Assembly: GCF_900101115.1 (NCBI RefSeq)
Contig: NZ_FNFU01000008.1
Span: 62,001-126,000, forward strand
Length of the DNA: 64,000 nucleotides
Origin: Cryobacterium psychrotolerans
Lineage (GTDB): Bacteria > Actinomycetota > Actinomycetes > Actinomycetales > Microbacteriaceae
Direction: 5' to 3'
Numbering within the stretch: position 1 is the first letter of the stretch; each line of letters starts with the position of its first letter. The notes under the pieces were generated by a model. The model saw only the letters and a list, made by a program, of their open reading frames with translations, was not told where the DNA came from and ran no database searches. Positions 1-64,000 of this stretch are shown here, in pieces. A program made the position numbers and the translations under genes.

Positions 1-28
1 TCGTGCCTGAGCACCAGGGCGGTGGGGC

Positions 29-991
29 TCACTCGAGTCCTTTGATCACGATCGCGTCGGTGGGAGGGTTGGCGAGGTTCGGGTCGACGTAGACATCCGG
101 CTCCAGGTAGATCGCCCGCGCGACCGGGACGGCCTGGCGGATCCGGGCTTCGACCGTATTGATCGCACCGGCGACCTCGGAGAATCGGCTGCCGGCATCG
201 AAGGACAGCTTGGCGGCGACCAGGAGCTCGTCCGGGCCGAGGTAGAGCGTCTTCATGTGGATGATACGCCGGGTCTCCGGGCCGGCCAGGATCGCACTCT
301 CGATGGCGGCGGCATCCTTCGTGCCGGCGCCCTCGCCCACCAGCAGGCTCTTGGTTTCGACGCCCAGGATGATGGCCACCAGCACGAGCAGCACGCCGAT
401 GGCGAGGGTGCCGACGGCATCCCAGATCGGGTTGCCGGTGAGGATCGTGAGGCTCACCCCGAGGAAGGCCAGGACGAGGCCGAGGAGGGCGGCGATGTCC
501 TCGAGCAGCACCACCGGGAGCTCAGGGGCCTTCGCGCGACGCACGAACTGCACCCAGGTCTGGGTCCCTCGCACGTGATTCGATTCGATGATCGCGGTGC
601 GCAGGGAGAACGATTCGAGGATCATGGCGACGATGAGAACGACGATCGGCAGCCACGGCACCTCGAGCGGATGCGGGTCCTGCAGCTTGTTGACGCCCTC
701 GTACAGGGAGAAGACGCCGCCGATGGAGAAGAGCACGATCGACACCACGAAGGCGTACACGTACCGTTCCCGGCCGTAGCCGAACGGATGCTCCTCCGTG
801 GCATCCTTCTTCGCCTTGCGTCCGCCGAGCAGCAGCAGGCCCTGGTTCCCGGAGTCGGCGAGGGAGTGCACGCCCTCGGCAAGCATCGAGGATGAGCCGG
901 AGAACGCCCAGGCCACGAACTTGGTGACCGCGATTCCCAGATTGGCCAGGAGTGCGGCCACGATTGCCTTGTTTCCGCCGGATGCGCTCAT
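29..991 (-). CDS. Cation diffusion facilitator family transporter
   Basis: Predicted 320-residue membrane protein of the CDF family, which exports divalent metals such as Zn2+, Co2+, Fe2+ or Mn2+ in exchange for protons. About five to six hydrophobic segments span residues 8-215. The first metal-site motif HSLAD lies near residues 42-46 in TM2 and a second acidic motif (LLEDIAALLG) near 163-172 in a later helix. A cytosolic C-terminal domain of about 100 residues follows, as usual for the family. The ATG at 991 is the natural start. It is transcribed away from proC and stands alone. The metal cannot be deduced, because the family-defining site is altered (HSLAD rather than the zinc-type HxxxD-HxxxD pattern). 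Confidence 0.9.
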   Translation of the reverse strand: MSASGGNKAIVAALLANLGIAVTKFVAWAFSGSSSMLAEGVHSLADSGNQGLLLLGGRKAKKDATEEHPFGYGRERYVYAFVVSIVLFSIGGVFSLYEGVNKLQDPHPLEVPWLPIVVLIVAMILESFSLRTAIIESNHVRGTQTWVQFVRRAKAPELPVVLLEDIAALLGLVLAFLGVSLTILTGNPIWDAVGTLAIGVLLVLVAIILGVETKSLLVGEGAGTKDAAAIESAILAGPETRRIIHMKTLYLGPDELLVAAKLSFDAGSRFSEVAGAINTVEARIRQAVPVARAIYLEPDVYVDPNLANPPTDAIVIKGLE

Positions 992-1061
992 GTAAACATC
1001 CTAGGTCGCCAGCCGTTCCAGCGGCCGACGCGTGACGGGGCCCGGAAAGTAGACTCGGAAG

Positions 1062-1910
1062 ATGACTTCAGCAGACTCGACCACGCTCCCCGCAATCGCC
1101 TTCCTCGGCGCCGGTTCGATGGCCAGGGCGGTCCTGGCGGGGCTCCTCAAGCCGAGCGTGAACGTGGAGGGCGGCATCCGCGCCACCAACCGCAGCACCG
1201 CGAAGGCCGACGAACTGGCCGGCACCGAGGGCGTCACGGCCTGGGCCACCGAGGTCGACCCGGAAGCCAACCTCAAGGCGGTCGCCGGGGCCCGCATCGT
1301 CGTCGTCGCGGTCAAACCCGCCATGGTGCCCGGCCTGCTCACCGAGATCGCCGGCAGCCTCGAGCCGGGAACCCTCGTCATCAGCGTCGCGGCCGGTGTG
1401 ACGATCGCCACCTTCGAGTCGCTGCTGCCCGAATCGGTGCACGTCATCCGGTCGATGCCCAATACTCCGGCCATCGTCGGCCAGGCGGTGACCGGGCTGA
1501 GCGCCGGCACGCGTTCGACCGCCGAGGACCTCGCGCTCGCCACGGCGCTCTTCGACACCGTCGGCGACGTGCTCGTGGTGCCGGAAGGCAAGCTCGACGC
1601 ACTCAGCACCATCTCCGGATCCGGACCCGCCTACGTGTTCTACCTGATCGAACAGCTCACTGCCACGGCGATCGACAAGGGATTCACGCCGGAGGAAGCG
1701 GCGACGATGGTCAACGGAACGTTCCTCGGCGCCAGCTCCCTGCTGGCGGTCTCGGACAAGACCCCCGGAGAGCTGCGCCGCCAGGTGACCAGCCCCAACG
1801 GCACCACCGAGCGGGCGGTCTGGGAGCTCGAAAAGGGCGGCCTCAAGTCACTGTTCGACACGGCAACGGATGCCGCGCTCGCCCGGGCCCGCGAGCTGGC
1901 GGCCTCGTAG
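1062..1910 (+). CDS. proC: Pyrroline-5-carboxylate reductase
   Basis: 282 residues, the normal length for ProC, which reduces 1-pyrroline-5-carboxylate to L-proline with NAD(P)H in the last step of proline synthesis in the cytosol. The N-terminal Rossmann nucleotide-binding motif FLGAGSMA is at residues 14-21. The family signature region rich in Gly/Ser/Pro is seen as SGSGPAYVFYLIEQL, followed by the C-terminal helical dimerisation domain ending in TSPNGTTERAV. The ATG at 1062 gives a conventional N-terminus. It is monocistronic, running convergent to trkA with a 14-bp gap at 1911-1924. Confidence 0.96.
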   Translation: MTSADSTTLPAIAFLGAGSMARAVLAGLLKPSVNVEGGIRATNRSTAKADELAGTEGVTAWATEVDPEANLKAVAGARIVVVAVKPAMVPGLLTEIAGSLEPGTLVISVAAGVTIATFESLLPESVHVIRSMPNTPAIVGQAVTGLSAGTRSTAEDLALATALFDTVGDVLVVPEGKLDALSTISGSGPAYVFYLIEQLTATAIDKGFTPEEAATMVNGTFLGASSLLAVSDKTPGELRRQVTSPNGTTERAVWELEKGGLKSLFDTATDAALARARELAAS

Positions 1911-1924
1911 CGGCCGGCCGGCCG

Positions 1925-2596
1925 TTACGAGCCGAGGGCGGCGAACCGTTCGATGTCCGGCTCGGTGCCGGCCACGATGATGAGGTCCTCGTCGGTCACA
2001 ACGGTCTCCGCCGTCGCGTACGTGAACGGACGGCCGGGGCTCTTCACCCCGACGACGGTCACCTTGTGCTTGCTGCGCACACCGGAGTCGGTGAGGTTGC
2101 GCCCGCGGATGGCCTTGGGCGGATACATCTTGACCAGCGCGAAGTTGTCGTCGAACTCGATGAAGTCGAGCATCCGGCCCGAGACGAGGTGGGCGACCCG
2201 CTCGCCGGCCTCCGCTTCCGGATAGATCACGTGGTTGGCGCCGATGCGCTCGAGGATCTTGCCGTGCGACTTCGAAATCGCCTTGGCCCAGATCTGCGGG
2301 ATCTTCAGGTCGACCAGGTTGGCCACAATGAGCACGCTGGCCTCGACGGATGACCCGACCGCGCAGACCGCGACCGAGAAGTCCTGGGCGCCGATCTGCC
2401 GGAGGGCGTCGATGGACTTCGCATCCGCCTGAACCGCGTGGGTGACTCTCTCCGACCACTTCTGCACGAGTGCCTCGTTGTCGTCGACGGCGAGTACTTC
2501 CCGCCCGAGGCGGTCGAGCTGGCCGGCCGTGGCCGCCCCGAACCGGCCGAGGCCGATGACGAGCACAGGGGCGTCGTGCTTAATGCGATCAACCAA
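1925..2596 (-). CDS. trkA: TrkA-type potassium uptake regulator (RCK domains)
   Basis: 223 residues. It is the cytosolic gating subunit of a Trk/Ktr potassium transporter. It has one RCK_N Rossmann domain with VIGLGRFG at residues 13-20 and an acidic Asp about 20 residues later for NAD(H)/ATP ribose binding. An RCK_C domain occupies the last 80 residues. The single-unit length matches KtrA rather than the double-length E. coli TrkA. The start overlaps the 3' end of the upstream membrane subunit gene by 8 bp, so the two are translationally coupled and act as one complex. Confidence 0.93.
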   Translation of the reverse strand: MVDRIKHDAPVLVIGLGRFGAATAGQLDRLGREVLAVDDNEALVQKWSERVTHAVQADAKSIDALRQIGAQDFSVAVCAVGSSVEASVLIVANLVDLKIPQIWAKAISKSHGKILERIGANHVIYPEAEAGERVAHLVSGRMLDFIEFDDNFALVKMYPPKAIRGRNLTDSGVRSKHKVTVVGVKSPGRPFTYATAETVVTDEDLIIVAGTEPDIERFAALGS

Positions 2597-4073
2597 CGAT
2601 GGGCCTCTCCTCGGGGCGCCTGAAAAGCTGCCTGCTGTGGCTGGCGGCCAACGCCGCCGCGAGTGTCACTGTACCAACCCGGCCCATGAACATGGTCGCC
2701 GCCAGCACGTAGACGCCCGCGGGCGGCAGATCCTGGGTGAGGCCGGTCGAGAGGCCGCAGGTCGCGAACGCCGAGATGACGTCGAAGAGCACCAGGTCGA
2801 AGGGCTGCTTCGAGATCTGCAGGATGAGGATGCTGGACACCGCCACGGTGGTCGCCCCCCAGAGCACGACGCTCACGGCCAGGCGCAGGATGTCAGCGGG
2901 GATCCGGCGGCCGAAGGCCTCCATCTGCGCACGCCCGCGTGCCTCGGCGAAAGCGGCGAGGAAGAGGATGGCCAGGGTGGTGACCTTGATGCCGCCCGCG
3001 GTGGAGGCCGAGCCGCCGCCGATGAACATGAGCATGTCGCTGACCAGCAGGCTCGATCCGTGCAGGTCGCTCACGGTGATGGTGGCGAACCCTCCCGACC
3101 TCGTCATCACGGACATGAACAGCGACTGGAAGATCGTGTCTCCGGCATTCAACGATCCGAACGTCTTCGGGTTGTCGAATTCGAGCAGGATGTAGATGAG
3201 CATGCCGGCGAACATGAGGGCGAATGTGGTCACCAGCGTCAGCTTCACGTGCAGGGACCAGCGGCGGGGGCTCAGCCATCCGTTTGCGAAGGCGTAGATC
3301 ACGGGGAAGCCGAGACTTCCGAGGAACACGCCGAGCATGAGTCCGCCGAGAAACCAGTAGTCGTTCGCGAACTGGTCGAGGCCCCCGACGTTCGGGCTGA
3401 AGCCGGTGTTCGTGAAGGCCATCGCGGAGTAGTAGATGCTGTGCCAGGCGGCCTCGCCCAGGGGGACTCCGTCGAGCAGCATCCGCGGGAAGAGGATCGC
3501 GGTGACCACGGCCTCGATCACCAGGGTGCTGATGGCCACCGTCGCCAGCAGGCTTCCGACCTCGCCCAGGCGCACAGCCTGGCTCTCGTTGATCGGCCCG
3601 GCGTGGATGCGCGAGGGGTTGGTGTCGCTCGCGGCCATGAGTTTCGCGCGCAGGCCGAGCCGGCGGGAGATGACCATCCCCATGATCGACGCCAGGGTGA
3701 GCACGCCGATGCCGCCGATGTTGACGCCGACGACGACGAGGATGTTTCCGAACGGCGACCAATGCGTCGCCATGTCAACCGTCGAGAGGCCGGTGACGCA
3801 GATCACCGAGACGGCGGTGAAGAGAGCATCGTGCAGCGGCGTTATCGCCCCGTTCGCCGAGGCGATCGGGAGGGAGAACAGCAGGGTGAAGAGCAGCACC
3901 AGGGAGGTGAAGACGAGCAGCGCGAATCGCGACGGTGATTTGCGCACCAGGTCGTCGACGAGGTCCCGAGCACGTCCGTACCACGACGAGTTCAGTGCTG
4001 GGAAACGAGTCTCAGACGAGACGAATGGCACCTGTCGCTCCCGCTTCCGTTGTGGCCGTCGACGATATGTCAT
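2589..4073 (-). CDS. TrkH/KtrB potassium transporter membrane subunit
   Basis: 494 residues. It is the pore-forming subunit for K+ (or Na+-coupled K+) uptake. Four repeated M1-P-M2 units can be followed. The selectivity-filter segments are VICVTGLST near residues 90-98, then FTNTGFSPN, TRSGGFATI and ATCGLSTGL, each with the filter glycine intact. The basic N-terminal 45 residues precede the first membrane helix and are poorly conserved, so a start somewhat downstream of 4073 cannot be excluded. It is the first gene of a two-gene operon with trkA, with coding overlap of 8 bp. Confidence 0.93.
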   Translation of the reverse strand: MTYRRRPQRKRERQVPFVSSETRFPALNSSWYGRARDLVDDLVRKSPSRFALLVFTSLVLLFTLLFSLPIASANGAITPLHDALFTAVSVICVTGLSTVDMATHWSPFGNILVVVGVNIGGIGVLTLASIMGMVISRRLGLRAKLMAASDTNPSRIHAGPINESQAVRLGEVGSLLATVAISTLVIEAVVTAILFPRMLLDGVPLGEAAWHSIYYSAMAFTNTGFSPNVGGLDQFANDYWFLGGLMLGVFLGSLGFPVIYAFANGWLSPRRWSLHVKLTLVTTFALMFAGMLIYILLEFDNPKTFGSLNAGDTIFQSLFMSVMTRSGGFATITVSDLHGSSLLVSDMLMFIGGGSASTAGGIKVTTLAILFLAAFAEARGRAQMEAFGRRIPADILRLAVSVVLWGATTVAVSSILILQISKQPFDLVLFDVISAFATCGLSTGLTQDLPPAGVYVLAATMFMGRVGTVTLAAALAASHSRQLFRRPEERPIVG

Positions 4074-4106
4074 CGTACCCGTAGGGCGAGTGACTAATCT
4101 TGGCTC

Positions 4107-4550
4107 ATGGCAAACATCTTCGACGTGGTGGCGGACTCAACTCGGCGCGACATCCTGCACATTCTCCTGGAGCGCTACAACCAGGCGGCCGACAGCGTGG
4201 GGGAGCTGAGCGTCTCCGACATCGTGAGCCAGCTTGGTCTGAGCCAGCCGACGATCTCGAAGCACCTCAAGGTCCTGCGCGAAGCCGGCCTCGTGGGCGT
4301 GCGCGAAGAAGGGCAGCACCGCTACTACCACCTCGACTACGCGCCGCTGGAAGAGATTGAGGACTGGCTGATCCCGTTCCTCAGCGTCGACTTCGATGCG
4401 ACCGCCGAGGAAATCGACGCCGAGGCCGGTCTGAAGTCCGAGCAGCGCGCCTTTGCCGCGGCCATCGGCAAGGCCTTCGCCGACACGTCGTTCCAGATGA
4501 GCCACGCCGTGAAGGATGCCACCTCGAAGAAGTGGCGCAAGAGCGACTAG
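4107..4550 (+). CDS. ArsR-type winged-helix transcriptional regulator
   Basis: 147 residues. The N-terminal half is an ArsR winged helix: the motif STRRDILHIL at residues 11-20 opens the domain, and the recognition helix is LSQPTISKHLKVLREAGLV at about 45-63. The wing (REEGQHRYYHLD) follows. The C-terminal 60 residues are acidic then basic, with no cysteine metal site, so a redox or metal sensor of the classical ArsR/SmtB type is unlikely. It runs divergently from the Trk operon across a 33-bp gap. Its target is unknown. Control of neighbouring trk genes is possible but unproven. Confidence 0.88.
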   Translation: MANIFDVVADSTRRDILHILLERYNQAADSVGELSVSDIVSQLGLSQPTISKHLKVLREAGLVGVREEGQHRYYHLDYAPLEEIEDWLIPFLSVDFDATAEEIDAEAGLKSEQRAFAAAIGKAFADTSFQMSHAVKDATSKKWRKSD

Positions 4551-4657
4551 ACGACCGCTCGGCTTACCCCTAGAGTGTCCAAATAGCACTCGGGTAACAC
4601 CCGTAACACCCGGTGCTGGCAGGGTCGACTCGCCGGGATGACGAGGGGTTCACGCGA

Positions 4658-4852
4658 ATGGCACAGGACTTGTCCGAGGTGCGCTTCCTTACGGTGGCCG
4701 AGGTCGCCGAGATGATGCGCGTGTCGAAGATGACGGTTTACCGCCTCGTTCACTCCGGGGAACTGCCCGCGATCCGCTTCGGGCGCTCCTTTCGCGTGCC
4801 CGAGTCCGCCGCCCGGGCGGCCATCGAACGGCCGGTCGCGGACTCTGCGTAG
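4658..4852 (+). CDS. BldC-like helix-turn-helix protein (excisionase family)
   Basis: 64 residues. A single MerR/excisionase-type winged helix covers residues 8-48: FLTVAEVAEMMRVSKMTVYR, then a basic wing (RFGRSFRVP). The size and sequence resemble actinobacterial BldC, a small DNA-binding developmental regulator that polymerises on direct repeats. Non-sporulating Microbacteriaceae carry the gene too, in front of the bS22 gene. A GTG at 4613 opens the same frame earlier, but the conserved domain begins right after the ATG at 4658, so I chose that. It is not associated with any integrase, so true excisionase function is unlikely. Confidence 0.85.
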   Translation: MAQDLSEVRFLTVAEVAEMMRVSKMTVYRLVHSGELPAIRFGRSFRVPESAARAAIERPVADSA

Positions 4853-4872
4853 GAGGCCCTGTTTTTTTCGGT

Positions 4873-4878
4873 TAGAAT
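4873..4878 (+). promoter_or_regulatory. Candidate -10 element for the bS22 gene
   Basis: TAGAAT lies 57 bp upstream of the bS22 start in a short T-rich stretch that stands out in a G+C-rich background. No good -35 hexamer is visible, so this is a weak call from composition and position only. Confidence 0.35.
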
Positions 4879-4934
4879 GGTGTTTTCGTGTCGGTCGCAG
4901 ATCCGCGGCTCAACCAAAACTTTGTGAGGTCCGT

Positions 4935-5033
4935 GTGGGTTCTGTAATCAAGAAGCGACGCAAGCGCATGGCGAAGAAGAAGCACCGCAAGCTGCTTCGT
5001 AAGACTCGCCACCAGCGTCGCAACAAGAAGTAG
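4935..5033 (+). CDS. 30S ribosomal protein bS22 (AURKAIP1/COX24-like)
   Basis: A 32-residue, extremely basic peptide beginning with GTG (MGSVIKKRRKRMAKKKHRKL and ending RRNKK). This matches the very short actinobacterial small-subunit protein bS22 seen in mycobacterial ribosome structures, related to the mitochondrial AURKAIP1/COX24 domain. It falls below the usual gene-length cut-off and is easily missed. The nearby GTGAGG just upstream may serve as the ribosome binding region. A strong hairpin terminator follows 25 bp after the stop codon, showing a short dedicated transcript downstream of the BldC-like gene. Confidence 0.93.
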   Translation: MGSVIKKRRKRMAKKKHRKLLRKTRHQRRNKK

Positions 5034-5058
5034 GACGGTCTCTGACCGTACTGGCGTG

Positions 5059-5089
5059 AGCGTCAGGCCCTTCGGGTCTGACGCTTTTT
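5059..5089. terminator. Hairpin terminator, bS22 gene
   Basis: Stem AGCGTCAGGCCC pairs with GGGTCTGACGCT across a TTC turn (one G-T wobble) and is followed by five T on the plus strand. It overlaps the last codons of the convergent HAD gene (stop at 5063), so it probably ends both transcripts. Confidence 0.85.
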
Positions 5090-5800
5090 GCTTGCTCGGA
5101 TCGCGGCCCTGATGCTCGCCGGCTTCATCCGAATCATCGGCCAGCGGTGCGCCACGGCGTACCGGTGCAGGACGGCATCCGGATTCACCACCACCGGGTG
5201 ACCGACCAGCTCGAGCAGCGGAATGTCGTTGTGGGAATCGGAGTAGGCCCAGCAGTCGGCGAGGTCGACGCCGCTCGCCGCGGCGCGGGCCTCGGCCGCG
5301 CGCGCTTTGCCCTGCCCGTGGCAGATGCCGTCGACCAGGCGCCCGGTGAACGCGCCGTCAACGGTTTCCAGCACGGTGCCGAACGCGCCGGTGAAACCCA
5401 GCCGTGTCGCGATCACGTCGGCCAGCTCCTGTGCCGTCGCACTGATCAGCCACACCTCTCGGCCGGCCGCCAGGTGCCGCCGGGCGACGTCAACCGTCTC
5501 GGGCCAGAGGCGCTGCACGAGCCGCGTGTCGAAGATCTCGTTGCTGAACCGGATGAGCGCGGCCTGGTTGTGACCGATGACAAGCTCGAGTCCGCGCTCG
5601 CTGACCCGGCTGACGTGGGCGGGGTTTTCGCCCACGGCCAGGAACCGGGCCTGCTTCCAGCCGAATGACAGGATGTCCCGCAGGGAGATCAAGCCCCGCC
5701 GCCAGGCGCCGACGCCGAGGTAGTAGAGGCTTGCGCCGCGCAGCAGCGTGTTGTCCACGTCGAAGAACGCGATCGCGCGGGGAGGAGGTCCGGTCACCAT
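5063..5800 (-). CDS. HAD-IB family phosphatase (SerB-like)
   Basis: 245 residues. Haloacid dehalogenase superfamily, subfamily IB. Motif I FFDVDNTLL places the nucleophile Asp at residue 14 and acid/base Asp at 16. Motif II is LISATAQEL, and motifs III/IV are K in GQGKARAAE and SDSHNDIPLLELVG. A helical cap lies between motifs I and II. The family contains phosphoserine phosphatase and many lipid or nucleotide phosphatases. The absence of the ACT domain and of serine-pathway neighbours means that the substrate should not be assumed. Its 3' end lies inside the terminator shared with the bS22 gene. Confidence 0.85.
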   Translation of the reverse strand: MVTGPPPRAIAFFDVDNTLLRGASLYYLGVGAWRRGLISLRDILSFGWKQARFLAVGENPAHVSRVSERGLELVIGHNQAALIRFSNEIFDTRLVQRLWPETVDVARRHLAAGREVWLISATAQELADVIATRLGFTGAFGTVLETVDGAFTGRLVDGICHGQGKARAAEARAAASGVDLADCWAYSDSHNDIPLLELVGHPVVVNPDAVLHRYAVAHRWPMIRMKPASIRAAIRASKKRQTRRA

Positions 5801-5877
5801 GTGCGGACGAGTCTAGTTCGTCCGCGGGGGGCGGTCGGGTCTGCACTCTCCCAGCTTCGCGCGCCTAGGCTGGAGGC

Positions 5878-6147
5878 ATGGCTACCGCACTCCTCACCCT
5901 GATCGGCAAGCCCGGCTGTCACCTCTGCGATGACGCTCGGGACCTCATCGACAGCGTCGTGGAGAAGATCGCCGGCCACCCGTCCGCTCCCGAAATCGTG
6001 TTCGAGGAGCGTTCGATCCTCGACGACGCCGCGTTGCACGAGCAGTACGTCGAGGAGATTCCCGTGCTCCTCATCAACGGCAAGATGCACAACTACTGGC
6101 GGATTGACCCCCTGCGCCTGCGCACGGCCCTGCTGGAGGTGCGATGA
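5878..6147 (+). CDS. Glutaredoxin-like thioredoxin-fold protein
   Basis: 89 residues with the redox motif CHLC at residues 14-17 directly after the first beta strand (LTLIGKPG). The cis-proline element EIPVLLING is near residue 60. This is the DUF836/glutaredoxin-like group that is common in actinobacteria. Members are small cytosolic thiol-disulfide proteins of unproven substrate. The stop overlaps the ATG of the next gene (ATGA), so both are translated from one message. There is a clear start at 5878 with few alternatives. Confidence 0.9.
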   Translation: MATALLTLIGKPGCHLCDDARDLIDSVVEKIAGHPSAPEIVFEERSILDDAALHEQYVEEIPVLLINGKMHNYWRIDPLRLRTALLEVR

Positions 6148-6443
6148 GCATCCGGCACGTCGTCTCCTGGCGGCTCGCAGCGACGGACCCGGCCGAGAAG
6201 GCCGAGCACGCGGCCCGGATCATCGCCGGGCTGGAGTCCCTGGTCGGCGTGGTCGACGAGATCCGTTCGCTCACCGTCGGCGCTGATGTCGCCGGTGGCG
6301 ACAACTGGGACGTCGTTCTGATCGCCGACTTCGACGACATGGAGGCGGTCGCCCGCTACCAGGCGCACCCCGAACACCAGAAGGTGGGCGCGTACATCCG
6401 GTCCGTCGTCGCCGCCCGCATGGCCGTCGACCTGGCCTTCTAG
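6144..6443 (+). CDS. Dabb family alpha/beta barrel protein
   Basis: 99 residues of the dimeric ferredoxin-like Dabb (stress-responsive A/B barrel) family. The typical opening is IRHVVSWRL and the closing segment is YQAHPEHQKVGAYIRSVVAAR, near residues 72-92. Some family members are stress-induced and others are small enzymes such as olivetolic acid cyclase, so the function here is open. It is co-translated with the glutaredoxin-like gene by a 4-bp overlap. A C-rich tract (6444-6460) and a 63-bp palindrome follow the stop. Confidence 0.88.
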   Translation: MSIRHVVSWRLAATDPAEKAEHAARIIAGLESLVGVVDEIRSLTVGADVAGGDNWDVVLIADFDDMEAVARYQAHPEHQKVGAYIRSVVAARMAVDLAF

Positions 6444-6459
6444 CCCCGCCCCATCCCCC

Positions 6460-6522
6460 CCGCGAAACCGCACTTGTGCGCGTTATTCGCGTCGTTTAGC
6501 GCGCACTACTGCGGTTTCGCGG
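6460..6522. repeat. 63-bp palindrome P1, family I (inverted orientation)
   Basis: Two 23-nt arms (6460-6482 and 6500-6522, 21 of 23 pairs) flank a 17-nt loop. The outer bases are CCGCGAAACCGCA and TGCGGTTTCGCGG. Read on the minus strand the loop begins CTAAA and ends ATAA, the same as copies at 7500 and 61938, so this copy is inverted relative to them. The right arm encodes the last residues and the TAG of the DUF559 gene. The plus-strand gene before it is followed by a C-rich tract and there is no T-run. Confidence 0.9.
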
Positions 6523-7447
6523 AGGTTTGCTGGGCGATGACTCGCCGCACGCGGTTGAGGAACGCCCGTTGGCGCGTGAACACATCGTCGGGTACCACCC
6601 GGATGACGCGCCACTGGTCGGTTTCGAAGATCTCGCGCCGAGTGATGTCCCTGCGAAAACGCTCTTTGTCTATCCGGTGCCCGTCGCCTTCGTACTCGAA
6701 CAGGAGGCGGGCCCACGGGTAGGCGAGGTCGGGTTTCCCGAGGCGCCGCCCGTTGACGTCGAAAATCACCTCGTTGACGACAGGTTCGGGCAGGCCGTCA
6801 TCGACGAGGATCAGCCGCAACCACGTCTCCGGGCGCGAATCCACGCCGGTGCGCACCCGGGCGATTGCCTCCCTGAGGTTCTTCGCGCCCCGGCGGCGGG
6901 CGCAGCGCAGCACGCCGGCTCTCAGCTCGGCGATGGTGGCCAGCGGGGGCTCGCGGCCCGCGTCGGTGACCCGGCCGGAGACGAGGTAGTCGCCGGCGGC
7001 AATGAGGTCGTAGAGCGTGAGGTGCGTAGCCAGCTGGCACCACGTCGATACCGGGTCGGTCACCACGAAGCCGTCGAGTTCCCGGAACCGGGACTCGATG
7101 CCGCCGAGCGCGTGTCCGACCACGCCGACGACGCGAGGCGGTTGGCCGCGCTCGTTCACGGCAACGTGGAGGGTCTGATCGTAGGCGAGGGACGGGGGCA
7201 GCGGGATCAGGTAGAGCTGCGCCGCCGTGATGTGGCTGAAGGCCTGGCCGGCGGGCATCCGCGGCAGGTAGCCCTCGCACCGGCCGTGCACGGCCGTGAA
7301 GTCGAGGTCGATCGCGCGCACGCCACGGGACGGTCGCTGCACGTCGGGGGCGAGCAGCCGGCCTCGTCCCAGGGTTTCCGGGGGAACATCCGTGGTGAGG
7401 AACGCACGTCCGCGGAGCGGCTCTGGGAGGATCGTTCGGTTTCGCAC
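6506..7447 (-). CDS. DUF559 nuclease-like protein with AbiEi-like N-terminus
   Basis: 313 residues, GTG start at 7447. The C-terminal 90 residues match DUF559, a Vsr/PD-(D/E)XK-like endonuclease fold: VIFDVNGRRLGKPDLAYP followed by LLFEYEGDGHR, an R/K-rich helix (KERFRRDITRREIFE) and WRVIRVVPDDV. The N-terminal 200 residues resemble the AbiEi-type/transcriptional-regulator region often joined to DUF559 in Microbacteriaceae. No biochemical role is established. The gene lies between two inverted copies of the same 63-bp palindrome, and its stop codon (SAKPQ*) is inside one of them. That suggests a gene-plus-repeat unit rather than an ordinary chromosomal gene. Confidence 0.8.
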   Translation of the reverse strand: MRNRTILPEPLRGRAFLTTDVPPETLGRGRLLAPDVQRPSRGVRAIDLDFTAVHGRCEGYLPRMPAGQAFSHITAAQLYLIPLPPSLAYDQTLHVAVNERGQPPRVVGVVGHALGGIESRFRELDGFVVTDPVSTWCQLATHLTLYDLIAAGDYLVSGRVTDAGREPPLATIAELRAGVLRCARRRGAKNLREAIARVRTGVDSRPETWLRLILVDDGLPEPVVNEVIFDVNGRRLGKPDLAYPWARLLFEYEGDGHRIDKERFRRDITRREIFETDQWRVIRVVPDDVFTRQRAFLNRVRRVIAQQTSAKPQ

Positions 7448-7499
7448 CCGGTCATGATGCCTTCTTCCGCCCGTGCGCGCCGAACCTGTCCACAGCCCA

Positions 7500-7562
7500 C
7501 CGCGAGACTGCAGTTGTGCGCGCTAAAACGCCCGAATAACGCGCACAACTGCGGTTTCGCGG
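7500..7562. repeat. 63-bp palindrome P2, family I
   Basis: Arms 7500-7522 and 7540-7562 pair at 21 of 23 positions around a 17-nt loop beginning CTAAAACG and ending ATAA. Length, arm length and loop match P1 (inverted) and P7. It lies 52 bp upstream of the DUF559 gene and downstream of aspS, separated from aspS by a purine-rich G-tract region. Confidence 0.9.
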
Positions 7563-7605
7563 GGAGGAGAAGGGGGAGGAGAAGGGGGAGGGGGAGGGAA
7601 CGGGG
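7559..7605. repeat. G-tract low-complexity spacer after aspS
   Basis: A run of repeating GGGGGAGGAGAA-like units fills the gap between P2 and the aspS stop. On the aspS sense strand it is C- and T-rich with almost no G, the composition preferred by Rho. On the other strand it has at least six runs of three or more G and could form a G-quadruplex. Confidence 0.75.
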
Positions 7606-7606
7606 G

Positions 7607-8935
7607 TTAGGGCTCGAGGCGGGTGGGGCCGCGGAACAGGTAGGTGACCTCGCGGATGCTGGTCTGGTGCAGCATGAGCATCAGCACCCGGGCGAGGCCC
7701 ATGCCGAAACCGCCGTGGGCCGGCACGCCGTAACGGAAGAAGTCGAGGTAGGTCTCGAGCTCCTCCGGGTCGAGGCCCTTCTCCTTCGCCTGCTCGACGA
7801 GCACGTCGATGCGGTGCTCGCGCTGGGCTCCGGTGGAGATTTCGGTGCCGTTGAAGATCAGGTCGTAGCTGTTGGTGAGGCCCGCGTCGCCCTCGTGGCG
7901 CATGTGGTAGAACGGGCGGATGCTCGACGCGTAGTCGGTGAGGAAGACGAACTCGTGGCCGTAGGTCTCCTTGACGTACGCGGCGATCCGGCGCTCGCCC
8001 TCTGGGTCCATGTCGTCGTCGTCGCGCGGAACCTCGTAGCCGTGCTGCTTGACGATCTCCTTCGCCTCGGCGAGGGGGATGCGCGGGAACGGCTTGCTTG
8101 GAACGGTCACCTCGACGTCGAAGAGGGTCTTGACCTCGTCGCCGTGCTTCGCCTTGACGGCCGTGAATGCGGCGACGAGCAGGTCCTCGTGCAGCGCCAT
8201 GACGTCTTCGTGGCTGTCGATCCAGCTGATCTCCGAGTCGATGCTGGTGAACTCGGTGGCGTGGCGGCTGGTGAACGACGGGTCGGCGCGGAACGCGGGC
8301 CCCACCTCGAACATCTTGCCGAAGCCGGCGGACTGCGCCATCTGCTTGAAGAACTGCGGGCTCTGCGCGAGGTAGGCCTTGGTGTCGAAGTACTCAACCT
8401 CGAACAGCTCCGCACTGGACTCGCTGGCGCTGGCCATCAGCTTCGGGGTGTGCAGTTCGATGAAGTCGTTGTCGACCCAGTAGGTGCGGAGCGCGTGCTC
8501 GAAGGTGGTCTGGATGCGGAAGATGAGGTTCTGCTTCGGGTTGCGCAGGTCGAGGAAGCGCCAGTCCATGCGCTTGTCCAGGCTGGAATCGGCCGCGATC
8601 GGCGTTTCCGGGATCGCGAGGGTGACGATCTCCAGCGTGGCCAGCTTGATCTCGATGCCGCCGAGCTTGACCCGCTCGTCGTGCTTGAGCTGGCCGGTCA
8701 CGGTGACGAAGCTGCCCTGCGAGAGCGACGAGATGCTCGTGGCCGGCTCGTCGGCGATGACCACGCCGTCGGCATCCGAGTTGCGCGGATTGACCAGCTG
8801 CACGGCGCCGGACTCGTCGCGGAGCACGACGAACTGCACCTTCTTCTGGTCTCGCACCGTCTCGACCCACCCGGACACCGAAACGGGGCCGTCGTCGAGG
8901 GCGGACAGGTTCTTGATCAATACGCGCGCATTCAC
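7607..8935 (-). CDS. aspS: Aspartate-tRNA ligase, archaeal/eukaryotic type
   Basis: 442 residues. It charges tRNA-Asp (and in non-discriminating members tRNA-Asn) with aspartate. An N-terminal OB-fold anticodon-binding domain (VSGWVETVRDQKKVQFVVLR) covers about residues 18-105. The class II catalytic core follows, with motif 2 around AFRADPSFTSRH and motif 3 GMGLARVLMLML near the C-terminus. The length and lack of the roughly 120-residue GAD insertion show the archaeal/eukaryotic form rather than the 590-residue standard bacterial enzyme. The ATG at 8935 fits the OB-fold start. If non-discriminating, it needs GatCAB elsewhere in the genome. Confidence 0.92.
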   Translation of the reverse strand: MNARVLIKNLSALDDGPVSVSGWVETVRDQKKVQFVVLRDESGAVQLVNPRNSDADGVVIADEPATSISSLSQGSFVTVTGQLKHDERVKLGGIEIKLATLEIVTLAIPETPIAADSSLDKRMDWRFLDLRNPKQNLIFRIQTTFEHALRTYWVDNDFIELHTPKLMASASESSAELFEVEYFDTKAYLAQSPQFFKQMAQSAGFGKMFEVGPAFRADPSFTSRHATEFTSIDSEISWIDSHEDVMALHEDLLVAAFTAVKAKHGDEVKTLFDVEVTVPSKPFPRIPLAEAKEIVKQHGYEVPRDDDDMDPEGERRIAAYVKETYGHEFVFLTDYASSIRPFYHMRHEGDAGLTNSYDLIFNGTEISTGAQREHRIDVLVEQAKEKGLDPEELETYLDFFRYGVPAHGGFGMGLARVLMLMLHQTSIREVTYLFRGPTRLEP

Positions 8936-8999
8936 GTGGCAAGTTTAGCCGAACGGCTCTCGGCGAATTCGCGGCCGGGCCCTCCGTAGACTGGAACAC

Positions 9000-9644
9000 G
9001 TGGTAGCTAGCCAGATACATCTCGTGCGGCACGGTGAGGTTTTGAACCCCGAGCGCGTCCTTTATGGAAGGCTGCCGGGATTCGGCCTCTCCCCCCTGGG
9101 GCAGAAGATGGCCGAGGCAGCCGCGGCAGACCTGGTCGACCGGGGTCGCCCGGTCGCACGCGTCGTCTCCTCACCGCTGCAGCGCACGCGGGAATCGGCA
9201 GAGCCGATTGCCGCCCTGTTCAACCTGCCGGTCTCCACCGACGACCGCCTGATCGAGCCGAAGAACCGCTTCGAGGGAACCAGGCTGACCGGCCCGGGCG
9301 GCGCGCTCCGCGACCCGCGAAACTGGCCCTCGCTGACGAATCCGCTCCGCCCGAGCTGGGGTGAGCCCTTCCGGTCGATCGCAGGGCGGATGCTCGCCGC
9401 CGTCGACGAGGCCTGGCGCTCGGTCGAAGACGGAGACGTCGTGCTCGTCAGCCACCAGCTGCCGATCTGGATGGTGCATCGCGCGCTCACCGGCGACCGC
9501 CTGCCCCACGACCCGCGCAAGCGCCGCTGCGAGCTCTCGAGCATCACGACCCTCTCCCGACGAGGCGAGGCCTTCGTCGAGGTCGGCTACGCGAACCCGG
9601 CCGGGCACCTCCAGGTGCTGGCCACGGATGTCGGGGCGGTATGA
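9000..9644 (+). CDS. Histidine phosphatase family protein (phosphoglycerate mutase-like)
   Basis: 214 residues, GTG start. The catalytic motif LVRHGE is at residues 8-13 with the phospho-accepting His at 11. The second catalytic His is in VLVSHQLPIW near residue 151, and a conserved Arg lies in SSPLQRTRESA. The family holds mutases, phosphatases and cobalamin enzymes; the substrate is unknown. It opens a five-gene run with the cytochrome c maturation genes and overlaps the next gene by 4 bp (ATGA), so co-expression with ResA-CcdA-ResB-CcsB is expected, a common actinobacterial order. Confidence 0.88.
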   Translation: MVASQIHLVRHGEVLNPERVLYGRLPGFGLSPLGQKMAEAAAADLVDRGRPVARVVSSPLQRTRESAEPIAALFNLPVSTDDRLIEPKNRFEGTRLTGPGGALRDPRNWPSLTNPLRPSWGEPFRSIAGRMLAAVDEAWRSVEDGDVVLVSHQLPIWMVHRALTGDRLPHDPRKRRCELSSITTLSRRGEAFVEVGYANPAGHLQVLATDVGAV

Positions 9645-10240
9645 GGCGCCCCCGTTTCCTGACCGTCCTCGCTGCGGCTGCGACACTGTCCATCCTGCTC
9701 GCCGGATGCGCCGCCGACCCGCTCGCCGAGCAATACCGCGAGGGCAGCAGCAAGGGCTTCATCGCCGGGGACGGCAGCTGGACCGAGATCCCCGCGGCCA
9801 AGCGCGGCGACGCCGTGGCCTGGAGCGGGACCACCGAAAACGGCAAGGCCGTGTCCTCGGCCGATTACGCCGGCCAGGTCGTCGTCCTCAACTTCTGGTA
9901 CGCCAGCTGCGCTCCGTGCCGTGCCGAAGCCCCCGACCTGCAAAAACTGAACCAGGAGTTCGAGGGGAAGGGCGCCTCGTTCCTCGGCGTCAACGTGCGC
10001 GACCGGGCCGCCAACGCGATCGCGTTCAACGACACCTACGGCATCACCTTTCCCTCGGTGATGGACGTCGAGGACGGCAGCATGCAGCTGGCGTTCAGCG
10101 GGAGCATCCCGCCCAACGCCGTGCCCACGACCCTGGTCCTGGACGGCTCCGGCCGCGTGGCCGCGCGGATTCTCGGCCGGGTGTCGTCGCCGTCAATCCT
10201 GAAGACCTTCATTCGCGACACGATCGCCGAGGACTCGTAG
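9641..10240 (+). CDS. resA: TlpA/ResA-type thiol-disulfide lipoprotein
   Basis: 199 residues. A lipoprotein signal peptide ends at the lipobox LLAGC (lipidated Cys 23). The thioredoxin-fold domain follows, with the redox motif CAPC at residues 90-93 (WYASCAPCRAE) and cis-proline region NAVPTTLVLD. In System II cytochrome c biogenesis this outer-face protein reduces the disulfide in the apocytochrome haem-binding CXXCH motif, taking electrons from CcdA, which is encoded next. The start overlaps the preceding gene by 4 bp. Confidence 0.92.
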   Translation: MRRPRFLTVLAAAATLSILLAGCAADPLAEQYREGSSKGFIAGDGSWTEIPAAKRGDAVAWSGTTENGKAVSSADYAGQVVVLNFWYASCAPCRAEAPDLQKLNQEFEGKGASFLGVNVRDRAANAIAFNDTYGITFPSVMDVEDGSMQLAFSGSIPPNAVPTTLVLDGSGRVAARILGRVSSPSILKTFIRDTIAEDS

Positions 10241-10242
10241 GC

Positions 10243-11001
10243 GTGGGTGATCCGTTCGGGGAACTCGTCTTCAGCGGCCAGCTTCTCATCGCGATCCCGA
10301 TTGCCGTGCTGGCCGGACTCGTCTCCTTCGCGTCTCCGTGCATCCTCCCGCTCGTGCCCGGCTACCTCGCCTACATCGGCGGCTTCACCGACGGGCGCAC
10401 GCCGGCCCGGGGTGATCGCAGCGGCCGGAACCGGCTCCTCGCCGGCGTCGGCCTCTTCATCCTCGGATTCACGCTCGTTTTCGTGCTCACCGGCGTCATG
10501 TTCGGCGCGGCGGGATTCTGGCTCAACCAGTACCGCGACCTGATCACCCGCGTCGCCGGCGGCATCGTCGTGCTGCTCGGGCTCGTTTTCATCGGCCAGT
10601 TCGGCGTCATGCAGCGCACGGTCAAGTCCTCGTGGCGTCCGCGGATGGGGCTCGCCGGTGCGCCGGTGCTCGGCGCCGTGTTCGCGATCGGCTGGACACC
10701 GTGCACGGGGCCGACGCTGACCGCGATCAATTCGCTCAGCCTGAGCTCGGGGTCACCCTGGCAGGGCGGCCTGCTGGCCCTCTTCTACGCCCTCGGCCTC
10801 GGCATCCCGTTCCTGCTGATCGCCCTCGGCCTCAACTGGGCGACCGGAGCGGTCGCATTCCTGAAGCGGCATATTCGGGTGATCAACCTGATGGGCGGCG
10901 CTCTGCTCATTCTCATCGGCCTGCTCATGGTCAGCGGCGTCTGGAACGCCTGGCTCCTCGATCTCCAGGGGGTGATTGGCAACTTTGTCCCGGCCATCTG
11001 A
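10243..11001 (+). CDS. ccdA: Cytochrome c biogenesis protein CcdA
   Basis: 252 residues, GTG start 2 bp after the resA stop. Six membrane segments with the two functional cysteines in FASPCILPLVPGYLAYIGG (TM1) and GWTPCTGPTL (TM4). It carries electrons from cytosolic thioredoxin across the membrane to ResA. An open frame continues upstream through the phosphatase and resA genes, but it is meaningless there. The GTG at 10243 gives the usual short N-terminus before TM1. Confidence 0.94.
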   Translation: MGDPFGELVFSGQLLIAIPIAVLAGLVSFASPCILPLVPGYLAYIGGFTDGRTPARGDRSGRNRLLAGVGLFILGFTLVFVLTGVMFGAAGFWLNQYRDLITRVAGGIVVLLGLVFIGQFGVMQRTVKSSWRPRMGLAGAPVLGAVFAIGWTPCTGPTLTAINSLSLSSGSPWQGGLLALFYALGLGIPFLLIALGLNWATGAVAFLKRHIRVINLMGGALLILIGLLMVSGVWNAWLLDLQGVIGNFVPAI

Positions 11002-12664
11002 CCACTACGATTCCCGCCCGGCCCGCCCCGGCGCCGACGTCACCCAGCCACGGCTCGGCACTTCGGGCTGGCTGCGCTGGTTCTGGCGCCAGCTCACCAG
11101 CATGCGCACGGCGCTGTTCCTGCTCCTGCTGCTCGCGATCGCGGCCGTTCCGGGCTCGCTCGTGCCGCAGCGCAGCTCCGACCCGAACGGCGTCACCCAG
11201 TACTTCGCGAACAACCCGGACCTCGCGCCCGCCCTCGACACCATCCAGGCCTTCGATGTGTACTCCTCGGCCTGGTTCTCCGCGATCTACCTGCTGCTCT
11301 TCGTCTCCCTGATCGGATGCGTGATCCCGCGCACGAAGCACCACCTGCAGGCGCTCCGAGCCACACCCCCGAAGACCCCGGCCCGCCTGGCCCGGCTGGC
11401 CGGGTTCACCACCCGCGACGCCCCCGCCGGCACGGATCCCGCTGCCGCGATCGATTCCGCGCGCGGGCTCCTCAAGGAGAGCGGCTACCGCGTTGCCCGG
11501 TTCGACACCGAGCGGGAGGCCTCCGTCTCGGCCGAGCGCGGCTACCTCCGCGAGACCGGCAACCTCGTCTTCCACTCGGCCCTGGTCGGCATCCTGATCA
11601 CCGTCGGATTCGGCAGCGGATTCGGTTTCAGTGGTCAGCGCGTGCTCGTCGAAGGCCAGACCTTCGTGAACTCGCTGCTGGCCTATGACTCCTTCAACCC
11701 CGGACGTTTCTTCGACGACGCCGGCCTCGACCCCTACAAGTTGAAGCTCGACGACTTCACCGTCGACTACGAGACCGAGAACCTCAAGGCCTTCGGTCAG
11801 CCGCTCGACTTCACCGCCGATGTCACGGTCACCCCGCGGGGCGAGGACCCCGAGCCCGCCGCGGTCAAGGTCAACGCTCCGCTCCGGACCGGCGGCACGG
11901 ATGTCTACCTGCTGGGCAACGGCTACGCCCCGACCATCACCGTGAAGGACCCCGCTGGCAAGGTCGTGTTCACCGACTCGATCCCGTTCCTGCCCCAGGA
12001 CGCGAACCTAACCTCCCTCGGGGTGGTGAAGGTTCCGGACGGGCTGAAGAAGCAGGTCGGCATGATCGGGTTCTTCTACCCGACCCAGGCGGAGGCGCAG
12101 TCCGGCGCCTACTTCTCCTCCTTCCCGGATCTCGAATACCCGCTGCTGACCCTGAACGTCTACGCCGGCGACCTCGGCCTCGACGAAGGCGTCCCGACAT
12201 CCGTCTATTCGCTCGACACCGACAAGATGGATGCCCTGGCCACGCGCACGACCACGGTCAAGCCGCTCGAGCTCAAGCCAGGCGAGACCCAGCAGCTTCC
12301 GGGCGGACTCGGCTCGGTCACCTTCGAGGAAGCCAACCCGGGCGCGAAGAAGGGCGACTTCTCCGGCTCCGTCCTGCGGTTCGCCTCCTTCGACATCCAC
12401 CACGACCCCACCCAGGGCTGGGTGCTCCTGTTCGCGGTGCTCGTGCTGCTCGGCCTGCTCACCTCCCTGTTCGTGCCGCGCCGCCGCGTCTGGGTGAAGG
12501 CGGTCCGGCAGGACGACGGCTCGGTGCGCCTCGAGTACGCCGGACTCGCCCGCGGCGACGATCCGGCCCTCGAAGCCGCGGTGGCCGCACTGGCCGACCG
12601 CCACAGCGCCCGGCTGACCTCGCCCGCGTCCGCGCCGCTCGCCCCCGCCCCTGAACAGACTTAG
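10976..12664 (+). CDS. resB: Cytochrome c biogenesis protein ResB
   Basis: 562 residues. It is a component of the System II haem ligation complex. A membrane helix LFLLLLLAIAAVPGS follows the conserved MRTAL segment near residue 43. Two more helices are around residues 110 and 195, a long extracytoplasmic domain covers about 215-470, and a final helix is WVLLFAVLVLLGLLTSLFV. The TTG at 10976 would overlap ccdA by 26 bp. The N-terminal 40 residues are not conserved, so the start is uncertain, but there is no good alternative until the ATG at the MRTAL segment. It works with CcsB, encoded next. Confidence 0.9.
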   Translation: MATLSRPSDHYDSRPARPGADVTQPRLGTSGWLRWFWRQLTSMRTALFLLLLLAIAAVPGSLVPQRSSDPNGVTQYFANNPDLAPALDTIQAFDVYSSAWFSAIYLLLFVSLIGCVIPRTKHHLQALRATPPKTPARLARLAGFTTRDAPAGTDPAAAIDSARGLLKESGYRVARFDTEREASVSAERGYLRETGNLVFHSALVGILITVGFGSGFGFSGQRVLVEGQTFVNSLLAYDSFNPGRFFDDAGLDPYKLKLDDFTVDYETENLKAFGQPLDFTADVTVTPRGEDPEPAAVKVNAPLRTGGTDVYLLGNGYAPTITVKDPAGKVVFTDSIPFLPQDANLTSLGVVKVPDGLKKQVGMIGFFYPTQAEAQSGAYFSSFPDLEYPLLTLNVYAGDLGLDEGVPTSVYSLDTDKMDALATRTTTVKPLELKPGETQQLPGGLGSVTFEEANPGAKKGDFSGSVLRFASFDIHHDPTQGWVLLFAVLVLLGLLTSLFVPRRRVWVKAVRQDDGSVRLEYAGLARGDDPALEAAVAALADRHSARLTSPASAPLAPAPEQT

Positions 12665-12673
12665 GCTGGCCTA

Positions 12674-13669
12674 GTGAATCTCAATGAGCTCTCGATCCTG
12701 AGCCTGTACTCCGCCATGGGCGTCTACGCGCTCGCATTCATCGCTTTCTCGATCGACCTGGCCCGGCGCTCCTCCGCCGTCGGCGCGGTCCAGGCTGACG
12801 AGCTTTCGTCGCCCGAAGCCCGAGGCGCCGCCGAGGCCGCATCCGGGGGCACAACCACCCTGACCCGGATCAGCACGCGCATCGCCAATGACGCGGCCAC
12901 CCCCTACGGCCGCTCGGCCAGCCTCCGCGTCGGCGTCTCGCTGACCGTGCTCGCCTGGGCGCTGCACCTGGCCGCCGACGTGCTGCGCGGCCTGGCCGCC
13001 GGCCGGGTCCCGTGGGCGAACATGTACGAATTCGCGATGACCGGAACCCTCCTCATCGTCACGGTCTTCCTGATCGTGCTGACCCGGGCCGACCTGCGCT
13101 TCCTCGGCACCTTCGTCACCGGCCTCGTGCTCATCCTGCTGGGGATCGCCGCCCTCCGGTTCTACGTCGAGGTCGCCCCGCTGCCGCCGGCGCTCCAGTC
13201 GGTCTGGCTCGTCATCCACGTCTTCGTCGCCTCGCTCGGCACCGGGTTCTTCGCGCTCGGCTTCGCCCTGTCGGCCGTGCAGCTGCTCCAGTTCCGGCGA
13301 GAGAGCCTCGTGGCCGAGGCCCGGGCGACGCGGCTGCGGTTCGTGGCCACGCTGCCGTCCTCGGCGACCCTGGAGAACCTCGCCTACCGGGTCAACATCA
13401 TCGGGTTCATCCTCTGGACCTTCACCCTGATGGCCGGCTCGATCTGGGCCGAGAAGGCCTGGGGCCGGTACTGGGGCTGGGACACCAAGGAGGTCTGGAC
13501 CTTCATCATCTGGACCATCTACGCCGGGTATATCCACGCCAGGGCGACCCGCGGATGGCGCGGTTCCCGGTCGGCGTGGCTGGCGATCATCGGTTTCAGC
13601 GCCGTCTTGTTCAACTTCGGCATCGTGAACGTCTTCTTCAAGGGCCTGCACGCCTACTCCGGCCTGTAG
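12674..13669 (+). CDS. ccsB: Cytochrome c biogenesis protein CcsB (ResC/CcsA family)
   Basis: 331 residues with about eight membrane segments. The family-defining tryptophan-rich haem-handling motif is WGRYWGWDTKEVW near residues 266-278, flanked by conserved histidines (HVFVAS, and HAR near 295). It exports haem and ligates it to apocytochrome c together with ResB. GTG start at 12674, 9 bp after the resB stop. It is the last gene of the cytochrome c maturation operon and is followed 29 bp later by palindrome P3. Confidence 0.94.
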   Translation: MNLNELSILSLYSAMGVYALAFIAFSIDLARRSSAVGAVQADELSSPEARGAAEAASGGTTTLTRISTRIANDAATPYGRSASLRVGVSLTVLAWALHLAADVLRGLAAGRVPWANMYEFAMTGTLLIVTVFLIVLTRADLRFLGTFVTGLVLILLGIAALRFYVEVAPLPPALQSVWLVIHVFVASLGTGFFALGFALSAVQLLQFRRESLVAEARATRLRFVATLPSSATLENLAYRVNIIGFILWTFTLMAGSIWAEKAWGRYWGWDTKEVWTFIIWTIYAGYIHARATRGWRGSRSAWLAIIGFSAVLFNFGIVNVFFKGLHAYSGL

Positions 13670-13698
13670 ACGATCTCACAAGCCCAATCAGGATGCCG

Positions 13699-13757
13699 CT
13701 GAGTTGCGGAGAAAGTACCTTCATTTCGCTCGGGAAGGTACTTTCTCCGCAACTCAG
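13699..13757. repeat. 59-bp perfect palindrome P3, family II
   Basis: Perfect 24-bp arms at 13699-13722 and 13734-13757 flank the 11-nt loop ATTTCGCTCGG. The inner ends of the arms are ACCTTC and GAAGGT. It lies between the convergent ccsB and menC genes, with a C-rich stretch on the menC sense strand, and has no T-run. Copy P5 at 43089 has nearly the same sequence. Confidence 0.95.
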
Positions 13758-13785
13758 TTGAGCCGGGTGGGGGCTGCGAGATCGC

Positions 13786-14766
13786 CTAACCAGCGAGGAG
13801 CGCGTGGGTGCGGGCCAGGCGGTCCAGCCACCAGTCGCGACGGTCCGCGGCCGCCGCGTGGCGCTCGAGCAGCGCCGGATCGGGAGTGACCCGGCGCACG
13901 GCAACGCGACCCTGGACCGGGATGAGCGGCTCGTTCGTGACATCCGCGGCCAGCAGCGCGGCCGTTCCGAGGCCGCAGTCGAACGACAGGTCGGGGATGG
14001 CAGCGGCGAGGTGCGCGCCCATCGAGATCCCGATCGAGGTGTCCAGCGCGCTCGAGACGACGACGGGCAGCCCGGCTTCGCGGGTGATCGACAGCGCCGC
14101 ACGGATGCCGCCGAGCGGCTGGGCCTTCACCACCAGGATGTCCGCCGCATTGGCCCGGGCCACCGCGAGCGGGTCATCGGCGCGGCGCACGCTCTCGTCG
14201 GCGGCGATCGGCACCCCCATGTACCGCGTGCGGACCCGGATCTCGGCCAGCTCCTCGACGGTCGCGCAGGGCTGCTCCACATACTCGAGGTCGAACCCGG
14301 CCAGGGCGTGCATGGCGTGCTCGGCCTCGTCCACATTCCAGAGCCCGTTCGCGTCGACGCGGATGCGCCCCTCCGGCCCGAGTGCCGCGCGCACGGCGCG
14401 CACCCGCGCCACGTCCTCGGCCAGGGTGCGGCCCGGATCGGCGACCTTGACCTTCGCGGTGCGGCAGCCGGGAAAGCGGGCCAGGACCCCGGCCACGGCC
14501 TCGGGTTCGACCGCGGGCACCGTGGCGTTCACCGGGACGCTCGTGCGCAGCAGCGCGGGCGTTTCGTGCCAGCCGAAATCGATGGCTGCCCGCAGCCAGG
14601 CCGCGGATTCGGCATCGTCGTATTCGGCGAACGGCGAGAACTCCGTCCAGCCGTGCGGGCCCTTCAGGAGCAGGGCCTCGCGGCTCTCCAGCCCCCGGAA
14701 CCGCGTGACCAGGGGCAGGGCGACAACGCGCGCGGTACCGAGCAACTCGTCCAGTGAGGGCAGCAT
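13786..14766 (-). CDS. menC: o-Succinylbenzoate synthase
   Basis: 326 residues of the enolase superfamily. It dehydrates SHCHC to o-succinylbenzoate in menaquinone synthesis. The catalytic lysine pair is in TAKVKVADPG. The metal ligands are Asp in RVDANGLW, Glu in YVEQPC and Asp in AADES, and the second catalytic Lys is in VVKAQPLGG, all in the expected order. The open frame extends to 14925, but the ATG at 14766 (MLPSLDELL) gives the standard N-terminus. It is transcribed opposite to the other men genes. Confidence 0.93.
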   Translation of the reverse strand: MLPSLDELLGTARVVALPLVTRFRGLESREALLLKGPHGWTEFSPFAEYDDAESAAWLRAAIDFGWHETPALLRTSVPVNATVPAVEPEAVAGVLARFPGCRTAKVKVADPGRTLAEDVARVRAVRAALGPEGRIRVDANGLWNVDEAEHAMHALAGFDLEYVEQPCATVEELAEIRVRTRYMGVPIAADESVRRADDPLAVARANAADILVVKAQPLGGIRAALSITREAGLPVVVSSALDTSIGISMGAHLAAAIPDLSFDCGLGTAALLAADVTNEPLIPVQGRVAVRRVTPDPALLERHAAAADRRDWWLDRLARTHALLAG

Positions 14767-14821
14767 CCCCCCAGTCTGGCACTCGAGCGCGACGGAGACC
14801 GTCAGCCTCGGCCCGGTCAGG

Positions 14822-15088
14822 TCAGAGAACATCCCGCATGAACGCGTTGTCCGGCTCGGGCCCGACGTCCGCGCCGTTGCCGTTCGGCTTCGTGTTGACC
14901 AGGACGACGGAAATCCCGGGCGCAATCAGCAGGTAGGCATCCTCGATGCGGCCTTCGCCGCTGTTCACGCGCAGCCAGTACGGCCGGCCCGCCGCCAGCG
15001 CCGTGGCCAGTTCTTCCTGGACCGACGCGACGGTGCGCCCGCCGAGGGAGTACGGCCGGCCCCCGTAGACGATGTCGATCCGGTTCAC
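14822..15088 (-). CDS. Conserved hypothetical protein paired with DUF7882
   Basis: 88 residues, GTG start at 15088, predicted soluble. It begins MNRIDIVYGGRPYSLGG and contains a likely beta-sheet region up to VVLVNTK, then a polar tail rich in Asp/Asn. I recognise no named domain. The start codon overlaps the stop of the upstream DUF7882 gene (GTGA), so both proteins are made together and may interact. The longer open frame to 15298 only overlaps the neighbour and is not supported. Confidence 0.75.
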   Translation of the reverse strand: MNRIDIVYGGRPYSLGGRTVASVQEELATALAAGRPYWLRVNSGEGRIEDAYLLIAPGISVVLVNTKPNGNGADVGPEPDNAFMRDVL

Positions 15089-15414
15089 GGCGTCCCCTTC
15101 GTCAGCGTGGTCGGCGTCGGATGCGGCTCGGGAACGATCTGCAGCCCACCGGAGGAATTGGCGGTGAACATGAGCGCTTCGATCCATTCCCGGTTGAGGC
15201 TCGGGGTTCGGGCGCCGAAGTACTTGTAGGCGATCGGGATGCCCGGATTCAGCCAGATGGTGCTCCGGCCGCCGCCGCCCTGCGGGTCGTCCCGCCACGT
15301 GAAGTAGAAGGACTCTCCGCGGCGCAGCTTGGCGCCGATCACGACCTGGATGTGCGCGAGTATTCGATCGTCAAAGTCAGCCGTGAGCGTCGAATCGTAT
15401 GTCAGCTTGCCCAT
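15085..15414 (-). CDS. DUF7882 family protein
   Basis: 109 residues starting at the ATG at 15414 (MGKLTYDSTLTADFDDRILA). It matches a family confined largely to Microbacteriaceae, often mislabelled ATP-dependent DNA ligase. Nothing in its sequence shows a ligase: there is no KxDG motif. Visible features are a conserved ILAHIQVVIGAKLRRGESF segment, an aromatic FYFTWRDD motif near residue 47 and a proline-rich tail. It is translationally coupled to the small gene after it. The function is unknown, and the upstream open frame to 15474 looks non-coding. Confidence 0.8.
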   Translation of the reverse strand: MGKLTYDSTLTADFDDRILAHIQVVIGAKLRRGESFYFTWRDDPQGGGGRSTIWLNPGIPIAYKYFGARTPSLNREWIEALMFTANSSGGLQIVPEPHPTPTTLTKGTP

Positions 15415-15492
15415 TGCACCGCTCCCCGTTCCCCGGTCTTGTGAGAGTACCTCGGTTCGAGGCGCGCCCACCATGCTCAGTTCGGGGGGTAC

Positions 15493-16437
15493 TCAATCCC
15501 TCAGGTAGCGCTCCAGGCGCGGCACATGCAGGAGGGCCAGTGCGCGCTTTTCGATCTGCCGGACCCGTTCCCGGGTCACGCCCTGGATCAGCGCGATCTG
15601 GTCGAGGGTTCTGGGGGCGTCGCCGTCGAGACCGAACCGGGCCTGGAGGATGGCGCGTTCCCGGGGTGGCAGTGCGTCCAGGTAGAACGTGATGTCCGCC
15701 GCCCGCAGGGCGATGGTGGCGTATTCATCCGGCTGGGGCAGGTCGTCGTCGATGATCAACTCGGAGATGTCCCCGATGCCGTCCCCGACGGGAGCGTGCA
15801 GGGAAATGGGTTCGTTGTCGTATTGCAGCAGTCGAGCCACATCGCGGGCCGGAATCTGGGTGGCCTCGGCGAGTTCGCGCACGGTGGGGTCGCGGTCGAG
15901 CGTGCTCGTCAGGTCGCGGCGAATCCGCTTGATCTTGTTCAGCTTCTCCGCGGTGTGCACCGGGATCCGGATCATCCGGGACTTGTCCGCCATGCCGCGG
16001 TGGATGGCCTGGCGGATCCACCAGGTGGCGTAGGTCGAGAACTTGTACCCGGTCATGAAGTCGAACTTCTCGACCGCCCGAACGAGCCCGATGTTCCCGT
16101 CCTGGACCAGGTCCATGATCGGCACTCCGCGGCCGGAGTAGTGCTTCGCGATGCTCACGACCAGGCGCAGGTTCGCTTCGATGAAGTGGTTCTTCGAACG
16201 GCATCCGTCGTGCACGAGCCACGCTAGTTCGCGTTCGAGGTCCGGGTCATCGATGTTTCCCTTGAGGAGTTTCTCCTCGGCGAACAGGCCCACTTCGATC
16301 CGTCGGGCGAGGTTCACCTCGTCTTCTGCGGTGAGCAGGGCGCCCTTGCCGATCCGGCGGAGGTAGTCGCCGAAGGCGTCGGTGGAGGCCCGGCCGTACC
16401 GAGCGCTCGACGGGGCGGAATGCGCGGTGATCGTCAT
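15493..16437 (-). CDS. Group 2 sigma-70 family RNA polymerase sigma factor
   Basis: 314 residues. Region 1.2 begins TDAFGDYLRRIGKGALLTAEDE. Region 2 includes DLVQDGNIGLVRAVEKFDF and the -10 recognition segment FSTYATWWIRQAIHRGMADK. Region 3 is EKLNKIKRIRRDL, and region 4.2 has a helix-turn-helix near TLDQIALIQGVTRERVRQIEKR. It lacks the long acidic region 1.1 of the housekeeping factor, so it is a SigB/HrdB-like accessory factor. Its ATG overlaps the stop of an upstream 81-residue gene (ATGA), suggesting coupled synthesis. Confidence 0.92.
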   Translation of the reverse strand: MTITAHSAPSSARYGRASTDAFGDYLRRIGKGALLTAEDEVNLARRIEVGLFAEEKLLKGNIDDPDLERELAWLVHDGCRSKNHFIEANLRLVVSIAKHYSGRGVPIMDLVQDGNIGLVRAVEKFDFMTGYKFSTYATWWIRQAIHRGMADKSRMIRIPVHTAEKLNKIKRIRRDLTSTLDRDPTVRELAEATQIPARDVARLLQYDNEPISLHAPVGDGIGDISELIIDDDLPQPDEYATIALRAADITFYLDALPPRERAILQARFGLDGDAPRTLDQIALIQGVTRERVRQIEKRALALLHVPRLERYLRD

Positions 16438-16679
16438 GACATCACCACCCGTCCGGCGAAGCTCGCGGCCGCTCGTTCGAATGACGCGTAATAGGTTCTC
16501 TCACGGAGAAGCCCCAGGTGAGTGACTTCGAAGGCGCCCTCGACCTGCTGGATGAATCCCAGCACCGCCGACGCCTCCCCGCCGGCAATCGACCGGTCGC
16601 AGATGCGCCATTCTGTGGGTGAGAGTTCGGTAATTCGGACTTCGAGACGGTTCATACCGTCATCTGCGACGTTATTCAT
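16434..16679 (-). CDS. Small protein co-translated with the sigma factor
   Basis: 81 residues. The start at 16679 has a strong Shine-Dalgarno GGAGGTG 3 nt upstream. The stop overlaps the sigma gene start by 4 bp. The sequence (LEVRITELSPTEWRICDRS, then GFIQQVEGAFEVTHLG) suggests a compact alpha/beta fold. It has no membrane helix, no HATPase or STAS signature and no cysteines apart from one, so it is not a classical anti-sigma or anti-anti-sigma factor. The coupling makes a role in setting sigma factor activity plausible, but this is inference. Confidence 0.78.
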   Translation of the reverse strand: MNNVADDGMNRLEVRITELSPTEWRICDRSIAGGEASAVLGFIQQVEGAFEVTHLGLLRERTYYASFERAAASFAGRVVMS

Positions 16680-16741
16680 GACACCTCCGGGTCGTACCAA
16701 GGACACAAGTAGATAACGCGCAGGAATGGCGCTCAAGGGGG

Positions 16742-16770
16742 TTGACATTCCCGCGCCGAGCGGCCAATCT
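16742..16770 (+). promoter_or_regulatory. Sigma-70 type promoter for menB
   Basis: TTGACA (16742-16747) is a perfect -35 hexamer, separated by 17 nt from CAATCT (16765-16770). It lies 57 bp before the menB start, on the menB strand, in the divergent interval with the small protein-sigma operon. Confidence 0.65.
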
Positions 16771-16827
16771 TTGTCCTCCGAATGGGGGACCGCCGACGAG
16801 GACCGGAGCCCCGCGTAGTCTTGCTGC

Positions 16828-17739
16828 ATGACCGAACAGGTGTCCGAAATCTTTGACCCAGGCCAGTGGCGGGATGTCGCCGGCTTCGACACCCTCACGG
16901 ACGTGACCTACCACCACGACGTGACCGGCCGGATCGCCCGCGTGGCGTTCAATCGGCCCGAGGTGCGCAACGCCTTCCGCCCGCGCACCGTCGACGAACT
17001 CCACGCGGCGCTCGAGGACGCACGCACGAACCCGCGCATCGGGGTCGTGCTGCTGACCGGGAACGGACCCAGCCCGAAAGACGGCGGCTGGGCATTCTGC
17101 TCGGGGGGAGACCAGCGCATCCGCGGCCGCGACGGCTACAAGTACGCCGACGGCGAGACGGCGTCGGGGATCGATGCCGCGCGCGGCGGGCGGCTGCACA
17201 TCCTCGAGGTGCAGCGCCTCATCCGTTTCATGCCCAAGGTCGTCATCGCGGTCATTCCCGGCTGGGCCGCCGGCGGCGGGCATTCCCTGCACGTCGTCTG
17301 CGACCTCAGCATCGCCAGCGCGGAGCACGGCAAGTTCAAGCAGACGGATGCCGACGTGGGCTCCTTCGACGCCGGCTACGGCAGCGCCTACTTCGCCCGC
17401 CAGGTCGGCCAGAAGGCGGCCAGGGAGGTCTTCTTCCTCGCCCGCGAATACTCCGCGCAGCGCGCGCTCGAGATGGGCGCCGTGAACGCCGTCGTGCCGC
17501 ACTCGGACCTGGAGGCGGAAGCCCTCGACTGGGCCCGCGAAATCCTGACCAAGTCACCCACCGCCATCCGGATGCTCAAGTTCGCGTTCAATGCCGTCGA
17601 CGACGGCCTGGTCGGCCAGCAGGTGTTCGCCGGTGAGGCCACCCGCCTGGCCTACGGGACGGACGAAGCGGTCGAGGGCCGCGACGCCTTCCTCGAGAAG
17701 CGCGAGCCGGACTGGGGTCCCTACCCCTGGCAGTTCTAG
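16828..17739 (+). CDS. menB: 1,4-Dihydroxy-2-naphthoyl-CoA synthase
   Basis: 303 residues of the crotonase superfamily. It closes o-succinylbenzoyl-CoA into 1,4-dihydroxy-2-naphthoyl-CoA. The oxyanion-hole segments are FCSGGDQRIRGRDGYKY and the AVIPGWAAGGGHSLHVVCD loop, both typical of MenB. A conserved C-terminal WGPYPWQF ends the protein, a MenB hallmark. The start is at an ATG with a promoter 57 bp upstream. It is the first gene of menB-menE-menA, with menE 6 bp downstream. Confidence 0.96.
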   Translation: MTEQVSEIFDPGQWRDVAGFDTLTDVTYHHDVTGRIARVAFNRPEVRNAFRPRTVDELHAALEDARTNPRIGVVLLTGNGPSPKDGGWAFCSGGDQRIRGRDGYKYADGETASGIDAARGGRLHILEVQRLIRFMPKVVIAVIPGWAAGGGHSLHVVCDLSIASAEHGKFKQTDADVGSFDAGYGSAYFARQVGQKAAREVFFLAREYSAQRALEMGAVNAVVPHSDLEAEALDWAREILTKSPTAIRMLKFAFNAVDDGLVGQQVFAGEATRLAYGTDEAVEGRDAFLEKREPDWGPYPWQF

Positions 17740-17745
17740 GCGCGC

Positions 17746-18918
17746 ATGACCAGGGCGCTGATCGTTGTTCCGGCGGACAACACCACCAGGCTGCTGGCCC
17801 TGCTGCGGTCGGCGCTCACCGGGGAGGGCGACGCCGTGATGCCGGTCCCCGGGAGCGCGGGCGCCCGGCCGAGCGGAACCGTGCCGCGCCGGGTCGCCGT
17901 GGTGATCGAAACGTCCGGCTCGACCGGCGCCCCGAAACGGGTGATGCTCAGCACGGACGCTCTGCTGGCCGGAGCCGCGGCGTCGAACGTGGCCCTCGGC
18001 GGCCCGGGCCAATGGCTGCTCGCCCTGCCCGGCCACTACATCGCGGGGGTGCAGGTGCTGGTGCGCTCGATCGCGGCCCAGACCACACCGCTCGTCCTGC
18101 CGCCGGGCGGTTTCGACCCGGCCGCCTTCATCCGGCTCGCGGGGCGGCTCGGCGAGCCCCTCCGGTTCACCTCCCTCGTGCCCGTGCAACTGGCCCGGCT
18201 GATGGATGCCGCGGCCCTGGACCGCCCCAGCCTGGCCGTGCTCCGGCGCTTCACCGCCATCCTCGTCGGCGGCCAGGCGGTCCCGCCGGAGCTGCTCCGC
18301 CGCGCGGCCGAACTGGACCTGCGGGTCGTGCGCAGCTACGGCTCGTCGGAGACCGCCGGGGGCTGCGTGTACGACGGGGTCCCCATCGGCGACACGATGG
18401 TCCGGGTCGTCGACGGGCAACTCGAGATCACCGGCGCCGTGCTGGCCGAGGGGTACCTCGGTGACGCGGCGCTGACCGCGGAGCGCTTCGTCAGCGAGCA
18501 CGGGGTGCGCTGGTACCGCACCGGCGACCTCGGTTCCGTGGATGCCCGGACCGGCCTCGTGCGCGTCTTCGGCCGCGCGGACAACGTCATCATCTCCGGC
18601 GGCGAAAAGGTGTCGCTCGACGCGGTCGAACGGGTCGTGCGCACGCTCCCCGGCCTCGCCGAGGCGGTCGTCCTCGACGCCGACGACGCGGAGTGGGGCC
18701 AGGTCCCCGTCGTCGTGCTCGCCGCGGCGTCGGACGGGCCTGTCCGGCCGGCCGAGCTGGCGCAGATCCGTGAGGCTGCGGCATCGTTGCTCGGCAAGGC
18801 GGCGAGGCCGGCACGGGTCGTGGCGGTGCCGGCGATCCCGGTCCTGGCCTCGGGCAAGCCGGACCGGCAGGCGTTGCGCCGGCTGCTCGCCTCGGCCCCC
18901 GGTAGCCCGGCCCAGTAG
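17746..18918 (+). CDS. menE: o-Succinylbenzoate-CoA ligase
   Basis: 390 residues of the adenylate-forming superfamily; somewhat shorter than the 450-480 typical of MenE, as is normal in actinobacteria. The ATP-binding P-loop motif is VIETSGSTGAPKRV near residues 44-57. The motifs SYGSSETAGGCVYDG and GDLGSVD follow, and RVFGRADNVIISGGEKVSL is the hinge into the C-terminal lid. A lysine in SGKPDRQALR near the end is the expected catalytic residue. It activates o-succinylbenzoate to its CoA thioester between MenC and MenB. Confidence 0.93.
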   Translation: MTRALIVVPADNTTRLLALLRSALTGEGDAVMPVPGSAGARPSGTVPRRVAVVIETSGSTGAPKRVMLSTDALLAGAAASNVALGGPGQWLLALPGHYIAGVQVLVRSIAAQTTPLVLPPGGFDPAAFIRLAGRLGEPLRFTSLVPVQLARLMDAAALDRPSLAVLRRFTAILVGGQAVPPELLRRAAELDLRVVRSYGSSETAGGCVYDGVPIGDTMVRVVDGQLEITGAVLAEGYLGDAALTAERFVSEHGVRWYRTGDLGSVDARTGLVRVFGRADNVIISGGEKVSLDAVERVVRTLPGLAEAVVLDADDAEWGQVPVVVLAAASDGPVRPAELAQIREAAASLLGKAARPARVVAVPAIPVLASGKPDRQALRRLLASAPGSPAQ

Positions 18919-18927
18919 CATGATTGC

Positions 18928-19959
18928 GTGGCACACGGAGCGCGGCCGGTCAGGCCCAAAATGCAGCGGTTGAATCCCGCCGAACGACTCGCCCAGGCGA
19001 GCGGTGCGGCCGGGAATGGTGCGGCCAGGAGCGGCGCGCCGAAGAGCGGCCCGCCGCGCAAGGGCCCGGCGAAGGTCAAACCGGCCACGGCGGCCGACTG
19101 GGTTTCCGGGGCCAGGCTGCGCACCCTCCCGCTCGCGATCGCCCCGGTCGCCCTCGGCACCGGCGCGGCGATCGTCGCCACCGGCCCAGGGGTCTTCTAC
19201 CCGGAGCGGGCGCTGCTCGCCCTCGTGGTCGCCCTGTGCCTGCAGATCGGCGTGAACTACGCCAACGACTATTCGGATGGCGTGCGCGGCACGGATGCCC
19301 ACCGGGTCGGCCCGGCCCGGCTGACCGGGTCCGGGGCGGCGAGACCCGCCGTTGTCCTGAGCGTGGCGCTGGCCTTCTTCGCCCTCGCGGCCCTGGCCGG
19401 GCTCGCCCTCGTGCTGATGACCCAGCAGTGGTGGCTGCTCCTCGTCGGCGCCGCGGCCATCGGGGCGGCCTGGCTCTATACCGGGGGCAAGAAGCCGTAC
19501 GGGTACTTCGGCCTGGGCGAACTGTTCGTCTTCGTCTTCTTCGGGCTGGTGGCCACGCTCGGAACGACCTACGTCCAGGCGGGGACGATCAACACCGAAA
19601 GCTGGCTGGGCGCGGTCGGCATCGGCCTGGTCGCCTGCGCGGTGCTCATGGTCAACAACCTGCGCGACCGCGAGACCGACAAGAAGGCGGGCAAGCGCAC
19701 GCTCGCGGTCCTGATCGGCAACGTGGCCTCCCGCGTCGTCTTCTGCGTCTTCCTGCTCGCGCCGTTCGGGATCGCGCTGTTCTTCACGATCTTCTACCCG
19801 CTGGCGTACTTCACGTTCTTCGTGCTCCTGCTGGCGCTGCCGGCCTGCCTGATCACCGTGACGGCGAAGACGTCACGGGAGTTGATCCTGGCCCTGCAGC
19901 TCACCAGCCTGGCCGCGCTGGGCTACGGGGTGCTGCTCGGGCTCGCTTTCGCGCTCTAG
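18928..19959 (+). CDS. menA: 1,4-Dihydroxy-2-naphthoate polyprenyltransferase
   Basis: 343 residues, GTG start. UbiA-superfamily membrane prenyltransferase that joins a polyprenyl chain to DHNA to make demethylmenaquinone. The first aspartate-rich motif is NYANDYSDGVRGTD near residues 110-123 and the second is NNLRDRETDKKAGKRT near 246-261. About eight or nine membrane helices are visible. A basic, Ala/Gly-rich N-terminal extension of roughly 50 residues precedes the domain (TAADWVSGARLRTLP) and is not typical; a start nearer to it is possible. It follows menE by 9 bp. Confidence 0.94.
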   Translation: MAHGARPVRPKMQRLNPAERLAQASGAAGNGAARSGAPKSGPPRKGPAKVKPATAADWVSGARLRTLPLAIAPVALGTGAAIVATGPGVFYPERALLALVVALCLQIGVNYANDYSDGVRGTDAHRVGPARLTGSGAARPAVVLSVALAFFALAALAGLALVLMTQQWWLLLVGAAAIGAAWLYTGGKKPYGYFGLGELFVFVFFGLVATLGTTYVQAGTINTESWLGAVGIGLVACAVLMVNNLRDRETDKKAGKRTLAVLIGNVASRVVFCVFLLAPFGIALFFTIFYPLAYFTFFVLLLALPACLITVTAKTSRELILALQLTSLAALGYGVLLGLAFAL

Positions 19960-20255
19960 CCTTCGCGTCCGGCCTGCTCGTCCCGGGCGCGGTCGAGGCG
20001 GTCGAGCACCGCGTCTTCCGACTCGGCGTCCGGGTGAACCGGCTCCGACGCGGGGTGCCTGGCCGCATACAGGTCGCGGGCGACGTTCTCCCGGGGCGTG
20101 CGCAGGAAGATGTACGAGAGGCACAGCCCGATCACCGCGGCAACGAGCGCGGCGAGCCACCACTCGATCCGCAGCGCAAGCAGAACCCCGAGCGGGACCG
20201 CGAACATCAGCACGCGCAGGAGCGAATAGGACAACCAAGCGGGAACGGCCTTCAT
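19956..20255 (-). CDS. DUF4229 membrane protein
   Basis: 99 residues with two membrane segments in the first 52 residues (LLRVLMFAVPLGVLLAL and WWLAALVAAVIGLCLSYIFL), then a charged cytosolic tail rich in Glu, Asp and Arg. This matches the small actinobacterial DUF4229 family that usually neighbours menA. No function is established. It is convergent to menA with a 4-bp overlap of the two 3' ends. The recurrent menA linkage hints at a role near quinone synthesis or cytochrome assembly. Confidence 0.85.
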   Translation of the reverse strand: MKAVPAWLSYSLLRVLMFAVPLGVLLALRIEWWLAALVAAVIGLCLSYIFLRTPRENVARDLYAARHPASEPVHPDAESEDAVLDRLDRARDEQAGREG

Positions 20256-20326
20256 CCCTCCAGCTTAGAACCGGGCGGCTGTGCGGGCGCTCACCGTACT
20301 CTCGGCCGCGCGGCCTACAATCAGGT

Positions 20327-20755
20327 ATGCCCAAGCTGCTGATCGGTCTCGGACTGGTTGTTGTCATACTCACCGTCTACACGCTCGTGGACTGTGCCCT
20401 CGCCGATCGCAACCGCATCCGCGGGCTTCCCCGCTGGGTCTGGATCTTCGTGCTGGTCCTCGTGCCGGTGATCGGCCCCCTGCTCTGGCTGTTCGTCGGT
20501 CGAGGCCGCGCGGGCGGCGCCGGTGGTCGAACGACCCGTTCGCTCGCCCCCGACGACGACCCGGAGTTCCTCCAGGGCCTCAAGCGAGAGAGCCAGCAGC
20601 AGGAGCGAATCCGGCAGATGGAGCAGGAACTGGCCGACCTCGACAAGCCCGACCCCCGCACCGGTGGGACCCCCGGGCCGGGCGGAGCCCCCGGCTTCAA
20701 CCCTCAGCAGCCCGATCCGGGTGAGGGTGAACAGCCCGACCGCCGGGACGTCTGA
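20327..20755 (+). CDS. PLDc_N domain membrane protein
   Basis: 142 residues. Two membrane helices (residues about 3-20 and 37-58: [20 protein letters not shown]) form the cardiolipin synthase N-terminal-type domain (PLDc_N). The rest is a polar, Gln/Glu-rich helix followed by a Pro/Gly-rich disordered tail. No catalytic HKD motif is present, so it is not a phospholipase itself. It sits directly upstream of menD (8-bp gap) on the same strand, the usual actinobacterial arrangement. Confidence 0.85.
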
Positions 20756-20763
20756 GCCCGTCG

Positions 20764-22533
20764 GTGCCTGAATCCGCGGTGGCTGAATCCGCCCCGGGCG
20801 ACAGCCCGGCGACAGCCTTCAGCGTCGCGCTGCTTGGCGAATTCGTGCGCCTCGGCGTGCGCGATGTGGTGCTCTGCCCGGGGTCGCGTTCGCAGGCCCT
20901 CGCCCTCGCCTGCGCCGAACTCGAACGGATCGGGCGGATCCGCCTGCATGTGCGCCTGGACGAACGCGGAGCCGGCTTCCTCGCGCTGGGCATGGCCGTC
21001 GAAACCGGCGTCCCGGCGCTCGTGATCACCACCTCCGGGACGGCCGTCGCGAACCTGCACCCCGCCGTGCTCGAAGCCCACCATTCCGGCGTCCCGATGA
21101 TCCTGCTCACCGCCGACCGGCCCGATGAACTGCGCGGCATCGGGTCGAACCAGACCACGGTGCAGCCGGGCCTGTTCGGCGGGGCCGTGCGGCTCAGCGT
21201 CGACGAGCCCGCCCCGGTCGGCGGCTCCGGCGAGCAGCGCGGCGCCCTCGCCCTCGCCCGGCGGGCGCTGGAGGCGGCGGCCGGCATCAAATCGACCGGC
21301 ATCACGTCGACCGGCATCCGGCCGGCCGGCCCCGGCCCGGTGCAGCTGAACCTGGCCTTCCGGGAACCGCTCTCGAGCGCGGTGACCCTGACCGGCGATG
21401 AGCCGCCCGCCGAGGCCGACCCGCCTGCCTCCGCCCGGCCCGAGGCCGACCGGCCCGCGTCCGACCGGCCGCTGGCGGTGGCCGCGGGTCCGCGCACGGT
21501 CGTCATCGCCGGCCACGCGGCCGGCCCGGCGGCCGAGGAGTTCGCCCGCGCCGGCGGCTGGCCGCTGCTCGCCGAGGTGTCCAGCGGTGCCCGCTTCGGG
21601 CCCACCCTGGTGGCGGCCTACCGGGAACTGCTGCGCGACCCCGACTTCGGCGGACGGATCGAGCGCGCGATCGTGTTCGGTCACCCGACGCTCAGCCGGG
21701 AGATCCCCGCCCTGCTCCAGCGGGGCGACGTTGAGGCCATCGTCGTGGCCTCGCCGGGCGCCGAGAGGTACAACCCCGGTCACCGGGTGGCGCACTTCGC
21801 TGCCGCGGCCCGGCCGGACGAGGAGGCCGCCGCAGCAGCGGCGACCCCGGAGGCACGGGAGTGGCTCGGCCGATGGGTGATGACCAGCCGGCAGATCCTC
21901 GCGGCCGACCCGGCACTGGCCGCCGCGCCGATCGATGAGCGGGGCATCGGCCGCGCCGAACTCGCCTTCATGCGCGCCCCGGTCACCCGCCCCATGCTCG
22001 TGGATACCCTCTGGCGGGCGTCGTGGCCGCACGACCGGCTGGTCCTCGGTGCGTCCCGCCTGATCCGGGAGGCCGACAGCCGCGTGCCCGGCAAGAAGAT
22101 CAGCGTGCACGCCAACCGCGGCCTGGCCGGGATCGATGGCACCGTCGCCACGGCCATCGGAATCGCGCTGGCCGGCCAGGCGGGGCCGGATCCCCGCTCG
22201 ACCGGGACCACCCGGCTGCTGCTGGGCGACCTGGCCCTCCTGCACGACGCCGGATCGTTGCTCCTGGCGCCGGGGGAGCCGCTGCCCCGCCTGCAGGTCA
22301 TCGTGGGCAATGACGGGGGAGGCAGTATCTTCGACGGCCTCGAGGTGGCCGCATCGGCTCCGGCCGCGGCCCTCGACCGCGTGCTGTTCACGCCGCAGCG
22401 GGTCGACCTGTCCGCGCTGGCTTCGGCCTACGGCTGGGAGTACAGCCGCGCGGCGACCCGGAGCGAGCTCGAACGGGCGCTGACCGGTCCCCCTCGCGGC
22501 CCGAGCATCCTCGAAGTTCCGCTCGCCCGGTAG
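20764..22533 (+). CDS. menD: SEPHCHC synthase
   Basis: 589 residues, GTG start. Thiamine diphosphate-dependent enzyme that joins 2-oxoglutarate to isochorismate, the first committed step of menaquinone synthesis. The N-terminal domain has [16 protein letters not shown] and the ThDP-activating Glu region [14 protein letters not shown]. The C-terminal PP domain has [20 protein letters not shown] and the metal motif [12 protein letters not shown]. Between the N-terminal and central domains there is a low-complexity Pro/Ala/Arg linker (about residues 175-240) with tandem 15-bp coding repeats near 21286-21330. Followed 75 bp later by the PPK2 gene. Confidence 0.95.
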
Positions 22534-22565
22534 CCGCCTGCACCGGTGCCCGCTGTAGTGTTGGC

Positions 22566-22595
22566 GGATTGACCACGGACGGATTGACCACGGAC
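22566..22595. repeat. Tandem 15-bp duplication before PPK2
   Basis: GGATTGACCACGGAC occurs twice in direct succession (22566-22580, 22581-22595). The second copy ends 13 bp before the PPK2 start codon and abuts its ribosome binding region GAAGGGG. It could duplicate a control element or be a replication slip. Confidence 0.85.
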
Positions 22596-22608
22596 GAAGG
22601 GGCTCGGC

Positions 22609-23475
22609 ATGGGCGCGAAGGCGAAAATCGAAAAGTTCTGGACGGGCGACCCGATCGACTCGCTCCGCGTGAATCCGGGATTCAGCCTCGCCGACGTCGA
22701 CACGACGTCGACCCCCGGCTTCGACGGCAAGAAGAAGCACTCGGTCGAGGCGCTGCGGAAGGGCGCCAGCATCTTCCGTCACCAGCAGGAGATGTTCTTC
22801 GCCGGCAGCCAGGACGGGGACGAGCGCAAGGTGCTCCTCGTGCTCCAGGCCATGGACACCTCCGGCAAGGGCGGAATCGTTCGCCACGTCGTCGGCGCGG
22901 CCGACCCGCAGGGCATCGACCACTTGGCCTTCAAGGCGCCCACGAAGGCCGAACTCTCCCACGACTTCCTCTGGCGCATCCGCAAGCAGCTTCCCGGCGC
23001 CGGCCGGATCGGTGTCTTCGACCGCTCCCACTACGAGGATGTGCTGATCACCCGGGTGCGGGAGCTGTTCCCGCTGGAGACGATCGACGAGCGCTATGAC
23101 GAGATCAACGCGTTCGAGCAGGAGCTCACCGACGACGGCACGACGGTCATCAAGGTGATGCTGCACATCAGCTCCGACGAGCAGAAATCGCGCCTCGCCG
23201 AGCGGCTCGACCGGCCGGACAAATACTGGAAGTACAACCCGGGAGACGTCGACGAGCGGCTGCACTGGCCCGCCTACCAGGAGGCCTACCAGGTCGCCCT
23301 TGAGCGCACCTCGACGACGGCGGCCCCGTGGTTCGTCATCCCGGCCGACCACAAATGGTACGCCCGCCTCGCGGTGCAGCACCTGCTGATCGACGCGCTC
23401 ACCCGAATGGAGCTCAGCTGGCCGGAAGCGGACTACGACATCAAGACGGAAAAGGCCCGCCTCCGCGCGTCCTGA
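22609..23475 (+). CDS. Polyphosphate kinase 2 family protein
   Basis: 288 residues. PPK2-family P-loop kinase that moves phosphate between polyphosphate and nucleotides. Walker A is LQAMDTSGKGG near residues 77-87 and Walker B is VFDRSHYEDVLITRV near 139-153. The lid module basic segment DEQKSRLAERLDRPDKYWKY follows. The last portion holds HKWYARLAVQHLLIDAL. Class I members phosphorylate ADP or GDP and class II members AMP; the sequence alone does not decide. It lies downstream of menD but is not obviously connected to that pathway. Confidence 0.92.
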   Translation: MGAKAKIEKFWTGDPIDSLRVNPGFSLADVDTTSTPGFDGKKKHSVEALRKGASIFRHQQEMFFAGSQDGDERKVLLVLQAMDTSGKGGIVRHVVGAADPQGIDHLAFKAPTKAELSHDFLWRIRKQLPGAGRIGVFDRSHYEDVLITRVRELFPLETIDERYDEINAFEQELTDDGTTVIKVMLHISSDEQKSRLAERLDRPDKYWKYNPGDVDERLHWPAYQEAYQVALERTSTTAAPWFVIPADHKWYARLAVQHLLIDALTRMELSWPEADYDIKTEKARLRAS

Positions 23476-23484
23476 GCGGCGGGG

Positions 23485-24717
23485 TCAGTCGAAGGCCTCG
23501 ACGACCGGTCGGAACTTCATCCGGGTTTCGGCGAGTTCCTTCTCGGGGTCAGAGTCCAGCACGATGCCGCAGCCAGCGTACGCGGTAACGTCACCGTCCG
23601 GACCGACCTGGGCGCAGCGCAGGGCGATGGCCCACTCACCGTCGCCATCGGCGCCGACCCAGCCCACCGGCCCCGCGTACCGACCGCGGTCGAACGGTTC
23701 CAGTTCGCGGATGAGCGCGAGGGCGCTCGCCGTGGGGGTGCCGGCCACCGCGGCGGTCGGGTGCAGGGCGGCGATCAGGTCCAGCGAGGTGGAGCCGTCA
23801 CTCAGCGTGCCCTCGAGGTCGGTCGCGAGGTGCCACAGGTTCGGCAGTTTCACCGTGAACGGGATCTCGCTCGTGGTGATGTGCGAGGTGTGCGGGCGGA
23901 GCGACTGGAGCACGCTCTGCACGGCGAACTCGTGCTCGTCGCCGTCCTTGGTCGAGGTCGCCAGGGCCAGGGCGGCCTCGGTGTCGGCGACGGGATCCGC
24001 CCCCCGCGAGATTGTCCCGGCGAGCACCCGGGCGTTCACCTCGCCGTGGTCGGCCCGGATCAGGGTCTCCGGGCTCGAGCCGAACAGGCCGTCGACGGCG
24101 TAGGTCCAGCAGTCCGGGTAGCCGAGCGCGAGTTCGGTGATCGGCCGGCGCAGGTCGGCCGCGGCGGGGAGCCGTCCGGCCAGGTCGCGTGCGAGCACGA
24201 CCTTGCTCAGGTCCTGGGCGGCAATCCGCCCGACCGCCTCGGCGACCGCGGCCCGGTAGCCGGCTGCCGACAGGGACCCGGGGCCCAGGGCGACCCGGTA
24301 TTCGTCGCCCAGGGGGTGCAGCTCGAGCGGGATGTCCGGCGCGTCGGAGCCGGTGGGCCAGATCCTGGTCACCCAGCACTGTCCGTCCTCCCGGCCGACG
24401 ATGACCTGCGGCACGATCAGCACGCTGGCCTCGGCGGAGGACTCGTCGAAGGCGAAGGCGCCGAACGCGAGCAGTCCGGTGCCGGTGCGGGCGAGCGGGT
24501 CGGTCACCGCGGCCGCTTCCACGACGCGGCGCCAGGCGAGTGCGGCATCCGTCATGCGGCCCGGCCCGGAGAACTCGAGCCGAAGCGCGGTGCCGATGCC
24601 GGCCAGGCCCTGGCCGCGGCGCATCCAGAGCAGCGGGTCGCGCCCGTCGAGCAGCGGAATGAGTTGACGGATGTCGGGAATCGGGGTGGTTTCGACCGTC
24701 AGGGCCTGCACATTCAC
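23485..24717 (-). CDS. menF: Isochorismate synthase
   Basis: 410 residues of the chorismate-binding superfamily. It isomerises chorismate to isochorismate, the entry to menaquinone synthesis. Conserved C-terminal segments are LSKVVLARDL (with the catalytic Lys), PETLIRADHGEVNARVLAGT, and LHPTAAVAGTPTASAL. The last portion YAGPVGWVGADGDGEWAIALR and YAGCGIVLDSDPEKE carries the Mg-binding glutamates. It is on the opposite strand to menD and menG and begins 54 bp from the divergent menG. Confidence 0.93.
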   Translation of the reverse strand: MNVQALTVETTPIPDIRQLIPLLDGRDPLLWMRRGQGLAGIGTALRLEFSGPGRMTDAALAWRRVVEAAAVTDPLARTGTGLLAFGAFAFDESSAEASVLIVPQVIVGREDGQCWVTRIWPTGSDAPDIPLELHPLGDEYRVALGPGSLSAAGYRAAVAEAVGRIAAQDLSKVVLARDLAGRLPAAADLRRPITELALGYPDCWTYAVDGLFGSSPETLIRADHGEVNARVLAGTISRGADPVADTEAALALATSTKDGDEHEFAVQSVLQSLRPHTSHITTSEIPFTVKLPNLWHLATDLEGTLSDGSTSLDLIAALHPTAAVAGTPTASALALIRELEPFDRGRYAGPVGWVGADGDGEWAIALRCAQVGPDGDVTAYAGCGIVLDSDPEKELAETRMKFRPVVEAFD

Positions 24718-24771
24718 GGGTCCAGACTACGCCCGAGTCCGGCGTGGCCCGGCCCGACCTAGACTGGATGG

Positions 24772-25497
24772 ATGACTAGGGCAGACCTCAACAAGCAGCC
24801 GAAGCAGGTTGCCGCCATGTTCGACCAGGTCTCCACGCACTACGACCGCACCAACGCCGTGCTCTCGGTCGGCAACGCCGCGCTCTGGCGCCTGGCGACG
24901 ACGAAGGCGGTCAACCCGCAACGGGGCGAGCGCATCCTCGACATCGCCGCCGGCACCGGAACCTCGAGCGTCGCCCTGACCCGCACCGGCGCGCACGTCG
25001 TCGCCGCCGACTTCTCCGGTGGGATGATCGAGGTCGGCCGCACGCGCCACGCCGACAACCCGAACCTCGAGTTCGTGCAGGCGGATGCGACGGCGCTTCC
25101 CTTCGCCGACAACGAGTTCGACGCCGTTACCATCTCCTTCGGACTCCGCAACGTGTCCCCGCCGAAGAAGGCGCTCGACGAGTTCTACCGGGTCGTCAAG
25201 CCGGGCGGGCGCGTCGTCATCTGCGAGTTCTCGACGCCGCCCTTCGGGCCGATCCGCGCCGGCTACTTCGCCTACCTCAATCACGTGATGCCCCGGATCG
25301 TCACGCTCGTCTCGTCGAACGCCGAGGCCTACGACTACCTCGGCGAATCGATCGCGGCCTGGCCGGACCAGGCCACGCTCGCCGGTTGGCTGCGGGACGC
25401 CGGTTTCGTCTCGGTCGCGCACCGCAACCTCACCCTCGGCATCGTCGCTCTGCACCGCGGGATCAAGCCGGCGGATACGCCCGTGGCGGACTCCTGA
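24772..25497 (+). CDS. menG: Demethylmenaquinone methyltransferase
   Basis: 241 residues. Class I SAM-dependent methyltransferase of the UbiE/MenG family, catalysing the last step of menaquinone synthesis. The family opening VAAMFDQVSTHYDRTN is at about residues 10-25. The SAM-binding motif I is ILDIAAGTGTSSVAL near 56-70 and the later signature is FGLRNVSPPKKALDEFYRVVKPGG. It is divergent from menF. The polyprenyl diphosphate synthase gene follows after 34 bp. Confidence 0.95.
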   Translation: MTRADLNKQPKQVAAMFDQVSTHYDRTNAVLSVGNAALWRLATTKAVNPQRGERILDIAAGTGTSSVALTRTGAHVVAADFSGGMIEVGRTRHADNPNLEFVQADATALPFADNEFDAVTISFGLRNVSPPKKALDEFYRVVKPGGRVVICEFSTPPFGPIRAGYFAYLNHVMPRIVTLVSSNAEAYDYLGESIAAWPDQATLAGWLRDAGFVSVAHRNLTLGIVALHRGIKPADTPVADS

Positions 25498-25531
25498 TTT
25501 CTTCCCGGTTCCAATCGTTTAGGCTGACAGA

Positions 25532-26602
25532 GTGAAACCGAGCGCTCCCGTGATCCGCCGCAGTCCGTCGGTGACGTCGCAACTCGGCCTCCGTGACCGC
25601 ATCTTCTCGACGGCCGCCGACCGTGGACTGGCCGCCGGCATCGACGCCGGCCTCGTGCAGGTGGAGTCCGGGTTGCTCGCCGAGGTCACGTTCGCCGACG
25701 ACATCGCCAATGTGACCAGCCGTTACCTGCTGAATGCCGGCGGCAAGCGCGTGCGCCCGATGCTCGCCCTCCTCACCGCCCACCTCGGCGGCGGTTCGGT
25801 GCCCGACGTGGTGACCGCGGCGACCGCGATCGAGATCACGCACCTGGCCTCGCTGTACCACGACGACGTGATGGACGACGCCGACAAGCGGCGCGGCATC
25901 CCGAGCGCGCAGACCGTGTGGGGCAACTCCGTCGCCATCCTCACCGGGGACCTGCTGTTTGCCCGGGCCAGCCAGCTCATGGCCCGGCTGGGGGAGCGCG
26001 CGATCCGCCTTCAGGCGGACACCTTCGAACGCCTCGTCCTCGGCCAGCTGCACGAAACCGTCGGCGCGCAGGGCGGCGCGGACCCGGTGCAGCATTACAT
26101 CCAGGTGCTCGCCGACAAGACCGGATCGCTCATTGCGGCCGCCGCGCAGGCTGGCGTCGTGTTCTCCGGCGCCCCGGGCGAGCTCGAGCGTCCCGTCGTG
26201 ATGTTCGGCGAAAGGATCGGCGTCGCCTTCCAGCTGATCGACGACGTCATCGACCTGTCCCCCCAGCCGGAGTCGACCGGCAAGGTGCCCGGCACCGACC
26301 TGCGCGCCGGGGTGGCGACGCTGCCGCTCCTGCGGCTGCGGGAGCGAGCGCAAACGGATGCGGGCGCGGCCTCCCTCGTGAACCGGCTCGAGGAAGACGT
26401 GATGTCCAGCGGCGGCGCTCCCTCCGCCGCCGCCGACGCGGCCATCGCGGCGCTGCGGGAACACGAGGTCACCGCGGAGACGCTGGCCGAGGCACACGGC
26501 TGGGCCCGCGACGCGGTGGAGGCGCTGAGCCCCCTGCCGGCCGGATCCGTCAAGAAGGCGCTGACCCGCTTTGCCGAAACAATCGTCGAGCGATCCAGCT
26601 AG
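25532..26602 (+). CDS. Long-chain polyprenyl diphosphate synthase
   Basis: 356 residues, GTG start. Trans-isoprenyl diphosphate synthase that makes the C35-C50 side chain for menaquinone. The first aspartate-rich motif is LYHDDVMDDADKRRG near residues 109-123 and the second is FQLIDDVIDLS near 233-243. Small residues before the first motif fit a long-chain product but do not give its length. The position directly after menG and among men genes supports the quinone role over carotenoid synthesis. Confidence 0.92.
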   Translation: MKPSAPVIRRSPSVTSQLGLRDRIFSTAADRGLAAGIDAGLVQVESGLLAEVTFADDIANVTSRYLLNAGGKRVRPMLALLTAHLGGGSVPDVVTAATAIEITHLASLYHDDVMDDADKRRGIPSAQTVWGNSVAILTGDLLFARASQLMARLGERAIRLQADTFERLVLGQLHETVGAQGGADPVQHYIQVLADKTGSLIAAAAQAGVVFSGAPGELERPVVMFGERIGVAFQLIDDVIDLSPQPESTGKVPGTDLRAGVATLPLLRLRERAQTDAGAASLVNRLEEDVMSSGGAPSAAADAAIAALREHEVTAETLAEAHGWARDAVEALSPLPAGSVKKALTRFAETIVERSS

Positions 26603-26612
26603 AAGGGCTCCC

Positions 26613-27995
26613 ATGACCAAGTTGCGATTGGCCATAGTCGGCGCGGGGCCCGCGGGCATCTACGCCGCCGACATCCTGCTCAAGGCGGAGCGGAACTTCG
26701 ACGTGTCGATCGACCTGTTCGACCACCTCCCGGCGCCCTACGGCCTGGTCCGGTACGGGGTCGCGCCCGACCACCCGCGGATCAAGGGCATCATCTCCGC
26801 GCTGCGGAATGTGCTCGATCGCGGGGACATCCGCCTGTTCGGCAACGTGCGCTACGGCACGGACATTACCCTCGAAGACCTGAAGAAGCACTACAACGCC
26901 GTGATCTTCGCCACCGGCGCCGTGCACGACGCCGACCTCAAGATCCCCGGCATCGACCTCGAGGGCTCCTACGGAGCGGCCGGATTCGTGAGCTGGTTCG
27001 ACGGGCATCCCGACGTGCCGCGCACCTGGCCCCTGGACGCCACGGACGTGGCCGTCATCGGCAACGGCAATGTGGCGCTGGATGTCGCGCGCATCCTGGC
27101 CAAGCACGCCGACGACCTGCTCTCCACCGAGATCCCGGCCAACGTCTACGAGGGGCTCAAGGCCTCGCCGGTCACCGACGTGCACGTGTTCGGGCGCCGC
27201 GGGCCGACATCCGTGAAGTTCACCCCGCTCGAACTGCGGGAGCTGGGCGAGCTGCGCGACGTGGACATCGTGCTCTACGACGAGGACTTCGACTACGACG
27301 ACGCGGCCAGGGACGCGGTCGCGAGCAACAAGCAGGTCTTCGTCATCGACAAGGTGCTGAACCAGTGGCGCCAGCGCGAAACCGGGACGGCGAGCCGCAG
27401 GCTGCACCTGCACTTCTTCGCAAAGCCGGTCGAGGTCGTCGACGACGGCACGGGCCGGGTCGGCGCGTTCCGGTACGAGCGCACCCGGCCGGATGGCGCC
27501 GGCGGGGTCGTCGGGACCGGCGAGATCCGCGAGCTGCCGATCCAGGCCCTCTACCGGGCGGTCGGCTACTTCGGCACGCCGCTGCCCGGCATCCCGTTCG
27601 ACAAGAAGCGCGGCGTCATTCCCAACCGCGAGGGGCAGGTGCTCTGGAAGGGCGCCCCGTCGTCCGGTTCGGCCAGCGCCAACCAGCAGATGTACGGCGT
27701 CTACGTGACCGGGTGGATCAAGCGCGGTCCGGTCGGGCTGATCGGCCACACCAAGTCGGACGCGATGGAAACCATCAGGCACCTGATCAACGACCTCGGC
27801 AACTGGTGGCGGCCCGAGTCTCCGTCCGAGCAGAGCATCCTCGACCTGTTGCACGAACGCGGAATCCGGTACACGAACCTGGCCGGGTGGCACAACCTCG
27901 ACCTGCACGAGCTCGCCCTGGGCGCCGAGGACGGACGCACCCGCGTCAAGGTCGTCCCGCGCCCCGACATGGTCAACATCTCCCGCGCCGAATAG
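26613..27995 (+). CDS. fprA: Ferredoxin/adrenodoxin-type NADP+ reductase
   Basis: 460 residues. FAD-binding motif AIVGAGPAGIYAADIL is at residues 7-22. The NADP-binding motif VAVIGNGNVALDVARIL is near 146-162 and the conserved segment HVFGRRGPTSVKFTPLELREL is near 189-209. This is the FprA type (mycobacterial adrenodoxin-reductase-like), which shuttles electrons between NADPH and ferredoxins. The ATG at 26613 gives the Rossmann start at the usual place; the frame is open from 26571 but that reads into the preceding gene. 15 bp after the stop comes palindrome P4. Confidence 0.93.
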   Translation: MTKLRLAIVGAGPAGIYAADILLKAERNFDVSIDLFDHLPAPYGLVRYGVAPDHPRIKGIISALRNVLDRGDIRLFGNVRYGTDITLEDLKKHYNAVIFATGAVHDADLKIPGIDLEGSYGAAGFVSWFDGHPDVPRTWPLDATDVAVIGNGNVALDVARILAKHADDLLSTEIPANVYEGLKASPVTDVHVFGRRGPTSVKFTPLELRELGELRDVDIVLYDEDFDYDDAARDAVASNKQVFVIDKVLNQWRQRETGTASRRLHLHFFAKPVEVVDDGTGRVGAFRYERTRPDGAGGVVGTGEIRELPIQALYRAVGYFGTPLPGIPFDKKRGVIPNREGQVLWKGAPSSGSASANQQMYGVYVTGWIKRGPVGLIGHTKSDAMETIRHLINDLGNWWRPESPSEQSILDLLHERGIRYTNLAGWHNLDLHELALGAEDGRTRVKVVPRPDMVNISRAE

Positions 27996-28009
27996 CCTCC
28001 CCGCTCATC

Positions 28010-28072
28010 CGCCGAACTGTGAGTTTGGCACCTTCCCGGGGTCCGGGAAGGTGCCAAACTCACAGTTCGGCG
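28010..28072. repeat. 63-bp perfect palindrome P4, family II
   Basis: Perfect 28-bp arms at 28010-28037 and 28045-28072. Measured from the shared core ACCTTC/GAAGGT the loop is again 11 nt (CCGGGGTCCGG). It lies between the convergent fprA and class III aminotransferase genes. Both sense strands are C-rich between the stop codon and the palindrome, and there is no T-run. Confidence 0.95.
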
Positions 28073-28109
28073 AAGGGGGATGGGGGGATTGGCGAGAGGG
28101 ATCGGGGGG

Positions 28110-29465
28110 TTAGCGGTTCAGGAGCTCGCGGACGGCGGACTGGAACACGGCGAGGTGCGCCTCGACGTCCGCGGCGCTCGTATCGGGGGACATCAGGGCC
28201 ATGTTGTGGAACGGCGTGAGCAGGATGCCCCGGTTCGCCAGGTAGAGGTGCAGGAAGTCCTCGATCCCCTCGTCCGCGGCCTCGTGCGCCTCGGTTCCAG
28301 TGCGCGGGTAGGGCTTCACGAACCGGTACTCGGCGCGGGCGCCGAGCTGGTTGATTGCCCAGGGCAGCTCCAGCTCGTCCAGGATGGCCTGCATGCCCTC
28401 CGTGAACAGGGTCGCGGTGGCGATCATCCCGTCGAAGGCGTCATCCGTGAGCACGTGCTCGAGGGTGGCGCGCATCGCGGCGACCGACAGCGGGCTGCCG
28501 GCCAGCGTGCCGCCGACCCCGCCCATGTCGACGAGGTCGAGGTCGGTGCGGCCGAGCACCCGGTCGGCGATCTCCGCGGACAGGCCGTACGCGCCGCTCG
28601 GGATGCCGCCGCCGATCGCCTTGCCGATCACGACGATGTCCGGATCCAGGCCCCAGGCCTTCGTGGCGCCGCCCGGACCGGCCGAGAACGTGTGCGTCTC
28701 GTCGATGATCAGGAGCGTCCCGTACTTGCGAGTGAGCTCGCGCACGGCCTCGTGGTAGCCCGGGTCGGGCAGCACGATGCCGATGTTCGTCAGTGCCGGC
28801 TCGATCAGCACGGCGGCGACATCCTCGTGCGCCAGCTGGCGCTCCAGGCCCTCGAGGTCGTTGAACTCCGCCACCCGGCTGGTCTGGGTGACATCGACCG
28901 GCGCTCCGACGTTGCCGGGGCGGCTCATGCCTTCCCCGTCCGGGCCGACGACGATCAGCGACTCGTCGACGCTGCCGTGGTAGCAGTAGCTGTGGAAGAG
29001 GATCTTCGGGCGATCGGTGAGCGCGCGCACCAGGCGGATCGCCCAGCGGTTCGCGTCGGTAGCGGTGAGCGAGAAGCTCCACCGGTCGACCCCGAACCGG
29101 CGGGTGAGCTCGGCGCCGACCCATTCGGCGTCTTCGGTCGGCAGCATCGTGGTCAGGCCGCCCTGCTCGTAGATGCGACGGCCGATGGCGTCGACCACGG
29201 CCTGCGGTGAATGCCCGGCCATGGCGCCGGTGTCGCCGAGTGCGAAGTCGATGTACTCGTGCCCGTCGATGTCGGTGACCCGGTTGCCCCGTGCCCCCGC
29301 GAGGTAGAGCGGGAACCCGCCGGCCTTCTTGTTCATCCACGTCATCGGCACCTTGCCGAAGAGGTGCGTGGCGGCGGCGTACGCGGCGGCGGACTTCGGA
29401 TTCCGGCTTGCGAAGCTCGCCAGTTCGCGCTCGTGCAGGTGGGCCAGTCTGTCGCGGTCGATCAT
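28110..29465 (-). CDS. Class III PLP-dependent aminotransferase
   Basis: 451 residues. Fold type I aminotransferase of class III. The segment LIIDETHTFSAGPGG holds the cofactor-contacting Asp, and the Schiff-base lysine is in DIVVIGKAIGGGIPSG near residue 283. The nearest recognisable groups are glutamate-1-semialdehyde aminomutase-like and omega-amino acid transaminases. The amino donor cannot be read from sequence. hemL is unlikely because the N-terminus (SRNPKSAAAYAAATHLFGKVPMT) differs. It stands alone, with the YajQ gene 120 bp upstream in the same direction. Confidence 0.88.
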   Translation of the reverse strand: MIDRDRLAHLHERELASFASRNPKSAAAYAAATHLFGKVPMTWMNKKAGGFPLYLAGARGNRVTDIDGHEYIDFALGDTGAMAGHSPQAVVDAIGRRIYEQGGLTTMLPTEDAEWVGAELTRRFGVDRWSFSLTATDANRWAIRLVRALTDRPKILFHSYCYHGSVDESLIVVGPDGEGMSRPGNVGAPVDVTQTSRVAEFNDLEGLERQLAHEDVAAVLIEPALTNIGIVLPDPGYHEAVRELTRKYGTLLIIDETHTFSAGPGGATKAWGLDPDIVVIGKAIGGGIPSGAYGLSAEIADRVLGRTDLDLVDMGGVGGTLAGSPLSVAAMRATLEHVLTDDAFDGMIATATLFTEGMQAILDELELPWAINQLGARAEYRFVKPYPRTGTEAHEAADEGIEDFLHLYLANRGILLTPFHNMALMSPDTSAADVEAHLAVFQSAVRELLNR

Positions 29466-29585
29466 GATGCTCCCTCGGGTTGACTCACGGATCTGCTGCG
29501 AGCCTACCGGGGGGTGCGGCCGGGAGCCGCCTACGCGTTCACCCCGATGTTCAGGAGCCCGAGCTGCTGCGGTTTTCGGCGGAGG

Positions 29586-30074
29586 CTAGCGGAAGTTCAC
29601 GAACTGGAGCGCGACGTCGAGGTCCTTGCCCTTGAGCAACGCCATCGTCGCCTGCAGGTCGTCCCGGCTCTTCGAGCTGACGCGCAACTCATCGCCCTGG
29701 ATCTGGCTCTTGACGCTCTTCGGCGCCTCGTCGCGAATGATCTTGTTGATCTTCTTCGCCTGCTCCTGGTCGATGCCCGCCTTCAGCGACGCCTCGATCC
29801 GGTACTCCTTGCCCGACGCGTACGGCTCGCCGGCGTCGATGCTGCGCAGGGAGATGCCGCGCTTGATCAGCTTGGCCTCGTAGACCTCGAGGATCGCCTT
29901 GACACGTTCCTCACTGGTGGCCTTCATGAGTACCTTCTCGCCGCTCTGCTCGATCGAGGCCCCCACGTTCTTGAAGTCGTACCGCTGCACGACTTCCTTC
30001 TGCGCCTGGTGGAGAGCGTTGTCCGCCTCCATCTGGTCGACCTTGCTGACGATGTCGAACGTTGAGTCTGCCAT
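29586..30074 (-). CDS. YajQ family nucleotide-binding protein
   Basis: 162 residues, the exact family size. Typical opening [20 protein letters not shown] and internal repeats [16 protein letters not shown] and [20 protein letters not shown], ending [10 protein letters not shown]. YajQ homologues in some proteobacteria bind cyclic di-GMP, and others contact tRNA or GTP. The role in actinobacteria is unknown. It is a single gene preceded by an AT-richer leader. Its start at 30074 has a GGGAGC ribosome-binding region 8 nt upstream. Confidence 0.92.
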
Positions 30075-30566
30075 GTGATTGCTCCCTTTATGCCATTTGA
30101 TCAGGAATTTTAGCGCCTCGCAGGAAGTGTCCGGGCGTGTCAGCTTCCACGAGAGCTACCAGAGCGCTCGCATTAGCCCTGCTTGGGGGCATCTTTCGCC
30201 CGTTGCGTCAGTCCAATCCTAGGCGCGCCCCGACTGTCATCGCCCGGTAGCAAGATGCGAGCCAGGTAAAGCGCATCAGGCGTGGCGATTCGCCCATTAT
30301 GCGCCGGCGATTCTCCGCGGTGTGCAGATCACCAGTAGCCTGCGCGCCGCGTTCCCGCACGGGGTTGCAACGGGCGCTGGCGCGCACGGCCACGCAACAG
30401 CCGCGCGCATTTGCGAGGGAGCTCATGGCGGACGAGTCATCCCGATGGCTTGGCCGGAGCACGAAAGCGTCACCTGGGGTCAGTTGCACTATCCGTAGGG
30501 TTCCGCAGGCTGATGCCCGGAAGGGCGCTCATCTACTCGCCCTGATCATTCCACTCGTGCATGTCC
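30075..30566. other. Gene-free 490-bp interval
   Basis: No supported gene, RNA or repeat was found here. Open frames on both strands (for example 30208-30489 minus and 30299-30583 plus) lack recognisable domains and normal codon usage. The interval ends at the 3' remnant of a broken metalloprotease gene, so it is probably decayed DNA plus the YajQ promoter near 30080-30200. Confidence 0.6.
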
Positions 30567-30854
30567 TCAATGATTCGGGGTGATGAAGCGCGGGATACCT
30601 TTTTTCCCATGATCGCGGTAGCGGAGATGCAGCAACTCGTGAGCTATGACGTAGTCCTGGAAGTCGTCCTCCATCACGGCGAGGTCTTCCGCGAAAGTGA
30701 CGACCTTACCGGGCTGGCGCTGCTCCCGCCGGGCGTCGGCGATCGCCCGGGACTGGTCGGCGACCTACCGCAGTGTCTCGTCGAAGTAATCGTTCTGGCG
30801 GCCAGTGAGGAACGAGACTTGCTGGTTGTCGAGGGTGGTGGTGAGAGTAGGCAT
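30567..30854 (-). pseudogene. Broken YgjP-like metalloprotease gene
   Basis: Translated from the ATG at 30854 the minus strand gives 29 residues, a TAG at 30765-30767, then an open continuation to 30567. That continuation has the zinc-protease helix [18 protein letters not shown] (HELLH followed by a downstream His), the hallmark of YgjP/WLM-type metal-dependent hydrolases. The N-terminal two thirds expected for the family are missing and the C-terminus stops soon after the motif. The ATG overlaps the araD stop (TAATG). It is a decayed fragment, unless the TAG is a sequencing error. Confidence 0.75.
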
Positions 30855-31564
30855 TAGCTGAGTGTTCCTTGCGGTGCTTGTCCGTAAACGTTCTGGTAGC
30901 GGTTGAAGAGTGAGTCGATCGCCGCTTGCGGGATAGGGATGAGTTCGCCGCCCTGCCGAGCGAGGTGCACGGTGCGGGCAACGTCTTCGACCATGACGGC
31001 GGCCTTGACGGCGTCGCGGGCGTCCTTGCCGATAGTGAACGGGCCGTGGTTTTGCATGAGTACCGCCCGAGACCGGTGCCCGGTCAGCGTTTCGACGATG
31101 CCGCGGCCGATCGTGTCGTCACCGATGATCGCGAACGTGCCGATAGGCACGGGGCCGCCGAATTCGTCGGCCATGGCCGTGATGACGCACGGGATAGCCT
31201 CTCCCCGAGCGGCCCACGCGGTGGCGTAGGCGGAGTGCGTGTGCACGACTCCACCCACCCCCGGCATGTGGCGGTAGACGTAGGAGTGCGCGGCGGTGTC
31301 GCTCGACGGTGACCGTTCGGAACCGGAGGAGCCAGGGATGACGCCACCGTCGAGGTCGCACAGGATCATGTTGTCCGGGGCGAGGTTGGCGTAGTCGACG
31401 CCACTGGGCTTGATCACGAAGAGGTCGGCGCCGGGCACACGCCCGGAGACATTGCCGCCGGTCCAGGCCACGAGCCCGTAGCGGGTGAGCTCGCCGTGCA
31501 GGCGAGCCACGTCCTCGCGGACACGGGCGATGGCGGCGTCGACGGTGGGGCCGAAGGCGCTCAT
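30854..31564 (-). CDS. araD: L-ribulose-5-phosphate 4-epimerase
   Basis: 236 residues of the class II aldolase/epimerase family. It interconverts L-ribulose 5-phosphate and D-xylulose 5-phosphate in arabinose breakdown. It has GNVSGRV, SGVDYANL, the zinc-binding HTHSAYATAWAARG and NHGPFTIG motifs in order. The start at 31564 overlaps the stop of an araB remnant (ATGA), fixing it as the third gene of a former araB-araD operon. It is intact although the upstream operon and promoter have been lost, so expression now depends on the inserted island. Confidence 0.9.
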   Translation of the reverse strand: MSAFGPTVDAAIARVREDVARLHGELTRYGLVAWTGGNVSGRVPGADLFVIKPSGVDYANLAPDNMILCDLDGGVIPGSSGSERSPSSDTAAHSYVYRHMPGVGGVVHTHSAYATAWAARGEAIPCVITAMADEFGGPVPIGTFAIIGDDTIGRGIVETLTGHRSRAVLMQNHGPFTIGKDARDAVKAAVMVEDVARTVHLARQGGELIPIPQAAIDSLFNRYQNVYGQAPQGTLS

Positions 31565-31710
31565 GTCCGCGAGGACGCTGAGGCGAGTAATGCGCCCGCG
31601 TCGCGTTTTAGCGCCTTCAGGAGTTGCATGACGACGTTCGCACCCCGCCCGAAGGAGCCGTGCAGGAGGGCGTACTCGGCGACCAGTCTGACGTAGGTCG
31701 CGGCCGACTC
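31561..31710 (-). pseudogene. araB: 3' remnant of ribulokinase gene araB
   Basis: 49 codons remain, reading ESAATYVRLVAEYALLHGSF then GRGANVVMQLLKALKRDAG, which resembles the C-terminal helix of actinobacterial ribulokinases (the xLYAEYxxLHDxFGRGxNDVMxxLxxL pattern). The stop codon overlaps the araD start, as in intact araBD operons. Upstream of about 31710 the homology ends abruptly at the inserted NagB-like gene, which reads across this remnant in another frame. The call rests on pattern memory of the family, without an alignment. Confidence 0.65.
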
Positions 31711-32603
31711 GCAGATTCAAGAGCGAGTCCGAAATCCCATTCCGGGTGTCTGCTGATTGGGTGGTCGGCAGTGTCAAGGGTTGCAGTCAGTAGGGCATCG
31801 GGGTGTTCCTGCAACAGGGTGATCGGATACTCCGCATCTTGAGGGCTGAACAGGCCAACTCGAAGCGCCGTTTGTTTCCAAGACCCCGTGTCGCTGAAAA
31901 GGCGTATCTTCTGCGCAGCGAGAATCTGGCTCATGCCGAGCGTCACGGACATCGGAGGCACAAATTGGTATCCCGACCCCAGAACTCGTTGACCCAAGGC
32001 GATGATTGTGTCCCAATTATTGTCCTGTATGCGTATCGTCGACCGGCGGACCTCATCGACAGAAACCTGACTGTATGGGTTTCGGCGCGCCTGGTTATAA
32101 GCGACGTGGCCGTCCTGTCCCCAGCCTCCGTATGCGATGTCTATCGGCGCAGACGCAATCGCGTCCTCGACTTGGGCCATCGTTTCAGGCTCAAGCCAGT
32201 GGCGGTTCTCTTCCCTTATCGACAGCTCCGGTCTAATGGCGTCATAGAAATACTTCTCCATAAAGCCGCGGAACGAGTATGGGTGGGATCGCGGTAGGAC
32301 GCGGCCCTCCCAGTCCAAGCATTCATCCATGTGGAACACCTCCACATGGTGCAGATTGACGCTCTCATCATTCACCAAACGCGCGAACGGCTCGTACCAG
32401 CCGCCCGGGCCGCAAGGAATGATCGCTCGGTACCGTCTGCCTTCTCGGGCGGCAACACTTATTTCGTCTACCAGCTCTCGCGCCATGAGCTCACCCATCG
32501 CGGCGCTGTCCGCGCAAAGGCGAAGCGGGGTAGTTCGGTCAGGGTGTGTTTGCAGATCTTCGACCCGCACACTGCACCAGGAGTAGAGATTGTTCTTGTT
32601 CAT
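31617..32603 (-). CDS. NagB-like sugar-phosphate isomerase/deaminase
   Basis: 328 residues as read. The catalytic motifs of the glucosamine-6-phosphate deaminase/6-phosphogluconolactonase superfamily are present in altered form: VEVFHMDECLDWEGR and IAYGGWGQDGHVAYNQ. These correspond to NMDEY and GxGxDGHxAFNEP in NagB. It is longer than NagB (about 240-260) and so a divergent subgroup. The last about 30 residues (SRPRPTSDWSPS onward) overlap the araB remnant in another frame and are probably a fusion with foreign sequence; the true end was near residue 300. It follows the GntR gene by 118 bp, same strand, likely one operon. Confidence 0.75.
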   Translation of the reverse strand: MNKNNLYSWCSVRVEDLQTHPDRTTPLRLCADSAAMGELMARELVDEISVAAREGRRYRAIIPCGPGGWYEPFARLVNDESVNLHHVEVFHMDECLDWEGRVLPRSHPYSFRGFMEKYFYDAIRPELSIREENRHWLEPETMAQVEDAIASAPIDIAYGGWGQDGHVAYNQARRNPYSQVSVDEVRRSTIRIQDNNWDTIIALGQRVLGSGYQFVPPMSVTLGMSQILAAQKIRLFSDTGSWKQTALRVGLFSPQDAEYPITLLQEHPDALLTATLDTADHPISRHPEWDFGLALESASRPRPTSDWSPSTPSCTAPSGGVRTSSCNS

Positions 32604-32721
32604 CTTGTTTCCGTTCAGTAGACGAGTGTTTATCTGGACCTGTGAACTGCTGTGCACAGCGCCAAGGAGAGTGACTCCGCGGCACGGAGGCAAAGGTGAC
32701 CAGGCGGATGTTGCGAACCGT

Positions 32722-33510
32722 TTAGGGAACGAGCCGCGTCCGGTAGCGGTAGCGATCACCTCGGTAGACGATGACGCCCCGCTCGATTGTTCGCCCCTGC
32801 GCGTCAAAGAAGTTTTGGCGCACCTTTAAGAGCGGGAATCCTTCGGCCGCTTCCAGCAGCCGGGCTTGCTCAGCGTCAGCAACGACCGCTTCAACCTCTG
32901 CGTCTGCGACCACCGGGGTGGCCCCGGCGGAATGAAACGCGGCATGCAACGAAGTCTTCGTGAAGTCCTGAATGAGCGCCCCAGGCAGGACCTGAAACGG
33001 AATCAGGTTCTGATCTAGCGCGACTGCGAGTCCGTTCAACCGGCGAAGGCGACGAAGCAGGAACACATCCGCGCCCGGCGCGATCGCCAGCGCCTCCGCT
33101 TCGTCAAAGGTCGCGGGGCGGACGCGCTGTTCTAATACGACGGAGTCAGGTGTGAGTCCACGGGACCGTGCCATTTCGGTGAAGCTCATCAGCTTCCCCG
33201 GAGGTTCGAAGAGGGGGCGCGGTTCAGATTTCCGAGCATCGCTCGGAGGCCTGTACGCGCGTTCATCACGGATAAACCAGCCGCGACCTGGACTGGACTC
33301 CACGAGCCCCTTATCTTGGAGGTGATGGAGGGCTTGGCGCAGCGTGACGCGGCTGACGCCATGTCGAGCGCGCTGATCGGCCTCCGACGGGAGTTGCATA
33401 CCGGGAGTACCCGATGACCTGATCCCAGTCTCAATCGCGATGGCAACCTGTTCCCAAAGAGCCAGTTTCGGATCGAGTTGTGACCCTTCCAACTCATTCA
33501 AAGTCCTCAT
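32722..33510 (-). CDS. GntR/HutC-family transcriptional regulator
   Basis: 262 residues from the ATG at 33510; an upstream start at 33576 is possible but the added residues are Cys/His-rich and unlike the family. The winged helix includes LPSEADQRARHGVSRVTLRQ, and the UTRA ligand domain fills residues 95-255 with LRRLRRLNGLAVALDQNLIP. HutC-type regulators with UTRA bind sugar phosphates, amino sugars or histidine intermediates. The NagB-like, kinase and nagA-type neighbours point to an amino-sugar effector. It is divergent from the kinase gene, with a candidate operator at 33541-33570. Confidence 0.88.
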   Translation of the reverse strand: MRTLNELEGSQLDPKLALWEQVAIAIETGIRSSGTPGMQLPSEADQRARHGVSRVTLRQALHHLQDKGLVESSPGRGWFIRDERAYRPPSDARKSEPRPLFEPPGKLMSFTEMARSRGLTPDSVVLEQRVRPATFDEAEALAIAPGADVFLLRRLRRLNGLAVALDQNLIPFQVLPGALIQDFTKTSLHAAFHSAGATPVVADAEVEAVVADAEQARLLEAAEGFPLLKVRQNFFDAQGRTIERGVIVYRGDRYRYRTRLVP

Positions 33511-33540
33511 GCACTCATGATGTGTGCAACAGGGAGGACT

Positions 33541-33570
33541 GTCAAGACGTGTATTAATGCAAGTATTGAC
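33541..33570. promoter_or_regulatory. Candidate GntR operator (inverted repeat)
   Basis: GTCAAGAC and GTATTGAC form 8-nt inverted arms (7 of 8 match) with a 14-nt spacer containing GTATTAAT. The site lies 31 bp upstream of the GntR start and about 140-220 bp before the divergent small ORF and kinase gene, a fitting place for autoregulation. Only one copy was seen. Confidence 0.45.
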
Positions 33571-33709
33571 GCGCATGGCTCCGGCCCCGCATGATTGTTG
33601 TGGTCGATGACGGTTCGCTCTCCGGCTCAGGGCGCGGGCGACTGCGTGTTCGCCAGACAGTCAGGCTTCCCTGTACCACCAAGTGCCGTCGCAAAAGAGA
33701 GAGACAGAC

Positions 33710-33793
33710 ATGGCTAATGACAAATTAAAGGCCAACCGTATTCGGGTTTCGTGTTTGCTCGTCAGAGACCGCGTGAGAGGTGGGTCGCAGTGA
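33710..33793 (+). CDS. Short ORF coupled to the kinase gene
   Basis: 27 codons: ATG at 33710 with a purine-rich GAGAGAGAC upstream, ending in TGA that overlaps the kinase GTG start (GTGA). The peptide (MANDKLKANRIR then VSCLLVRDRVRGGSQ) matches nothing I know. It could be a translated leader or, more likely, the fused ends of a deleted gene such as a transporter. The island lacks any transporter. Confidence 0.4.
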   Translation: MANDKLKANRIRVSCLLVRDRVRGGSQ

Positions 33794-34836
33794 TCTCCTC
33801 AACGGAGCCGCGGCTCATCGTGGCTACCGGAGGAATTGGATCGGGGATCACGTTGGCGCTGAATGGGAACGCCACCCTGGGTCGTGAAGAGAGTCGCGCA
33901 GCTGTTTTGTTGGAGTCGCGAGACTACTGCAAACTGCACATCGTTTCTCATTATCTGCAAACGCTACTCGGCCGAGACTTTCCCATTATCCCTGTTGGCA
34001 AGGTCGGGGCCGACGCCGCTGGCCCGATTCTGCTCGATGACATGCGCCAAATCGGACTGGACCTTCGCCACGTCAAGGTTGTGACCGGAAAAACCACGCT
34101 CTTCGCCGTTTGCTACATCTACCCCAATGGTGACGGCGGCAATTTGACTACTCAACGGTCAGCTTCAGACGACGTGAGTCTCGAGGACATTCGCGCGCTT
34201 GAGGACGAGTTGGAAGGCGTCGGAAGTGCGGGCATAGCCCTGGCCCTGCCCGAGGTCCCGCTGGAAAGCCGGGCCGAGCTTCTTCGGCTTGCTACACAGG
34301 CGGGGTTCCTGCGTGTTGCAGCATTCGTAACGGGAGAGGCCCCGGCGGTCCTATCAAGCGGGATGTTGGAAAGCGTTGATCTCCTGGCCCTGAACTTGGA
34401 CGAAGCGAGGGCCTTTGCCAGCATCCCCCCGTCCGTTGAGTCGGCGCCTGAGATCGTGCATCGGTCAATGGAAGGACTGCTTCTCCAGAACGATCACCTG
34501 TCCCTCGTCATCACGGCCGGACGACACGGGAGTTGGACATGGGACGGAGAGTCCCTGCAACACACGCCGGCGCCCGAAGTCGCCGTCCTAAGCACGGCAG
34601 GGGCAGGAGACGCTCATTTGGCCGGCGTCGTTGCCGCACTTGCGCATGGAGTCGGGCTTCACGACGCGAATCGCTTTGCATCGATAATCAGCGCGATGAA
34701 AGTCGGGAGCGTACACACGATCAATCAGGAAATCACAGCCGCTACGGTGCTCGAGGCGGCACGAAATTTCGGGATTCTGATCCCAAACCATATGCAGCAG
34801 AGATTGAACGAAGTCGCCGCTGAACGGCTGGATTGA
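33790..34836 (+). CDS. PfkB/ribokinase-family sugar kinase
   Basis: 348 residues from the GTG at 33790, which has a Shine-Dalgarno AGAGGTGG 7 nt upstream. It has the ribokinase fold. Near the N-terminus GGIGSGITLALNGNATLGRE corresponds to the sugar-binding glycine motif. The C-terminal anion-hole motif reads STAGAGDAHLAG, with His where the family usually has Phe, but the catalytic base Asp is kept. The substrate is unknown. Because a NagB-like isomerase and a GalM mutarotase are adjacent, an aldose or amino-sugar substrate is likely. The base composition is lower in G+C than in the core genome. Confidence 0.82.
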   Translation: MISSTEPRLIVATGGIGSGITLALNGNATLGREESRAAVLLESRDYCKLHIVSHYLQTLLGRDFPIIPVGKVGADAAGPILLDDMRQIGLDLRHVKVVTGKTTLFAVCYIYPNGDGGNLTTQRSASDDVSLEDIRALEDELEGVGSAGIALALPEVPLESRAELLRLATQAGFLRVAAFVTGEAPAVLSSGMLESVDLLALNLDEARAFASIPPSVESAPEIVHRSMEGLLLQNDHLSLVITAGRHGSWTWDGESLQHTPAPEVAVLSTAGAGDAHLAGVVAALAHGVGLHDANRFASIISAMKVGSVHTINQEITAATVLEAARNFGILIPNHMQQRLNEVAAERLD

Positions 34837-34874
34837 CGCCCGCCTGCCATGAGATTCGAAGCGAAAGGCCTGCC

Positions 34875-35933
34875 ATGAATAAAGAGCTATTTGGACAACT
34901 GTCCGACGGGCGTGAAGTCCACAAGGTCACGTTGGGCAACCGTTCAGGTGCGAGCGTCGAAATACTGACTTACGGAGGCGTCATCCGCTCCCTGCAAGTC
35001 CCTGATCGCGACGGTCACCTCAAGAACGTTGTCCTGGGTTTCACCGGACTGGACGACTACGTGTCGAGCAGTCCATATTTCGGGGCCATCATCGGCCGGT
35101 ATGCCAATCGGATTGCGCAGGGCCGGTTCTCGATTGATGGCACGTCGTATCAAGTTTCAGTCAATGACTCGCCGAGCAGTCTGCATGGCGGCCACGAGGG
35201 CTTTGACAGGAAGATTTGGCAGGTCGCCGACATCGACGACAGTTCGCTCACCTTGCATTACGTGAGTTGCGACGGTGAGGAGGGCTATCCCGGAACGCTG
35301 AGCATCGACGTGCGTTATGAGCTGACCGCTGACAACACTCTTGAGGTGCAGTACGCCGCGACCACCGACGCGCCGACCATCATCAATCTTACGAACCACA
35401 GTTTTTTTAACCTAGGCGGGGAAGGCTTCGGAAGCGCTCTGGGCCATCTCGCTCAACTTGACGCGGAGAACTTTCTCCCAGTCGGGGAGGACCTGCTCCC
35501 CACTGGCGAAATACGAGCCGTGGCTGGAACAGAGATGGATTTCAGGACGGCGCGCGCCATCGGCGAACGAATCCGGACTGGCTCACGACAGATCCAAATT
35601 TCAAAAGGATATGACCATAACTTTCTGCTGAATCGATCCAGGATTGACGGCTCCGGATTAGCATTTGCAGCACGCTTTGAAGAGCCGAAGTCCGGGCGAA
35701 CGATGGAGGTATGGACAACGGAACCTGCCGTGGACTTCTATACCGGTAACTTCCTGAATGGGGGGCTGGTTGGTTCGGGCGGAAACGTATACCGGCAGGC
35801 AGACGCTTTTGCAATTGAGCCTGAGCGGCCCTCCAACGCTCCAAATACGCCTGGATTCGAATCGGCTGTGCTTCGTCCCGGAGAGCTCTACCAGAGCACG
35901 AGCCAGTATCGTTTCGGCGTTGCTGGCATCTAG
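34875..35933 (+). CDS. galM: Aldose 1-epimerase (galactose mutarotase)
   Basis: 352 residues. Family motifs are FGAIIGRYANRIAQGRF, HGGHEGFDRKIW, and the catalytic His in NLTNHSFFNLGG. The catalytic Glu is in FAIEPERPSNAPN, near residue 317, where GalM usually has ETQ. It interconverts alpha and beta anomers of aldoses. The ATG at 34875 has AAAGG 6 nt upstream, and the gene lies 38 bp after the kinase. This is the catabolic operon of the island, with similar Shine-Dalgarno strings before galM and the amidohydrolase. Confidence 0.92.
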   Translation: MNKELFGQLSDGREVHKVTLGNRSGASVEILTYGGVIRSLQVPDRDGHLKNVVLGFTGLDDYVSSSPYFGAIIGRYANRIAQGRFSIDGTSYQVSVNDSPSSLHGGHEGFDRKIWQVADIDDSSLTLHYVSCDGEEGYPGTLSIDVRYELTADNTLEVQYAATTDAPTIINLTNHSFFNLGGEGFGSALGHLAQLDAENFLPVGEDLLPTGEIRAVAGTEMDFRTARAIGERIRTGSRQIQISKGYDHNFLLNRSRIDGSGLAFAARFEEPKSGRTMEVWTTEPAVDFYTGNFLNGGLVGSGGNVYRQADAFAIEPERPSNAPNTPGFESAVLRPGELYQSTSQYRFGVAGI

Positions 35934-36008
35934 CCCAGTCTGGTTACCCGCGAGGATGCGGACGATCGGGGCGACCCATGCCCACCCATCACACATGGAG
36001 GACGAGTA

Positions 36009-36428
36009 TTGAGTACACGGACGGGTTCGAATGAACCGAACACCCTTTCATCCGCGACTGAAACGGGAGGTCAGCGAGATCTCTCCCTGACGCTGATCCA
36101 CTCGGCAAACTTGGTGACCGGCGGCCGAGTTGCCGACGATGCGTGGGTCCTCTTCGGCGGCGACACTGTCCTCGCCTCCGGTGTATGGACATCTCTTGAC
36201 GAGTCGTTGCGGAGGGTCGTCGGCGAGCATCGGCCAGAGCACGTCGTTGACGCTAAAGGTCTCTGGCTCACTCCTGGGTTCATCGATATCCATTGTCACG
36301 GGGGTGGGGGAGGGTCGTTCCACGAGGGAACCGAGAATTGGCACCAGCAGGACCTCCGGCCCGGCCGCGCACTGTTCTGCTCGGTTCCACTGTCTCATCG
36401 CCCGACAACTACGAAAGGCCAAGCATGA
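36009..36428 (+). pseudogene. nagA: Truncated N-acetylglucosamine-6-phosphate deacetylase (nagA fragment)
   Basis: 139 codons from a TTG start with GGAGG upstream. The sequence through LIHSANLVTGGRVADDAWVL and LTPGFIDIHCHGGGGGSFHE is the N-terminal strand and first metal motif (HCHG) of NagA. After about codon 105 the homology ends and the reading frame becomes anonymous, stopping at 36428. The other about 260 residues of the 380-residue enzyme are missing. The fragment ends where the next gene starts, consistent with a deletion joining nagA to the amidohydrolase. It is not expected to be functional. Confidence 0.8.
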
Positions 36429-37525
36429 ACCACCCGGTCCCACCGCCTACATACCTTCCGCTCAATGACTACCGACCGCAGCCGCAGGTCGTGCTACCCG
36501 CTCACCAGCGCCTGATGGCCAAGTTTCCCGCGGTCGACGCCCACACGCACCCGGGGCGGTGGCTGAGCGACTGGGTGGGTGAGCCCGGCCGCTGGCTTGT
36601 CGAGGACGTAGCCAGGTGGATAGAGAAGATGGCCGCGTTCAACGTGCACGGGTTCGTAAACCTCGACGGACGCTGGGGTACAGAGCTTCGAGAGAATCTG
36701 GAGCGGTTCGACTATGCGTTTCCTGGTCACTTCGCGACCTTCGCTCATTTGAACTGGTCGGTCCTGGAAGAAGGCGCGGGCGCAGACGTACTGGTTTCCC
36801 AGCTGGTCGAGGCCGCACGGATGGGCGCAGCAGGAATCAAGATATGGAAAGACCTCGGCTTGAGTATTCGAGACTCTGATGGCGTTCTCGTGCTCCCCGA
36901 CGACCCCCGGCTGACTCCCGTCTGGGAGGCGGCGGCCGAACTCGAACTTCCGATCTGGTGGCATATTGCCGACCCGGTCGCCTTTTTCGAGCCCGTCGAC
37001 CAGCGGAATGAAAATTACGAGATGCTGATCGAGCGACCGGACTGGTCTTTCCACGGCAGCGGGCGACCCACATTCGCTCGTCTGATGGAAGCGCTTGAGC
37101 ATGTAGTCGCGGCGCACCCCGCTGTCACCTTCGTTGCCGTCCACGCCGGCTGCTATGCCGAAAACCTTGGCTGGGTCGGCCGCATGCTCGACAGCTACCC
37201 GAATCTCAATATCGACATTGCTGCCAGGCTGGCGCAACTCGGACGTCAGCCGCGAGCAACCCGCGAACTCATCTTGAGGCATCCCCACAGGGTGCTTTTC
37301 GGCGCCGACGAGATCCCTGCGTCGGGCGAGAGCTACCCAACCCACTTCCGCTTTCTCGAAACGGAGGACGAGTACTTCCCCCATAGTGCGGAGAATCCCC
37401 AACTGATGGGGCGCTGGATGATTTCAGGAATCGACTTGCCCGACGACGTCCTGCAAGCGGTGTACTCGCAGAACGTGCTGCGGTTAATTCCGAGACTCGC
37501 GTCGCGGCAACCAGCCAACGGCTGA
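36425..37525 (+). CDS. Amidohydrolase-2 family metal-dependent hydrolase
   Basis: 366 residues. TIM-barrel amidohydrolase of the amidohydrolase_2 type. It shows the strand-1 metal motif DAHTHPGRW near residues 39-47, a strand-5 histidine in IWWHIADP, strand-6 HAGCYAENLGWVG and strand-8 LFGADEIP. The latter gives the catalytic Asp. Family members act as decarboxylases or lactone hydrolases on small organic acids and sugars. The substrate is unknown. The ATG at 36425 has AAAGG upstream. It is the last gene of the plus-strand catabolic operon. Confidence 0.85.
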   Translation: MNHPVPPPTYLPLNDYRPQPQVVLPAHQRLMAKFPAVDAHTHPGRWLSDWVGEPGRWLVEDVARWIEKMAAFNVHGFVNLDGRWGTELRENLERFDYAFPGHFATFAHLNWSVLEEGAGADVLVSQLVEAARMGAAGIKIWKDLGLSIRDSDGVLVLPDDPRLTPVWEAAAELELPIWWHIADPVAFFEPVDQRNENYEMLIERPDWSFHGSGRPTFARLMEALEHVVAAHPAVTFVAVHAGCYAENLGWVGRMLDSYPNLNIDIAARLAQLGRQPRATRELILRHPHRVLFGADEIPASGESYPTHFRFLETEDEYFPHSAENPQLMGRWMISGIDLPDDVLQAVYSQNVLRLIPRLASRQPANG

Positions 37526-37689
37526 TGTTCCCGGACGCGTTTTAGGTCAGCGACGACGGGAGGGTGGCTCGCGATGGTGCCGAGTGAATATGAATGATCA
37601 GGTCCCCTCACCCCAGCATCAGTGTCGACCCCCAGGAGACCCCCAGAACCATCTAGATGTATAACGTTGGGTCTGCCATGCCTGCAATG

Positions 37690-38511
37690 CTAACGAGTTC
37701 CGCCTGGGCCGGGCTGGCTCGATCCCGCGAGGTAGGCCAGTTGCGCGCGAACGGATGCCTCTGCGGCGGATCGCACCGCGGCATCCGCCTCGGCGTACAC
37801 GCGATCGGTGACCTGCTCGACCGTCGCGTCCGGCCCGAGGTCGACCAGCGATCGGCGCACCTGGTCGAGGCGTTCGCGCCGGTGCGCGAGGTAGGCCTCG
37901 CAGATCGCCGCGAGGTCGGGCAGCGACGGGCCGTGGGCGGGCAGCACGGTGGCCGGTCCGAGCGCCCGCAGCGTGGACAGGGAGCGCAAGTACGGGCCGA
38001 GGGCGCCGTCGGGGTGAACGATCACGCTCGTTCCGCGCCCGAGGATGGTGTCGCCGGTGATCACGGAGCCGTTCGGCCCGTCGTCGGGCAGGTGGAAACA
38101 GACGGAATCCGCCGTGTGGCCGGGCGTCGCGATGACGCGGATGCGAGTTCCCGCCGCGCGAATCTCCTCCCCGCCCTGCAGCGGTTCACCGTTGACACAG
38201 AACGCGGGGTCGACTGCCCGCACCCGGGCGCCGGTCAGCCGCGCGAACCGCTCGCTCGCGGCGGTGTGATCGGGGTGGTGGTGAGTGATGAGCACGAGCT
38301 CGACCGGGCCCGCCCCGGCCAGCGCGGCCAGGTGGCCGTCATCGACCGGGCCGGGGTCGACCACCACGATCGACGCGGCGCCCGGCGCGCCGATGAGGTA
38401 GGAGTTGGTGCCGTCGAGCGTCATCGGACCGGGGTTGGGAGCGAGCCGCCTCCGTGTCAGGAGGCTGCTCCGGGCGATGCCGTGCCTGCCCGATGTCCCG
38501 TCGTTGCCCAT
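37690..38511 (-). CDS. MBL-fold metallo-hydrolase
   Basis: 273 residues. The metallo-beta-lactamase zinc motif THHHPDHTAASE is near residues 76-87. The later His/Asp ligands are in ATPGHTADSVCF and ITGDTILGRG, and the C-terminal helical segment RRERLDQVRRSLVDLGPDAT is typical of RNase Z/glyoxalase-like LACTB2-type proteins. Substrate not identifiable. It is divergent from the NUDIX gene with a 27-bp gap, and its 3' end marks the return of core-like composition after the island. Confidence 0.88.
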   Translation of the reverse strand: MGNDGTSGRHGIARSSLLTRRRLAPNPGPMTLDGTNSYLIGAPGAASIVVVDPGPVDDGHLAALAGAGPVELVLITHHHPDHTAASERFARLTGARVRAVDPAFCVNGEPLQGGEEIRAAGTRIRVIATPGHTADSVCFHLPDDGPNGSVITGDTILGRGTSVIVHPDGALGPYLRSLSTLRALGPATVLPAHGPSLPDLAAICEAYLAHRRERLDQVRRSLVDLGPDATVEQVTDRVYAEADAAVRSAAEASVRAQLAYLAGSSQPGPGGTR

Positions 38512-38538
38512 GATCGGCAGCCTACTATCGTGGCTTAC

Positions 38539-39231
38539 ATGCACCCCAGTGAAGCTCCCCGGCCGGCGAACGACGCGGAGCCGGCAGCGACCGTCATCCT
38601 CCTGCGGGACTCCGCCCGGGGCATCGAAGTGCTCCTGCTCGAACGGCCGCATCATCGCGGGTCGTTTGCCGGTGCCTGGGTCTTCCCCGGCGGGCGCGTC
38701 GACCCGGAGGACGCCGCGGCGGTGGCGGCCGGCGACGAGCAGGCCGCGGCCCGGCAGGCCGCGGCGCGGGAGACGCTCGAGGAGACCGGCCTCACGGTGA
38801 CGGTCGAGTCCCTGGTGACGGTCGCGCGGTGGACCCCGTCGGAGACCCAGGCGAGGCGCTTCCAAACCTGGTTCTACTACGCGAAGGCGCCCGGCGACCC
38901 GGTTATGCTGAACCCCGACGAGAGCGTCGACCACATCTGGATTTCCCCCGCGGACGCCCTGGAGCGCCACGCCTCGGGACTGTTCCGGCTGGCGCCGCCG
39001 ACCTGGGTGAGCCTTAGCGCGCTCGTGGGCGCCGACAGCGCCGATCACGCCCTCGCGCGGGCGCGCGCGGCCGCTCCCGACTACTTCGAGTCGCGGTTCC
39101 ACGCCGACCCGCGCGTGGTCCTCTGGGAGGGCGACGTCTCCTTCGGCGCGCCGGAGCTCGTCGACGCGGAAGGCCCGAGGCATCGCCTGGACATGACCGT
39201 TCTCCCATGGAGGTACGAGCGCACCTCCTGA
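38539..39231 (+). CDS. NUDIX hydrolase
   Basis: 230 residues. The Nudix box is split: FPGGRVDPED is followed by an Ala-rich insert (AAVAAGDEQAAARQ) and then AARETLEETGL. The insert puts the catalytic REtLEETG further from GG than in the compact GX5EX7REUXEEXGU motif, as in NUDT19-like NUDIX proteins that cleave acyl-CoA or related diphosphates. The start at 38539 is an ATG close to the divergent MBL gene. The substrate is undefined. Confidence 0.88.
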   Translation: MHPSEAPRPANDAEPAATVILLRDSARGIEVLLLERPHHRGSFAGAWVFPGGRVDPEDAAAVAAGDEQAAARQAAARETLEETGLTVTVESLVTVARWTPSETQARRFQTWFYYAKAPGDPVMLNPDESVDHIWISPADALERHASGLFRLAPPTWVSLSALVGADSADHALARARAAAPDYFESRFHADPRVVLWEGDVSFGAPELVDAEGPRHRLDMTVLPWRYERTS

Positions 39232-39247
39232 GCCGCGACCGGACCGG

Positions 39248-40261
39248 CTACTGGGGCCGGGCCGTGCTCGAGCGCACGATGAGTTCGAACGGCATCGGGG
39301 TGTTGAGGCCGGCCTGGTCATGCTTGCCCGGATGCAGCTGGTCCAGGAGGATCCCCACCGCTGCCTCCCCCTGCCCCTTGGGGAACTGCGCGATCGTGCT
39401 CAGCCCGAAGAACTCCGCCAGCTCGTGGTCGTCGATGCCGATCACCGAGACGTCCCGCGGCACGACCATTCCGAGGTCCCGAGCGGCCAGGATGCAGCCG
39501 ATCGCCATCTCGTCGGACGCCGCGAAGATGGCGGTGGGCCGGTTGTGCGCCCGGCCGAGGAGCTGCTTGGCGGCCTGGTAGCCGCCGGGCATGGTGAAGT
39601 CCGCCGGTTGGAACAGCTCCGGCGACGGGTCGATCCCGGCCTCGGTGAGGGCGTACTCGTACCCGATGCGGCGGTTCGTCGGAAGGTGGAAGTCGAGGTC
39701 GAGTGCCTTGTTCCCGCCGATGTGCGCGATGCGAGTGTGGCCGAGGGCGAGGAGGTGCTCGGTCGCCAGCCGCGCGACGGCGACATCGTCGATGGTGAGC
39801 GTGCGCACGCCGGGAATCGGGCCGCCCACGCCCACGAGGGGCTTGCCGAGCGCGTGCAGGCGGGCCACCTCGTTCTCGGTGAGTTCGAGCGAGATCGCGA
39901 TCACGGCATCCACCCGCTGGCGCAGCAGGAAATGCTCGAAGACGCTGCGTCGCTCTTCCCCGCCGCCGGTCAGGTTGTAGAGGGTGAGGTCGTAGCCGTT
40001 GCGCAGGAGGGTCTGTTGCGCGCCCTCGACGACGCTGGAGAAGAACCACCGGTTGAGAAAGGGCACCACGACGCCGATGTTCTTCATCCGGCCCGACGCG
40101 AGGCTGGATGCGGTGGAGGACACGACGTAGCCGAGTTCCCCGGCCGCGGCTTCGACCTTGACCCGGGTCGCCGGTGACACGTGGGCGCTGCCGCTGAGCG
40201 CGCGGGAAACGGTGGCGGTGGAGACGCCCGCAAGGCGGGCTACCTCGTCGATGCCGACCAT
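39248..40261 (-). CDS. LacI-family transcriptional regulator
   Basis: 337 residues. The N-terminal helix-turn-helix is IDEVARLAGVSTATVSRALS followed by the hinge SSTASSLASGRMKNIGVVVP. The periplasmic-binding-like effector domain includes VDAVIAISLELTENE, ATEHLLALGHTRIAHIGG and FAASDEMAIGCILAARDLG. It stands alone, convergent to the NUDIX gene. Two exact LacI-family operator matches near 44.9 kb, between a GH13 glucosidase gene and malEFG, are candidate targets; the effector is likely a sugar. This link is inference. Confidence 0.92.
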   Translation of the reverse strand: MVGIDEVARLAGVSTATVSRALSGSAHVSPATRVKVEAAAGELGYVVSSTASSLASGRMKNIGVVVPFLNRWFFSSVVEGAQQTLLRNGYDLTLYNLTGGGEERRSVFEHFLLRQRVDAVIAISLELTENEVARLHALGKPLVGVGGPIPGVRTLTIDDVAVARLATEHLLALGHTRIAHIGGNKALDLDFHLPTNRRIGYEYALTEAGIDPSPELFQPADFTMPGGYQAAKQLLGRAHNRPTAIFAASDEMAIGCILAARDLGMVVPRDVSVIGIDDHELAEFFGLSTIAQFPKGQGEAAVGILLDQLHPGKHDQAGLNTPMPFELIVRSSTARPQ

Positions 40262-40417
40262 GGGGTTTCCTAACCGGACTGAAGACGGGGGTCAGGAGGA
40301 ATCATATCGACGCCGGGAGCGCGCCGATCGCACCGCTGATTTCTCACTGGGGCCCTGAGCCTAGTATTCTGATTCAGCGCCTCCGGTCACGTGTTCTCAT
40401 ATGGTCGGGTGCGTACT

Positions 40418-40499
40418 GGCGAGTTACCCAAGTGGCCAAAGGGATCTGACTGTAAATCAGACGGCGTAGCCTTCGTGAGTTCGAATCTCGCACTCGCCA
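40418..40499 (+). tRNA. tRNA-Tyr (GTA)
   Basis: 82 nt with acceptor GGCGAGT pairing ACTCGCC and anticodon GTA inside ACTGTAAAT. The long variable arm is normal for tRNA-Tyr. The CCA end is not encoded. A TAGTAT at 40362-40367 is a candidate -10. The gene is followed by a G+C-rich hairpin and three 24-bp repeats. Confidence 0.96.
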
Positions 40500-40524
40500 C
40501 AGCCCCGGTGGTGACCGGGATGAC

Positions 40525-40561
40525 AGCCCCGCCCGACCTCCACGGAGGCCCGGGCGGGGCT
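40525..40561 (+). terminator. G+C-rich hairpin after tRNA-Tyr
   Basis: AGCCCCGCCCG (40525-40535) pairs with CGGGCGGGGCT (40551-40561) across a 15-nt loop. There is no long T-run, so termination is likely but not certain. Its right arm is the first unit of the following 24-bp repeat. Confidence 0.6.
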
Positions 40562-40609
40562 TCTGCCTTTCTCCCGGGCGGGGCTTCTGTGCTTCTCCCG
40601 GGCCGGGCT
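40549..40609. repeat. Three tandem 24-bp units
   Basis: CCCGGGCGGGGCTTCTG begins at 40549, recurs at 40573, and a partial unit CCCGGGCCGGGCT begins at 40597; the period is exactly 24 bp. The array ends 12 bp before the inositol monophosphatase start. Each unit can pair with the left arm of the tRNA-Tyr terminator. Confidence 0.85.
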
Positions 40610-40620
40610 AGTTTGGTGCC

Positions 40621-41454
40621 ATGACCGCGACCGTGCCAGCCGGACTGCTCACCCTCGCCCGCGAGACCGCGCTCGCCGCAGCGGGCCTGGCCCGCCGCCG
40701 ACGGGACGAGGGTGTCTCCGTTGCCGCCACGAAGTCGTCGGCCGAGGACATCGTCACCCCCGCCGACCGGGAAACCGAGGCGCTCATCCGAGGGCTCCTC
40801 GCGGAGGCCCGGCCGAACGACGGATTCTACGGCGAGGAGTCCGAGGCCACCGCCGGCAGCTCCGGACTCACCTGGGTCGTCGACCCGATCGACGGCACGG
40901 TCAACTACCTCTACGGCATCCCCGCCTACGCCGTCAGCATCGCCGTCGTCGAGGGCGACCCTGACCCCGACACCTGGACCGCCCTCGCCGGCGCGGTCGT
41001 CAACCCGGCCACCGGCGAGGCGTTCACGGCACTGGCCGGCGCGGGCGCCTACCTGGCGGACCGAAGGCTGCAGGCCAACACCGGAGTGCCGCTCGCGCTG
41101 GCCCTGCTGGGCACGGGCTTCTCCTACAGTGCCTCTCGGCGGGTGGACGAGGCGACGATCGTTCGCGCGCTCATCGGCCGGGTTCGGGACATCCGTCGCA
41201 TGGGGTCTGCCGCCCTCGACCTGTGCGGGGTGGCGGCGGGTCGACTCGATCTCTATTACGAGCGCGGACTCAACCCCTGGGACCACGCGGCGGGCGCGCT
41301 GATCGCCCGGGAGGCCGGCGCCAGGGTCGGCGGGCTCGGGGGCGATCCCGAGGGCCGCGGGCTCCTCATCGCCGGTGCGCCCGACGTCTACGACGCCTTC
41401 GAGCCGCTTCTCGCCGAGATCTTTGCGGGCCGCCCGGCCGAGGCGGACGACTGA
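40621..41454 (+). CDS. Inositol monophosphatase family protein
   Basis: 277 residues. Metal-dependent phosphatase family (IMPase/SuhB). The first metal motif is GEESEATAG near residues 76-84. The second is WVVDPIDGTVNYLYG near 90-104, and the C-terminal substrate/metal motif is PWDHAAGALIAREAG near 220-234. Possible substrates are inositol phosphate, histidinol phosphate or related monophosphates; the sequence does not decide. There is a short A+T-richer leader and a terminator after it. Confidence 0.93.
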   Translation: MTATVPAGLLTLARETALAAAGLARRRRDEGVSVAATKSSAEDIVTPADRETEALIRGLLAEARPNDGFYGEESEATAGSSGLTWVVDPIDGTVNYLYGIPAYAVSIAVVEGDPDPDTWTALAGAVVNPATGEAFTALAGAGAYLADRRLQANTGVPLALALLGTGFSYSASRRVDEATIVRALIGRVRDIRRMGSAALDLCGVAAGRLDLYYERGLNPWDHAAGALIAREAGARVGGLGGDPEGRGLLIAGAPDVYDAFEPLLAEIFAGRPAEADD

Positions 41455-41537
41455 ACCGGATCCCGCGTTCGGCGGGGTCTCAGACCGCGGAATGACGCGG
41501 ATCCCGAGGGGCTTGCGGGTGTCCGGAAGGTGAACGG

Positions 41538-41562
41538 ACGGGGGCGTCGCCACCCCCGTTTT
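41538..41562 (+). terminator. Hairpin terminator after inositol phosphatase
   Basis: ACGGGGG (41538-41544) pairs with CCCCCGT (41553-41559) across an 8-nt loop and is followed by TTT. It ends the upstream transcript before the M23 peptidase gene. Confidence 0.65.
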
Positions 41563-41690
41563 CGGGTGCCATCCGGGCGGGTCGACTGGAATTGCGGGCC
41601 CTCGAGGACTAGCCTTGACCCAATTGTTATTTTGGCGCTGGCCAAGATGAGCTCCACGCCACCTGACCGCCGCTCCGAAAGTCCTGCCCT

Positions 41691-43019
41691 TTGTCACGTC
41701 ACTCTTCAGCCCCGGACGCCTGTGTGCCCGGTGCGGGTGACCCCGCTGGGACTGTGCAGCCGCTCACTCGCCGCGAGCTTCGCGAACAGCGCGAACGCGA
41801 TCTCCTCGCCAGTGCACCCCTCGCCCCCGCCGCGCCCGTAGCGGCAGCTCTCGAGCCCGCACCGATGCCGGCGCCCGCTCCGCTCGCCTTGGCCGATGCG
41901 CACGATGACGCGCCGCCCGCGCCGCCCGCTCCGCTCACTGCGGTCGCCGATTTCCTGATCAGCGCCGAGCTCAGCGAACCCGACCTCGTCCCGGCCGTCC
42001 TGACCGAATCCGACCGTGCCGTCGCGGCACCGCCGGTGGGCGACCTGGTCTCGGCGTTCGAACTGCTGGTGGCGGAGGTCCCCACCACCACGTCGACGGC
42101 GATTCCGCTGCCCAGCCGCGCCCAGCTGCGCGCGCAGGAGCAGGAGGCCCGTTCGGCCAGGTCCCGCCGCAAGGAATTCTCCGGACGTCGGGCTGCCGCG
42201 CCCGCTGTTCCCCTTGCGCCGCCCGCCGAGCCGGCCCCGGCCCCCGCGTCCTTTTCGCCGACGGTCCGCGCCGCGACCCCGCCCGTCCGGCCCGCCGGCG
42301 ACCGGGCACGCACGATGGCCGCGAAGAGCCTCACCGTGGCCGCGATGGCCTTCGTTGCCCTGATGGCGGTCTCCACCTCCCTGCCGGCCGAAGCGCTGCT
42401 GTCCTCGGCCGACGTGCAGGCCGCCGCCTTCGACGCGCAGCGATCGACGAACGGCGAACCGGCCCAGATGCTGGCTCGCGCCAGCGGGACGGACACCATC
42501 ACGGTCAACCGCGACGGCTACAAGGCGCAGACCATCGCCGAGGTTGCTGCGGCCAGCGGCATCCGGATGGAAGCGACCTTCACCAACAACCCGAACGGCA
42601 CCATCCAGTGGCCCTTCGCCGTTGGCGTGCACATCGGCTCAAAGTTCGGCTTCCGCGACTGCGCCGGCTGCTCGAGCAACCACCGCGGCCAGGACTTCAA
42701 CCCCGGTATCGGCGCGCCCATCCAGTCGATCGCCGACGGCGTCGTGAGCCAGGCCATCGACGGCGAGGGAAGCCTCGGCGTGCACATGGTCATCGACCAC
42801 ATGATCGACGGCGAACTGGTCTCCAGCGTCTACGCGCACATGATCCACGGCTCGATGCTCTTCAAGGTCGGTGACGTGGTCAAGGTCGGCCAGGTGGTCG
42901 GCAAGACCGGCGACACGGGCATGTCGACCGGCCCGCACCTGCACTTCGAGATTCGACGCGGCGGCCTGAACGGCACCCACGTCGACCCGCTCGAGTGGCT
43001 CTACGCCAACACGAACTAG
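41691..43019 (+). CDS. M23 family metallopeptidase with Ala/Pro-rich N-terminus
   Basis: 442 residues. A disordered N-terminal half (Ala, Pro, Arg-rich) precedes a membrane helix near residues 205-230 (TVAAMAFVALMAVSTSL). The C-terminal extracellular domain is an M23/LytM peptidase: HRGQDFNPG holds the first zinc ligands and TGPHLHFEIR near residues 417-426 the last, with VYAHM between. All four ligand positions are present, so it should be a cell-wall endopeptidase. The TTG start at 41691 is a guess; GTG at 41724 is an alternative. Followed by a long C-rich region and palindrome P5. Confidence 0.88.
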   Translation: MSRHSSAPDACVPGAGDPAGTVQPLTRRELREQRERDLLASAPLAPAAPVAAALEPAPMPAPAPLALADAHDDAPPAPPAPLTAVADFLISAELSEPDLVPAVLTESDRAVAAPPVGDLVSAFELLVAEVPTTTSTAIPLPSRAQLRAQEQEARSARSRRKEFSGRRAAAPAVPLAPPAEPAPAPASFSPTVRAATPPVRPAGDRARTMAAKSLTVAAMAFVALMAVSTSLPAEALLSSADVQAAAFDAQRSTNGEPAQMLARASGTDTITVNRDGYKAQTIAEVAAASGIRMEATFTNNPNGTIQWPFAVGVHIGSKFGFRDCAGCSSNHRGQDFNPGIGAPIQSIADGVVSQAIDGEGSLGVHMVIDHMIDGELVSSVYAHMIHGSMLFKVGDVVKVGQVVGKTGDTGMSTGPHLHFEIRRGGLNGTHVDPLEWLYANTN

Positions 43020-43088
43020 GTTCGCGCGCCAGCGCGTCCAGCGCCCTGCGCCCAGCGCGCACCCTCACTCCACCACGGACTTCTCCGA

Positions 43089-43147
43089 CTGAGTCGCGGA
43101 GAAAGTACCTTCGTTGGCGAAGTGAAGGTACTTTGTCCGCAACTCAA
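43089..43147. repeat. 59-bp palindrome P5, family II
   Basis: Arms 43089-43112 and 43124-43147 pair at 21 of 24 positions around the 11-nt loop GTTGGCGAAGT. The arms nearly match P3, while the loop differs. It lies between the convergent M23 peptidase and GH13 genes. Confidence 0.9.
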
Positions 43148-43171
43148 CGTGGACGGGCGCCCGGGGGCGAC

Positions 43172-44839
<1,668 letters not shown>

Positions 44840-44869
44840 GAGGAAGACTTTACGGCATCCGGACCATCA

Positions 44870-44883
44870 TGGAAGCGTTTGCA
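44870..44883. promoter_or_regulatory. LacI-family operator, GH13 side
   Basis: TGGAAGCGTTTGCA matches the LacI/CcpA-type consensus TGNAANCGNTTNCA at every fixed position. It lies 31 bp from the GH13 start codon on its upstream side. Confidence 0.8.
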
Positions 44884-44937
44884 TAGAGGTGAATTCCGGT
44901 CAAAATAACGAACTGGTACCGATTGTATTTTGTTGAG

Positions 44938-44966
44938 TTGTCAATCCCTCAATGACGGGTTATACA
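44938..44966 (+). promoter_or_regulatory. Promoter of malE-malF-malG
   Basis: TTGTCA (44938-44943) is separated by 17 nt from TATACA (44961-44966), both close to sigma-70 consensus. The LacI operator starts at 44967, immediately after the -10, so a bound repressor would block transcription. Confidence 0.7.
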
Positions 44967-44980
44967 TGTAATCGCTTGCA
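44967..44980. promoter_or_regulatory. LacI-family operator, malE side
   Basis: TGTAATCGCTTGCA matches TGNAANCGNTTNCA exactly. It overlaps the transcription start region of the malE promoter; the distance from the other operator, 97 bp between starts, would allow DNA looping. Confidence 0.82.
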
Positions 44981-45013
44981 TTTTTGTCAGCGTTCCTCTA
45001 GAAAGGCACACCA

Positions 45014-46243
45014 ATGATGGTGAAAAAGAACGGCCTGCTCGCTGCCGGTGCAGTAGCAATCGTCGCAACACTGGCTTTGGCCGGATGCTCCGCGGGCACC
45101 GAGAAGGCGGACCCCGCCAAGAACTCCGGCTCCCTGACCGTCTGGGTCGACGCCGAGCGCATCGACGCATTGAAGGATGCCGCTGCGTCGTACACCGACG
45201 AGACCGGCGTCAAGGTCAAGCTCGTCTCCAAGGACAACGCAAAGCTGAAGGATGACTTCATCCAGCAGGTTCCGTCCGGCAAGGGGCCCGACGTCACCAT
45301 GGGCGCCCACGACTGGCTCGGTGAGCTCGTGACCAACGGCGTCGTCGCCCCGATCGAACTCGGCGACAAGGCAGACGGCTTCCTCGACGTCGCGGTGAAC
45401 GCCTCCACGTACGAGGGCAAGACCTACATGCTCCCCTACGCCATCGAGAACCTGGCGCTGCTGCGTAACGCCGACCTCGTCAAGACCGCACCCACCTCGT
45501 ACGACGACATGATCGCCAAGGGCACGGCTTCCGGCGTCAAGTACCCGTTCGTCGTGGAGCAGGGTGCCGACGGCAACCCGTACCACCTGTACCCGTTCCA
45601 GACCTCGTTCGGCGCACCGGTGTTCGGCACCGACGCCGACGGTGGCTACGACTCGACCAAGCTGGAGCTCGGCAACGCGGGCGGCGTGGAATTCGCGACC
45701 TGGCTCGGCAGCCAGGGCAAGAAGGGCACCGGCGTCTTCAACACCGAGATCACCGGTGACATCGCCAAGGATGCCTTCACCACCGGAAAGGCAGCTTTCT
45801 GGCTGACCGGACCGTGGAACGTCGGAGCAGCGAAGGAGGCGGGCATCAACCTCGCCGTCGACACCATCGCGCCGCCGTCCAAGGACGCGGCCCAGCCGTT
45901 TGCCGGCGTCAAGGGCTTCTTCGTCAGCGAGCAGAGCAAGAACAAGGTTGCCGCGAACGACTTCCTGGTCAACTACCTCGGCACCGAGGCAGTCCAGACC
46001 GAGCTCTTCAAGTCCGGCAACATCCTCCCCGCGCTCTCGGCTTCGGCCGAGGCCGCATCGGCCGACCCGATCATCGCCGGCTTCGCGGCCGTCGGTGCCG
46101 AGGCCGTCCCGATGCCGGCCATCCCGGCAATGGGCCAGGTCTGGCAGTTCTGGGGAATCGCGCAGGCGGCCGTCATCAACGGCGCCGACCCAGCGGCCAC
46201 CTGGACGAAGCTGTCGGCTGACGTCACGAAGGCGATCGGCTAA
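45014..46243 (+). CDS. malE: Maltose-type ABC transporter substrate-binding lipoprotein
   Basis: 409 residues. It captures an oligosaccharide at the membrane surface for the MalF-MalG channel. The signal ends in a lipobox ALAGC with lipidated Cys near residue 25. The solute-binding family 1 fold is recognisable, with the MalE-like segments VTMGAHDWLGELVTNGVVAP and PAMGQVWQFWGIAQAAVING. A second ATG sits one codon downstream and either could be used. The gene is strongly transcribed if the promoter call is right, and a stable hairpin separates it from malF. Confidence 0.93.
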   Translation: MMVKKNGLLAAGAVAIVATLALAGCSAGTEKADPAKNSGSLTVWVDAERIDALKDAAASYTDETGVKVKLVSKDNAKLKDDFIQQVPSGKGPDVTMGAHDWLGELVTNGVVAPIELGDKADGFLDVAVNASTYEGKTYMLPYAIENLALLRNADLVKTAPTSYDDMIAKGTASGVKYPFVVEQGADGNPYHLYPFQTSFGAPVFGTDADGGYDSTKLELGNAGGVEFATWLGSQGKKGTGVFNTEITGDIAKDAFTTGKAAFWLTGPWNVGAAKEAGINLAVDTIAPPSKDAAQPFAGVKGFFVSEQSKNKVAANDFLVNYLGTEAVQTELFKSGNILPALSASAEAASADPIIAGFAAVGAEAVPMPAIPAMGQVWQFWGIAQAAVINGADPAATWTKLSADVTKAIG

Positions 46244-46256
46244 CACCCCCCTCATT

Positions 46257-46290
46257 CCCCGGGCGGATGCGTACGCGCATCCGCCCGGGG
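46257..46290. terminator. Intra-operon hairpin between malE and malF
   Basis: CCCCGGGCGGATGCG (46257-46271) pairs perfectly with its complement at 46276-46290 across TACG. A C-rich stretch precedes it and there is no T-run. It probably limits read-through or protects the malE mRNA 3' end, so that more binding protein than permease is made. Confidence 0.75.
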
Positions 46291-46330
46291 ATTCGCTATT
46301 GGCAGGTTGAAGGCTAGGGATACCAGGCAC

Positions 46331-47947
46331 ATGAGCATCATCACCGACGAGGACGTCGCCAACGAAGAGAAACCGAACAGGCGCCAGCGACAGGCCGCAC
46401 GGATAGCCGAGGCGGCCTCGGCCGGCCTCAAGGCCATCCTGGTCAAAATCATCCTGCTCGGCCTCGTCGATGCCATCGCACTGTATGCGCTCTTCGTGCT
46501 CTTCGCCAAGGGCCAATGGATCGTGTTCGGCCTCGTGCTCGCCGTCACCCTCATCGTCAACTGGATCTACTTCTCGCCGGGCAAACTGCCCGCCAAATAC
46601 CTCACCCCCGGCGTCATCTTCCTGGTGATCTTCCAGATCTTCGCCGTCGGCTACACCGCCTACATCGGCTTCACGAACTACAGCACCGGTCACAACAGCG
46701 ACAAGGACCAGGCCGTCTCGGCGCTGATGAGCTCCGCGCTGGAGCGAGTGCCGGACTCGCCCACCTACGCGGTGACCGTGGTCGACCGGGTCGGCACGCT
46801 CAGCCTGCTCGTCACCGACCCCGACGGCGACGTGAGCATCGGCAGCAACGACGAGCCGCTGCAGCGGGTCAGTGACGCGACCGTCGAAGGCGGCAAGGCC
46901 GTCGCCGCCGCCGGATACACGTCCCTGAGCTTCCAGGACGTCGTCGCGCGCACCGATGAGATCACGAAGATGGCGGTCCCGTACTCCGAGGATCCCAACG
47001 ACGGAAGCCTGCGCACGCCCGACGGCCGCAACGCCTACCTGTACCTGTCGACCCTCGTCTACGACGAGCAGGCCGGAACGATGACGAACACCGGGACGGG
47101 CGTGGTCTACTCCGACACGGGCGAGGGCGCGTTCACCTCACCCGACGGTGAGGCGATGCTCCCGGGCTGGCGGATCAATGTCGGCTTCGACAACTTCGTG
47201 CGCGCCTTCACCGACGAGGGAATCCGTGGCCCGCTGGTCTCGGTGACCATCTGGACGTTTTTCTTCGCCGGCATCTCCGTGGCGTCCACGTTCCTGCTCG
47301 GGCTCTTCCTCGCGATCGTCTTCAACGACCTTCGGATGAAGGGGCGCAAGTTCTACCGCGTCGCGATGATCCTGCCATACGCGTTCCCCGCGTTCCTTTC
47401 CGCGCTCGTCTGGGCCGGAATGCTCAGCGAGAGCTTCGGATTCATCAACCAGGTGCTGCTCGGCGGCGCGCAGATACCCTGGCTCACCAACGAGTGGCTG
47501 GCCAAGTTCAGCATCCTCCTGGTCAACCTGTGGCTCGGCTTCCCGTACATGTTCCTCGTCTGTACCGGTGCCCTGCAGTCGATCCCGGAGGAGTTGCAGG
47601 AGGCGGCGACAGTCGACGGGGCCAGCCCGTGGGCCGTCTTCCGCCTGATCAAGCTGCCGCTGCTGCTCGTCTCGGTGGCACCGCTGCTGATCGCGTCCTT
47701 TGCGTTCAACTTCAACAACTTCAACCTGATCTACATGCTCACCGGGGGCGGGCCGCGCGATGCGGAAGCCAGCGTGAACGTGGGTGCCACGGACATCCTG
47801 ATTTCGATGGTCTACAAGGTGGCGTTCACCGGGCAGACCCGGGATTACGGCCTGGCGAGTGCGTTCTCGATCATCATCTTCATCCTCGTTGCTGTCATCT
47901 CGATCATCAGCTTCAGGAAGACAAAGGCGCTGGAGGATCTCAACTAA
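46331..47947 (+). CDS. malF: Maltose-type ABC transporter permease MalF
   Basis: 538 residues. Membrane subunit with a cytoplasmic N-terminus, paired helices at about 45-85, and a large extracytoplasmic domain from about residue 115 to 300, as in the P2 region of E. coli MalF. The core of six helices follows, with the EAA-type ATPase-contact loop PEELQEAATVDGASPWAVFR near residues 427-446. The ATG at 46331 is chosen since the frame opens earlier only without a good site. It overlaps malG by 1 bp (TAATG). Confidence 0.93.
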   Translation: MSIITDEDVANEEKPNRRQRQAARIAEAASAGLKAILVKIILLGLVDAIALYALFVLFAKGQWIVFGLVLAVTLIVNWIYFSPGKLPAKYLTPGVIFLVIFQIFAVGYTAYIGFTNYSTGHNSDKDQAVSALMSSALERVPDSPTYAVTVVDRVGTLSLLVTDPDGDVSIGSNDEPLQRVSDATVEGGKAVAAAGYTSLSFQDVVARTDEITKMAVPYSEDPNDGSLRTPDGRNAYLYLSTLVYDEQAGTMTNTGTGVVYSDTGEGAFTSPDGEAMLPGWRINVGFDNFVRAFTDEGIRGPLVSVTIWTFFFAGISVASTFLLGLFLAIVFNDLRMKGRKFYRVAMILPYAFPAFLSALVWAGMLSESFGFINQVLLGGAQIPWLTNEWLAKFSILLVNLWLGFPYMFLVCTGALQSIPEELQEAATVDGASPWAVFRLIKLPLLLVSVAPLLIASFAFNFNNFNLIYMLTGGGPRDAEASVNVGATDILISMVYKVAFTGQTRDYGLASAFSIIIFILVAVISIISFRKTKALEDLN

Positions 47948-48861
47948 TGAAAACGACAACCCGCACGACCGCGGAGGCCACCGGCTTCGTCCCGGTCAAG
48001 CGCCCGTTCACCCTCAAGCGCTGGTTCGCGTCGACCGGCTGGCGGCATGTGGTCGGCCTGGTCATGGTCGTGTTCTCGACGTTCCCGCTGCTCTACGTGT
48101 TGTCGGCGTCCTTGAACCCGCACGGCACGCTCACCGGCTCCAACGCGCTCTTCTCGAAAATCGGCTTCGACGCCTACGTGCGCATCCTGAACACGCCGGA
48201 GGCTCCGTACGCAGCCTGGTTCGGGAACACCCTGATGATCGCGGGAATCACGGCGCTCGGCAGCGTCTTTCTCGGCGCTCTCGCCGCCTACTCCTTTTCG
48301 CGGATGCGCTTCACCGGGCGCCGGACCGGCCTGCTGACCATCGTGCTCGTGCAGATGTTCCCGCAACTGCTCGGGGTTGTGGCGATCTTCCTGCTGATGA
48401 GCACGATCGGGGACATCTTCCCGGCGATCGGGCTGAACTCCCAGATCGGCCTGATCATGGTGTACCTGGGTGGCGCGCTGGGCGTGAACACCTTCCTGAT
48501 GTACGGATTCTTCAACACGATTCCGGCATCCATCGACGAGGCCGCCAAGATCGACGGCGCGAGCCACGCGCGCATCTTCTTCACGATCATCCTGCGCCTG
48601 GTCGCCCCGATCCTGGCCGTCGTCTCCCTGCTGTCGTTCATCAGCACCACGAACGACTTCGTGCTCGCCAGCGTGCTGCTCGTCGACCCGGAGAAGCAGA
48701 CCCTCGCCGTGGGGCTCTACCGCCTCGTCTCCAACCCGAACTACGCCGACTGGAGTGCCTTCTCGGCCGGCGCGGTGCTCGCGGCGCTGCCCGTCATGGC
48801 GCTGTTCCTGTACCTCCAGAAGTACATCGTCGGGGGGTTGACGGCCGGTTCGGTGAAGTAG
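47947..48861 (+). CDS. malG: Maltose-type ABC transporter permease MalG
   Basis: 304 residues with six membrane helices. Its EAA loop is SIDEAAKIDGASHARIFFTI near residues 197-216. It forms the translocation pore with MalF. The ATPase (MalK/MsmK) is not encoded in the operon, so the transporter must borrow a shared ATPase encoded elsewhere, as is common in Gram-positive carbohydrate importers. The start overlaps the malF stop. No obvious terminator is seen before the tRNA genes. Confidence 0.94.
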   Translation: MKTTTRTTAEATGFVPVKRPFTLKRWFASTGWRHVVGLVMVVFSTFPLLYVLSASLNPHGTLTGSNALFSKIGFDAYVRILNTPEAPYAAWFGNTLMIAGITALGSVFLGALAAYSFSRMRFTGRRTGLLTIVLVQMFPQLLGVVAIFLLMSTIGDIFPAIGLNSQIGLIMVYLGGALGVNTFLMYGFFNTIPASIDEAAKIDGASHARIFFTIILRLVAPILAVVSLLSFISTTNDFVLASVLLVDPEKQTLAVGLYRLVSNPNYADWSAFSAGAVLAALPVMALFLYLQKYIVGGLTAGSVK

Positions 48862-48982
48862 GCCGGCGCCGGAGTTTTCTCCGTCCGCCCGGAAACGGCC
48901 GAGCGGTCACAGGGCGGCCGGATGGGTGATAATCTTTTACGGTTGCCAAAAACGCGGCAGGCTTCCGAACGTGGGAAGCTGT

Positions 48983-49054
<72 letters not shown>

Positions 49055-49088
49055 CAGGCTTGAAGGCTGGAAGCAGCCGACAGGTCGT

Positions 49089-49165
49089 GGCGGGGTAGCT
49101 CAGTTGGTTAGAGCACACGGCTCATAATCGTGGTGTCGCGGGTTCAATTCCCGCTCCCGCTACCA
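49089..49165 (+). tRNA. tRNA-Met (CAT), elongator-like
   Basis: 77 nt including an encoded CCA. The anticodon CAT lies in CTCATAATC. The first acceptor pair is a wobble G-T (GGCGGGG with TCCCGCT). The initiator-type C1xA72 mismatch is absent, so the elongator is more likely, though tRNA-Ile (lysidine) cannot be ruled out without tRNA sequence comparison. It lies 34 bp after tRNA-Thr. Confidence 0.9.
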
Positions 49166-49166
49166 C

Positions 49167-49198
49167 AGTCCCGAGGTTCGAACATCTCGGGACTTTTT
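49167..49198 (+). terminator. tRNA operon terminator
   Basis: AGTCCCGAG (49167-49175) pairs with CTCGGGACT (49186-49194), loop GTTCGAACAT, then TTTT. A classic intrinsic terminator for the tRNA-Thr/tRNA-Met pair. Confidence 0.9.
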
Positions 49199-49595
49199 CC
49201 TTGCTGTCGCCGGTCGCGCGAGGCGAGCGGCACGAGGCGCGCGGCTGAACCCGGAGCTCGCCTGGCTCGGGCCGGGATAAGGGGGCAGGTCACCCCGACG
49301 ATGTCCTACCCCCGAGAGGTGTGCTTCTCTTCCGGCCGCATTGGGAACCCTCTCATTAGGGTCTAAGGGCCGGAATTCGGGGAGCACCCCTATCTGCAGG
49401 AACACTACCAAGGCCCGGGAATCCGGTCCAGGGGGTGGACTTTTGCGCCTGCGTGGCGCATAGTCGCTGCGTCGGGGGTACGGTCGCGCGCGAGTGCCGT
49501 GGTTGCTCCCATCGGGCGCCGGGTCGCCGGCGGATCCGGATCCCCGGTGCGGCCAGGCCGCGAGGGCCGGCGCGAAGACAATTCTGGAGGATGAA
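49199..49595. other. Gene-free 397-bp interval
   Basis: No coding region or repeat beyond the tRNA terminator was supported. The interval contains a CTCATTAGGGTCTAA string near 49351 and G+C-rich sequence. In mycobacteria rpmG follows tRNA-Met here; no rpmG was found. Confidence 0.6.
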
Positions 49596-50027
49596 ATGGC
49601 GCGAGTTACCGAAAAAATCGACCTTGACGTTCCCGTTGAGCGGGCCTACGCGCGGTGGACCCGTCTCGAGTCGCTTCCCGAGTTCCTCGATTTCGTCGAC
49701 TCGGTCACGAAGATCGACGACACCCGCTCGCACTGGAAGGTGAGCATCCGCGGGGTGGAGCGCGAATTCGACGCCGTCATGGAACAACGGCCCAATGAGA
49801 GCATCGCCTGGACCAGTGTCGGCGGAGATGAGACGCACGCCGGGATGGTGTCCTTCGATGCGTTGTCCGACGCGTCGTGCCGGGTCACGGTGAGGCTCGA
49901 CTGGGTGGCCGAGGGGCTGCTCGAGAAGACCGGCGTCATCTTCGGCGTCGACGACCACGTCGTCAAGAAGGACCTGCGCAAGTTCAAGGAAATGATGGAG
50001 GGGCGCGCCGGCGGCGCGACCGACTAG
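49596..50027 (+). CDS. SRPBCC-fold (polyketide cyclase/START-like) protein
   Basis: 143 residues with a GGAGG 5 nt upstream of the ATG at 49596; an ATG at 49591 is out of frame. The opening VTEKIDLDVPVERAYARWTR and the segment WKVSIRGVEREFDAVM match the SRPBCC/COG5637 hydrophobic-pocket family. The C-terminus KKDLRKFKEMMEGRAGGATD is typical of its members. It is a single soluble protein with no identifiable ligand. Confidence 0.88.
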   Translation: MARVTEKIDLDVPVERAYARWTRLESLPEFLDFVDSVTKIDDTRSHWKVSIRGVEREFDAVMEQRPNESIAWTSVGGDETHAGMVSFDALSDASCRVTVRLDWVAEGLLEKTGVIFGVDDHVVKKDLRKFKEMMEGRAGGATD

Positions 50028-50042
50028 CGCTCGCGCCGCCGG

Positions 50043-50813
50043 TCAGCCGAGATCGACCGGTTCCAGGACCGGCCGCTTCGGCGGACGCCCGTCGCCGGAC
50101 GAGCGTCCGGTGAGCCGGCGTCCGATCCACGGCAACACGAACTCACGGTAGTAGGCGGCGGTGCCCTGCACCCGCTCGTCCGCCGGGGCCTCTGCGGAGG
50201 CATCCGTGCCCCAGCCCCCCGGGACCGCCAGGTCGAGCGCCTCGAGCACGCGAGAGGCGATTCGGGTGTGTCCGCGCGAATTCAGGTGCAGCTTGTCGGC
50301 CGACCAGAAGCGGCGTTCCTCGAGTTCCGGGTCGGCCCAGTTGTCGACGAGTGTGACGCCGGGCCGGGTGAACGCCACCCTGCAGGCATCCGCGAGCAGG
50401 TCGCCGCGGCGCTGGATGAGCGCGCCCATCGGCAGGTGCCGGGACGGGTTCGCCCCGCTGAGCATCACCACGTGCGCGCCCTGGGCGATCGCGCGGTCGA
50501 CCACGACGGCGAGCAGGTCGACGATGTAGGGGATCTCGACCCGCGGACGCATCAGGTCGTTGCCCCCGCCGCAGATGCTCACCAGGTCGGGGGCCTGGGC
50601 CAGGGCCGGCTCCAGCTGGCCCGCCACGATGGGGCCGAGCAGCTTGCCCCGGATGGCGAGGTTCGCGTAGGCGACCGGCGTGGAGGACGCCTCGGCGAGC
50701 CCGAGCGCGACAAGGTCGGCCCAGCCGCGCACCTGGCCGCCCGGCAGCTCGTCGCCGACGCCTTCGGTGAAGCTGTCGCCGATGGCGACGTAGCGCTCGA
50801 AGGGGCTACTCAC
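50043..50813 (-). CDS. SGNH/GDSL-family hydrolase
   Basis: 256 residues. Block I AIGDSFTEGVGD holds the nucleophile Ser near residue 13. Block III GGGNDLMRP gives the oxyanion Asn near 84, and block V KLHLNSRGHTRIA gives the catalytic His near 178. No signal peptide, so it is a cytosolic esterase/lipase. It overlaps the end of the upstream HEAT-repeat gene by 8 bp, suggesting one operon. Confidence 0.92.
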   Translation of the reverse strand: MSSPFERYVAIGDSFTEGVGDELPGGQVRGWADLVALGLAEASSTPVAYANLAIRGKLLGPIVAGQLEPALAQAPDLVSICGGGNDLMRPRVEIPYIVDLLAVVVDRAIAQGAHVVMLSGANPSRHLPMGALIQRRGDLLADACRVAFTRPGVTLVDNWADPELEERRFWSADKLHLNSRGHTRIASRVLEALDLAVPGGWGTDASAEAPADERVQGTAAYYREFVLPWIGRRLTGRSSGDGRPPKRPVLEPVDLG

Positions 50814-51378
50814 CGGTGGGCGTCTGCTCCGTGGGGAGTTTCAGCCGGGACGTGAGTTCGTCGCGGGCCTGCTGCGCCGCCCGGCGGACGTCCTTGTCGG
50901 GGTCGCGGAGCCGCGCGGTGATGGCCTCGAGGTGTTCGGCCGTGCCCTGGGCTGCGAGTGTGTGGAGGGCGGCGGCGCGGACGCGCGGCACCTCGTCGGT
51001 GGTCATCCGCACGAGCTTGGGGGCGACCTGGAGGCCGCGGAGCAGGATCACCCTCGCGCACATTTCGCGCACGCGCCAGGCCTGGTTGGTGAGGCCGACG
51101 ACGACATACGGGGCGGCGGCGTCGCTCCACACGTACAGGAGTGCGCGGGCTCCCCACAGCTCAGGCCAGTACAGGGCAGGGGCACCGTCGAGGATGCCGA
51201 GCGCGTGTTTCCCGCCGGCGTACAGAAGGAAATCCTTGCCGGCGTTCTTGCCGCGGAGGAGGGCGATCGAGTTGTCGATCACTGTCTGCTCACCGTAGTG
51301 AGCGACGGCGGCGTGAATGCGTTCGGCGGTGGGGAGGTCGAACGGCACGTCGGGGTGGGGGACTAGTTTGTTATGCAT
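50806..51378 (-). CDS. HEAT-repeat-like protein
   Basis: 190 residues from the ATG at 51378; the open frame continues upstream as an arginine/proline-rich shadow of the acetyltransferase region. The C-terminal half has tandem HEAT/armadillo-type helical repeats (PRVRAAALHTLAAQGTAEHL, PDKDVRRAAQQARDEL). The N-terminal half contains a WPELWGARALLYVW segment. It overlaps the GDSL gene by 8 bp. A partner-binding function is inferred from the repeats. Confidence 0.8.
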   Translation of the reverse strand: MHNKLVPHPDVPFDLPTAERIHAAVAHYGEQTVIDNSIALLRGKNAGKDFLLYAGGKHALGILDGAPALYWPELWGARALLYVWSDAAAPYVVVGLTNQAWRVREMCARVILLRGLQVAPKLVRMTTDEVPRVRAAALHTLAAQGTAEHLEAITARLRDPDKDVRRAAQQARDELTSRLKLPTEQTPTGE

Positions 51379-51442
51379 CGCGATGCCAACGCTACCGCCA
51401 GAGGGTGCCGCAGGCCAATGCCGGGTGCCCGCGGCCCGTGGA

Positions 51443-51907
51443 TCAGGCTTCGTCGCCGGCGAGCGAACGCTCGAACCCGGTCGCGTTTTCGTACTGCCCG
51501 TAGTTGCCGATCTCCCGGTAGCCGAGCCGGCGGTAGAGGGCGAGCGCCTCCGGCTGGGCGGGGCCGGTCTCCAGCCGCACGGCCCGGTAGCCGAGTTCCC
51601 GGGCCACCGACTCGAGCTCGGCGAGCACGACGCTGGCGAGGCCCTGGCGGCGATGGTCGGGGCTGGTCCACATGCGTTTGACCTCGCAGGTGCCCGCGTC
51701 CAGCCGTCGGATGCCGCCGCCGGCGACCGTGCGCCCCTCATGGAGCAGCACGACGAAGCATCCCGTCGGAGCGTCGAACGCCTCGGCCGGGGCGTCGAGC
51801 ACGGAGTCCCCGTCGCCGTAGCGGGCGTCGTACTCCCGGCGCAGGTCGGTCAGCAGGGGGTCGACCTTCGGGTCGGTCAGGCGAACGCGCACGAATTCCA
51901 CGTTCAC
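51443..51907 (-). CDS. GNAT family N-acetyltransferase
   Basis: 154 residues from a GTG at 51907. The acetyl-CoA binding motif A is VKRMWTSPDHRRQGLASVVL near residues 77-96 and motif B follows as YRAVRLETGPAQPEALALYRRLG. The protein is a single GNAT domain of unknown acceptor. The reading frame continues to 51955, but GTG at 51907 fits the domain. It is divergent from the hadA gene. Confidence 0.88.
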   Translation of the reverse strand: MNVEFVRVRLTDPKVDPLLTDLRREYDARYGDGDSVLDAPAEAFDAPTGCFVVLLHEGRTVAGGGIRRLDAGTCEVKRMWTSPDHRRQGLASVVLAELESVARELGYRAVRLETGPAQPEALALYRRLGYREIGNYGQYENATGFERSLAGDEA

Positions 51908-51968
51908 TACTCTGCCCGATTCCCGGCCCGCCGGGAGCCGCTTCGCCTCGCGCAACTACACTCGAGAT

Positions 51969-52415
51969 GTGTCTGTGAACCCCGAACTGCAGGGCCGGGT
52001 CTTCCCGCCCGCGCCGCCCTACCTCGTCGGGCGTGAGAAGGTGCGCGAGTTCTCCCGCGCCGTCTTCGCGACCAACCCGATCAACCACGACCCGGAGGCC
52101 GCGCGCGCGGCCGGCTACGCCGATGTCGTCGCCCCGCCCACGTTCGCCGTGGTCGTCCAGGAGGCGACGCTGGCACAGCTGCTCTCGGAGCCCGGGGCGG
52201 GAATCGACTTCAGCCGGGTCGTGCACGGCGACCAGCGCTTCAGCTTCAGCCGCCCGATCGTCGCCGGCGACGAGCTCACCGCGACCCTGACCGTCGCGAG
52301 CGTGAAGAGCCTCGGCGGTCATTCGATGGTCACAGCGGAGTCCAACGTTCTGGACGCCACCGGCGCCCACGTCGTCACGGCGACATCCACCCTCGTTGTC
52401 AGGGGAGACGAATGA
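51969..52415 (+). CDS. hadA: MaoC-like dehydratase subunit A
   Basis: 148 residues, GTG start. It has the double hot-dog FAS1-like dehydratase N-terminal fold found in HadA/HadC. Typical segments are YLVGREKVREFSRAVFATNP and VVHGDQRFSFSRPI. It lacks the catalytic Asp/His of the hydratase motif, so it needs HadB as a partner. The stop overlaps the hadB start by 4 bp (ATGA). In related organisms this pair makes a 3-hydroxyacyl dehydratase of fatty-acid synthesis or modification. Confidence 0.9.
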   Translation: MSVNPELQGRVFPPAPPYLVGREKVREFSRAVFATNPINHDPEAARAAGYADVVAPPTFAVVVQEATLAQLLSEPGAGIDFSRVVHGDQRFSFSRPIVAGDELTATLTVASVKSLGGHSMVTAESNVLDATGAHVVTATSTLVVRGDE

Positions 52416-52840
52416 GCACCACACCCGCCCTCGAGTCCCTGAGCGTCGGCGACGTCGTCGCCGGCGGCAGCTTTGCGCTGACCCGCGATTCCCTCGTGCG
52501 CTACGCCGGGGCATCCGGCGACTTCAACCCCATCCACTACCGGGATGACGTCGCCGTCTCCGTCGGCCTGCCCGGCGTACTCGCGCACGGCATGCTGACC
52601 ATGGGATTCGCCGTGCAGCCGGTCGTCGACTGGGTCGGCGACCCCGCGCGCATCGTGGACTACCAGGTGCGTTTCACCCGCCCGGTGCTGGTGGACCCGG
52701 TTGACGGCGCGGTCGTCACCGTCGTCGCCAGGGTCGGCGTCATCGACGCGGAAGCCCGGGTCGCCCGCATCGACCTGACCGTCACGTTCAACGACCAGAC
52801 CGTCCTCGGCAAGGCGCAGGCGCGCGTCAGCCTCGCCTGA
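52412..52840 (+). CDS. hadB: MaoC-like dehydratase subunit B
   Basis: 142 residues. R-specific hydratase motif: catalytic Asp and His lie in SGDFNPIHYRDDVAVSVGLP followed by GVLAHGMLTMGF near residues 35-66. It forms the active subunit with HadA. Encoded between hadA (4-bp overlap) and murB (5-bp gap), the same order as in other actinobacteria. Confidence 0.92.
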   Translation: MSTTPALESLSVGDVVAGGSFALTRDSLVRYAGASGDFNPIHYRDDVAVSVGLPGVLAHGMLTMGFAVQPVVDWVGDPARIVDYQVRFTRPVLVDPVDGAVVTVVARVGVIDAEARVARIDLTVTFNDQTVLGKAQARVSLA

Positions 52841-52845
52841 GCCCC

Positions 52846-54000
52846 ATGCCGATGACCGATCCCGTTCCCCTGTCCCAGCTGACCACCATGCGCGTCGGCG
52901 GTGTTCCAGCCCGCATGGTCGCGCCGGCCACGGAGCAGGAGCTCGTCGATGCGGCCCTGGCGGCCTGGTCCTCCGACGACGACTGGATGCTCCTGGGCGG
53001 CGGCTCGAACACCGTCGCCGGCGATGAGGGCTTCGGCGGGACCGTGATCCGCGTGATCACCCGGGGCATCGAGGTCAGCTCGTCCGCGCCGGACCGGGAC
53101 CGGGTGCGCCTGCGTGTGCAGGCCGGTGAACCGTGGGACAGCGTCGTCGCGCAGGCCGTGGCGCGCGGGTGGGCGGGCATCGAGGCGCTCTCCGGGATTC
53201 CCGGTTCCTCCGGCGCGGCCCCGGTGCAGAACATCGGCGCCTACGGCCAGGAGCTCGGCTCCAGCCTGGTCGCCATCGACTTCCTCGACTACGAGACGGG
53301 CGCACGCCGCCGGATGGAGGCGGGTGAGCTCGAGTTGGGCTACCGCACGTCCGTGCTCAAGCAGGGGCTGCGGGGCGTCGTGCTCGCGATCGAACTGGAC
53401 CTGCAGGACACGAGCGCCGAGGCATCCGTGCTGGGCAGCGCGCTCAGCGCCCCGGTCGCCTACGGGCAACTTGCCGGGGCGCTCGGCGTGCAGCTCGGGG
53501 ACCGCGTCCCCCTGTCCACGCTGCGCGACACGGTGCTCGCCCTGCGCGCGTCGAAGGGGATGGTGCTCGACGCGAGCGACCACGACACGTGGAGCGCGGG
53601 GTCGTTCTTCACGAATCCGATCGTGACCGAGACGTTCGGGCGGACCCTGCCGGGGGATGCCCCGCGCTGGCCGATCGGGCCCCTGGACGAGATGCCCGAC
53701 CGGGTCATTCCGCTCTCCGACTACGCCGGTGTCGGGCCGATCCCCGGAGCGGGGGGCACGGTGCGTCTGGTGAAGCTCAGCGCGGCCTGGCTGATCGAGC
53801 ACGCGGGGATCTCCCGCGGGTTCCGACTGCCCGGCTCGCGCGCTGCTGTGTCGAGCAAGCACACGCTCGCCCTTACGAACACCGGCGCTGCGACCGCCGA
53901 CGAAATCGCACAACTCGCCCGCTACGTGCAGGGCCGCGTGCAGGCCGAGTTCGGTGTCATCCTGCAGCCGGAACCCGTGCTCGTGGGCGTGCACCTGTAA
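52846..54000 (+). CDS. murB: UDP-N-acetylmuramate dehydrogenase
   Basis: 384 residues. Flavoprotein that reduces UDP-GlcNAc-enolpyruvate to UDP-MurNAc in peptidoglycan precursor synthesis. FAD-binding motif WMLLGGGSNTVAGDEGFGGT is near residues 45-64. The catalytic Ser is in AGSFFTNP near 248, and the C-terminal Glu is in LQPEPVLVG. It has ALSGIPGSSGAAPVQNIGAYG in the middle. It is about 30-40 residues longer than the E. coli enzyme, due to the type I-like insertions. Follows hadB by 5 bp. Confidence 0.95.
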   Translation: MPMTDPVPLSQLTTMRVGGVPARMVAPATEQELVDAALAAWSSDDDWMLLGGGSNTVAGDEGFGGTVIRVITRGIEVSSSAPDRDRVRLRVQAGEPWDSVVAQAVARGWAGIEALSGIPGSSGAAPVQNIGAYGQELGSSLVAIDFLDYETGARRRMEAGELELGYRTSVLKQGLRGVVLAIELDLQDTSAEASVLGSALSAPVAYGQLAGALGVQLGDRVPLSTLRDTVLALRASKGMVLDASDHDTWSAGSFFTNPIVTETFGRTLPGDAPRWPIGPLDEMPDRVIPLSDYAGVGPIPGAGGTVRLVKLSAAWLIEHAGISRGFRLPGSRAAVSSKHTLALTNTGAATADEIAQLARYVQGRVQAEFGVILQPEPVLVGVHL

Positions 54001-54041
54001 CCGGTCGAATTGCCGCGTGAGGGGGCGATGAGGGCGCGCGG

Positions 54042-54899
54042 TCAGCTGTCGCGGCGGATCCAGCGGAAGGTGAGCCGACTGAGTACGAGCCCGACGACGA
54101 GCCAGACGGCCAGGTTGAGCGCGACCAGCGGGAGGTCGAATGAGTCGGACGGTTCGAGGGAGGCGAAGCCCTCCGGCAGGAACACGGCGCGCATGCCCTG
54201 CGCCATCCATTTCAGCGGGAACAGGCTGGCGACGTTCTGCATCCATTCGGGCAGAGCGTAGAACTGCAGGTAAACGCCCGAGATGAACTGCAGGATCAGC
54301 ACGATCGGGATGACCACGGCCGTCGCGCTCTTACCGGAACGGGGCAGCGACGAGAGGGCGATCCCGAGGAAGGCGCTGGTGATGACGCCGAACAGGAACA
54401 CCCACGCGAAGGTCAGCCACGTCTCCGGCTCGCTCGGCAACTCGATGTCCAGCAGGAAGCGGGCGACGAGCAGCAGCAGGCCGGCCTGGAGGATGCCGGT
54501 GACGAGGACCTGCCCGATCTTGCCCATGAAATAGCTCAGCGGGGACAGTGGGGTGCCGCCGAGGCGCTTGAGCGTGCCGTCGGATTTCTCCCCGGCAATG
54601 TCGACGGCCAGGTTCTGCACGCCGGAGAGCAGCATCCCGGCGGCGAGCATGCCGGGCAGGTAGTACGCGCCGACGCTGATGCCCCCGCTGCCGTCCGGCG
54701 CCGTTCCGATGTTGCCGGCCGCGCCGAAGGCCGCCGTGAAGATGCCGAGCATGATGAACGGGAACAGGAACGTGAAGAACACGCTGTCCGGCGAGCGGAA
54801 ATAGACCCGCGTTTCGTACCCCACCCGGGAGGCGCCGAGCCGCAGGATGCGCCCCAGGCCGCCGCGAGGTGCGGAGGTGGCTGTGCTGCTCGCGCTCAT
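54042..54899 (-). CDS. ABC-2 type transporter permease
   Basis: 285 residues from the ATG at 54899. Six membrane segments with the ABC-2 profile: a first helix near residues 38-60 (FFTFLFPFIMLGIFTAAFG), an extracytoplasmic loop, three helices at 90-160 and a final one (LPLVALNLAVWLVVGLVLS). Its conserved GVYLQFYALPEWMQ near residue 225 belongs to the DrrB/NodJ group. It overlaps the ATPase gene by 4 bp. A drug or lipid exporter is likely; substrate unknown. A much longer frame upstream is an antisense shadow. Confidence 0.92.
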   Translation of the reverse strand: MSASSTATSAPRGGLGRILRLGASRVGYETRVYFRSPDSVFFTFLFPFIMLGIFTAAFGAAGNIGTAPDGSGGISVGAYYLPGMLAAGMLLSGVQNLAVDIAGEKSDGTLKRLGGTPLSPLSYFMGKIGQVLVTGILQAGLLLLVARFLLDIELPSEPETWLTFAWVFLFGVITSAFLGIALSSLPRSGKSATAVVIPIVLILQFISGVYLQFYALPEWMQNVASLFPLKWMAQGMRAVFLPEGFASLEPSDSFDLPLVALNLAVWLVVGLVLSRLTFRWIRRDS

Positions 54900-55789
54900 G
54901 CGCGGACCTCCGTTTCGCGGTTGTTCTCGGTCTCCGGACGCGCGCCGCGGACCAGGCCCAGGTACACGTCTTCCAGGCTCGGCCGGATGACCTCCAGGTC
55001 GCCCGGTTCCCGGCCCAGCGCCGCGACGAGCTCCGCGACGACCCGGGCGGGTTCCTGGCTGCGCGCCTGGCGGAGGGCGCCGGTCTCGTCCCGCCAGCGC
55101 ACGAGCGGCACGCGTGCCTCGGCGCCGCCGATCTCGTCGATGGCGCCGATGTCGATGAGCCGGCCCTCGTTGATCACCCCGGCTCGGTCGCCCAGCCGGG
55201 CGGCCTCGTCGAGGTAGTGGGTGGTGAGCAGGATGGTGGTTCCCTCGTCCTTGAGCCGGCGCACGAGGTCCCAGAACTGGTGGCGCGCCTCGGGGTCGAA
55301 ACCCGTGGTCGGTTCGTCCAGGAAGAGCAACTCCGGCCGTCCGACGATCCCGAGCGCGACATCCACCCGGCGCCGCTGCCCGCCGGAGAGCTTGCCGATG
55401 CGGGTCTTCGCCTTCGATTGGAGGCCCACGGCCTCGATGACCTCGCCGACGGGGCGTGGGTTCGGATAGAAGCCGGCGAAGTGCGTGAGCTGTTCGGTCA
55501 CGGTGACGTTGCCGCTCTCCGTGGCGGATTGCAGGACGATGCCCAGGCGTGCCTTCCAGCCGAGCCCCGCGCGGCGCGGGTCGACGCCGAGCACGCTCAC
55601 CTCGCCCGAGGTGCGGTCGCGATAGCCCTCGAGGATCTCGATCGTCGTGCTCTTCCCCGCGCCGTTGGGGCCGAGCAGGGCGAACGTCTCCCCGGGGTGG
55701 ATGTCGAAGCTGATCCCGCTGACGGCGTCGACACTGCCGTAGGACTTGCGCAGGTCGCGAACCCGCACAACGGGGGCGGAGGATGTCAT
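54896..55789 (-). CDS. ABC transporter ATPase, DrrA-type
   Basis: 297 residues. Walker A GPNGAGKSTTIE is near residues 37-48, the signature LSGGQRRRVDVALG near 136-149, and Walker B LLFLDEPTTGFDPEAR near 157-172, with the switch His in LLTTHYLDE. The C-terminal extension beyond residue 220 is as in DrrA. It powers the ABC-2 permease encoded next; the two genes overlap by 4 bp. The gene for the substrate and its regulator are not visible. Confidence 0.94.
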   Translation of the reverse strand: MTSSAPVVRVRDLRKSYGSVDAVSGISFDIHPGETFALLGPNGAGKSTTIEILEGYRDRTSGEVSVLGVDPRRAGLGWKARLGIVLQSATESGNVTVTEQLTHFAGFYPNPRPVGEVIEAVGLQSKAKTRIGKLSGGQRRRVDVALGIVGRPELLFLDEPTTGFDPEARHQFWDLVRRLKDEGTTILLTTHYLDEAARLGDRAGVINEGRLIDIGAIDEIGGAEARVPLVRWRDETGALRQARSQEPARVVAELVAALGREPGDLEVIRPSLEDVYLGLVRGARPETENNRETEVRA

Positions 55790-55837
55790 GCGCCCAGAAT
55801 CCCACAGAATCCCACAGTGTCGGACGGTTCGCCGCCG

Positions 55838-55894
55838 TGAGGGGTCGCAAATCGACCTTCATCGGCCTCGGGAAGGTCGATTTGCGACCCCTCA
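55838..55894. repeat. 57-bp perfect palindrome P6, family II
   Basis: Perfect 23-bp arms 55838-55860 and 55872-55894 flank the loop ATCGGCCTCGG. The inner core ACCTTC/GAAGGT matches P3-P5 while the outer stem is different in sequence. A C-rich stretch on the minus strand separates it from the aminotransferase stop codon. No T-run. Confidence 0.95.
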
Positions 55895-55933
55895 GGGGCT
55901 TGGGGGGGGCTTGGGGGCCTGGGAGGGGCGGGG

Positions 55934-57136
55934 TCAGGCGAAGAGGCGCTGGAGGCGCTGGATGCCTTCGACCAGGGGCGCGTCGCCGAGGGCGTAGGAG
56001 AGGCGCAGGTAGCCGCTCGGGCCGAAGGCCTCGCCGGGGACAACGGCGACCTCGGTTTGGTCGAGGATGAGGTCGGCGAGTTCCAGCGAGGTGGTGACGG
56101 TCACCCCGCCCCAGGTGCGCCCGAGCAGGCCGGACACGTCGGGGTAGACGTAGAAGGCGCCCTGCGGCGTCGGCGTGACCATGCCGGGGATCTTGTTCAG
56201 CTCGGCCACGATGATCTTGCGCCGACGGTCGAAGGCGTCGCGCATCGCGAGCGCGGCATCCTGCGGCCCGTTCAGGGCGGCGATGGCCGCCCGCTGGGAG
56301 ATGTTCGAGACGTTGGACGACAGGTGCGACTGGAGGTTGGCCGCGGCCTTGATCGCATCGGCGGGTCCGACCATCCAGCCCAGGCGCCAGCCGGTCATGG
56401 CGTAGGTCTTGGCGACGCCGTTGACCAGGATGGTGCGGTCTGCCAGCGCCGGAACGGCCTCGACGATCGAGACGGCGCGCACGCCGTCGTAGGTGAGGTT
56501 CTGGTAGATCTCGTCCGAGATGACCCAGAGCCCGTGTTCCTCGGCCCACTCGCCGATGGCCCTGGTCTGTTCGGGGGAGTAGACGGCCCCGGTGGGGTTG
56601 GACGGCGACACGAACAGCAGCACCTTCGTGCGGGGCGTGCGGGCGGCCTCGAGCTGCTCGACGGTGACGAGGTAGCCCTGGTCGCTGCCGGCGAAGACGT
56701 CCACCTGCACGCCGCCGGCCAACCGGATCGACTCGGGGTAGGTGGTCCAGTACGGCGTGGGCACGAGCACCTCGTCGCCCGGGTCGAGCAGCGTCGCGAA
56801 GGCCTGGTAGACCGCCTGCTTGCCGCCGTTGGTCACGACGACCTGGCCGGGCGACACCTCCAGGCCGCTGTCGCGGAGGGTCTTGGCGGCGATGGCCTCA
56901 CGGAGTTCGGGCAGGCCGGCCGCGGGCGTGTAGCGGTAGTTCTTCGGGTCCCGCACCGCGGCCAGCGCGGCCTCGACGATGTGCTCCGGGGTCAGGAAGT
57001 CCGGCTCGCCGGCCGCGTAGCTGATGACGGGACGACCGGCCGCCTGGAGCGCCTTGGCCTTGCCGTCGACCTTGAGGGTTGCCGACTCCGCAATGGAGCC
57101 GACCCGGGTGGAGATTCGCTTGAGTTCGTGGGCCAC
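55934..57136 (-). CDS. Class I aspartate/aromatic aminotransferase
   Basis: 400 residues from a GTG at 57136. Fold type I PLP aminotransferase. The PLP-binding Lys is in [18 protein letters not shown], near residue 236. The opening [22 protein letters not shown] segment and [16 protein letters not shown] match the AspC/aspartate-prephenate group, and the final Arg is in SGYLRLSYA. It moves amino groups between aspartate and 2-oxoglutarate or a related keto acid. The frame extends to 57307 through the tRNA-Trp region, which is not real coding. Confidence 0.92.
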
Positions 57137-57311
57137 GATACGAGCATAGGGGGGAGGCCCGGTCCGGCACAGGCCCGGCTCGGCTTTACAGCGGTGCCGG
57201 AGTGACCTAGACTTGATCGAGGTAGTTGAAATCTGCCATGCTTTTTTGCGCCCATTTTTGTCGTCTGACGACGCGGAAGGCGCGCGAAGAGGTGGTGGGG
57301 ATTTCATTCCT

Positions 57312-57384
57312 AGGGTGGTGGCTCAATTGGTAGAGCAGCGGTCTCCAAAACCGCAGGTTGCAGGTTCGAGTCCTGTCCGCCCTG
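57312..57384 (+). tRNA. tRNA-Trp (CCA)
   Basis: 73 nt. Acceptor AGGGTGG pairs CCGCCCT with one wobble, and the anticodon is CCA in TCTCCAAAA. The discriminator is G. It precedes secE as in most actinobacteria. Confidence 0.95.
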
Positions 57385-57426
57385 CAAGTCGGTGGTATTT
57401 CCGTCGGCCCATGAAAGGTGTGACAG

Positions 57427-57702
57427 GTGGCCCGAACAGTTATCGACGAACCCAGTGAGGAAATCGTCGCCAACGCGAGACTCGCCCGCGAATCCAAGCG
57501 CGGACCGTTCGCTCGGCTGACCCTGTTCATCAAGCAGGTTCTGGCTGAACTCCGCAAGGTTGTCACGCCGACCCGCAAGGAGCTCCTGAGTTACACGGGC
57601 GTCGTGCTGGTTTTCGTGGTCATCATGATGGCCCTGGTTTCGGGTCTCGACTGGGTGTTCGCGCTCGTCGTGACGTATGTGTTCGGAACGCCGTCAGGCT
57701 AG
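57427..57702 (+). CDS. secE: Preprotein translocase subunit SecE
   Basis: 91 residues, GTG start. A basic cytosolic helix precedes a single membrane helix near residues 58-80 (YTGVVLVFVVIMMALVSG). The conserved motif VLAELRKVVTPTRKELL lies just before it, which is the SecE signature. It forms the SecYEG channel with SecY and SecG, encoded elsewhere. It is followed after 95 bp by nusG. Confidence 0.95.
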   Translation: MARTVIDEPSEEIVANARLARESKRGPFARLTLFIKQVLAELRKVVTPTRKELLSYTGVVLVFVVIMMALVSGLDWVFALVVTYVFGTPSG

Positions 57703-57797
57703 AGCGCATGACGGCCGGCGCATCCCGCGTGATTTTCATGGCAACTCTGAATCGGCACCGTATTCGTGCCGGTTCGATAGATAAGGACTGAGATTTA

Positions 57798-58766
57798 GTG
57801 ACTGAGACGAAACACGGCGACGTCGACTGGGCCACCGCCGCAGAGCAGTCCTCTGACGAGGATGAGGCGCAGGAAGGCAACATCCTCGCCGAAGAAGAAG
57901 GCGCCGTAGAGCCTGCCGAGCACGCAGCCCTGCACATCATCGACCCCAACGCCAACGTCGAAGACAACCTCGACGCCGCGCTGGACGCCCTGGCTGAGGC
58001 CACCGATCCCGAAGCTGACGAGGTCGTCAATGACGCCCTCGACATCGACTCCGCCGATGAAGCCGAGGCTGCCGCAGAGGCCGTCGAGGACGAGGTGGAC
58101 GTCGAGACCGAAGCCGCCGACGAGGCAGCAGCCGAGGAGACCCCGGAGGACCCGTACGACGAGTTCCGTAAGGAACTGCGTTTCCAGCCGGGCAAGTGGT
58201 ACGTCATTCACTCCTACGCCGGCTTCGAACGCCGCGTGAAGTCGAACATCGAGAACCGCAAGCAGTCGCTGGCCATGGAAGATTACATCTACCAGGTCGA
58301 GGTTCCGATGGAAGACGTCGTCGAGATCAAGAACGGCCAGCGCAAGATGGTCACCCGCGTGCGCATCCCCGGCTACGTTCTTGTTCGCATGGACCTCAAC
58401 GAGGACAGCTGGTCCGTTGTGCGCCACACCCCCGGAGTCACAGGCTTCGTCGGCAACTCGCACAACCCCACCCCGCTCCGCTTCGAAGAGGCTTTCGGCA
58501 TGCTGAAGAGCCTCGTCGAGATCACCGAGGCTCCGAGCATCAAGACCGGCGGCGGACAGGGCGGCAAGGCCGCGTCCCGCGTGCTGCCCGCCGAGATCGA
58601 CTTCGAGATCGGCGAGACCATCACCATCAAGGAAGGCTCGTTCGCGGGCCTGCCCGGTTCCATCAACGAGATCAAGCCGGAGAGCGGCAAGCTCATCGTG
58701 CTGGTGTCCTTGTTCGAACGTGAGACCCCGGTCGAGCTCAGCTTCGACCAGGTCACCAAGCTTTAA
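57798..58766 (+). CDS. nusG: Transcription elongation factor NusG with acidic N-terminal extension
   Basis: 322 residues, GTG start. The NGN domain starts near residue 122 with FQPGKWYVIHSYAGFE. It contains YVQVEVPMED-like strands and the KOW domain near the C-terminus (ETITIKEGSFAGLPG). The first roughly 115 residues are very acidic and Ala-rich (runs of DEAEAAAEAVEDEV type), an actinobacterial extension with no known catalytic part. NusG couples RNA polymerase to Rho and ribosomes. Located as in other bacteria, upstream of rplK. Confidence 0.95.
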   Translation: MTETKHGDVDWATAAEQSSDEDEAQEGNILAEEEGAVEPAEHAALHIIDPNANVEDNLDAALDALAEATDPEADEVVNDALDIDSADEAEAAAEAVEDEVDVETEAADEAAAEETPEDPYDEFRKELRFQPGKWYVIHSYAGFERRVKSNIENRKQSLAMEDYIYQVEVPMEDVVEIKNGQRKMVTRVRIPGYVLVRMDLNEDSWSVVRHTPGVTGFVGNSHNPTPLRFEEAFGMLKSLVEITEAPSIKTGGGQGGKAASRVLPAEIDFEIGETITIKEGSFAGLPGSINEIKPESGKLIVLVSLFERETPVELSFDQVTKL

Positions 58767-58842
58767 GTCCACCGGGGCCCGTCCGGGCCCTCGGGAGAGC
58801 ATGCCCTCGTGGCTGCTCGAACATCAATAAGAAGGAAGAACA

Positions 58843-59274
58843 ATGGCACCGAAGAAGAAGGTTACCGGTCTGATCAAGCTTCAGATCAAGGCCGGCGCCG
58901 CGAACCCAGCACCGCCCATCGGGCCGGCGCTTGGCCAGCACGGCGTTAACATCATGGAGTTCTGCAAGGCGTACAACGCCCAGACGGAAGCCCAGCGCGG
59001 AAACGTCATCCCGGTTGAGATCACCGTGTACGACGACCGCTCATTCACGTTCATCCTGAAGACCCCGCCGGCGGCGGAGCTCATCAAGAAGGCAGCCGGC
59101 GTTGCCAAGGGCAGTGGCACCCCGCACACCGTCAAGGTTGCGAAGCTCACCCAGGCGCAGGTTCGCGAGATCGCCACGACGAAGATGGTTGACCTCAACG
59201 CCAACGACCTCGACGCGGCATCGAAGATCATTGCCGGAACCGCCCGTTCCATGGGCATCACGGTCGAGGCGTAA
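58843..59274 (+). CDS. rplK: 50S ribosomal protein L11
   Basis: 143 residues, normal family length. The N-terminal domain opens [15 protein letters not shown] and has [20 protein letters not shown]. The C-terminal rRNA-binding domain has [20 protein letters not shown] near residues 110-129 and ends RSMGITVEA. It forms the GTPase-associated centre with 23S rRNA. Co-transcribed with nusG and rplA. Confidence 0.97.
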
Positions 59275-59309
59275 CCCTCACCACCCGGCATCCCGCCACC
59301 CAGCAGTAC

Positions 59310-59337
59310 GTGGAAGAGCCAGCCAGGCTCGCACCAC
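59310..59337 (+). promoter_or_regulatory. Candidate ribosomal leader hairpin before rplA
   Basis: GTGG (59310-59313) pairs CCAC (59334-59337) outside and GAGCC pairs GGCTC inside, separated by an asymmetric AA/GCA internal loop. Ribosomal protein L1 binds its own mRNA at asymmetric-loop hairpins of this kind. The identity is inferred from form and place only. Confidence 0.4.
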
Positions 59338-59366
59338 ACTCTCAAATTTTTGTACAGGAGATTCAA

Positions 59367-60056
59367 ATGGCACAGAAGTCAAAGGCCTATCGGGCCGCGG
59401 CCGAGAAGATCGAAGCCGACAAGTTCTACACCCCCACCGAAGCCGTCACCCTCGCGAAGGAGACCGGCTCCGCCAAGTTCAACTCCACGGTTGAGGTTGC
59501 CCTCAAGCTCGGTGTCGACCCGCGCAAGGCAGACCAGATGGTGCGCGGCACCGTCATCCTGCCGCACGGTACCGGTAAGACCGCCCGCGTCATCGTGTTC
59601 GCAACCGGCCCGGCCGCCGAGGCGGCTATCGCTGCAGGCGCCGACGAGGTTGGTGGCGACGAGCTCATCGAGAAGGTGGCCGCCGGCTACACCTCGTTCG
59701 ACTCCGCCGTCTCGACCCCGGAGCTCATGGGTAAGGTCGGTCGTCTCGGTAAGGTCCTCGGCCCGCGAGGCCTCATGCCGAACCCGAAGACCGGCACCGT
59801 GACGCCCAACGTCGCGAAGGCAGTCTCCGACATCAAGGGCGGAAAGATCGAGTTCCGCGTCGACAAGCACTCCAACGTGCACTTCGTCGTCGGCAAGGCA
59901 TCCTTCACCGCCGAGCAGCTGAACGAGAACATCGGCGCAGCCCTCGAAGAGATCGTGCGCCTCAAGCCGAGCTCCTCGAAGGGCCGCTACATCACGAAGG
60001 GCGCCGTCTCGACCACGTTCGGCCCCGGCATCCCGCTCGACGTGAACAGCATCTAA
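59367..60056 (+). CDS. rplA: 50S ribosomal protein L1
   Basis: 229 residues. Typical segments are [20 protein letters not shown] and the signature [20 protein letters not shown], with [20 protein letters not shown]. The ATG at 59367 lies 7 nt after AGGAG. It binds the L1 stalk of 23S rRNA, and may repress its own operon. It is the last gene before a strong terminator. Confidence 0.97.
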
Positions 60057-60074
60057 GCTTCACGATCTGTGAGG

Positions 60075-60106
60075 AAAGGCCCGCTTCGGCGGGCCTTTTC
60101 TTTTTC
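60075..60106 (+). terminator. rplA terminator
   Basis: AAAGGCCCGC (60075-60084) and GCGGGCCTTT (60089-60098) pair perfectly around TTCG, followed by TCTTTTT. Strong intrinsic terminator for secE-nusG-rplK-rplA. Confidence 0.95.
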
Positions 60107-60145
60107 CCCGGCCCGCGCGGGGCGAACGACACGAAGGCGAACGCC

Positions 60146-60177
60146 AAGAGGGGCCCGTCATCCGACGGGCCCCTCTT
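60146..60177. terminator. Hairpin after the APC permease gene
   Basis: AAGAGGGGCCCGTC (60146-60159) pairs perfectly with its complement at 60164-60177, loop ATCC. It lies 16 bp past the permease stop on the minus strand. There is no T-run on that strand, so its efficiency is uncertain. Confidence 0.75.
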
Positions 60178-60193
60178 GCGTGCCTGGACGTTT

Positions 60194-61699
60194 CTACTGC
60201 GTGTCGGGGTGCTCCCGGATCTGCCTGGCCATTTCGATCGCATCGCCTTCCGGAGCGTGCGAGGCGCTGTGCGGCTTGGCGATGAACAGGTAGAGCAGCC
60301 CGCTGCCCATCACGACGCCGAGGCCGAGCAACACGATCCAGTCGTCGAGGAAGACTCCGGACGTGCCGGGCCGTCCCAGCAGGTAGATCGCGAAGAGCCC
60401 GTAGGCGAGGGCGGCCACGTTGACGAGCAAGCCTGCGGCGCCCAGGTTGAACGGTCCGGCCGGCTTCCAGCCCTTGATCCGCTGGCGAAGTGCGGCCAGC
60501 ACCACGGCCTGGAACGCGACGTAGATGCCGATCACCGCGAAGGCCGTGATCCGCATCAGCAGGGTGCTGCCGCCCACGTAGATCAGCACGCAGAGCAGCA
60601 GCGGAATCGTGCAGGCCACGATCAGGGCGTTGACCGGAACCGCGCGGCGCGGGGAGACCTGCGCCAGCCAGGTGTGCCCCGGGATCATGCCGTCCCTGGC
60701 GAAGGAGAACAGCAGCCGGCTGGCCGCGGCCTGCAGGCTGAGCACGCAGGAGAGGAATGCGGTGAGCGCGACCACGAGGAAGAGCTTCGCTCCCACGGTC
60801 CCGAGAGACGACTCGAGGATCAGGGGAATCGGATCGGCATCCTCACCGTTGACGATGGCCTGCAGGTCGGGCGCGGCGAGCACGTAGCCGCCGAACGAGA
60901 ACAGGGCGGAGACGCCTCCGACGAGGATCGTCATGATCATGGCGGTGGGGATGCGCCGGGCCGGGTTCTCGACTTCCTCCGCGACGTCGCCGCAGGCCTC
61001 GAATCCGTAGAACAGGAAGAGGCCGGCCAGCGCTGCGCCGAGGAAGGCGGCACCGTAGCTTCCGTCGCCTTCGACACCCATGGTGTCGAAGAAGACGCTG
61101 AACTCCTGCTTGCGCTGGAAGATCAGCAGGTAGAGGCCCAGGCCGACGACTCCGATGAGCTCGGCGGCCAGCCCGATCCGGGCGACTCGAGCGAGCATCT
61201 TGGTGCCGGAGAAGTTGATCCCGAACGCCACGAGGAGGAACAGCGCGGCGAGGCCGAGGGTCACCTCGTTGGTGACCGGAAGGTTGATCAGGCTCGCGAG
61301 GAAGCCGGTGCCGTATTCCGCGACGGCCGTGATCGTCACCAGCATCGCCCAGATATACACCCATGCGGCCATCCAGGCGTAGCGCTTGCCCCATAGCCTC
61401 CGCGTCCAGGGGTAGATGCCCCCGGCGATCGGATACTGCGACACGACCTCGCCAAAGATGAGCGCGACCAGGAGCTGGCCGGCTCCGACGATGACGAGCC
61501 AGAAGATCGAGGGCGGGCCCCCCGTGCTCAATGCGAGGGCGAACAGGGAGTAGACGCCGACGAGCGGCGACAGGTAGGTGAAGCCGAGGGCGAAGTTACC
61601 CCACCAGGACATGGAGCGGATGAACGAGTCGTCGTAGCCGAGGACCCTGAGGTGCTCCGCGTCGCCAAGACTCTTCTTCGTGGGTTGATCAACTGACAT
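60194..61699 (-). CDS. APC-superfamily amino acid/polyamine permease
   Basis: 501 residues with about 12 membrane helices. N-terminal SMSWWGNFALGFTYLSPLVG and GEVVSQYPIAGGIYPWTRRL (helix 3 region) are characteristic of APC importers of amino acids, choline-like amines or polyamines. The ATG at 61699 follows AGAGGTC. An FAD-dependent amine oxidase and a cupin gene nearby point to amine uptake. The specific substrate cannot be read. Confidence 0.9.
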   Translation of the reverse strand: MSVDQPTKKSLGDAEHLRVLGYDDSFIRSMSWWGNFALGFTYLSPLVGVYSLFALALSTGGPPSIFWLVIVGAGQLLVALIFGEVVSQYPIAGGIYPWTRRLWGKRYAWMAAWVYIWAMLVTITAVAEYGTGFLASLINLPVTNEVTLGLAALFLLVAFGINFSGTKMLARVARIGLAAELIGVVGLGLYLLIFQRKQEFSVFFDTMGVEGDGSYGAAFLGAALAGLFLFYGFEACGDVAEEVENPARRIPTAMIMTILVGGVSALFSFGGYVLAAPDLQAIVNGEDADPIPLILESSLGTVGAKLFLVVALTAFLSCVLSLQAAASRLLFSFARDGMIPGHTWLAQVSPRRAVPVNALIVACTIPLLLCVLIYVGGSTLLMRITAFAVIGIYVAFQAVVLAALRQRIKGWKPAGPFNLGAAGLLVNVAALAYGLFAIYLLGRPGTSGVFLDDWIVLLGLGVVMGSGLLYLFIAKPHSASHAPEGDAIEMARQIREHPDTQ

Positions 61700-61750
61700 G
61701 ATGACCTCTTTCGGATCAAGTCGGAGGCTCGCGCGTCCGCCCACCTGGCC

Positions 61751-61770
61751 GCACACCTCATTGTGTGTGC
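61751..61770. promoter_or_regulatory. Inverted repeat upstream of APC permease
   Basis: GCACAC and GTGTGC flank an 8-nt spacer. It is 52 bp upstream of the permease start, on a strand-neutral palindrome, so may be an operator. No regulator gene is encoded beside it. Confidence 0.4.
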
Positions 61771-61937
61771 TCAACCTACTGCGGCCGGCGCCTCAACGAA
61801 GCGGAAATGGATGATTGCACGCCCGGCGTGTCGAGACAGGGAAAAGATGCCGATTCCTACCGTCAAATCTTTTTATGCTGCCATTCTCGATCGGGAAGGG
61901 CGCTCTCTACAGCGTTTTTCGTTGTGACGACCCTCCT

Positions 61938-62000
61938 CCGCGAAAACGCAGTTGTGCGCGCTAAAACGGGTTCATAACGCGCACTACTGCGGTTTCGCGG
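61938..62000. repeat. 63-bp palindrome P7, family I
   Basis: Arms 61938-61960 and 61978-62000 pair at 21 of 23 positions around the 17-nt loop beginning CTAAAACG and ending ATAA. It is the same family and orientation as P2 at 7500 but stands without a DUF559 gene. It follows the cupin stop codon (minus strand) by 12 bp. Confidence 0.92.
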
Positions 62001-62012
62001 GAGGGGGTCAGG

Positions 62013-62351
62013 TCAGGCGAGGTAGAGCTTGCGGAGTGTTTCGGTCACGGTCCAGACGGTGCGCATCCCGGTGACGAGGCGCACGATGTCACCCGGCGCG
62101 AGGGTGATGCGGCGCCCGTCGGCTTCGAAGTCGACGGTCGCGGCTCCGGTCAGCACCAGGAACACCTCGTCGACCTCGACGTCCCGCATGGCCCCGGGCG
62201 ACATCTCCCAGACGCCGATCTCGGTGTCGCCGAGCACATCGAGCACGGCGGACCCGGTGCCGGGCGCGCCGGCGACGACCTGCGCGGCCGGGACGGGGGC
62301 TCGCTCGATTCGCAGGGCTGCGGCTGCGGTGGCGTGGCCGGGAGTGAGCAT
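62013..62351 (-). CDS. Cupin-domain protein
   Basis: 112 residues. A single beta-barrel cupin with segments DVEVDEVFLVLTGAATVDFE and RRITLAPGDIVRLVTGMRTVW. The usual two histidines of the first cupin motif are replaced by Val/Glu, so metal binding is doubtful. It sits 37 bp downstream of the amine oxidase gene on the same strand, probably in an operon with it, and could be a small regulatory or binding protein of amine catabolism. Confidence 0.85.
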   Translation of the reverse strand: MLTPGHATAAAALRIERAPVPAAQVVAGAPGTGSAVLDVLGDTEIGVWEMSPGAMRDVEVDEVFLVLTGAATVDFEADGRRITLAPGDIVRLVTGMRTVWTVTETLRKLYLA

Positions 62352-62388
62352 CCGGTGTCTCCGTTGGTCAGTGGGTCGAGGGGCGGGG

Positions 62389-63819
62389 CTAGGAATCGAA
62401 GCCGAGGCCGAGGGCGTCGAGCGTCTTCAGGATCGCGTTGCGGCGCCCGCGATTGTGGTCGGCGCGGTCGAGCGACCACCGCGTCGTCTGGATGCCCATC
62501 GACGCGATCGGCTCCGGCGGGAAGGGCAGGGCCCGGCCGCGCACCATCTCCAGCTGCGTGCGCTCGGTATGGCGTCCGGCCAGCTGGTCGAGCATGACCT
62601 TCGCCGCGAAGTGGGTCGCGCCCACGCCCAGCCCGGTGAAGCCGGCCGCGTAGGCGATTCGGCCGCCGCGGGCGGTTCCGAAGAAGGCGCAGAACCGGGT
62701 GGAGGTGTCGATCGCGCCTGCCCAGCGGTGGCTGAAACGGATGCCTTCCAGCTGCGGGAAGGTGGTGAAGAAGTGGCTCGCGAGCCGCTCGTAGCTCGCC
62801 GGGCGGTTCTCGTACTCGCTCCGGACCCGCGCGCCATAGTGGTAGATCGCGTCGTAGCCGCCGAAGAGGATGCGGTTGTCGGCGCTCAGCCGGTAGTAGT
62901 GGAACTGGTTCGCCAGGTCGCTCAGGCCCTGGCGGTTCTGCCATCCGATCGCCGCCAGCTGCTCGGGGCTGAGCGGCTCGGTCATCAGCACGTAGTCGTA
63001 GACGGGCACGGTGGACAGTCGGTTGCGCTTCAGCAGCGACGGGAAGACGTTCGTGGCCAGCGCGGTCTTCCGGGCCCGGACGGTGCCGTGCGGTGTGACC
63101 AGGTTGCTGCCCTGGGCCGGAGTGAGCCCCGCGCTGTCGACCTTTCGGACCGGGGTGTGTTCGAAGATCTCGACGCCGAGTTCGGTCGCGACCCGGGCGA
63201 GCTTGGCCGCCAGCTTGCCCGGGTGCACCAGCGCATTGCTGCGCCGGTGCCAGACGCCGGCCAGGTAGGTGGGCGAGTCGACCTGCCCGCGCAGGGCCTC
63301 CGCATCGAGGAAGACGGTGTCGGCGCTGGTCGGTTCCTCCCGCAGCCACTCCACCTGGTGCTCCTCGATGGCGAGGTCGATGGCGCCCGTGCGCTCGAAG
63401 TCGCAGTCGAGGCCGAGCTCGGCGACGCTCCGCTCGATCTCGTCGAGGTTCTCCAGCCCGAGTTCGTTCAGCCGGTCGATCTCGTTCGGCCAGCGGGTGC
63501 GGCCGTTCTCCTCGCCGTGGGTCAGGCTCGCTTCGCAGAAACCGCCGTTGCGCCCGGAGGCAGCCCAGCCGACGGTTCGGGCCTCGAGCAGAACCACCCG
63601 GGCCGCCGGGTTCTGCTGCTTGGCCATGAGGGCGGTCCAGAGTCCCAGGTATCCGGCGCCGACGACCGCGAGGTCGCAGTTCAGGTCGGCGGCCAGCCGG
63701 GGATGCCGCGCCTGCGGGGCGATGTCGTCGAGCCAGAACGGCGCATGCCGGGTGTCGCCGAGGGAGTGCGCGACGACGGATGCGGCGGGCCGCGCCCGTT
63801 CGAAAATCGTTGTGCCCAC
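62389..63819 (-). CDS. FAD-dependent amine/amino-acid oxidoreductase (PuuB/DadA-like)
   Basis: 476 residues from a GTG at 63819. FAD-binding Rossmann motif CDLAVVGAGYLGLWTALMA is near residues 46-64. The DAO family signature SGRNGGFCEASLTHG follows near 88-102, as in gamma-glutamylputrescine oxidase, and the C-terminal FAD/substrate region is TGLGVGATHFAAKVMLDQL. A longer start at 63879 (MGRRWQDEE) is possible but overlaps upstream sequence. With the permease and cupin it suggests polyamine or amino acid degradation. Confidence 0.88.
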   Translation of the reverse strand: MGTTIFERARPAASVVAHSLGDTRHAPFWLDDIAPQARHPRLAADLNCDLAVVGAGYLGLWTALMAKQQNPAARVVLLEARTVGWAASGRNGGFCEASLTHGEENGRTRWPNEIDRLNELGLENLDEIERSVAELGLDCDFERTGAIDLAIEEHQVEWLREEPTSADTVFLDAEALRGQVDSPTYLAGVWHRRSNALVHPGKLAAKLARVATELGVEIFEHTPVRKVDSAGLTPAQGSNLVTPHGTVRARKTALATNVFPSLLKRNRLSTVPVYDYVLMTEPLSPEQLAAIGWQNRQGLSDLANQFHYYRLSADNRILFGGYDAIYHYGARVRSEYENRPASYERLASHFFTTFPQLEGIRFSHRWAGAIDTSTRFCAFFGTARGGRIAYAAGFTGLGVGATHFAAKVMLDQLAGRHTERTQLEMVRGRALPFPPEPIASMGIQTTRWSLDRADHNRGRRNAILKTLDALGLGFDS

Positions 63820-63887
63820 GAAGTCGCCCTCTTCCCGCGGCTGCGCTGCCGCCTCTTCATCCTGCCACCGCCGGCCCACCCCGCGGG

Positions 63888-64000
63888 CTAGCGCGGGGAG
63901 TGCGCCTCCAGGAATTGGTACACCTCGGTCTGATCCACGCCCGGATAGGTTCCGGTGGGCAGGGCCGCGAGCAGGCTCGTCGGTGTGCGTGCCGCCGGCC
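63888..64000 (-). CDS. Partial CDS, C-terminal end of an unidentified protein
   Basis: The window cuts this gene; only the last 37 or so codons are seen on the minus strand, ending at 63888. The readable tail includes TSLLAALPTGTYPGVDQTEV then YQFLEAHSPR. I do not recognise it. It is upstream of the oxidoreductase with a 68-bp gap and the same direction, so it likely belongs to the same operon. Confidence 0.6.
   Translation of the reverse strand, partial: PAARTPTSLLAALPTGTYPGVDQTEVYQFLEAHSPR

Follow-up and report, generated by a model that had tools for sequence, protein, structure and literature searches.

A nuclease gene bracketed by copies of a dispersed long palindrome in Cryobacterium psychrotolerans: a possible REP/RAYT-like system with a Vsr-like enzyme

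In a 64,000-nucleotide stretch of Cryobacterium psychrotolerans DNA (the window, meaning the whole stretch analysed; its genome is referred to as G000), a predicted nuclease gene lies between two copies of a long palindrome, and another copy stands alone far from it. An earlier reading made from the letters alone (the sequence-only reading) likened this to the REP/RAYT pattern, in which a gene mobilises short palindromes, and proposed a DUF559 nuclease in place of a transposase. The question raised by the locus is whether gene and palindrome belong together and, if so, whether the enzyme may move the palindrome.

The unit in the window and its protein

Both 63-bp palindromes claimed by that reading were located, P1 at 6460-6522 and P2 at 7500-7562, flanking the gene. 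Palindrome, nuclease gene and palindrome form a compact unit of ~1.1 kb, one of four paralogous units in the genome. The features, including solo members of the four palindrome families, are as follows.

6460..6522, minus strand: P1, the family I palindrome copy downstream of the gene, whose last codons and stop it encodes
6506..7447, minus strand: nuclease gene, 313 aa, with a C-terminal Vsr-like PD-(D/E)XK domain (PF18741/DUF559, sub-threshold)
7500..7562, plus strand: P2, the family I palindrome copy upstream of the gene, in inverted orientation to P1
61938..62000, plus strand: solo family I palindrome; site common to G054
13699..13757, strand not given: solo family II palindrome; same family brackets the paralog G000:C32:171912-172679; site common to G054
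43090..43146, strand not given: solo family II palindrome
55835..55897, strand not given: solo family III palindrome; same family brackets the paralog G000:C20:113833-114714; site common to G054
28010..28072, strand not given: solo family IV palindrome; same family lies upstream of the paralog G000:C32:452-1345, near a contig end

Hairpin folding of P1 and P2 as DNA gave z values of -5.8 and -6.8, and 0 of 200 shuffles folded as well. The opposite orientation claimed for the pair was borne out, because P2 matches the reverse complement of P1 at 55 of 63 positions and P1 itself at 48 of 63. P1 contains the stop of the 313-aa gene, its KPQ codons and the larger part of the codon for the A before them. 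The neighbouring genes are probably aspS and a Dabb-type gene, according to our own reading of the proteins. A search of the 64-kb window with Rfam at gathering scores returned four tRNA genes (40418, 48983, 49089, and 57312) and nothing else.

Among the homologs, PF18741 matches 22 and DUF559 20 of 24 aligned members at E<=0.1, but the window protein itself falls below both Pfam cut-offs (PF18741, 19 bits against 38.2; DUF559, 12.6 against 20.6). In 235 distinct proteins, E207, D240, and H257 are conserved at 100%, D267 at 99%, and E251 at 96% (rounded). These are residues that we take to be the catalytic residues of the PD-(D/E)XK / Vsr-like superfamily, and the active site typical of that superfamily is, judging by the alignment, conserved. 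Some relatives have an AbiEi-like middle part: residues 57-201 of one of them (L097) match PADLOC AbiEi profiles, and one such profile matches 14 of the 24 aligned members at E<=0.1, with no AbiEi match for the window protein itself. Weak ZorE-like profile matches were also obtained in some relatives. The NCBIfam search of the protein returned nothing useful, and a sequence search against solved structures gave weak matches only, the best being the restriction enzyme PvuRts1I (E 0.15) over the nuclease stretch. Relatives at E<=1e-15 were found in 240 of 394 sampled genomes of the class.

Copies of the palindromes and the genes that they bracket

The third copy reported at 61938 is present, at 61938-62000, but the window holds just 3 of the ~80-85 family I copies of G000. 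Arm searches of this genome (at most 3 mismatches) gave 85 forward and 86 reverse matches, and 0 for the reversed control pattern. Conservation per position in 50 copies was 84-100% in the arms and as low as 46% in the middle. Arm changes among the same 50 copies comprised 53 one-sided, 0 complementary double, and 1 other double change; because no complementary double change was seen, selection on arm pairing is not supported. The gene setting of 46 copies was established using a simple purpose-written gene caller: the neighbouring genes are convergent for 21, tandem for 20, and divergent for 2, and the other 3 fall within a called ORF, so that the bias towards 3' gene ends leaves 2 of 43 intergenic copies between divergent genes. 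Six close pairs of family I with gaps below 1.3 kb were found, two enclosing a DUF559 gene and four enclosing other genes. A 184-aa DUF559 gene at G000:C25:6437-7234 (L031 1153-1950, L076) has a family I copy on either side, the two in direct orientation and with 10-bp flanks that are almost the same (9/10 on each side). It could be an insertion with duplication of the palindrome and flanks, and the genes around it are probably rimM and trmD, again on our own reading of the proteins. Family I occurs in 3 of 57 congeneric genomes. In one of these (G055) there are five weak matches, perhaps relics after gene loss, and two homolog matches, neither above ~42% identity.

Four full-length paralogs were returned by a protein search of G000 at E<=1e-10. 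Family I flanks the window unit (contig C18), family II the gene at C32:171912, and family III the gene at C20:113833, each on both sides, and family IV lies on the upstream side only of the gene at C32:452, near the contig end. The congeneric sister species G054, taken as Cryobacterium tagatosivorans Sr47, carries the same four gene-palindrome pairs, each with a match on both sides. Solo copies of every one of the four families occur within the window, where the families supply 7 of the 8 palindromes of score >=16 (shuffled sequence, 0); across 1.195 Mb of G054 there are 79 palindromes of score >=16, of which the four families supply 53, and at score >=20 they account for 42 of 46. Two further palindrome families, of the CGAGAGTCGCC and ACAACTGTGGCC types, were noted on G054 contigs C54, C57, C58, C68, and C79, with 5 copies each in the 1.195 Mb. 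No palindrome of score >=12 was found within ~1.5 kb on each side of L034, a G000 DUF559 gene outside the subfamily, or of six weak DUF559 matches.

Whether palindrome pairs flank these genes more often than others, a check proposed with the sequence-only reading, was answered in the affirmative. A matched pair brackets 34 of 80 homologs in named genomes (the best 80 of at least 525 confirmed relatives, not a random sample), as against 1 of 658 control ORFs of the same loci (ORFs within 600 bp of the nuclease gene excluded) and 0 of 27 aspS genes; Fisher's test for matched pairs gave 2.8e-35, with related loci treated as independent. At least one side carries a palindrome in 67 of the 80 homologs (best 80 of 525), 112 of the 658 control ORFs, and 14 of the 27 aspS genes. 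Using a stricter detector, matched pairs were found at 20 of the 80 homologs (best 80 of 525) and in 0 of 12,931 random windows. Detector thresholds were 16 for the stricter test, 12 for the genus loci, 14 for the similarity and synteny comparisons, and 13 for the control ORFs, the other families, and the brackets; the score cut-offs for matched pairs also differ between counts (24, 22, and 20), and the counts are not additive.

Beyond this set, 110 loci of the genus (111 of 131 protein-match rows, the 20 left out being mostly fragments or weaker matches) gave 45 matched pairs at a looser threshold and without controls. An adjacent palindrome was found at 45, and a matched pair at 27, of 54 loci from other families of the class (14 initial loci and 40 chosen for spread over families), and the same loci contain 76 palindromes near the gene (58.9 kb) versus 4 elsewhere (146.8 kb, gene bodies included). 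Sixteen Microbacteriaceae loci from the class-wide search, two of which (L362 and L363) duplicate genes already in the set, gave 11 with an adjacent palindrome and 4 with a matched pair; this is an undercount by at least one, the start of L362 having been placed too far upstream and a strong palindrome thereby missed, and other long open frames may be undercounted likewise. At the thresholds used, 46 of the 80 homologs (best 80 of 525) and 27 of the 54 loci from other families are without a matched pair.

Over 88 brackets the unit length is steady (median 1120 bp, 10-90% range 1068-1225); the upstream copy precedes the start by a median of 62 bp, and the downstream copy is at the stop. The terminal copies are direct in 24 brackets, inverted in 17, and undecidable in 47. 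The inverted arrangement emphasised earlier thus holds for P1 and P2 but is not general, and inverted ends were dropped as a defining mark of the unit. Tandem, BIME-like palindromes stand beside six homologs (L086, L088, L195, L197, L217, and L245). A homolog in a Micrococcales MAG (L146, 39% identity) is bracketed by a palindrome with the outer 16 bases of family I and a different inner arm.

Palindromes far from the gene resembled the gene-side one in 4 of 69 cases at the same locus versus 15 of 3933 comparisons with other loci (named loci, best 80 of 525). Relatives of the window protein were found in 4 of 72,556 plasmid records and 1 of 50,697 phage records; in viral contigs, 21 stretches fit a pattern and none was confirmed as a relative. 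Three Arthrobacter plasmid homologs have palindromes, one on both sides and two on one side. Among the 72,556 plasmid records, the first of these palindromes occurs at 20 places in each of its strain's two plasmids, the second 6 times in one and 4 times in the other of these plasmids, and the third at 6 places in its own plasmid (one palindrome may count on both strands); none of the three matched a record of another strain.

Correspondence between palindrome and gene, and the age of the sites

Palindrome and protein similarity were compared for loci with a palindrome of score >=14 and a gene without stops encoding at least 240 aa (127 loci, 103 after removal of proteins more than 90% identical). 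In the 103 dereplicated loci, mean palindrome similarity was 0.16-0.17 below 50% protein identity, 0.23 at 50-60%, 0.30 at 60-70%, 0.52 at 70-80%, and 0.68 at 80-90%. The Mantel correlation, though small (r 0.085), was significant, exceeding every one of 1000 permutations, and the nearest neighbour by palindrome was among the five nearest proteins in 53 of 59 cases. Because such similarity could stem from shared loci, pairs from the same 127 loci with 400 bp or more of flank at either end were split by flank alignment. A common palindrome was found in 7 of 9 non-syntenic pairs at 65-75% protein identity (the nine derive from few genes and are not independent), 4 of 145 at 55-65%, and 3 of 391 at 45-55%. 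The corresponding counts for syntenic pairs were 17 of 70 at 65-75%, 31 of 43 at 75-85%, 14 of 14 at 85-95%, and 27 of 27 above. Since only 17 of the 70 syntenic pairs at 65-75% share a palindrome, the palindrome can change although the gene and its position are retained; the congeneric genome G024 has, beside aspS, a 61-62% identical gene in the same place, and the palindrome there matches just part of the family I arm.

The genus-wide comparison, which rests on the 110 loci, was tried as a cleaner test and did not prove to be one, similar palindromes occurring beside distant homologs and copies occurring without a close gene. Across 55 other congeneric genomes, the Spearman correlation between best palindrome and best cognate gene was 0.19 for family II and 0.02 for family III (not significant); for family IV it was 0.42 with the cognate gene and 0.45 and 0.47 with the non-cognate paralogs II and III, and family I was uninformative. 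Palindromes were present in 7 of 13 (II), 3 of 3 (III), and 12 of 19 (IV) genomes having a gene of at least 60% identity, and in 7 of 42, 19 of 52, and 9 of 36, respectively, of those lacking one. By coordinates, one family III match (G008:C1:2899499-2899559) lies ~400 bp before a homolog match and another (G020:C29:205600-205659) 70 bp before a homolog split in two pieces. Enzyme and palindrome co-vary by locus, and the cross-genome correlation is weak and adds no support. The contrary picture that the sequence-only reading had set against itself, namely palindromes independent of the gene and located at gene ends, is borne out in part by the 3' bias, the pairs around ordinary genes, and the weak correlation between genomes; the remainder of it fails because, locus by locus, the families are bound to the gene subfamily. 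Given one-to-one families and correspondence off synteny, cognate recognition by each enzyme would be the simplest account.

The age of the sites was estimated by comparison with G054 (~90% DNA identity with G000). When 61 G000 and 58 G054 palindromes of the four families were tried, 16 and 13, respectively, had both flanks in the compared part of the other genome, and 15 of the 16 and all 13 of the 13 were present in both species. Most copies therefore predate the split of the two species. At the single site absent from G054, G000 has the palindrome and ~30 further bases with no clean target duplication, so the suggested look for empty sites in a close relative brought out no clean insertion junction. 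One shared site (L003 1501-1563 versus G054:C56:117354-117420) has its loop in opposite orientation, which reflects either inversion or replacement of the element.

In G000 and G054 the unit separates aspS from the Dabb-type gene; G024 has a relative next to aspS. Although aspS was matched in 57 of 57 genomes, the gap counts rest on 30 loci: in 17 the two genes are adjacent without the unit (22-267 bp apart), in 5 other DNA lies between them, and in 5 there was no Dabb match. Taking away the unit, outer edge to outer edge, would leave 60 bp in G000, inside the 22-267 bp range, and either a gain in one lineage or a loss in others would fit. Unrelated solo palindromes stand in this same short gap in different species (L291, L299, L296, and L301), as if it collects palindromes.

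Possible action of the nuclease and comparison with known systems

Overall, the best explanation, to which we assign a rough probability of 0.55, is that the nuclease copies or maintains the palindromes as a REP/RAYT-like system with an unrelated enzyme. Each paralog's enzyme most likely recognises its own palindrome through the N-terminal and AbiEi-like part, and it would cut or nick at the palindrome with the Vsr-like PD-(D/E)XK domain. Repair or strand exchange after such a cut would place further copies of the unit, or more frequently of the palindrome alone, at new intergenic sites, and the same process may keep the palindrome copies alike. By analogy with RAYT, copying by the enzyme would be a natural extension of recognition. 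The pattern that the sequence-only reading had recognised, REP/RAYT-like with a non-HUH nuclease, is strongly supported by the four paralogs with their four families, the controls, the other families, the clade match, and the missing Y1 match; its further claim that the gene mobilises the palindromes is an inference, 15 of 16 compared sites being common to the two species and no clean junction being seen at the absent one. Bracketing, its specificity for the subfamily, the locus-wise match of gene and palindrome, dispersal within one genome, and a conserved active site are what the data show, and binding, cutting, and copying are inferred. That a class-wide mobile repeat system exists in which a Vsr-like nuclease, not a HUH transposase, copies and maintains its own long palindrome, with four specificities in one genome, is put forward tentatively, at slightly less than even odds.

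Recognition of the cognate palindrome might also serve regulation without mobilisation. By binding or cutting the palindrome, the enzyme would then control its own gene and a number of 3' ends, the palindrome acting as an operator, a terminator, or in mRNA-end processing, and the dispersed copies would be a regulon or a reservoir of binding sites spread otherwise. This would suit the upstream copy just before the start and the downstream copy at the stop, the convergent or tandem genes around 41 of the 46 family I copies, the stability of sites between species, and the AbiEi-like middle part in some relatives. By itself, however, it leaves unexplained the 80-90 copies, the conserved nuclease residues, and lineage-specific bursts such as that of family I, and no T-run terminators were found at the unit; we consider it unlikely, if worth keeping in mind. 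A selfish homing or defence-type nuclease, for which the palindrome is a homing site or a mark of self and the copies record cuts, repairs, or protection, is less probable again. It draws on the Vsr-like nuclease, the patchy presence with empty aspS-Dabb gaps in other species, the weak AbiEi and ZorE-like profile matches in relatives, and the near-matching flanks of the C25 gene, but no partner toxin or methylase was established, and relatives are few on phages and plasmids, with none confirmed in viral contigs.

The remaining explanations deny the enzyme any part. If palindromes simply gather at intergenic 3' ends and nuclease genes merely inserted there, the intergenic bias, the palindromes at other gene ends (on any side, for aspS and control ORFs alike), and the family I pairs around ordinary genes would follow. 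What makes this very improbable is the excess of matched pairs over control ORFs, its recurrence in other families with different sequences, the separate family for each paralog, the tracking of gene clade off synteny, and L034, which lies outside the subfamily and has no palindrome. Ordinary REPs moved by a RAYT/HUH transposase, with the nuclease as a passenger, would account for the general REP/BIME look and the tandem palindromes beside L086, L195, and L217. Yet no match to Y1_Tnp (PF01797, the Y1/RAYT transposase) was obtained in G000 at E<=10 in a search that was positive in 10 of 14 control genomes, which contradicts such a passenger role for G000 unless the transposase lies in missing sequence (completeness is given as 99.99%) or was lost; this we regard as the least credible of the explanations.

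If the copying reading is true, bacteria would have a second, independent way to carry gene-linked dispersed palindromes; we know of no nuclease class of this kind with that role. It would also offer a functional lead for a large group of proteins now labelled 'DUF559' or 'endonuclease domain', together with enzyme-palindrome pairs ready for work on how recognition changes.

A published account of such a nuclease-palindrome system was not found by title or abstract opening, a scope that leaves out most subscription papers and preprints. DUF559 / MTES_1575 Vsr-like nucleases share the C-terminal domain and catalytic residues with the window protein. MTES_1575 is described in the consulted part of PMC3710099 as carrying a novel Vsr-type REase, and neither it nor Caulobacter VsrA (PMC12907096) is linked to palindromes in those portions of the two sources. 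The antitoxin AbiEi of the AbiE type IV toxin-antitoxin system resembles the middle of some relatives; in these a nuclease domain is fused, and the window protein is without an AbiEi match. An AbiE system has an adjacent AbiEii toxin gene. The neighbours at the window locus, the one locus considered here, read as aspS and Dabb-type. Pairs of MITEs and insertion sequences likewise combine an autonomous unit with many gene-less copies, but the gene-less copy here is one terminal palindrome rather than an internally deleted unit, and no clean target duplication was seen at the one site absent from G054. Transposons with terminal inverted repeats differ in that inverted ends are not general here (24 direct, 17 inverted, and 47 undecidable of 88), although the window pair does have them. 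REPs sit in intergenic settings, and no GTAG/CGTC tag of REPs was apparent by eye in the family I flanks. In TIRtrons / TIRYTs, as presented in the consulted part of PMC3733652, terminal repeats, some being genome families, bracket a gene in the same manner; the gene there encodes a tyrosine transposase, of which G000 gave no Y1_Tnp match. The closest comparison is with REP/RAYT (TnpA-REP): in both, a gene is flanked by a palindrome dispersed in the same genome, enzyme and palindrome covary (for REP/RAYT, co-evolution of TnpA-REP and REP is stated in PMC8266576), and tandem copies occur. The differences are that the palindromes here are ~60 bp, against the 20-40 bp given for REPs in PMC3733652 (part consulted), and that the enzyme is of the Vsr-like PD-(D/E)XK type and not HUH/Y1.
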